Shown piece by piece: positions 1-24,919 of a stretch of 24,919 nucleotides of DNA. The translations under genes and the position numbers were made by a program. The notes beneath the pieces were generated by a model, which saw only the letters and a list, made by a program, of their open reading frames with translations, ran no database searches and was not told the origin of the DNA. The stretch is taken from positions 1 to 24,919 of the IMG/VR virus record IMGVR_UViG_3300013093_000259; one strand, written 5' to 3'. How positions within the stretch are numbered: position 1 is the stretch's first letter; each line of letters opens with the position of its first letter. Origin of the DNA: a virus.

Positions 1-384
1 AAACCCAACCCCAGAAACCACTCCAGACGCAGACAATGTAGTTGCTGCAACAGGGCCAGAAACGCTACCAGCAGAACCACCAACAGATAATGAAGATGCC
101 GTTCCAGTTAGTCCAGTGCCTGGGCCGGTGAACTGAGTGCTGGCCGTTATTGTTGTACCACCAAGAGTGGTAAATGTACCTGCTTGAGGATTAACTCCTC
201 CTATAACCATTCCGTTAATGGTTCCGCCAGTAAACGTACCGGTAGCCCCAGTAGTGCTAATGCTAATAGGTAAGTTGTTTCCGCTACCGTCCTGCACCGT
301 GACAAGAGAAGAGGTCAATCCGCCAGGAATCTGAAGCAGATATCCAAAAGTGGCATTGATCTGTTGAGATCCAAGGTTAGACAT
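1..384 (-). CDS. Fibre-like protein, cut by the window edge
   Basis: The frame starts at ATG 384 with GAGGA 6 bases upstream and stays open for 128 codons to the window edge, so the C-terminus is missing. The visible part is rich in Gly/Thr/Ser (MSNLGSQQINATFGYLLQI at the start, later TFTGGTINGMVIGGVNPQAG, TGPGTGLTGTASSLSVGG). INGMVIGGVNPQAGTFTTL resembles the INGTPIGGTTPAAGTF repeats of phage fibre stalks. It is probably the largest fibre of this cluster, with the receptor-binding part outside the window. Function is inferred from composition only. Confidence 0.8.
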   Translation of the reverse strand, partial: MSNLGSQQINATFGYLLQIPGGLTSSLVTVQDGSGNNLPISISTTGATGTFTGGTINGMVIGGVNPQAGTFTTLGGTTITASTQFTGPGTGLTGTASSLSVGGSAGSVSGPVAATTLSASGVVSGVGF

Positions 385-399
385 ATAAAATCCTCATTC

Positions 400-1038
400 C
401 TAAATTGCCTGCCACGTTGTCACCAAATGCTCACCTATTATAAGCCAATTTGCACCATTTGATTGTACAGTAACAGATTGATATTGATAACCCATAATAT
501 AAGTTGTAGCGCCATCAATTGTCTGTGATGACGTAGTGGCTACGGTGACTGTATTTGCAGAACTGTCGATCTTTTTAATAATAAATGATTGCCCTGGTTT
601 ACCAACTGCAGTAGGCAATGTAACTGCAAAAGATGCCGAAGTGGCATCACCGCCAATAGTATAATCTGTTGAAAGAATAGTATAAGCGGATGTTTTTGTT
701 GCGTAGGAATAAGTAACTCCTGCGCTAGGTATTCCAGTAAAGTTTGCTCCATTAAATGTAGGAGAAGCCCCAGAATTAATGCTCTGAGGAAGGCTTAAGG
801 TAACCGCCCCCGTAGAGGCCGATGCGATAACCTGATTAGTCGTACCCGTAATGGATGTAACTCCATTTGGATTAGACCATCCGGTAGCGTAATCTGCCGA
901 AGTTATCTTGGTTACTACTTGACCAGGAGAACCACCAGCGGGTACGCCATTCTCAATAATAGACGGATCAATATAATCGCCCGACTGAACTTCCTTGAGA
1001 GTACCGGCGTAATTCGCTAATGGCTTTTTGAGTGTCAT
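400..1038 (-). CDS. Fibre-like structural protein
   Basis: This 212-residue protein has an N-terminal region with SADYATGWSNPNGVTSI, a short motif common in phage fibre proteins. The C-terminal domain (about 110-205) is of a widespread fibre type: STDYTIGGDATSASFAVTLP, then FIIKKIDSSANTVTVATTSS, QTIDGATTYIMGYQYQSVT and a closing NGANWLII. No clear ribosome binding site precedes the ATG, but the previous stop is only three bases away, so re-initiation is likely. It could be part of an adhesin or a whisker. Confidence 0.75.
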   Translation of the reverse strand: MTLKKPLANYAGTLKEVQSGDYIDPSIIENGVPAGGSPGQVVTKITSADYATGWSNPNGVTSITGTTNQVIASASTGAVTLSLPQSINSGASPTFNGANFTGIPSAGVTYSYATKTSAYTILSTDYTIGGDATSASFAVTLPTAVGKPGQSFIIKKIDSSANTVTVATTSSQTIDGATTYIMGYQYQSVTVQSNGANWLIIGEHLVTTWQAI

Positions 1039-1041
1039 ATA

Positions 1042-1728
1042 TTAAGCAAGAACAATCGGCTGCTGGAAATCAATATTAACTGAAGTGGCTGACGTAGTAA
1101 TTCCAATTCTTTGAACCACATTTCCGCTTCCAGAAGGAGCGGTAGCCACCACTGCACCTACAGTTCCAAGGAAAGCCGTTCCAATCGTTAGACCGGTTAC
1201 TGCGGTGTTGTTACCAATGAAGTATACCGTTCCATTCGTTCCAGAGGAAACCGCGCTTAACACATATCCATGCGCCTCTTTTCCGGCAGCAGTATTGTCT
1301 GCATTACGAATATTGGCTACGCTAGAGTTGTTCCATATGTTGACCAATGCCCCAGCAGAAATAGCTTCAGAAGCAAGGATAACTTGGGTATCAGGACCAA
1401 CGCCAGAAGGCATTACGCTAAGGTCAAGATGACCGCTAGAATCAAGGGCCGTAAGTTTGCCAGCATCAGCAGCGCCTGTACTTACTACCGTAGAGTTAAC
1501 GAGCGTAGAGCCAAGAATACCGCTTGAGTTAAGTTCTGCAATCTTTCCTGAATCAGCAGATCCGGCAGAGGTAGTGGTAGCATTGACAAGGGTGGGATCA
1601 ACAATGCCTGATGCATTGGTGGCGACAATTTTGCCAGCGTCTGATACGCCAGAGGTAGTGCTAATTGATGCCTTTTCGGTAATAGTACCGGCATTATTAG
1701 TTAAATATTTTTGTGAAGTAGTTCCCAT
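1042..1728 (-). CDS. Fibre-like protein with three 29-residue repeats
   Basis: This 228-residue protein has three tandem repeats at about residues 26-53, 55-83 and 84-109, each with D-x-G-K, then ALNSSG-like and TLVN-like ends (DAGKIVATNASG, DSGKIAELNSSG, DAGKLTALDSSG). Such repeats are typical of phage fibre stalks. From about 115 a compact beta domain follows (ISAGALVNIWNNSS ... VNIDFQQPIVLA) that is similar to the end of the previous gene product. GAGGA lies 7 bases before the ATG, inside the previous stop region. No enzymatic motif is present. Confidence 0.75.
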   Translation of the reverse strand: MGTTSQKYLTNNAGTITEKASISTTSGVSDAGKIVATNASGIVDPTLVNATTTSAGSADSGKIAELNSSGILGSTLVNSTVVSTGAADAGKLTALDSSGHLDLSVMPSGVGPDTQVILASEAISAGALVNIWNNSSVANIRNADNTAAGKEAHGYVLSAVSSGTNGTVYFIGNNTAVTGLTIGTAFLGTVGAVVATAPSGSGNVVQRIGITTSATSVNIDFQQPIVLA

Positions 1729-1738
1729 TGATTAATCC

Positions 1739-2281
1739 TCAATTAAGTAAAATTGGGAGTTGAATTCCCACCGATAAACGAGTTGATGTTAACGCTACAC
1801 CAACGACTTGCAATATTCCTGAAGTCGGAGGAGTTTGCGTAAGCATTCCATTGTCTCCAAGATAAACCTCGCCAGGCTCCCAAGTCCATGTCGGCTCATC
1901 TACTTCACCAGATACAATTACTGTAACAGAATTTCCCGTAGTTGCACTGTTATTAGCAATACCCATTGTCTTTCCAGACTGCGTTATATCTGATTGATTT
2001 GCATATAGAACAGCGCCAGTGCCATCAGGGATAACAGCAGTATGAATGCTAATGTTTGTACCTGCCGTCATAATGATTCCAGAGAATGGGGCAGGGGGGC
2101 CAGGAGGGCCAGGAGGACCGCGAAGTATAATTCCTAGTTCCAGTACAATTTGAGGGGTGGCAGGGATAATCTCCAGTGATCCTGAATCAATTTGATTCAA
2201 AACAATTGTGACAGGTGTCACACCTTGAGCCTGTAAAGTGCTTGCGTTCTCGTTTACAAGAGAAACTGCAACATTAGGCAT
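1739..2281 (-). CDS. Fibre-like protein with short collagen-like run
   Basis: This 180-residue protein begins with a 50-residue beta part (VTPVTIVLNQIDSGSLEI). Then comes a short collagen-type stretch RGPPGPPGPPAP at about 54-65. The C-terminal domain runs from about residue 75 to 180 and holds VYLGDNGMLTQTPPTSGILQ and SVGIQLPILLN. That last domain resembles the C-terminus of the next gene (VNIDFQQPIVLA). Collagen-like Gly-Pro-Pro triplets in phage fibres serve as trimerisation stalks. A structural role is likely; host attachment is a guess. Confidence 0.75.
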   Translation of the reverse strand: MPNVAVSLVNENASTLQAQGVTPVTIVLNQIDSGSLEIIPATPQIVLELGIILRGPPGPPGPPAPFSGIIMTAGTNISIHTAVIPDGTGAVLYANQSDITQSGKTMGIANNSATTGNSVTVIVSGEVDEPTWTWEPGEVYLGDNGMLTQTPPTSGILQVVGVALTSTRLSVGIQLPILLN

Positions 2282-2594
2282 CCGTTACCTCCGCAGCCAC
2301 ATTGATTTGAAATGTGGGCGTAAATATCACTTCATCGCCGTCTACAAATCTAATATCGCAGTTTAAAGGGCCAAGTGGCCATAAAGCGGTAGATGCTGCG
2401 TCTTTACCTAAAGTTAAAAGCCATAAAGTATTTGGCGCAGTAGGCGCGGTTAAAGTGGTATCTAATGTGGCTATCAGTGTTCCTTCAAGATTCCTTACTT
2501 CAGATAAGGCAGTCCATGAACCGGTAACAAGAGAGGCTGTTCCAGCTAGTGCAAGTGTGGCTCCACGCTTTAAAACAAAGAACTGAAGAGCCAT
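2274..2594 (-). CDS. Small beta-sandwich protein (BppU N-terminal-like)
   Basis: This 106-residue protein opens MALQFFVLKRGATLALAGTA and ends FTPTFQINVAAEVTDA. Between them lie an internal EVRNLEGTLIATLD strand and CDIRFVDGDEVIF. The pattern (first strand, a KRG turn, LEGT, then DI.F.DGD followed by a paired strand) is that of small baseplate/fibre beta-sandwich domains. AGGAG lies 7 bases before the ATG. Its last bases overlap the next start by 8. Confidence 0.75.
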   Translation of the reverse strand: MALQFFVLKRGATLALAGTASLVTGSWTALSEVRNLEGTLIATLDTTLTAPTAPNTLWLLTLGKDAASTALWPLGPLNCDIRFVDGDEVIFTPTFQINVAAEVTDA

Positions 2595-2596
2595 CT

Positions 2597-2965
2597 CTAT
2601 ACTCCTTGGTTAACCCCAACAGAAGCCGTGAGAACAGTGCTAGATGCAGCCACTAACTGTACACGCCAATCTGAAGGTAGGAAGTTAGGCGATGATACAT
2701 TAGCCGTGGACGCCAATCCTGGGCCTACGCTTAGAACCGTTAATCCAGTTGCCGCCAAGGCAGAGCCAACCAAAATATCATAATAGTTGCCACTGGCTGG
2801 GTCTTTTCCTTGGATATGAGGAGTAATTGATCCAGAAGTAAATGCGCTAATATTAATGGCTACCTGAGCGTATTTTGCTGGAGGAATACTGGTTACATCC
2901 GAAGTTACACTAGTTGCGGTAATTGCCGTACTAGGTAATAAATTTATACTGTAAGGTGATGACAT
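2597..2965 (-). CDS. Small beta-rich phage structural protein
   Basis: This 122-residue protein is rich in Ser/Thr/Val/Ala, with the QGKDPASGNYYDILVGSALAATGLTVLSVGPGL block (about 50-83) and LPSDWRVQLVAASSTVLTASVG near the end. Proteins with this strand pattern are common in tailed phages of many hosts, often near fibre or head genes, and are thought to be structural. The role is not settled. GAGG lies 8 bases ahead of the ATG. It begins the run of five small beta-rich genes after the lysis block. Confidence 0.75.
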   Translation of the reverse strand: MSSPYSINLLPSTAITATSVTSDVTSIPPAKYAQVAINISAFTSGSITPHIQGKDPASGNYYDILVGSALAATGLTVLSVGPGLASTANVSSPNFLPSDWRVQLVAASSTVLTASVGVNQGV

Positions 2966-2975
2966 CTTATTGGCC

Positions 2976-3200
2976 TCAATGATTTGATTCAGATTTTTTC
3001 TTTTCAGAAAGTTCGACCATGTGCATCTTTATCTCAATGATATTTGACATGATCTCTTTGTATTGCTCGTCGTGCTTTTCCTGGTGGGTAGCAAAGTCAC
3101 GCTCAAGCTTATCAACTCGATATACAACCATTTGAACGGTTGAGTAAAACATTGCCCATGCAACCACGAGCGCCAACATAATTCTTACCCATTCAGCCAT
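2976..3200 (-). CDS. TM + coiled-coil protein, i-spanin-like candidate
   Basis: This 74-residue protein has one N-terminal membrane span (about residues 7-26, IMLALVVAWAMFYSTVQMVV) followed by a charged helix (VDKLERDFATHQEKHDEQYKE, MHMVELSEKKK) suited to a coiled coil. The topology (short N-terminus, TM, periplasmic coiled coil) fits an i-spanin that partners an o-spanin lipoprotein; both lipoprotein candidates lie directly upstream. It is much shorter than lambda Rz (153 residues). Other small phage membrane proteins look alike, so this is tentative. GGAAGG lies 7 bases before the ATG. Confidence 0.6.
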   Translation of the reverse strand: MAEWVRIMLALVVAWAMFYSTVQMVVYRVDKLERDFATHQEKHDEQYKEIMSNIIEIKMHMVELSEKKKSESNH

Positions 3201-3391
3201 TATCGAATCCTTCCGTATATGTCAAGGTCGCACTCCGTGTATGCGATCATATCCCTATCAAACTTAATGCTAATTGAAATTCCGCTGAATTTACAGTCGT
3301 TTATGTAATTATTATTTGAGCAACTCACGAGCAAGCACATAACTCCTAAGTAAACGCTCACCATCAGCATTAGTTGTAATCTTATCCCCAT
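3200..3391 (-). CDS. Small second lipoprotein-like protein of the lysis block
   Basis: The 63-residue frame starts MGIRLQLMLMVSVYLGVMC and reaches a second lipobox, LLVSC, at about residues 20-24. The short mature part has two more cysteines (NDCKF, TECDL). It overlaps the preceding lipoprotein by 80 bases in another frame, a nesting like Rz/Rz1. No start has a good ribosome binding site, so the initiation codon (ATG 3391, 3370 or 3364) is uncertain. Its stop overlaps the next start (TAATG), which supports expression. It could be an entericidin-like or extra spanin component. Confidence 0.55.
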   Translation of the reverse strand: MGIRLQLMLMVSVYLGVMCLLVSCSNNNYINDCKFSGISISIKFDRDMIAYTECDLDIYGRIR

Positions 3392-3545
3392 CTATATCAA
3401 TCACCACTCTTTGTCCAATAGGCGGTAATGTTATCTGAGGACAGGTCTTTTCGCTTCTTTCTGGGAGCCTCAAATTTGGCGCTATCGGGGCCGATACGCA
3501 CCCAACCAAAATAGCATTAAGGAGTAAAGTAAATAGACCTTTCAC
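3312..3545 (-). CDS. Outer-membrane lipoprotein, o-spanin (Rz1-like) candidate
   Basis: This 77-residue protein starts at GTG 3545 with AAGGAG 5 bases upstream, a better start than the ATG at 3608 further inside the endolysin gene. The N-terminus is a signal peptide (KGLFTLLLNAIL) ending in a lipobox, LVGC, with the lipidated Cys at residue 16. A Pro-rich mature part follows (SAPIAPNLRLPERSE, ITLPPIG) and a charged helical end. This is the plan of o-spanins that fuse the inner and outer membranes in Gram-negative lysis. It overlaps the endolysin end by 29 bases. Confidence 0.75.
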   Translation of the reverse strand: MKGLFTLLLNAILVGCVSAPIAPNLRLPERSEKTCPQITLPPIGQRVVIDIDGDKITTNADGERLLRSYVLARELLK

Positions 3546-3948
3546 GCTGTCTCCTTGGAAGCAATAAAGATGGATTTCTGCCCGATCTTTTCCATGCAAG
3601 GAACGCATCTCCCGCTTTTGAAAACTGTTTTGTTCTATGGAATCTGGCTATGCTAGAAGTCCTGAACGCACTGACACCAATATTGAATGCTAGAGAAACC
3701 ATCGCATCAAACTGATTCTGAGTGGTTTCTACTCCATCGCATACGCCATTCACTACTCGAACAAATCTGATTAAATCATTTCTTAATAATCTGTCAGCTT
3801 CTTCTTTGGTAATTGATAATCCTTTATGGACATCAGGACCGGTATGTCCCGTACCAATAGTCCAAATACCTTTTGGATCAGCATAAGCAACTAGCTTGCA
3901 TCCTTCTTCTTTCTCAATGAAGTGAATGCCTTTATCACTGATCTCCAT
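3517..3948 (-). CDS. Endolysin, T4-type lysozyme (GH24)
   Basis: This 143-residue muramidase cuts the peptidoglycan glycan chain. The catalytic triad is spaced as in T4 lysozyme (E11/D20/T26): E15, D24 and T30 in EEGCKLVAYADPKGIWTIG. A TGHTG motif follows. The middle SLAFNIGVSAFRTSSIARF and the C-terminal RRQRERSIYF are typical of the family. No signal or SAR segment is present, so it depends on the holin. The ATG at 3948 is chosen because AGAGGG lies 5 bases upstream; a GTG one codon earlier is too close. Its end overlaps the next gene by 29 bases. Confidence 0.93.
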   Translation of the reverse strand: MEISDKGIHFIEKEEGCKLVAYADPKGIWTIGTGHTGPDVHKGLSITKEEADRLLRNDLIRFVRVVNGVCDGVETTQNQFDAMVSLAFNIGVSAFRTSSIARFHRTKQFSKAGDAFLAWKRSGRNPSLLLPRRQRERSIYFTP

Positions 3949-4183
3949 CACGACCCTCTGCCAATACGTCCTGAAGACTTTTGTCTAATTCCTCTTTAAC
4001 AAGATGTCTATCGCCTTTTGTTAGCCAAAGAGAAACCACAATGCCTAACATGCAGATAGCCATGAGAATAGTTTTCTGCGTTCCGTCTGGCATGGCCGAT
4101 ATTGCCGTCATGGCAGTAACAAAAACAGCAATAACATTAGTTCCGCCATTTGTGCTTAAACCTATTTTATCCTTGAGGCTCAT
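3935..4183 (-). CDS. Holin candidate
   Basis: This 82-residue protein has two hydrophobic segments (about residues 16-31, NVIAVFVTAMTAISAM, and 39-55, TILMAICMLGIVVSLWL), a short turn between them and a charged C-terminus (KGDRHLVKEELDK). This is the class II-like holin plan. It lies immediately before the endolysin and overlaps its start. The ATG at 4183 (MSLKDK) overlaps the previous stop, so it is preferred over an in-frame ATG 7 codons upstream. It would form inner-membrane holes that free the lysozyme. Confidence 0.8.
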   Translation of the reverse strand: MSLKDKIGLSTNGGTNVIAVFVTAMTAISAMPDGTQKTILMAICMLGIVVSLWLTKGDRHLVKEELDKSLQDVLAEGRDGDQ

Positions 4184-4416
4184 TCTGATTCCTGCGCTAT
4201 CCAAATTAGAGCAAGCTGAACTGCATGATCAAATGCTTTGTTGGTTAGAAAAAGACCTTCGCCTTTAAGAACATTAAGTACGCCAGCCTTCTTATCAGCA
4301 CCACTCAATTCCTTTTCCATCCATGCATCAACTTCATCTTTGACCCTTTCAAGGATTCCGGTCCCAAGAACATATCTTCCAATTAACTTTACGGCTTCAA
4401 TTATAAATGCATTCAT
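4180..4416 (-). CDS. Hypothetical protein ahead of the holin
   Basis: This 78-residue protein is mostly helical, with hydrophobic faces at both ends (FIIEAVKLIGRYVLGTGI and HAVQLALIWIAQESE) and a charged middle (ERVKDEVDAWMEKELSGADKK). There is no clear membrane span or signal peptide. GGGAG lies 6 bases before the ATG. Its stop shares bases with the holin start (ATGA), so it is probably co-translated with the lysis genes. It might be an antiholin or lysis accessory protein, but nothing beyond position supports that. Confidence 0.7.
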   Translation of the reverse strand: MNAFIIEAVKLIGRYVLGTGILERVKDEVDAWMEKELSGADKKAGVLNVLKGEGLFLTNKAFDHAVQLALIWIAQESE

Positions 4417-4417
4417 T

Positions 4418-4732
4418 TCATTCTCCCTGTATCAAACGTGCATTATGCATTCTTGTGGCATTTATCAACATATCCCGATTGTCAGAATTAATCTGAACAA
4501 CATTGTTTCTAAGAGACTCAACAGCAGATGCGGTGCTTAATTGTTGTCGGCTATTTTCAATTAAAAGCAAAGGAGTCCATGCCATAGAGCAGCCCCATTC
4601 GTCATGCATTTCCTTTGTTTGAGGGTCTTCCCCAGTAACCTTTACATGCCACATGCACTTATGTATTTTTCCGTCTTTTACGGTTTCACATTCAGCGCCC
4701 AAAGGACAAAAATAAACCCTTTCAATTGCCAT
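4418..4732 (-). CDS. Cys/His-rich small phage protein, probable zinc-binding
   Basis: This 104-residue protein has paired cysteines in the N-terminal half: FCPLGAECE (C9, C15), HKCMWHV (C26) and DEWGCSMAW (C48 or nearby), with nearby histidines. The set fits a small zinc ribbon. The PLGAECE...KCMWHVKVTG...DPQTKE...DEWGC pattern recurs in phage genomes of several host groups as an uncharacterised protein. The C-terminal half is helical (SAVESLRNNVVQINSDNRD). It lies between the fibre and the lysis genes, and its ATG overlaps the fibre stop. The role is unknown; it could help fibre assembly or act in the host. Confidence 0.8.
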   Translation of the reverse strand: MAIERVYFCPLGAECETVKDGKIHKCMWHVKVTGEDPQTKEMHDEWGCSMAWTPLLLIENSRQQLSTASAVESLRNNVVQINSDNRDMLINATRMHNARLIQGE

Positions 4733-5991
4733 TAGTTTTTACTGCAAATTATTGTATTAATGTATTTTACTGCAAGATTGATGTTATTTCCCGTAAATGT
4801 CCCAGTTTGTGGATTAATTGCCAAGGTGTGAGTATGCGTGGCCCCTGATCCTGCATTTTGGATAGAAATATTTGTAAAGTCGGTTGATGAATTCCAAAGA
4901 TAATTGTCAAAGTCTGTTGAGGCAGATCCTTGATATCCGGGTCCAGCATATACTCCAAACCATCCATTTCTTGATTCGCCCCAACCGCCGTGATGATGAC
5001 CTGGATCAGAAGTTGCGTGATTATGTGCGGGCATTTGAGCGACAGAAAGCGCTGTATCTCCAACAGTTCCTGTTGCAGTTGCTATAGAAATTGAGCCTGT
5101 AACTGAAATGGATGCAAATGCACTGGAAAAAGCCGTAGTTCCACCGTTACCGCCACCGACCCCCGAAACGACCCTTAGTGCGGCATCGTTCTGAGTGGTT
5201 ACTTGAGTCCATCCCGTTGGCGCTGATGCCTGATAAAAGACAGCCGTAGTTCCAGATGGCATGTACGCCCAGCCGCCTGTAAGCGTTCCAAACAATGGCC
5301 CATAGAATCCATATGAGTTTGTTAAGGCTCCGGTCATGGTGTCGCCACCAACATTTACTGGAACATATCCTATGTTAGAGATGGTTTCACCGTAGGAAGG
5401 TGTCTGTAAACGCCACGAATTATCTGTAGCATTGTAGTAACAGACCTGTATTGTATTTGTGGCTATTTGCCCAACTTGCAAGGCAGCCCCACTAGCGTTT
5501 TTGATAACTGATGCGCCTAACCCATTTACATTCAAAGTAGGATTAGTGATAGTGTTTACTGATATAGTCGAGAAAGATGCAGGCATTCCAGTGTAATAGG
5601 CCGATGCTGCGGTCTGATTGCTGATTACATATGCATTTGAGCCGTTTGTGTCTACACCATAATAGGGCTGCATAAACTGACTATAAGTACCTGCCGTGGC
5701 CGCGTTATAGCAAAGATCGTTTACAGACCAAGCAACTGCTGTCGTTCCTTCTTGTCCTCTTAGAACAGTAAATACATCTCCAGACCTAAGAGTTACATAG
5801 CATATTTCTTCTACTGTGTTAGGGCTAGATGCGCCCGTCAAAGTAATTCTGAAGAATGATTGCCCAAATACAGGAGAAGGAAATTCAGCGCCAGATCCTG
5901 GGGCTACAGTTAATGTAGTGGCTGACGAAGTGATCCCGGCTGCCAAAATGGTGTTTGCATTATTTGAGTAAAGCTCAATTGTCGCTGTCAT
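4732..5991 (-). CDS. Tail fibre / receptor-binding protein with collar-type C-terminus
   Basis: This 419-residue protein follows the DUF2612 wedge. The N-terminal 110 residues (MTATIELYSNNANTILAAG, AGITSSATTLTVAPGSG, FTVLRGQEGTTAVAW) are the attachment module common to many phage fibres. The C-terminal half contains TGWTQVTTQNDAALRVVSG, an AQMPAHNHATSDPGHHHGG block (about 318-336) and a final HTHTLAINPQTG, the pattern of tail collar or short-fibre adhesin domains that bind metal through His. The tip may contact the host surface. AGGGAT lies ahead of the ATG, and the stop overlaps the next start (TAATG). Confidence 0.88.
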   Translation of the reverse strand: MTATIELYSNNANTILAAGITSSATTLTVAPGSGAEFPSPVFGQSFFRITLTGASSPNTVEEICYVTLRSGDVFTVLRGQEGTTAVAWSVNDLCYNAATAGTYSQFMQPYYGVDTNGSNAYVISNQTAASAYYTGMPASFSTISVNTITNPTLNVNGLGASVIKNASGAALQVGQIATNTIQVCYYNATDNSWRLQTPSYGETISNIGYVPVNVGGDTMTGALTNSYGFYGPLFGTLTGGWAYMPSGTTAVFYQASAPTGWTQVTTQNDAALRVVSGVGGGNGGTTAFSSAFASISVTGSISIATATGTVGDTALSVAQMPAHNHATSDPGHHHGGWGESRNGWFGVYAGPGYQGSASTDFDNYLWNSSTDFTNISIQNAGSGATHTHTLAINPQTGTFTGNNINLAVKYINTIICSKN

Positions 5992-6021
5992 GGTATATCC
6001 CTACTTTGGCAAGCATTAATA

Positions 6022-6663
6022 CTATGTGATAGTTGCCACATAATTAAACCGGAATGGCAGTCCAGCAAAACCGGAATTGATAAAAATCTCCAGAAACATT
6101 CCAACAGGATCAGGAGCATCTGTAATTACAATGTTACAAGTCGGCAAAGCGGTAGTGCTTTCCGTAAAAGTAACGCTAATGGTTGGCGTAAACGGGCCAA
6201 CCGCATCTGTTCCATTGTTTCCGTAAAGAAACCTATATAGCCTTCTCTTTAGCCAAGGTATGGAAAATATCTCTCCATCTCCCTTGTAGAAAAACCAAGT
6301 CAGCATTCTTTGGTAGATGCCATCAGGGATGGTATAGCTTGTTTGCGACACCAATTGATAAACTGATGATATTGGCAAAACGGTTGTTGGAAACGAACTA
6401 ATTTGACCTTTAGTATCAATTACTTGAGAACTTCCTATAATTGGCCTCGGATACCCATACACTCCTTGTCCTACCCAATCTAGAAGATTGCCGCTAAGAT
6501 GAGTGTAGATTGGCAAATTAACAGAATTAAACCAATCAATTATGCTTTGCGTATCTTGATTGTATGCAGTCACAAACGCAGCAATGTCTGGATCATTTTG
6601 ATACTGCCAGTATAAATAGCTGGGTATCGTCTTTGTTGCTGATGTCGGGCTAGTTGATAGCAT
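6022..6663 (-). CDS. Baseplate wedge protein (DUF2612 family)
   Basis: This 213-residue protein matches the DUF2612 phage wedge family in size, place after baseplate J and sequence layout. It has an N-terminal IPSYLYWQYQNDPDIAAFV, then IDWFNSVNLPIYTH and LLDWVGQGVYGYPRP. FYKGDGEIFSIPWLKRRLYRF lies in the middle and a beta-rich C-terminus ends it. Such proteins close the baseplate and connect to fibres; the fibre gene follows. CAGGG lies close to the ATG, and the stop of the J gene is two bases away. Confidence 0.85.
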   Translation of the reverse strand: MLSTSPTSATKTIPSYLYWQYQNDPDIAAFVTAYNQDTQSIIDWFNSVNLPIYTHLSGNLLDWVGQGVYGYPRPIIGSSQVIDTKGQISSFPTTVLPISSVYQLVSQTSYTIPDGIYQRMLTWFFYKGDGEIFSIPWLKRRLYRFLYGNNGTDAVGPFTPTISVTFTESTTALPTCNIVITDAPDPVGMFLEIFINSGFAGLPFRFNYVATIT

Positions 6664-6664
6664 A

Positions 6665-8095
6665 TTAACCCTGTACGAATGTTATGCCGGTTGAGGATAC
6701 ATAATAGTACCCCTCTGGATCTCCAACAACTATGCCAGTTCCAGAGATTGGAGCAACAATCACGCCGTTAATAGTTATTGAAAATGCTATATGCGTAATT
6801 AACTGTGTTGGCAATATTGATATGACAGCCTCTTGAAAAAGATACTGCATCTCGTATTCATTGATTGTTTGCCCTGGACCCAAATTATTTATGTACGCCT
6901 GCAATGGGGCGGCAGCAAGAGCAGCTATGGTTGCATTTGTGATAATTGTTGATGAACTTGTATTCCAAGTCACGGCAACTGTAACTGGCTGCTGAATAGG
7001 GATCACATAAGGAACATTGTAGGAATCAGGCGTATTGTAAATTGTTACTACATTGTTTCTTGGAATAGTCACCGATGTAGAACTTGTAGAAACAATTCCA
7101 CCGCTAGTATAGCTTCCGGTAAACGTATTGCTTACGGTAAATGAATAAGGGGTTGGCAATGCGGTAATTGTTAGAGCAACCCCGTTGATTCCTGACAAAC
7201 CAACAACCCCAGTAACGTAAACCGTTTCGCCAATCGTGAAATTGGTCACAAGATTAGTTGTAATCGTGTGTGCAACTATGTTTTGCACAAGCATAGTGCT
7301 TCCACATAGAACCCCAGGATCTCCGCATGAAGTCCAGATAGCATTAGCCACTTCGTAAGGATCGCCTCCACCAACAATAACTTCCCATCTTGGGGGAACA
7401 TAGTATGAGTTTTGTCTGATACTAATCAGGTTCTGAACAACGCCAGAAACATTTTGCAGCGCTGCCTTAATTGCTGGGATCATTCCTATTGATGATACTA
7501 GACCGGCCTGTAATACTTGATCTCTATAGTTTGATGCCGATTGGGATGCCGTGCTAGGTATGCCGGGAGATGGATTGGCTACCGTTAGCGTTACGCCAGA
7601 TGGAATTGATGATGTTATAACATTAACGCTATATGCTGGAACGCCCCATGATCCAGATACCGTTGCTATGCAATAAATAATTGCGCTATCTCCGCCAGAA
7701 CTGATTACTCCAGCATCCTGAGTGATGTATGAATAAACGCCATCTGAAACAATGACGCCTTGAGGAATCACATACCCAGGAGTTCCGCTGAACACAACAT
7801 ATACAGAAGTGTTAAATCCTACTCCTTGCTGAACTCCATATACGTTTCCAAGCAATGTAAGAAGGTATTCGTTGGCGGCATATGGAGAAACGCTTGCTAT
7901 GGTTTCAATCTGTGCTTGCTGGCAAAGATAGACCGCAGCCGTATCAGTGCTTGCAATGTCCTCAATCAATGTTCCAGGCAGATTGGCAACAAGCCCTGGG
8001 CTTAATGCGGTAGCAGAAGCGATGATATCTGTATTTATCTCCTGAAGAGTTTGGCCAACTGCGCCAGAAGAGGCGATTGTTATGGATACGGTCAT
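6665..8095 (-). CDS. Baseplate J-like wedge protein with inserted beta domain
   Basis: This 476-residue main wedge subunit connects the hub to the fibres. The N-terminal LVANLPGTLIEDIAS motif (residues 35-49), the PGYVIPQGVIVSDG stretch (about 106-119) and the NYRDQVLQAGLVSSIGMIPAIKAAL segment fit the baseplate J family. Between the conserved VIVGGGDPYEVANAIW (about 239-254) and the later part (PVTVAVTW, about 370) lies an insert at about 270-340. It is rich in Thr/Val with FTIGETVYVTGVVGLSGING and FTGSYTSGG, much like the insert in the sheath. Without it the length would be near 400. The start overlaps the gp25-like stop (ATGA). Confidence 0.88.
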   Translation of the reverse strand: MTVSITIASSGAVGQTLQEINTDIIASATALSPGLVANLPGTLIEDIASTDTAAVYLCQQAQIETIASVSPYAANEYLLTLLGNVYGVQQGVGFNTSVYVVFSGTPGYVIPQGVIVSDGVYSYITQDAGVISSGGDSAIIYCIATVSGSWGVPAYSVNVITSSIPSGVTLTVANPSPGIPSTASQSASNYRDQVLQAGLVSSIGMIPAIKAALQNVSGVVQNLISIRQNSYYVPPRWEVIVGGGDPYEVANAIWTSCGDPGVLCGSTMLVQNIVAHTITTNLVTNFTIGETVYVTGVVGLSGINGVALTITALPTPYSFTVSNTFTGSYTSGGIVSTSSTSVTIPRNNVVTIYNTPDSYNVPYVIPIQQPVTVAVTWNTSSSTIITNATIAALAAAPLQAYINNLGPGQTINEYEMQYLFQEAVISILPTQLITHIAFSITINGVIVAPISGTGIVVGDPEGYYYVSSTGITFVQG

Positions 8096-8535
8096 ATAGC
8101 TACCTTTGCTGTAAGGATTGCCCCAGAATTTGCAACTGCGGTGACATTGTACACCGGATAAACTGACTTATCCGTATCAGTGTTTGTCGTTGGTATTATT
8201 GATAAGGCTATGAAATTTGGAGCATATAACTGCTGCATGTAATACACGTTTGCAGTTGGATAAACTTGACTCTGAACGGCCTGTATTGATGGTACGCCAT
8301 ATTGAGCATAGAACGGTGATTCACCAGGTTGCAACTGAAGAACCTGACAGAAAGCAGTCAACATGACTTCATCATTATAGCCGTTGGCATCTGTATCAAC
8401 TTCCACCCAAGAATAGGGCCTAGTCGTGTCGTTCGTGCTATATGCCCATGTATTAGTGTCATCGCCAAATGGGGTTGCCACCTCAGACCAATAAACGCCT
8501 GTTTTTACAGAAGATACCCTTCCCCAGACTCGCAT
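8092..8535 (-). CDS. Baseplate wedge protein, gp25-like
   Basis: This 147-residue protein sits between the spike and the baseplate J-like protein, the fixed place of gp25-like wedge subunits that start sheath assembly. LQLQPGESPFYAQYGVP at about residues 68-84 is a conserved-looking element of this class. The N-terminal part (WGRVSSVKTGVYWSEV, then WAYSTNDTTRPYSWVEVDTD) is beta-rich. The length is normal. GGGG is the only purine-rich run ahead of the ATG, and its stop overlaps the next start (ATGA), indicating coupling. Confidence 0.75.
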   Translation of the reverse strand: MRVWGRVSSVKTGVYWSEVATPFGDDTNTWAYSTNDTTRPYSWVEVDTDANGYNDEVMLTAFCQVLQLQPGESPFYAQYGVPSIQAVQSQVYPTANVYYMQQLYAPNFIALSIIPTTNTDTDKSVYPVYNVTAVANSGAILTAKVAI

Positions 8536-8536
8536 A

Positions 8537-9187
8537 TTATGTTACCCCGCCAGTATTGCTTCCACCTGTTGATACACCGCCATGATGGTGCGATAGGAAG
8601 TCTTTACCCATTATCATCACTGATGTTCCTTCTATATCAATTGCTCCGTTATGGTCAATCTGTATATACGAAGATCCGCTTTGAAGCTTGATTCCTGTTG
8701 GAGCTATTGTAACAACACTGTTGCTATTATCATCTCTAATTATGGCTCCTTCAGGTCCAACAACAATTACCGCTTGAGCATTGTCGCTTACTGCCATACT
8801 TGCTTGCATAATGGGCAAAAATGCAAGTGTAGGCCCAAGATTTCCAGATGATGTTAATGATGCCTGACCAGAAGTAAGCCCAGATATATTCTTTGTGTCA
8901 GTGTTAATGCTGATTGTTATTCCGGCATCTCCTTTTTGGATTGGATATCGTATATATCTCCATCCAATCACAGGAACAATAATGTTAGGAAATGGGGTGG
9001 CTAATCCGCTAATTTCAAAGTTAACCTGAACAAATCCATCAATTGTTTTTCCGTCAGCGTCTTTAACCACATCCACAACCGTGCAAGGAAGCTCCCATCC
9101 TGAGTTCTGTGAATTTGCTTCAGCGGCATATCTAGCTATCTGAGCAAGATTTTGCGCGGTTTGGACTTTTTTGGTTATATCATTCAT
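8537..9187 (-). CDS. Baseplate central spike protein (Gp138/gpV-like)
   Basis: This 216-residue protein is the membrane-piercing spike below the hub. Residues about 25-110 form an OB-fold-like N-terminal domain (CTVVDVVKDADGKTIDGFVQV onward). The middle has repeating beta strands (IRDDNSNSVVTIAPTG, IKLQSGSSYIQIDHNG, AIDIEGTSVMI) typical of a triple beta-helix. The tip carries H200-H201-H202-GG followed by STGGSNTGG, like the His-x-His metal-binding tips of spikes. I place the start at the ATG at 9187, which overlaps the previous stop (ATGA). A longer frame from 9247 would run 60 bases into the upstream gene and is less likely. Confidence 0.85.
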   Translation of the reverse strand: MNDITKKVQTAQNLAQIARYAAEANSQNSGWELPCTVVDVVKDADGKTIDGFVQVNFEISGLATPFPNIIVPVIGWRYIRYPIQKGDAGITISINTDTKNISGLTSGQASLTSSGNLGPTLAFLPIMQASMAVSDNAQAVIVVGPEGAIIRDDNSNSVVTIAPTGIKLQSGSSYIQIDHNGAIDIEGTSVMIMGKDFLSHHHGGVSTGGSNTGGVT

Positions 9188-9438
9188 GGAAGAATCACAA
9201 CACTTTGATTTATAGACGAATACGTCATTGTCGATGTTGTAAACCAACCTTTGAGCAAATTTGGAAGCCCAGGCACTAGCGGCATATTTACTACGGTATT
9301 TCCGGAAATATCAGATATCAGAAAATAATATCTTTGGCCAAAGGTTTGATAGTAAATTGTTAAAGTGTAGGTTTGATCATCTAGTTGAGCGCTAGATACA
9401 ATCTGAGATGAGATAACATCAGGAACATTGATTATCAT
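9184..9438 (-). CDS. Baseplate plug-like protein (Pam3 gp18-type)
   Basis: This 84-residue beta-rich protein resembles the small plug domain named from the cyanophage Pam3 baseplate (gp18). It shows the pattern of an early polar strand, QTYTLTIYYQTFGQRYYFLI, ISDISGNTVVNMPLV and GLPNLLKGWF. The plug sits in the tube and baseplate centre. Position supports this: it lies between the hub-proximal protein and the spike. Its stop overlaps the spike start (ATGA), so they are probably translated together. Confidence 0.7.
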   Translation of the reverse strand: MIINVPDVISSQIVSSAQLDDQTYTLTIYYQTFGQRYYFLISDISGNTVVNMPLVPGLPNLLKGWFTTSTMTYSSINQSVVILP

Positions 9439-9440
9439 AA

Positions 9441-10118
9441 TTAGCCTATTACCACTTCATTCGGGGCCGTTCCGCCACTAGAAAGCAATCCAAATATTGG
9501 ACTAAGGGCTGATGGCGTTGGGCTATCAAGCAATGGTTGCATAAAATCAAGCTGATATGCCCATTGAGCCTGTAAAGTTTCCTCTGTAGAAACGTCCGTC
9601 ATTCCAAGTAGCAGGCATCCAGTATATACATAGGCAGGAGTGATTACCGTAAATGTTCCGCCCGCCTGTATGTGATTTTGCAAAGTAGACTGAACTAAAG
9701 ACATTATTCCTAGCTTTATGCCAGACAATGAGGTGGCTGAAGTAGCTGGGCAATACATCAACATTGACACGGTCAAAGGTTCTTGTATTGATGCATTGGC
9801 TGCAATCTGTTGATTGTAGAATGGGTATTGGCCAACTTGATATTTTGCCAGAGTTGATCCAGGCAATGGCTTGTAGTTAGCAAAAGATTGGCTTAATACT
9901 CCAGTTCCTGATAGCTGTTGAATTCCTCCAACAACAGTGTTTAACGCTTCAGTAAACAAGCTTAAAGGAATGCCGCCCTGAACAAATGATGGCAACGAAT
10001 TTCCGGTAACACCATTGATACCGCTCCACAGAGATGTTGCAATCCCGTTGGTTAAGATTATGGGGGAAGTCTGGAATACGGCCCCAGCTACACCAGAAAA
10101 TATTCCTCCAACACTCAT
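9441..10118 (-). CDS. Baseplate/tube-tip structural protein
   Basis: This 225-residue protein lies between the hub and the plug-like protein. The N-terminal 80 residues are rich in Gly, Ser, Val and Leu with amphipathic helices (MSVGGIFSGVAGAVFQ). The C-terminal half is beta-rich (GTFTVITPAYVYTGCLLLGMTDVS) and ends in a Gly/Ser tail. It carries the best ribosome binding site of the tail block (AAGGAGG, 6 bases from the ATG). Minimal contractile baseplates have a small ring protein at this place that joins the tube to the hub; this is the most likely role. No family signature is certain. Confidence 0.7.
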   Translation of the reverse strand: MSVGGIFSGVAGAVFQTSPIILTNGIATSLWSGINGVTGNSLPSFVQGGIPLSLFTEALNTVVGGIQQLSGTGVLSQSFANYKPLPGSTLAKYQVGQYPFYNQQIAANASIQEPLTVSMLMYCPATSATSLSGIKLGIMSLVQSTLQNHIQAGGTFTVITPAYVYTGCLLLGMTDVSTEETLQAQWAYQLDFMQPLLDSPTPSALSPIFGLLSSGGTAPNEVVIG

Positions 10119-10121
10119 TTC

Positions 10122-11282
10122 TTATCCTCCTTTTATGGAACTTGCGGGAATGTATGCAAGATTTGCAACGGTCACCCATCCTTGGTAACTGGCATCCCGA
10201 AATTTACCCATATGCGTAACTCTCTGAACTTTAAGTATTTGATTCCTAATGTTTATGCTTTTATAGGCGTTGGCTGCCTTATTTGCATTTGTAACAATAA
10301 ATCTGTTATCTATATTGATCCGTATGCCCATTCCATTTGGGGCTATATTAGCATTTAATGGATGAACAGTCTGAATCTCTAAAGCACCGTTGTTATAGGT
10401 GATTGTAGGTTGGCCAATTATGTTGGTTGATGGTATATCTAAAACAGATGTAACATTTGGATTGTTGGAGTCCAGAATGTAAATATTGTTATCCTTTAAA
10501 ACCATTGACAGTCCGTAAAGGTATTTATTCTGACCGCTGTTCAGCTGCTCTGATGTTATTTGTCTTAAGTAGACTCCAAAATCAGTAAGATCACTTCCCT
10601 GCCATTCGTATAGCTTGTTTGTTGGCAGATTCCTTAAATCTTTATCTCCTGGTGCCACCATGAATATAACGTCTTTAATCACACTATTTTCAGAGACAAA
10701 TGTGTTCCTAAGTGCTTGACCGAGCGTCTGCGCTGCAACCGTAAGATTTTCTGTATTTAAAGCCTGAAAAGGGCCGTTTGGCGCCCACAAGAAATGATAG
10801 GTTGTTGTTTGATTATCGATTGATAGCAATCCAGATGAAGATATTGATGGGCCTATATAGAAATCAAGCGCTCTATCTCCGGCCATCCAGTTGGCAAAGC
10901 TCATAAATACAGTTCCAGATCCTATTGGCTTAAGCTGATTTATGTTTGCACTTGTTACCGTTTTAAATCCTGATCGATCATCATCACTAAAGCCAGCCCA
11001 TATAATTACATTTAATCCTTGAAATGCTGCGGCATTATCAATGGCTTCAATTGGAGGATTGTAGATTCTAAGAAATCCATTGGGTATTGCCTGATCTATC
11101 GGCCCAAACTCTACATGAAACTCTATTTCAAAAGCCCCGCCATTATTTTTTCGATCAGAATTAAAAAAAGAATCTATTGATGAAGTGGGATTTTTATAAG
11201 ACGTAAAAAGAAGATATTTGGCTATGCTTGACGGAACCGTTTGCCCTTTCTGCGCCTGAAACTGAATTCTGTAGTATCGCAT
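10122..11282 (-). CDS. Baseplate hub protein candidate (gp27-like)
   Basis: This 386-residue protein follows the tape measure, where contractile phages encode the hub that ends the tube and holds the spike. The sequence has alternating beta strands and conserved-looking FEIEFHVEFGP, FLRIYNPPIEAI and NVIIWAGFSDDD segments near the N-terminus (residues 50-105). The later YGLSMVLKDNNIYILDSN and WVTVANLAYIP stretches resemble the domain order of phage hub proteins. There is no signal peptide, and the length fits. It starts at an ATG that overlaps the tape measure stop. A hub role is inferred from position and pattern; a catalytic domain is not visible. Confidence 0.7.
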   Translation of the reverse strand: MRYYRIQFQAQKGQTVPSSIAKYLLFTSYKNPTSSIDSFFNSDRKNNGGAFEIEFHVEFGPIDQAIPNGFLRIYNPPIEAIDNAAAFQGLNVIIWAGFSDDDRSGFKTVTSANINQLKPIGSGTVFMSFANWMAGDRALDFYIGPSISSSGLLSIDNQTTTYHFLWAPNGPFQALNTENLTVAAQTLGQALRNTFVSENSVIKDVIFMVAPGDKDLRNLPTNKLYEWQGSDLTDFGVYLRQITSEQLNSGQNKYLYGLSMVLKDNNIYILDSNNPNVTSVLDIPSTNIIGQPTITYNNGALEIQTVHPLNANIAPNGMGIRINIDNRFIVTNANKAANAYKSINIRNQILKVQRVTHMGKFRDASYQGWVTVANLAYIPASSIKGG

Positions 11283-13132
11283 TAGGCGTACACATTCCTG
11301 GCTGCGGTCCCAAACCCAGACCCGCCAAATGGTGCGCCCCCCGTTGCACCAGGCACTCTAACAACCTGAACATTCATATTTGATGATGCTTGAGCGTTGC
11401 TGAATTCTACGCGAACACCTTGTGGTCTTTGGTTGGCTATTCTGCTAAGAACCCTGACAAGCATGTCAGACTCTCCGCCCATCTCATTTCCATAAGACAT
11501 TTTCTTGTTAGCGCCTACATTGGATTGGCTTTGAACGCCCATAGAATCCATTAAATACTTGATCAAATCAGCTGCAAACTCTCTTTCTTGCTCATCATTA
11601 ATTGAATAGACCTCGCCAATGCCTTTGGCTGCATCCACAACCCCTTTATCAGCAGCCCTTTGGACGTCCCACCAATCGCCTATCCAATTAAACGCTTCAT
11701 GCAATTTAATGACGGTTTTTACCAATGACTCTAAAGCCAATACTAAATTTTCACCAAGAACGGTTACCCGCTCAACCCATCTGGCAAATTTTTCCATGTT
11801 TTCTTTTGTGCCAAATGCTTTCGCTATTTGATTTATGCCATCCGTAATTTGGTTGATTAGCTTTGTGAATACTTCATCAGAAGTAAGTGTGGTCATTATT
11901 CCCATGAATGTCTGACCTAGCTTTTCTAGTGAAGCAAAGTTTCTAATCATGGCCTTGCCAAACATAGTTTCAATGTCGGTCAGGCCATATTCAAACTTTC
12001 GTACAAATTGACGGATCTTGTTTTCGTCTTCTTCACCAATTTCCCTTTTACGGGAGGTATATTCTTTTTCTCTTTCTCCAATCTCTTCTGTTGAGGTCTG
12101 GGCAAGAGTTCTAAACTTTTCCATAGATACGCCGGTATCTTGGATGCCATACATTTTGTAGGCTTGCTCAAGGTTACCCGCATTCTGTTTCGCAATGCTT
12201 TGAATGAACTTAGTGGCTTCTATGGCCTGAACATCCATTGGTTCAGTACCCTTCATTCCCTTTTCTTGCTTGAAGTAGTTATAGAAGACGTTAGTAGGAT
12301 CTTGCCTCATGCTGGCAAGCCCTTTTAATAGCTCATCTGTGTCTACAACTTGACCAAAGGCAGCCTTTAAGTATTTAGGCGTTTGTACGTCTACGCCTAC
12401 GCTACGAGATATGCCCATGTCGTGGACAAGCTTTTCGCTCAAAGCAGTAATTGCAAGAACGCTTTTCATCCACCATGATCCTATCTTTTCTAGGATACCA
12501 ATGAATTTTTGCAGAGCGGTATAAGCGCCTTTTATGATCGTAGTGAAGAATTTCAGCGAAGAAGTAGCACGTTTTGACTCTTCCTTCTTCTGGTTGTCCT
12601 CTTCAGAGGCTCCATCGCCAACAATAGGAGGTTGAACTGCCTCCCCTTCTGGTTGCTCCCTTAAGTGGGCGGGAGTATATAGGCTGGTAAGTTTTCCTGG
12701 GTCATATTCTGTTGATCTACCTAGCATTGATTGCTTTTGTTGATTCTCAAAATACTTTTTGGCTTCTACTTGCTTCTTAAGGGCATCGCTTGCCTCTTTG
12801 TCGGCCTTTTTCTTATCTTCACGCTCTTTTTTATCAAGAAGCCTTTGATCACGAGCCATTAATCTGTCTCGTTCTTTCTTTCTTCTTTCGTCTTCTTTTT
12901 CGCGCTTAATACGGTCGCGCTCTGGCTGAGAGGCTTCTCTAGCCTCCGCAGCCCTTTCACGAGCTAATTTCTGAGATTCAGCAAGGGCTATCTTCCTTTC
13001 ATACTCTTGCTCATAGATTTCCTTGAGTTGAGCATTTAGCCTTGCTATAGATTCAACTGTTTTACCGAGGTTTTGTGTAGCAGATACAAGCTGTTCAACG
13101 CCGTCAAGTTTGATCTCTAAGATGTCGGTCAT
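11282..13132 (-). CDS. Tape measure protein
   Basis: This 616-residue protein is encoded right after the chaperones and before the hub. Residues about 30-135 are a long, highly charged coiled coil full of Arg/Lys/Glu. A Pro-rich break follows at 155-175, then a hydrophobic stretch at 193-232 (FFTTIIKGAYTALQKFIGI onward) that may be the membrane-inserting part. Helical segments follow to about 530, and a glycine-rich C-terminus ends it. At roughly 0.15 nm per residue it would set a tail of about 90 nm, short for a myovirus. GAGG lies 11 bases before the ATG. The stop overlaps the hub start (TAATG). Confidence 0.85.
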   Translation of the reverse strand: MTDILEIKLDGVEQLVSATQNLGKTVESIARLNAQLKEIYEQEYERKIALAESQKLARERAAEAREASQPERDRIKREKEDERRKKERDRLMARDQRLLDKKEREDKKKADKEASDALKKQVEAKKYFENQQKQSMLGRSTEYDPGKLTSLYTPAHLREQPEGEAVQPPIVGDGASEEDNQKKEESKRATSSLKFFTTIIKGAYTALQKFIGILEKIGSWWMKSVLAITALSEKLVHDMGISRSVGVDVQTPKYLKAAFGQVVDTDELLKGLASMRQDPTNVFYNYFKQEKGMKGTEPMDVQAIEATKFIQSIAKQNAGNLEQAYKMYGIQDTGVSMEKFRTLAQTSTEEIGEREKEYTSRKREIGEEDENKIRQFVRKFEYGLTDIETMFGKAMIRNFASLEKLGQTFMGIMTTLTSDEVFTKLINQITDGINQIAKAFGTKENMEKFARWVERVTVLGENLVLALESLVKTVIKLHEAFNWIGDWWDVQRAADKGVVDAAKGIGEVYSINDEQEREFAADLIKYLMDSMGVQSQSNVGANKKMSYGNEMGGESDMLVRVLSRIANQRPQGVRVEFSNAQASSNMNVQVVRVPGATGGAPFGGSGFGTAARNVYA

Positions 13133-13367
13133 GGGCCTGTTCCTCTACATAAATCCGCACACATTCCATTATATAGGAGATGATGTGGCCATAGTGCCAG
13201 TATGTTCTTTTGTGCCTGAGATCGTCTTTAAAGCTTCGTTCGCCATAGAACTCTGCGATAAAATTTCCTGCACGGTCGTTGTTTTCAGTTCCAAGCCCAA
13301 AAGATACGAGATCGATGGAATCCATTCCTTTTTCTGAGTTGGCGGTACAAACAGTTGCCATGTATAG
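13104..13367 (-). CDS. Frameshift extension of tail assembly chaperone (G-T type)
   Basis: After a -1 slip at 13367 translation would continue for 87 residues to TGA 13106-13104, giving a 206-residue fusion (119 shared plus 87). The extension contains EFYGERSFKDDLRH and HYGHIISYIMECVRIYVEEQ, a mixed charged and helical sequence of the T-domain kind that binds tape measure protein. It overlaps the tape measure start by 29 bases. An independent start at the ATG 13361 would give 85 residues but has no ribosome binding site, which favours frameshifting. The fusion is unusually short, only 22 residues longer than the short form. Confidence 0.65.
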   Translation of the reverse strand, partial: LYMATVCTANSEKGMDSIDLVSFGLGTENNDRAGNFIAEFYGERSFKDDLRHKRTYWHYGHIISYIMECVRIYVEEQAHDRHLRDQT

Positions 13368-13723
13368 AAAAAAATCAGCCTATCGACAACCTCCTCTTTT
13401 ACATCCTCTTCAACATCGGAGAATTGCAGAAGAACAGAACTGCCACGAATTACGGTGGTGGCCCCAATAATTGTATTGATGACTTCTTCTATTTCATTTG
13501 CCTTGCCATGTTTTTCTGCGGCATCTCTCAGTATCATTGTTGCTACTGCAATAGATGCCTGAATGCCAGCCATTCCTTCTGAGGTCATGTCTCTATAGGC
13601 TGACATGAAAACGCGCCTGTTTGAGGCAAACAACTCGGTTGGAATTGGCACAGAATGCACGACAAACTCGCCTTTGCTATCCTCCATGTTGAGGATCAGG
13701 TTTAGGTCTTTATTTATCTTCAT
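13169..13723 (-). CDS. Tail assembly chaperone, short form
   Basis: This 184-residue protein lies between the tube and the tape measure, the fixed place of tail assembly chaperones, which coat the tape measure protein during tube growth. It is largely helical and acidic (HGKANEIEEVINTI, DVEEDVKEEVVDRLIFFYTWQLF), typical of these proteins. A second open frame (-1 relative) overlaps its end and runs into the tape measure start, matching the lambda G / G-T layout. The 0-frame tail after the slip site is 65 residues. The ATG at 13723 is preceded by GGGAG in the second CAGGGAGA copy. Confidence 0.85.
   Translation of the reverse strand: MKINKDLNLILNMEDSKGEFVVHSVPIPTELFASNRRVFMSAYRDMTSEGMAGIQASIAVATMILRDAAEKHGKANEIEEVINTIIGATTVIRGSSVLLQFSDVEEDVKEEVVDRLIFFYTWQLFVPPTQKKEWIPSISYLLGLELKTTTVQEILSQSSMANEALKTISGTKEHTGTMATSSPI
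13367..13373 (-). other. -1 ribosomal frameshift slippery site T TTT TTC
   Basis: Codons 117-119 of the chaperone read ATT TTT TTC, so the heptamer T TTT TTC is in register for a -1 slip. In the -1 frame a TAG lies just two codons upstream (before GCT GAT), and the frame is open from there to 13104. The slip site therefore lies right at the beginning of the open window. A weaker second possibility is G AAA AAG (13328-13334, codons 131-132). Both give the same product length. Confidence 0.65.
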
Positions 13724-13727
13724 AATT

Positions 13728-13813
13728 AATCTCCCTGATTTAAATCTCCCTGAAGTATGTGATGGGAAACCAGCAGGGAGACTGGCCTTTCGGAAGCGAT
13801 CCTACCCATCACA
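13728..13813 (-). promoter_or_regulatory. Structured leader with anti-Shine-Dalgarno loop, tail chaperone gene
   Basis: In the RNA sense (minus strand) a 9-bp outer stem (TGTGATGGG at 13813-13805 with CCCATCACA at 13766-13758) encloses a small CCAG/CTGG hairpin (13785-13782 and 13773-13770). Its 8-base loop is TCTCCCTG (13781-13774). Downstream, CAGGGAGA occurs twice (13752-13745 and 13737-13730), and the second copy is the ribosome binding site 6 bases before the chaperone ATG. The loop is the exact complement of both copies; allowing one G-U pair, the match extends to 10 bases. This geometry would let the loop hide the start site. Confidence 0.55.
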
Positions 13814-13821
13814 ATTCTACT

Positions 13822-14265
13822 TTATACTGGAACCCACAGATCGTTAGATACTGACCAGTAACCGCTGATCGTGATCTGGAACTCAGCCTGTTTACCAGCC
13901 ATGCTTACATCGCCTACATTCGTAATAACGCAGTTATAGAACGTGATCGATGGGAACTGATTGGTGTCCGACTGTACGGTAACCGTTCCAAGGCTTGGAG
14001 AATTCTGAATCTGACTAATCCATTGACCAGAAAGAGCCAAGCTTTTCAGTAAACTGATTCTGATCTGTGAAGGAACATAAGGTTCTTCAGAATTGATCGT
14101 AGAGGTCAGACCCATAAGCTGGGTAGCAACATTGCCTTGGAAAGATATAGAAATGCCTTCTGCCCCCAAATAGGAAGCAGTGACATTGAGATCCGTATAA
14201 CTAGGGATTGATACGTTAGCCCGAACTCTATTAAGAGGGCTAGGTATTAAGTTAGGGTTAGCCAT
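13822..14265 (-). CDS. Tail tube protein (DUF3277-like)
   Basis: This 147-residue protein is encoded immediately after the sheath, where contractile phages place the inner tube subunit. It is beta-rich, with no signal peptide, and has the alternating pattern of tube proteins: ISISFQGNVATQLMG early, then SQIRISLLKSLALSGQW, and a final AEFQITISGYWSVSNDLWVPV-like strand pair. The length is normal for a tube subunit. GGAG lies 8 bases upstream of the ATG. The 98-base spacer after its stop holds a structured RNA candidate that may limit read-through or control the following chaperone gene. Confidence 0.85.
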   Translation of the reverse strand: MANPNLIPSPLNRVRANVSIPSYTDLNVTASYLGAEGISISFQGNVATQLMGLTSTINSEEPYVPSQIRISLLKSLALSGQWISQIQNSPSLGTVTVQSDTNQFPSITFYNCVITNVGDVSMAGKQAEFQITISGYWSVSNDLWVPV

Positions 14266-14275
14266 TATTTACTCC

Positions 14276-15673
14276 TTACGCGAATTGCGTTGCTTGAAGG
14301 TTGAAGACAATCCGCTTAAAGCCGTACTGAGGCACAAAAGATGCCTGAAGACCGCCATACAGACCTTGACTGTAGTCGCTTGGATTTTGAGCCACATAGA
14401 ATGCAAAAGGAACTGCGTTGATAACGTAGTTTCCAGCATAGAGTCCAGAAGACAGGTTCTGAGCGAATGTGGTTGGATCAAGCTGGGTAAGAACAACCTG
14501 ACCAAGAGCCAGACCCGTTGCAATACCGCGAGCAGCCGTATTGGCAGCTACGGCCTGAAGCCTATCAATACCATTCTGGTTGTAATACAGAGGATTAATT
14601 GTGCTATTGCTGCCATTAATTACCGCATTAGAAAGATCAAGGTTTAAGTTGATCTGCTGCCAATCAATTGAGTAAGCAACATTGGCTGGAGATCCGTCAA
14701 GGTTGTCACCCTGAATCAAGATCGTATTGCTGATTCCGCCTTCTGCGCCCGTAGAAACGTAATTGATGTTGCCATCAGAAAAAGTGGTGATCAGTGTCTG
14801 AGTCAATCCAGAATAAGCCGTTACCCCATATAGATAAGCATAGCTTGATGGAGGAAGCTTGTTAGTAGGCGTAGGTACAATATTCGTAATGAACGCCATG
14901 TATGCAATTGAATCAAGCTCTGTTGCTGGGCCATAATTTAATGACTGAATCATTGCAAATACATTGATCAAGCTATTCTCTGCCGCCCAAGTTGGGTAAG
15001 TCGTTTGATTAACCGGCAGATAGAATTTCAACAAAGAAGAAAGCGTATTGTACAAGTTGAAGAATGCAAGGGCTGAAACAGAGTCTGCATCAATTCCAGG
15101 CAGGAATCCCCAGTTGTAAATGGACTGTGGGTTTTCATCAATATACGTTTCAACTGCCGTTAATACGGTTGCAGCAGTTGTTGCGCCTGATTCAAATAAG
15201 AAATAACCAGTTTGCTGGCCATTCTGCGCCCACCAGGTCTGATCTGCAGCTACAAGCCATGCATTAGCGCCAAATACCGCTCTGCCAAAGCTTGTTGCTG
15301 TGCCAGGATCAGTAGTAACTGCATATGTTAGCGTAGTAGTCGTAGATGCTGTAGCAATAAATCCTCCGTTATAGCCCGTGGGAGCCATTTCAGTAACAAT
15401 TATTGGCGTGGTAGACCCAACAGTAACCCCGTGTGTGCTACCAAAAGTCAAAGTGACGACCCCGCCCGCCCATGTTGCTTCAGTAATTGGCGTACCAGCA
15501 ATCAGGCTACTAGATAAAGCAGAAGGGCTTCCAATGTAAGTGGCTGAACCGGCAGCAAAGCTAGTTCCCCCTTGTGATACGATTGCCGCACTCTGTTGCA
15601 GTCTATTTGGTTGCGGGGCATATTGCTGCGTAACATTTATTTGTACGATTCTATTAAACGATAAGTTGGACAT
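14276..15673 (-). CDS. Contractile tail sheath protein (DUF3383)
   Basis: This 465-residue protein forms the contractile outer tail layer. It resembles the DUF3383 sheath family: the N-terminal SNLSFNRIVQINVTQQ strand, the central ATELDSIAYMAFITNI region, the near-C-terminal VNLQINLN-like SIDWQQINLNLDL stretch, and the GIDRLQAVAANTAARGIATG helix. The tube gene follows directly. Residues about 60-133 look like a separate beta-sandwich insert, rich in Thr/Val with MAPTGYNGGFIATAS and TLTYAVTTDPGTATSFG. A similar segment is found in the baseplate J protein. The insert probably projects from the sheath surface. AGAGG lies 8 bases ahead of the ATG. Confidence 0.88.
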   Translation of the reverse strand: MSNLSFNRIVQINVTQQYAPQPNRLQQSAAIVSQGGTSFAAGSATYIGSPSALSSSLIAGTPITEATWAGGVVTLTFGSTHGVTVGSTTPIIVTEMAPTGYNGGFIATASTTTTLTYAVTTDPGTATSFGRAVFGANAWLVAADQTWWAQNGQQTGYFLFESGATTAATVLTAVETYIDENPQSIYNWGFLPGIDADSVSALAFFNLYNTLSSLLKFYLPVNQTTYPTWAAENSLINVFAMIQSLNYGPATELDSIAYMAFITNIVPTPTNKLPPSSYAYLYGVTAYSGLTQTLITTFSDGNINYVSTGAEGGISNTILIQGDNLDGSPANVAYSIDWQQINLNLDLSNAVINGSNSTINPLYYNQNGIDRLQAVAANTAARGIATGLALGQVVLTQLDPTTFAQNLSSGLYAGNYVINAVPFAFYVAQNPSDYSQGLYGGLQASFVPQYGFKRIVFNLQATQFA

Positions 15674-15685
15674 TTCATTAACCTC

Positions 15686-16606
15686 TTATATGAGTCTCGG
15701 CGTAAAGGTTGCTGTGGCCTTAAGGATGTACTGGATGGCAGTAGTATAAACCGCCTGTTGACAATAGGAAATTTCCAGCACAATTTCCTTTTGCTGCGCG
15801 ATGGCATTTATTTCCGATTGGATATGCTTTCCATCCGAAACCGTTATGCCTCCCTGCAAGAACCCAAATACAGGATTTAACTCGCAGTATTGATATATAG
15901 ATTGAACAAAATTCAATGCTCTTTGATTGTTCAACCCATAAACAATAATCCTAACCTTATCCATAACTTGTTGATATAGATTGTAGTCTGGCGTAAGTAA
16001 TTGTATAGGTTGCAGTGCTTTGGTGTCTTCTCTACCTATATGCACAACCACATACGGTGGGCTTATGTTCTCTGGAACCAAGAATGATGGATACACAGGA
16101 AGTTGTGGCGTATTTAGCGCAAGCCAAATTGGAAGGCTATTAGAGATAATAGGATCTGAAGGAAGGTCTTCTATGCTCTCAACAACCTGAGTACGCATCT
16201 CAGGGTACACGGATTGTCCACGGTAATGCCATAAGTTGGCTTGCTCGTAGTAATTTCCGTGACTAGAAAAGCTAAATTGTAAATTATCAAATAGGCCTAT
16301 CCAAATAGTGTCTGGCTGTATGCTATCAAAGTCAGCAATCTTTGTTTGCGTAGTAAAGATCACGTTTTGATATGCAATAGTTTTATCTAACTGTTGCTTT
16401 TGGTCTGTTTGATAATGGAACGAACCTGAAACAGAAATTGGATCAATATTTGGGTATCTAACCCAGAACACATATCCATCTACAGGCAATATGATCCGCT
16501 GATAAGCGACAAAGGTAATTGTCTGATGCTGGCTTATTGTGCCAAGACCAGTTCCTAATACAGCCTGTAAACTGTTATCTGGAAAATCACCAGTCAAATT
16601 GATCAT
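15686..16606 (-). CDS. Neck/tail-terminator-region structural protein
   Basis: This 306-residue protein is encoded just before the sheath, the usual place of the tail terminator. The N-terminal part (about residues 25-140) is beta-rich with many aromatics (GYVFWVRYPNIDP, TIWIGLFDNLQFSFSSHGNYY). The C-terminal part (about 170-306) has an alternating alpha/beta pattern (PPYVVVHIGRED, DKVRIIVYGLNNQRALNFV, KEIVLEISYCQQ) like a tail-terminator fold. That would make it a fusion of a neck or structural domain and a terminator-like domain, larger than ordinary terminators of about 130-180 residues. Similar proteins occur at this place in DUF3383-sheath phages. Its ATG overlaps the previous stop (ATGA). 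Confidence 0.6.
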   Translation of the reverse strand: MINLTGDFPDNSLQAVLGTGLGTISQHQTITFVAYQRIILPVDGYVFWVRYPNIDPISVSGSFHYQTDQKQQLDKTIAYQNVIFTTQTKIADFDSIQPDTIWIGLFDNLQFSFSSHGNYYEQANLWHYRGQSVYPEMRTQVVESIEDLPSDPIISNSLPIWLALNTPQLPVYPSFLVPENISPPYVVVHIGREDTKALQPIQLLTPDYNLYQQVMDKVRIIVYGLNNQRALNFVQSIYQYCELNPVFGFLQGGITVSDGKHIQSEINAIAQQKEIVLEISYCQQAVYTTAIQYILKATATFTPRLI

Positions 16607-16995
16607 GCAACATCCCTGCTACTAGTAACTTTTGTCCCAAGAGAGTTCAGCATAGTGTCTGTATCTCTAAAGCTTTCGCCTTTCCTTGTCATTCTTCCAA
16701 ATGCGCCTTTTTTCGTTAAAGCCGCCTTTGTGGGAGTTCCCGGTATAGGCCATTTGTCTTCTACAATCTCTTGTTTTAATTGAGATGTGACATATGTCTC
16801 AATTTCACCATCAGTGGCACCATTAAGGACAAGATTTATCATGTTTGCCATATTCCTTTTGGCAAAGGTGGTAAATAGCTTGTACTTGGCCTCTATGTGA
16901 AGAGCGACATCATCCGAGTTCTGGACATCTTTTCTGAATTCGTTTGGGTGTCCTGCTGGGTACGCATCACTGTTAGATGTGATGGTTATCTTCAT
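16603..16995 (-). CDS. Neck / tail-completion candidate
   Basis: This 130-residue protein with a basic C-terminal half (KKGAFGRMTRKGESFRDTD) is encoded between the adaptor candidate and the 306-residue neck or tail protein, overlapping both (TGATG at its start, ATGA at its end). Its size, helical N-terminal half and GAFGRMTRKGESF segment are compatible with HK97 gp10-like neck or stopper proteins, but no defining motif can be seen. Position is the main evidence. It is unlikely to be an enzyme. Confidence 0.6.
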   Translation of the reverse strand: MKITITSNSDAYPAGHPNEFRKDVQNSDDVALHIEAKYKLFTTFAKRNMANMINLVLNGATDGEIETYVTSQLKQEIVEDKWPIPGTPTKAALTKKGAFGRMTRKGESFRDTDTMLNSLGTKVTSSRDVA

Positions 16996-17468
16996 CAGCA
17001 GATTCCCATCAAACTGAGCGATCCAAAGTCCTGCGCTATACCTAAATATGTCCTACCGTATGGGGTCTTTAGGTTTTGTAAGTTAGCTATGGTCATGTGC
17101 TTAAATGCATCAGGCACAACCATTGTTGTCTGAGTGCCTTCATCGCCCGCAAACGACACAACGCCCGGAACAAGGGCGTGTAGCTGATACTTTTGCTGAA
17201 CTTGAGCAAAGAACTGATCTTTAGGCGCAGTCCCAGGAGGATCTTGCGCGTATGTCAGTAATGTATCGGTAGCAAGATTGTATACAGCAGTGATGTATAA
17301 AAACTCGCCTGGGATTTGGGGTATGGTGACCAACAAATCTGTACAAATGTTGATCGCCATATTGTAAGAGAATTCGATGACGGGCGCGTCATCTGGCAAT
17401 ATCGTTGAATTAATACCTACAATATTACGCAAAAACGCTATGAAGCCAGATAATGACGGCCCTTCCAT
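16995..17468 (-). CDS. Head-tail connector/adaptor candidate
   Basis: This 157-residue protein resembles small head-completion proteins that follow the capsid gene in contractile phages, of the DUF4054-like adaptor type. There is a helical N-terminal half (GFIAFLRNIVG, then FSYNMAINICTDLL and YITAVYNLATDTLLTYA). A C-terminal ANLQNLKTPYGRTYLGIAQDFG block recurs in phage proteins at this position. Such adaptors sit under the portal and bind the tail. GAGG lies 8 bases ahead of the ATG. Its stop overlaps the next gene's start (TGATG), so the two are probably made together. The assignment rests on position and this motif, not on a domain search. Confidence 0.65.
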   Translation of the reverse strand: MEGPSLSGFIAFLRNIVGINSTILPDDAPVIEFSYNMAINICTDLLVTIPQIPGEFLYITAVYNLATDTLLTYAQDPPGTAPKDQFFAQVQQKYQLHALVPGVVSFAGDEGTQTTMVVPDAFKHMTIANLQNLKTPYGRTYLGIAQDFGSLSLMGIC

Positions 17469-17472
17469 CTAA

Positions 17473-17964
17473 CTACCTCTTAATGTCAGACTTAAACTTC
17501 TGAATTACACGGTCCTTGCCTTTGCGTGTAGATTCTTTAGGAACATCTTCGATTATTTCAAGTTCAACAGACTTAATTCCTTCATTTAGATCAGGATTCT
17601 GCTCAACTGATTTAATCATAGAGATAGCCGTGAGTTCCTTTTCACGTTGAATCTGGTTGGAAACGATTTCCTCGTTAACCTCTTCAGTAATTCCATAAAT
17701 CTCAGCCGGTAGCGGGCTATCTGAGTAAACGAGACTTACTTTACTACCAGCCGTATTGGCTGATTTAGCTTCTGAAACTGAAAGCAAGCCATACGCTTTA
17801 TGCTGCTCTACAACATATCTAAAGTTAAAGTCAGTTGCGTCCCTCAACACATGTGCTTGGCTTCCCGCAGGAATAGGCAGACTAAAGATCTTGTGTTGTT
17901 CTGGGAGTCTCCAGTTAAAAACATGATCCTGAGTAGTAGTGTTCGCAATAAATAGATTTGCCAT
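17473..17964 (-). CDS. Hypothetical head-region protein
   Basis: This 163-residue soluble protein is encoded directly after the capsid gene. The N-terminal half has a beta-like pattern (NLFIANTTTQDHVFNWRLPE, then IPAGSQAHVLRD), and the C-terminal half is charged and helix-like, ending in a basic tail (RKGKDRVIQKFKSDIKR). There is no signal peptide, membrane segment or catalytic motif. AGAGG lies 6 bases ahead of the ATG. Head operons of this type often carry a short unknown protein here that may bind the capsid or neck. I do not recognise the family and assign no function. Confidence 0.8.
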   Translation of the reverse strand: MANLFIANTTTQDHVFNWRLPEQHKIFSLPIPAGSQAHVLRDATDFNFRYVVEQHKAYGLLSVSEAKSANTAGSKVSLVYSDSPLPAEIYGITEEVNEEIVSNQIQREKELTAISMIKSVEQNPDLNEGIKSVELEIIEDVPKESTRKGKDRVIQKFKSDIKR

Positions 17965-17982
17965 TGTTTACCTCTTTTAGAA

Positions 17983-18024
17983 AATGGGCGAGACTATTAT
18001 GCCACCGCCCATTAACTTAGTCTC
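17983..18024 (-). terminator. Interlocking inverted repeats after the capsid gene (attenuator candidate)
   Basis: Read on the minus strand, GAGACTA directly after the capsid stop can pair with TAGTCTC. AATGGGCG, lying between them, can pair with CGCCCATT, which is followed by TTCT. The two stems (18018-18024 with 17990-17996; 18006-18013 with 17983-17990) interlock and share one base, so normally only one can form, apart from a strained pseudoknot. The second stem plus its short T-tract resembles a weak intrinsic terminator, and the first would block it. This occupies almost the whole 60-base spacer. Confidence 0.5.
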
Positions 18025-19050
18025 TTAGCTGTATACCATTGAAATAATGGTGATACCCTGACTTCTTACGGCCCAACCAGGAGTCGCTCTCATTTCTGAG
18101 ATGGTGCTGAGTGCGCCATCTGGCAGAGGAGAAGTGATTTCTTTAGGAGCAGCAAGATCCGTCAGCTGCAGCGTGGTAGCAGAAAGGCCCGGAGTCAACG
18201 TAGCAAATACGTTGGTGTTTGGCTCAGAGCCAACATATGGGACTTTAACTTCTGGGATAACCAGAAGAACTGCGTCTGCGCCGCCTGAACCCTTACCGAT
18301 GAGCGTGTCATCGTAAGCCCATTCAACGCTATCACCGCTCCAGCCGATTATAGACTCAGTCGTCTGTGCGGTAGAAGCAGAACCTGCGCCAGGACGCTGA
18401 TAAGAAGTTAGCTGTACAATGCTGTACTGCCACTGACCAATTACGCGCTGTGGAGCAACGATAACAACACGAGCAGCCGTGCCAAGCTGATTCATACGAA
18501 TCTTTGCAGCTACAACCTGTTGAGACAAGAACTGAGCCATCTGACCGTTATCATAGGTGACAACCGTGTCATGGGTGTTCGAGTCTGGTGGCAGGTTCAG
18601 GGTCGTTGCACCTGGGGTGTTCAACAGACCTTCGCCTACATTCTGTGGGTTGAAACCGTACAGAAGGCCGTTACGAAGACCGGTGAAGATACCCTGACGC
18701 ATTGCAAGACGCTGTGCTTCTGGTAGAGAGAACCCGTAGTTGTTTGCTGCAGCAATGTCGTGGTGATCATAGATCGCACGAGCGCGGAGCAAGTAAGTTG
18801 GGGTGCTGATCTGAAGCGCATCAATCGTGCAAGAAGGCAGCTGATTGCTTACGTTCTGGTTAGCAATGTATGCAGACTTGACGTTAAGTCTCTTGATGTA
18901 AACAGCAAGATCGCCTGATGCCATACGTGGAGAGATCGTACCGCCTGCAAGTGCGTTGAACGCGCCTGATGGCTGCTGGTACTGCATAATGATTTCAGGC
19001 ATGGTGTAGTTAGGGTGTAACTGCACGAAGCCGTTAGTGATATTCGCCAT
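18025..19050 (-). CDS. Major capsid protein (DUF2184-type, HK97-like fold)
   Basis: This 341-residue protein is the main shell subunit. Support comes from its place after protease and cement, the usual length, and sequence like the DUF2184 capsid family. Features of that type include an N-terminal arm with FNALAGGTISPRMASGDLAVY, a long helix-like stretch with EAQRLAMRQGIFTGLRNGLLYG (about residues 125-150), VVAPQRVIGQWQY in the middle (about 200-215), and a C-terminal VRSQGITIISMVYS strand. AAGGAG lies 7 bases upstream of the ATG, consistent with heavy translation. The spacer directly after the stop holds two interlocking inverted repeats, which may set capsid expression apart from the genes that follow. 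Confidence 0.9.
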   Translation of the reverse strand: MANITNGFVQLHPNYTMPEIIMQYQQPSGAFNALAGGTISPRMASGDLAVYIKRLNVKSAYIANQNVSNQLPSCTIDALQISTPTYLLRARAIYDHHDIAAANNYGFSLPEAQRLAMRQGIFTGLRNGLLYGFNPQNVGEGLLNTPGATTLNLPPDSNTHDTVVTYDNGQMAQFLSQQVVAAKIRMNQLGTAARVVIVAPQRVIGQWQYSIVQLTSYQRPGAGSASTAQTTESIIGWSGDSVEWAYDDTLIGKGSGGADAVLLVIPEVKVPYVGSEPNTNVFATLTPGLSATTLQLTDLAAPKEITSPLPDGALSTISEMRATPGWAVRSQGITIISMVYS

Positions 19051-19061
19051 GATTTAGCTCC

Positions 19062-19664
19062 TTAGATTTGAATGACGGCTACGTTAGACGCAGTGTTCCA
19101 CGTTGCGAACCCAGTTCCTGAGTCGTAAACAACAGTTGCGCTATTGGTGTCAACCTGAATCAGGGTTGCATCGAAGCTAATGCCTGCCAAAGCATCATAA
19201 GGTACGAGCTGATTCAAAGTAGCATCCCAAGAGAACTGCTGTGGGTTTGCGGTTCCTGCCAATGCAACAACTGCGCTAGAGCAAGCAACAACAACACGGT
19301 TGTTAGTGCCTTTACGAACGAAGTTGAAGGAATTTCCAGCAGATCCTAGTGGAACTGGTGACTGTGGGGTAACCGGTACACTGTAAGAGCCGTTGAATAC
19401 TGAAAAACCAGCAAAGTTTGCAGTCTCAGTTGCGCGACCAATTACAGAGCCAGCGTAACCGGCAGCAGGCGTAGCAGATGGGGTGTTTTCAAATACTGGC
19501 AAACCGCCCCACATAGGAGCAGTTTCAGTAGATTTGATTACGCCAGCAGCTAACTGGAAGCGACCAGCAGGATCAGCCTGCAAATCACCCTGCCAGAAGC
19601 CGTTCGACTGAACGGAAAAGCCATCTTGAACATTCGTGACGGCGTAGGGGTTAAAAGTAGTCAT
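19062..19664 (-). CDS. Capsid cement/decoration-like protein
   Basis: This 200-residue protein lies between the protease-scaffold fusion and the major capsid protein, the usual place for a head decoration or structural cement protein. It is rich in Ala, Gly, Thr, Val and aromatic residues, lacks a signal peptide or membrane segment, and ends in beta-rich sequence (FATWNTASNVAVIQI). AAGGAG lies 8 bases ahead of the ATG, one of the strongest ribosome binding sites in the window, which suggests high expression. The sequence brings to mind the gp24-type cement proteins found beside DUF2184 capsids, but I rely mainly on position and composition. It could also be a minor capsid fibre. Confidence 0.7.
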   Translation of the reverse strand: MTTFNPYAVTNVQDGFSVQSNGFWQGDLQADPAGRFQLAAGVIKSTETAPMWGGLPVFENTPSATPAAGYAGSVIGRATETANFAGFSVFNGSYSVPVTPQSPVPLGSAGNSFNFVRKGTNNRVVVACSSAVVALAGTANPQQFSWDATLNQLVPYDALAGISFDATLIQVDTNSATVVYDSGTGFATWNTASNVAVIQI

Positions 19665-19676
19665 TTGTGAGTCTCC

Positions 19677-21497
19677 TTATACTCGAATTGAGCCAACATA
19701 ATTGGCCCCATTGCTGAAAACACCCATCCAAGCGCGTGGATCGCTATTCGCAGTTGGAGTGCGAACCATACGACCAGCATCATCACGGGATTCAATCAAC
19801 TGAACTTGACCTTCTGCCATAGGCGGAGCCTTTGCATAAGCCATACTGTCAGCGTAGATGGCATCTTCGACTGGCGCAAATAACGCTGCATCGTTGATAT
19901 TGCTTACGTCAACTCCTTTGAAACGCTCAGAGAACTGTGCGAAACGAGCAGCAATACGCTTACGGTAAGAGAATGCACTCTCACCAGCTAAAGGAGAAAC
20001 ACCACCGGTTTCACCAAGAGCCATAGCTACGCTGTCGGCACGAGACTGAGCCTTTGCAATTGTTTCACGCTCATCAATTGAACGCTCTGCCGTTAGACGA
20101 CGGAGTTCGGCCAATTCACGACGCATTTCTTCTAGACTATCTGCACGGGCGGAATCATCTTTCACTTCTTCATCCTCTTCTTTGGATTCTTCCTTTGCTT
20201 CCTCTTTCTCTTCTTTGTCTTCGCAGTCAGAGTCAGCTACGGTGTGGTGAGCTTCTTCAATTTCTTCCTTGACCTCTTCTTTGACTTCAGCTTTTTCTTC
20301 CTTATCTAAGCCTGCTTCATCAGAGTCAGCGCAGTCATTAGCGCCCATATCATGGGCCGCATCAAGTTTATTATGAGGCTCATCGTGCTTCGCATCAATC
20401 TTAGCAGCCAGAGCTTCAATCATCTTCGTGAGTTTCTCAATTGGATCTTCATGTTCCAATGGAGCCTCAACTCCCAAATTTTCTTCTTCCATTATTGATA
20501 CCTCATTCATGGAGTCTATACGAACGCCGTCAGGTGTGCCTTTATCCCACACGCCAACGGCGCAAACAGCGATGTGGTCAACGAACACTGGATTACCTTC
20601 TATCAACACATCTCCCTGCTTAACAGCAGATGCTCCTACGCTAACGGCAGGAGAAGTTGATAGTTGGTTTTCTTGCATTAACTTTGCTGCATCTCCATCG
20701 TAGATACGCGCAATGGTCCAAACTTCATCTCCATCCACATAAGGGAGAGAAGAGGTTCCTATAATCTGATTCCTGAAAGATTCAGAGTCTAGGAGTTTAT
20801 TCTTAGGATGTTCCCATACAACAGGTAACCCGTTGCATCGAGATAAGAATTCATTAGTCAGATAGTCGGCAGGGGACTTGTGAGCAATCTCGCCAGTGGG
20901 GCGCTCGGCAAGTCCCGTACCTGTCACCCTCAAAGCAAATAGCCACAAATTCCCACATCTCTGTGGGCTGGGGAGTAAACCATCCCTGATTTTTTGCATG
21001 ACATCCAATTCTGTCATTTCTCCGCAGTCTGGGAACACAGATGCAATGATCGTGCGACAGGCCGGGATCAAAGGCGTGGGCAACTGTTTTAAGTCGAACC
21101 ACCCGTAATCGGTAGACTCCTCATTCAATATAGGAGTAAATTGATCGTCTGATAGGAATGCATGAAAGTTGATCCCGTCAGAATCAAAGCGCCCTATGGG
21201 CAATGCTGAAATAGTGTGATGACCTACTTCTTCCCACGTTTCTCTAGCAGCAGCCGCATATGGTGATTCTCCGGGGACAATATGTCCACCAGGAAACGCC
21301 CAATAGCCTGCGCGATTAGTGGCTTCAGTAGCTCTCTTGATGAGAAGTATTTTTCCGTTTTTGTGGTGAAGAATACCCGCGGCATCATCTTTATGTTCGA
21401 TGAATTTTTCGCCCACAGATTTAGGAATGCCTATAGTAGATTTTCCTTTGGCTGCAGCATACATTGCCTTACGTTGATCTTCCGATTTAAACGGCAT
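19677..21497 (-). CDS. NUDIX - DUF2213 capsid protease - scaffold fusion
   Basis: This 606-residue multidomain protein sits in the prohead protease/scaffold position. Residues 1-35 carry a small phage motif (FKSEDQRKAMYAAAKGKS). Residues 38-150 are a NUDIX hydrolase: the box G71-x5-E77-x7-R85-E86-x2-E89-E90-x-G92 is complete. Residues about 180-335 resemble the DUF2213 prohead protease, with candidate catalytic S282 (TSPAVSVG) and H308 (VDHIAV). Residues about 345-455 are very rich in Glu/Asp/Lys, followed by a coiled-coil-like segment (455-485) and a C-terminal region to 606, like an internal scaffold. No separate scaffold gene is present. The start is the ATG at 21497, with AGGA 7 bases upstream; a GTG two codons earlier is rejected. 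The NUDIX substrate is unknown. Confidence 0.88.
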   Translation of the reverse strand: MPFKSEDQRKAMYAAAKGKSTIGIPKSVGEKFIEHKDDAAGILHHKNGKILLIKRATEATNRAGYWAFPGGHIVPGESPYAAAARETWEEVGHHTISALPIGRFDSDGINFHAFLSDDQFTPILNEESTDYGWFDLKQLPTPLIPACRTIIASVFPDCGEMTELDVMQKIRDGLLPSPQRCGNLWLFALRVTGTGLAERPTGEIAHKSPADYLTNEFLSRCNGLPVVWEHPKNKLLDSESFRNQIIGTSSLPYVDGDEVWTIARIYDGDAAKLMQENQLSTSPAVSVGASAVKQGDVLIEGNPVFVDHIAVCAVGVWDKGTPDGVRIDSMNEVSIMEEENLGVEAPLEHEDPIEKLTKMIEALAAKIDAKHDEPHNKLDAAHDMGANDCADSDEAGLDKEEKAEVKEEVKEEIEEAHHTVADSDCEDKEEKEEAKEESKEEDEEVKDDSARADSLEEMRRELAELRRLTAERSIDERETIAKAQSRADSVAMALGETGGVSPLAGESAFSYRKRIAARFAQFSERFKGVDVSNINDAALFAPVEDAIYADSMAYAKAPPMAEGQVQLIESRDDAGRMVRTPTANSDPRAWMGVFSNGANYVGSIRV

Positions 21498-21523
21498 AAC
21501 CACATCCTATGTGAATATATATG

Positions 21524-21556
21524 CCTTGATATACCATATGATGGGTATAGTCAAGG
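21524..21556. other. Imperfect 12-bp palindrome between portal and protease genes
   Basis: CCTTGA-TATACC (21524-21535) pairs with GGTATA-G-TCAAGG (21544-21556) around an 8-base loop, with one bulged G. It is the main feature of the 78-base gap between portal and protease. Neither side is followed by a T-run, so it is a poor intrinsic terminator. A palindrome of this size could be an operator for a dimeric regulator or an RNA stem in the protease mRNA leader. Confidence 0.75.
21526..21554 (-). promoter_or_regulatory. Sigma-70-like promoter candidate for the head genes
   Basis: On the minus strand TTGACT (21554-21549, 5 of 6 to the -35 consensus) is followed, after exactly 17 bases, by TATCAA (21531-21526, 4 of 6 to the -10 consensus). 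Both boxes fall in the arms of the palindrome described above, so a protein bound to the palindrome would cover the promoter. Transcription would start about 20 bases ahead of the AGGA ribosome binding site of the protease-scaffold fusion. This is an inference from motif spacing only. Confidence 0.4.
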
Positions 21557-21581
21557 AGTATTAGGTTAGTATTGTAACCCA

Positions 21582-23054
21582 TTACTTGTCGCGTTTGTTG
21601 TTGATTTTAGGAGGCTTTTGCTCCTGAACAACTTCAGATCTAGTGGCCTGAGTAGCGCCTGCTGCATTAGGGCCACCGGCATCTTGGTCTAATCCTAAAG
21701 CCGATCTTAAAGCTATTTCGCTAGAATCAATCTTTAGTTTGTTAGGGAATAGGTCATTCATTTCATTGAGGTTATCAACAACCCATTGCATTAGATGACC
21801 CTTGTTATTGCCCTCAGTTGTCCTAGACAAAGAGTTCCAAACCTGTAAAACAGATTCATAAGAGATTCTCTGTTGCTCAATACGCTCCTTCTTTGAAGGC
21901 TCCAAAGCGTCAGGCCAACGTGATCTAAACGAGCGCCTGCATGAGTTAAAGAATTCCTCATAAGACATTAAAGGATCTTTTAGCTGTGAGCGAACGCTTT
22001 CAAAGTAAGCGGGGTTCCAAGCGGAATGCATGACCACCATATCCATGAAGTCATATAGGTTCTTCATGTCTAGGCGTACACGGTCAATGTAGCTCGTAAT
22101 TAGTTTAGCGTCTTCAGTGCCTTCACCAAAGCCCTGAGACAAAGCATCAGAAGTCAAAAACTGTGCAGGCATGTCAAGAGACAAGGCGATTGTTTCCAGA
22201 ATGTTCAGTCGTTGTTTCTGGTAATCAAGGTAATGTAAGTCAAGAGATTCAATGGCCTCAGTTGGCTTAATTGCCACTGTGTTACCTGTTCTAGCGCCTT
22301 TCAATATAGAGAGTCGGATGGACTGGGCAGCCGTCTGTAGCTTGTCGATGATAGAACCAGGCTGATCTACCTTGGCTATCAGTACGCCAGACTTAACCAT
22401 AACTAGGTTATCGGCTATCATGGACTGCAAGTAAGATTGCATAGGATAAAGACAGCGATTAAAGGCTGATCGACCTACATAACCGAATGCAGAGTTAGTA
22501 AAGGAAAGGTATACGGGGTTTTCGTATAGCTGGATATGTGCGCGTCCTGGTGAATACTGTTTGCCCTGTACGGCAATAGAACTGTACTTTAAGAAGTCAG
22601 GTTGGTTAGGGTCCAGTACGCCAACCATAGAGCCAGCAGTATTAAGAGGGTCTAACGAGTTAAATCTGATCTTATCCTTCCATAGCTCTTTTGGCTTGAG
22701 CGGTGAGGACGTATCTCCGTTTTCGGGAACAATAGCCAGAGAAGAAATCCCATAGATGCGAGAAAGGCGATAGCAATCAGCAATATAATAATCAGCTTGA
22801 AGTTCATCCCATTTCTCATCAAATCTTCTGACAACAAAGTCAGGTTGCTCCAGTACCACGATCTCACGGCGTTTATTCATTGCTCTAGAGATAGGCGCAT
22901 CGATAATCTTTTTACCGAGGGGATGATAGAGATATAGGTCTTTGCATATCTCATAGGATGGCGTCTGACCCGGAACGAGGGTCTTGGTCATCAGAATATT
23001 ATAGAGAGGGGTGTTTTCCTCTACTCCGCTACTAATTAATTCTATGCTGCTCAT
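21582..23054 (-). CDS. Portal protein (DUF1073 family)
   Basis: This 490-residue protein forms the dodecameric ring at the capsid vertex through which DNA is packaged and to which the neck attaches. It resembles the DUF1073 portal family: an N-terminal YEICKDLYLYHPLGKKIID segment, a middle region with conserved GxG and LDYQKQR-like helices, and LDMPAQFL near residue 300. The C-terminal tail (about residues 460-490) is low-complexity and basic. I place the start at the ATG at 23054, which shares bases with the terminase stop (TGATG) and has GAGG 7 bases upstream. A TTG one codon earlier lengthens the frame but is too close to the stop. Its place between TerL and the protease is classic. Confidence 0.93.
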   Translation of the reverse strand: MSSIELISSGVEENTPLYNILMTKTLVPGQTPSYEICKDLYLYHPLGKKIIDAPISRAMNKRREIVVLEQPDFVVRRFDEKWDELQADYYIADCYRLSRIYGISSLAIVPENGDTSSPLKPKELWKDKIRFNSLDPLNTAGSMVGVLDPNQPDFLKYSSIAVQGKQYSPGRAHIQLYENPVYLSFTNSAFGYVGRSAFNRCLYPMQSYLQSMIADNLVMVKSGVLIAKVDQPGSIIDKLQTAAQSIRLSILKGARTGNTVAIKPTEAIESLDLHYLDYQKQRLNILETIALSLDMPAQFLTSDALSQGFGEGTEDAKLITSYIDRVRLDMKNLYDFMDMVVMHSAWNPAYFESVRSQLKDPLMSYEEFFNSCRRSFRSRWPDALEPSKKERIEQQRISYESVLQVWNSLSRTTEGNNKGHLMQWVVDNLNEMNDLFPNKLKIDSSEIALRSALGLDQDAGGPNAAGATQATRSEVVQEQKPPKINNKRDK

Positions 23055-24538
23055 CAATATGCCTCGTGATTACCCAGAGCAAGTGCAATACCATAAGTAA
23101 AGGTATCAATCAAATCATCAGTCTTATTATCCATACCGGCCCTAAAGTTGACCACCTGGAAGACTAAATGATTTCTTTCTCGACCTTTATATACTTCTCG
23201 CTTATTGTACGCATTTTCTGTCAATTTTACCTTGCCACTATACACATAACCTGAGACAGATACAGCCCTTTCTGTTTTACCGACCTTGGTTAATGGCGAA
23301 TCAATCGCTCTAGCAGGGAGTCCACGCCTGATGGCCTGCTGTATAAGGATTGTTCCAGAGGACTTATCTTCGATAAACGCTCCCTGAGAACCAAGTCTCG
23401 CACCACAGATACTGGAATAGTTTTCGAGTTTTGCGATAACAGAGGGTAGCCATTCTTCGAGCAAGGCTCCTTCGATTTGAACAAGTTCCCAGTCAAGTAT
23501 GAGAATAGGGTTAGGGTCAAAACGATTATAAGCAAAATATGTACAAGCAGTAGCATCATGTTTGTTACCGTCCTTAGAAGCGGTATCGATTACTGCATAA
23601 ACAGAATCGCACCATTTTGGGAAAGGCAGAGGCTGACCGTCATTAAGTAACTTAGCGAGGTCAAACTGATTGGATTCTTCTGATCTTGGTCTTTGTTGAT
23701 AAAGGGAGGCCCAGTTTCTAGGGGTCTGCATTCGCTTGGTGTCCTGTAGCATTTGCAGATCATAGTATTCAGGCCAAAGCGCATCTCCTATCTGTCTACC
23801 GAGTGCATCGTCCTCTTGTTCGCATATGGCAGGGAAATTGACAACTTCCCAAATTTCTCCATTAAGGCATTCGACAGGGCCAGATTGCCCATGATAATCG
23901 GTGGGTAAGATTCTTCCTGCGAGATCGTCTTCGTGCCATCGGGTTTGGATAATGATGATGGAACCTCCTGGCTTAAGACGGGTTGAGAAGTCAGCAAGAT
24001 ACCATTCCCAGATTCTCTCCCTAACCAACTCTGACTCAGCATCCTCACGGGAGCGAATAGGATCATCAATAAGGCCCACATCAGAACGGCGTCCCGCAAT
24101 ACCTGATCCAACACCGGTTGCTTTGTATTCACCGCCTTTCTCAGTTTCCCAAGCGCCCATCGCACGGGAGTCATTAGCGACCCCAAAACCATATAACTCA
24201 TAGAACTCCTTGCATCCAACAATATTACGAGTTTTACGGGAGAACCTGTCAGCCAGGTCCTGTGTATGTGATGCTCCAATAATACACTTATCTGGATTTA
24301 CGCCAAGATAAAAAGCGGGAAAGTGGACAGATGAATAAGTAGACTTAGCGTGACCGGGAGGCATGAATACCATAAGTCGTTTAAGACGGCCATAGGCAAC
24401 GTCCTCCAGCTTATCGCATAGGAGGCGGTGATGCCTCGCAGGTTGTATATCAGAGATACGAGTACAGAACTTACCTAGATCCTCTTTGGCTTCCTCCCTA
24501 AAAAGAAGCTCTTCCAGAATCTCTATTTCATCTAACAT
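23054..24538 (-). CDS. terL: Terminase large subunit (TerL)
   Basis: This 494-residue DNA-packaging motor has an N-terminal ATPase and a C-terminal RNase H-fold nuclease. The Walker A-like loop is MPPGHAKST at residues 59-67. The Walker B is GLIDDP at about 155-160, with two acidic residues. QTRWHEDD at about 198-205 fits the coupling motif of this terminase class. Nuclease acidic residues are placed as expected: D318 in AVIDTAS, E390-D391 in FIEDKSS, and D474-D475 in KTDDLIDTF. The length is typical of a full subunit. The protein docks on the portal encoded next, whose ATG overlaps this stop. The start overlaps the upstream gene by 7 bases and has only a weak AGAG ahead of it, which suggests translational coupling. 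Confidence 0.96.
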   Translation of the reverse strand: MLDEIEILEELLFREEAKEDLGKFCTRISDIQPARHHRLLCDKLEDVAYGRLKRLMVFMPPGHAKSTYSSVHFPAFYLGVNPDKCIIGASHTQDLADRFSRKTRNIVGCKEFYELYGFGVANDSRAMGAWETEKGGEYKATGVGSGIAGRRSDVGLIDDPIRSREDAESELVRERIWEWYLADFSTRLKPGGSIIIIQTRWHEDDLAGRILPTDYHGQSGPVECLNGEIWEVVNFPAICEQEDDALGRQIGDALWPEYYDLQMLQDTKRMQTPRNWASLYQQRPRSEESNQFDLAKLLNDGQPLPFPKWCDSVYAVIDTASKDGNKHDATACTYFAYNRFDPNPILILDWELVQIEGALLEEWLPSVIAKLENYSSICGARLGSQGAFIEDKSSGTILIQQAIRRGLPARAIDSPLTKVGKTERAVSVSGYVYSGKVKLTENAYNKREVYKGRERNHLVFQVVNFRAGMDNKTDDLIDTFTYGIALALGNHEAY

Positions 24539-24732
24539 AACTCTAAATGGCTTATCCGTTCTTCAAGAATCGTAATCAATTCTTTCATTACCTTAGCCTG
24601 ACGAACCGCTAATCCCGCCTGGATGGGATCAAGTTCACCAGAATGCGCTGAAGTCTCAACATCACCTAACCACAACTTATTAGTCGCTCGGATAATAATA
24701 AGATCTTTCCTTAGTTCTAAAGCTTTAATCAT
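24532..24732 (-). CDS. Small hypothetical protein upstream of terminase
   Basis: This is a 66-residue charged protein, predicted mostly helical from its Leu/Ile/Glu/Lys pattern, especially the C-terminal third (KVMKELITILEERISHL). The ATG at 24732 overlaps the stop of the preceding possible microprotein. Its own stop at 24532 overlaps the first codons of the terminase large subunit, so it is probably translated with the terminase. The place is where a small terminase subunit often sits, but 66 residues is much shorter than known TerS proteins and no DNA-binding helix-turn-helix is evident. Treat it as a conserved-position unknown, not as TerS. Confidence 0.7.
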   Translation of the reverse strand: MIKALELRKDLIIIRATNKLWLGDVETSAHSGELDPIQAGLAVRQAKVMKELITILEERISHLELC

Positions 24733-24818
24733 CAGTCACTCAGTATAGTGGCAATAATCATTAGTCCAGCAAGAACTACAATACTAGAAATCCAAAATAT
24801 TATTTTAGGGTCTATCAA
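24732..24818 (-). CDS. Possible 28-aa single-TM microprotein, TTG start
   Basis: The minus-strand frame starts at TTG (24818-24816) and ends at TGA 24734-24732. It encodes a 28-residue peptide with IDPK after the initiator, then a hydrophobic stretch from about residue 6 to 26, and ends SD. AGG at 24826-24828 is a weak ribosome binding site 7 bases upstream. An in-frame stop (TAA) lies upstream, so TTG is the only ordinary start. Its stop overlaps the ATG of the next gene (TGATG), the same coupling seen at many junctions here. The composition fits a small inner-membrane peptide. No family is recognised and no function is assigned. The non-ATG start and small size keep confidence low. Confidence 0.35.
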   Translation of the reverse strand: MIDPKIIFWISSIVVLAGLMIIATILSD

Positions 24819-24919
24819 TGAAGTACCTGCTTAGTGGAGCTACTGCTCAGTGGAGCTACTGCTCAGTGGAGCTACTGCTCAGTGGAGCTACTGCTCAGTG
24901 GAGCTACTGCTCAGTGGAG
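24818..24919 (+). CDS. Possible divergent ORF, 5' part only, made of 16-aa repeats
   Basis: From an ATG at 24818 the plus strand is open to the window end (34 codons, no stop). AGGG at 24807-24810 lies 7 bases upstream, a reasonable ribosome binding site. The translation begins MKYLLSGATAQ. Because 3 x 16 bp is 48 bp, the tandem repeat is read in all three phases in turn and gives a 16-residue peptide period (LSGATAQWSYCSVELL). No protein family is recognised. The whole frame could be a chance product of a stop-free repeat, since nothing else in the window is on this strand. The start codon overlaps the proposed start of the opposite 28-aa frame, so both are unlikely to be real. Confidence 0.2.
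   Translation, partial: MKYLLSGATAQWSYCSVELLLSGATAQWSYCSVE
24828..24919. repeat. 16-bp tandem repeat array, runs off window edge
   Basis: Five full units and one 12-base partial unit of TGCTCAGTGGAGCTAC are visible. The leftmost unit differs by one base (TGCTTAG in place of TGCTCAG). The word GCTC alternates with its complement GAGC, so short 4-bp hairpins can form within and between units. A degenerate further copy may lie at about 24815-24825. On the minus strand every frame is closed by TGA or TAG within the array, so it would be untranslated leader for the leftward genes. On the plus strand it is open in the frame of the ATG at 24818. It could be an iteron-like or packaging/regulatory array, an expanding coding repeat, or an assembly-edge artefact. 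Confidence 0.9.

Follow-up and report, generated by a model that had tools for sequence, protein, structure and literature searches.

A divergent int-alpA RNA between phage tail genes, with one hairpin loop and two covarying targets, as a candidate intercistronic translation switch

The window analyzed here is a 24,919-nt stretch of viral DNA (IMG/VR record IMGVR_UViG_3300013093_000259, positions 1 to 24,919), on the minus strand of which a 90-nt leader lies between the stop codon of a tail tube gene and the ATG (13723-13721) of the next gene (Table 1). The upstream product is assigned a tail-tube fold on the basis of its AlphaFold model (pLDDT 67), for which Foldseek matches tail-tube/Hcp-fold PDB proteins (best E 6e-4). 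The downstream gene encodes a helical protein that is named a tail assembly chaperone by position; its predicted model had no PDB match, and the structure gave no chaperone name. On the same strand, a −1 frame ORF (13104-13361) overlaps the chaperone gene at its 3′ end and continues beyond its stop codon, as expected for a G/GT-like programmed frameshift. Elsewhere on the minus strand, the gene for a 608-aa protein with a NUDIX domain and a weak match to a head maturation protease (phrog_3270; 19677-21503) lies directly upstream of capsid-type genes, and the gap after the probable capsid gene contains a plain hairpin (AATGGGCG/CGCCCATT, 17983-18013), which was not recognized as an int-alpA RNA.

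Read directly on the minus strand, the leader has the layout TGTGATGGG-TA-GGATCGCTTCC-GAAAGG-CCAG-TCTCCCTG-CTGG-TTT-CCCATCACA-TACTT-CAGGGAGA-TTTAAAT-CAGGGAGA-TTAATT-ATG. Direct reading and a structural descriptor, which scored 46.7 at the leader and no higher than 35.5 when the window was shuffled 20 times, identified three stems arranged as a three-way junction, P1-UA-P2-GAAA-P3-U(U)-P1′. The P3 loop (L3) is complementary to two identical targets: T1, a single-stranded copy starting 5 nt past P1, and T2, which ends 6 nt before the ATG and has a predicted duplex energy of −8.2 kcal/mol with the 16S tail. A sequence-only reading of this DNA had already described the match of the loop to both copies, which is correct to the base, as well as the 9-bp enclosing stem and the identity of the second copy with the chaperone ribosome binding site (RBS), both of which are present; it missed the third stem P2, the RBS-holding hairpin P4 and the membership in int-alpA RNA. 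The extension of the pairing to 10 bases that it proposed (AGTCTCCCTG with CAGGGAGATT) can be read in the letters, but would cost the inner stem, because the two extra bases belong there.

Table 1. Coordinates of the leader elements and flanking genes in the window.
Feature	Position	Strand	Basis and remarks
Upstream gene, tail tube protein, 147 aa	13822..14265	-	ORF; stop codon 8 nt before P1
P1, 5′ strand TGTGATGGG	13805..13813	-	Direct reading; 9 bp; covaries in homologues
Junction P1/P2, conserved UA	13803..13804	-	UA in 30/31 representatives (the parsing descriptor itself anchors on TA); invariant in A11
P2 hairpin GGA[UCGCU]UCC	13792..13802	-	Descriptor; G-C/C-G and third-pair exchanges in A11
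Junction P2/P3, conserved GAA(A)	13786..13791	-	Member comparison
P3 hairpin CCAG[UCUCCCUG]CUGG	13770..13785	-	Direct reading, descriptor and covariation
L3, P3 loop UCUCCCUG, partner of T1 or T2	13774..13781	-	Swap tests
Junction P3/P1, UUU	13767..13769	-	Direct reading; U or CU in most members
P1, 3′ strand CCCATCACA	13758..13766	-	Direct reading; L002 has CCCGTCACA, pairing kept
T1, first target CAGGGAGA, pseudoknot partner of L3	13745..13752	-	8 bp with L3; covaries in relatives
P4 hairpin AAUC[AGGGA]GAUU, RBS in loop	13728..13740	-	Weak in window, 4 bp
T2, second target CAGGGAGA, chaperone RBS	13730..13737	-	8 bp with L3
Downstream gene, helical 184-aa protein	13169..13723	-	ORF; phrog_11810 of unknown function

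In the energy model, pairing of L3 with either target yields −13.1 kcal/mol, and the identity of the two targets makes a balanced switch plausible in the window. The nested fold of the leader shows no gain in stability over shuffles (z 0.08), and therefore thermodynamics alone gives it no support; the energy model favours another nested fold that breaks P1 (−28.1 versus about −20.5 kcal/mol, the pseudoknot not being counted). A plain intrinsic terminator was rejected, as the terminator scan found none in the window leader, and a repeat element of the record was rejected, as there is one copy only. A scan of window positions 13600-14000 for consensus promoters found none.

Homologues were gathered by protein-guided scans of viral contigs. 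Leaders of 84-99 nt occupy the same gap in L002, L003, L006, L013, L017, L019-L026 and L089, and more distant ones were found in L143/L144. Most other relatives have no gap between the tube and chaperone genes; the leader is dispensable, because L004 and L005, whose tube proteins are ~50% identical, have none. The chaperone gene still has CAGGG-type ribosome sites in the leaderless L070, L133, L137 and L141, and plain terminator-like hairpins occur in the tube-chaperone gap of some relatives. Six cultured relatives that share the tube gene have no int-alpA RNA, and a nucleotide search of named phages returned no match. The homologous leaders have the same architecture with changed letters, and loop and T1 change together: UCUCCCUG/CAGGGAGA in the window, GGCCCCCUG/CAGGGGGCC in L003, ACCCUG/CAGGGU in L006 and UUCCUUG/CAAGGA in L143. 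The two targets read CAGGGGGCC/CAGGGG in L003 and CAAGGA twice in L143, and P4 is stronger in relatives than in the window (UUCAAU/AUUGAA in L006, AUGAC/GUCAU in L143). In most sister leaders, L3 forms 4-5 Watson-Crick pairs with T2 versus 5-7 with T1. When homologous leaders were compared, as the sequence-only reading had proposed, a loop varying freely beside a constant RBS was not seen; instead, the loop covaries with the repeats. Translation past the tube stop codon into the leader was also considered; the window keeps this frame open, but L003 and L006 have early stops in it, which excludes a conserved product.

A covariance model of the tube-chaperone leaders found further copies in the same phages, past a probable capsid gene, which Rfam named int-alpA RNA (RF02996; 37-47 bits, cut-off 35.8). 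The gathering cut-off of 35.8 bits is passed by the orthologous leaders L024/L115 (37.4 bits) and L143 (46.6 bits); the window leader has no match to RF02996 at E≤10 and does not reach this cut-off. A second covariance model, R2, was built from 32 other members, some chromosomal and some from phages but next to other genes, with tube-chaperone leaders left out. The window leader is the only match of R2 in the window (42.1 bits, E 1e-10), and R2 also finds the sister tube-chaperone leaders. On this match and the intermediate sequences rests our assignment of the window leader as a divergent member of int-alpA RNA. The leader shares with the class the three-way junction P1-UA-P2-GAAA-P3-(C)U-P1′, the stems of which covary, and a conserved purine-rich 3′ end, T1, that can pair with the P3 loop. 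Members of int-alpA RNA typically, though not necessarily, lie between an integrase gene and its downstream neighbour; the window copy lies between tube and chaperone genes.

The phage copies are preceded by a stop codon and followed by a start codon on the same strand, as are many chromosomal copies, and they adjoin tube or probable capsid genes on the 3′ side. In many chromosomal copies, the RNA starts 4-26 nt past the stop codon of the upstream ORF and before another ORF; at some chromosomal loci no clean upstream stop codon is nearby, the reading being limited in part by start codons and fragments. The one upstream ORF compared with Pfam is a phage integrase, the C-terminal motif of which is shared by many others, and in E. 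coli D5 the RNA lies between genes annotated as a tyrosine recombinase (integrase) and a hypothetical protein. A similar stretch occurs in 49 of 5426 E. coli genomes, and int-alpA copies were found in 36/274 gammaproteobacterial and 6/240 alphaproteobacterial genomes sampled. The proteins encoded downstream differ widely, and most have no assigned family. Second phage copies lie past the probable capsid gene and before a small phrog_6737 gene (L114:622-710, L118/L119:622-711, L116:614-707 and L146:110-179), and one phage (L003/L114 contig) has both this copy and the tube-chaperone copy. An int-alpA-like RNA with GACGG twice precedes a Toprim-domain replication gene (L217:1503-1573; phage record G015, 4548-4634), and the G015 phage has a tube-chaperone copy as well.

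Covariation was evaluated in 31 members of <70% identity, which were not selected on the L3-T1, L3-T2 or P4 pairings. The mean run of L3-T1 pairing was 5.52 versus 3.84 with swapped partners (z 9.2), that of L3-T2 pairing 5.29 versus 3.92 (z 7.8), and the P4 score 12.7 versus 8.8 (z 7.9); each exceeded all 20,000 swaps. Both loop pairings were also recovered in the chromosomal copies alone (L3-T1 z 6.4, L3-T2 z 6.5), in the phage copies alone (p 0.0005 and p 0.01, respectively) and in an analysis restricted to the tube-chaperone leaders (p about 0.001 each). In A11, 93% of stem cells are paired versus 33-47% when slid, stem double changes number 133 versus 39 shuffled, and the joints UA and GAA(A) are near-invariant while the stem letters vary freely, counts that are partly circular in that the descriptor presupposes the stems and is anchored on UA, and A11 was built from descriptor-parsed members. 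Outside phage tails, duplicated targets include GUGAGAG (L282), UACGA (L279), GACGG (L217) and GGUAGGG (L289), each present twice. Several of the T2 copies (GUGAGAG, UACGA and GACGG) are not plain Shine-Dalgarno sequences, and the duplication is therefore not a by-product of RBS similarity. Chance was rejected by the window shuffles and the swap tests.

Comparison of the members thus reveals, on covariation grounds, an intercistronic RNA in which one loop has two covarying targets, the second at the RBS. We consider it probable, from these sequence comparisons, that the leader is a cis-acting intercistronic translation switch in which L3 pairs with T1 or T2. L3 would hold one partner at a time, making the two pairings mutually exclusive. 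The L3-T1 pseudoknot, formed first in transcription, would leave the RBS open for the chaperone gene, and pairing of L3 with T2, as a loop-loop contact or a nested helix, would close it; T1 pairing is taken as the open state because it would form first and shows the stronger conservation in the tail leaders. The upstream gene ends a few bases ahead of P1, which suggests control by terminating ribosomes or a junction-binding factor, either of which might shift the balance and thereby the dose of the downstream protein. RBS blocking may be weak in the sister tube-chaperone leaders, because T2 pairs less well with L3 than T1 does there. The idea of a translational switch put forward in the sequence-only reading thus stands insofar as the loop is able to pair with a duplicated RBS and covaries with it family-wide, but the switch is not confined to tail tube and chaperone genes: the same element follows integrase and probable capsid genes and precedes a phage Toprim gene. 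Of its suggestion that two targets offer a spare or a trap, the trap half is weaker in most sister leaders than in the window. That the int-alpA class as a whole consists of self-contained intercistronic toggles, in which two identical targets, one of them the RBS in its hairpin loop, compete for one loop and which are flipped by ribosomes ending the upstream gene, is a tentative and somewhat doubtful generalization.

Of the other explanations, a purely activating pseudoknot is rather unlikely. In repZ of ColIb-P9, a pseudoknot must form beside the ribosome site for downstream translation (PMC8383071), and on this precedent L3-T1 pairing would be needed to translate the downstream gene, the match to T2 reflecting RBS-likeness only; T1 pairing does vary less than T2 pairing among tube-chaperone leaders, but T2 covaries with L3 independently (z 7.8), including in members whose T2 is no Shine-Dalgarno sequence (L282, L279 and L217). 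The element might instead act mainly on transcription or mRNA stability, its folded 3′ end protecting or attenuating the message or working with terminators. The position of copies after abundant structural genes (probable capsid, tube) and the plain hairpins in the same gap of some relatives are in keeping with this, as are the terminator-like hairpins between T1 and T2 in the capsid-gene copies L209, L210, L212 and L216 (about 1480-1600; terminator scan: L210, L216), which suggest an added attenuation step and thus a transcriptional side too. However, such an element would need no second loop target in a start-codon hairpin, and no terminator was found in the window leader or, by eye, in the parsed chromosomal copies, so that we regard this account as improbable. 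There is an equally slim chance that the leader is a riboswitch sensing a ligand or protein, with the junction and its UA/GAAA joints as aptamer and the L3/T1/T2 exchange as expression platform, which is a more specific version of the translation switch and overlaps with it. Joint letters that are kept while stems change freely would fit an aptamer, but may serve the fold shape only, and the downstream genes have no evident common pathway; no ligand or protein is known to bind. A trans-acting sRNA, the loop of which targets other messengers, is highly improbable: Rfam types int-alpA as 'Gene; sRNA' and the CCU-rich loop could bind ribosome sites, but the loop covaries with two sites of its own transcript, upstream of an ORF, and no promoter-like site was found around the window copy.

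The RNA class itself was known already; its phage context, the doubling of the target and P4 are new as far as the literature searched shows. In that literature, no described role for int-alpA RNA was found, nor were the dual-target anatomy with P4 or a use in phage structural operons; the original int-alpA description lies outside that literature, and priority for the pseudoknot is therefore not judged here. For an RNA now filed as sRNA, the covarying duplicated target at the start codon provides a concrete, testable role; it also widens the range of the class to phage structural genes and supplies a compact design for a two-target switch. If the toggle reading is true, phages and integrative elements would adjust the dose of the following gene with no protein or ligand involved.

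Compared with int-alpA RF02996, the leader has the same three-way junction, joints (UA, GAAA, CU) and order of elements, and the 3′ end of the Rfam model (AgGG) corresponds to T1; in contrast, the window copy lies in a late-gene context, the Rfam model stops at T1 without T2 and P4, and the Rfam type differs from the cis element proposed here. The mRNA-leader pseudoknots of S15 rpsO, the S4 alpha operon and T4 gene 32 are autoregulatory, exert cis control of translation at the RBS and bind their own protein product. A pseudoknot at the RBS with cis control is proposed for the leader as well, whereas its downstream genes are mutually unrelated and no binder is known. With PK-repZ of ColIb-P9 we know of no shared sequence or junction; the likeness lies in a hairpin loop that pairs with sequence further downstream, immediately ahead of a ribosome site, and in upstream translation that ends nearby. 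The two differ in that PK-repZ is under the control of an antisense RNA, of which none is seen here, and in that the loop has one target in PK-repZ and two in the leader.
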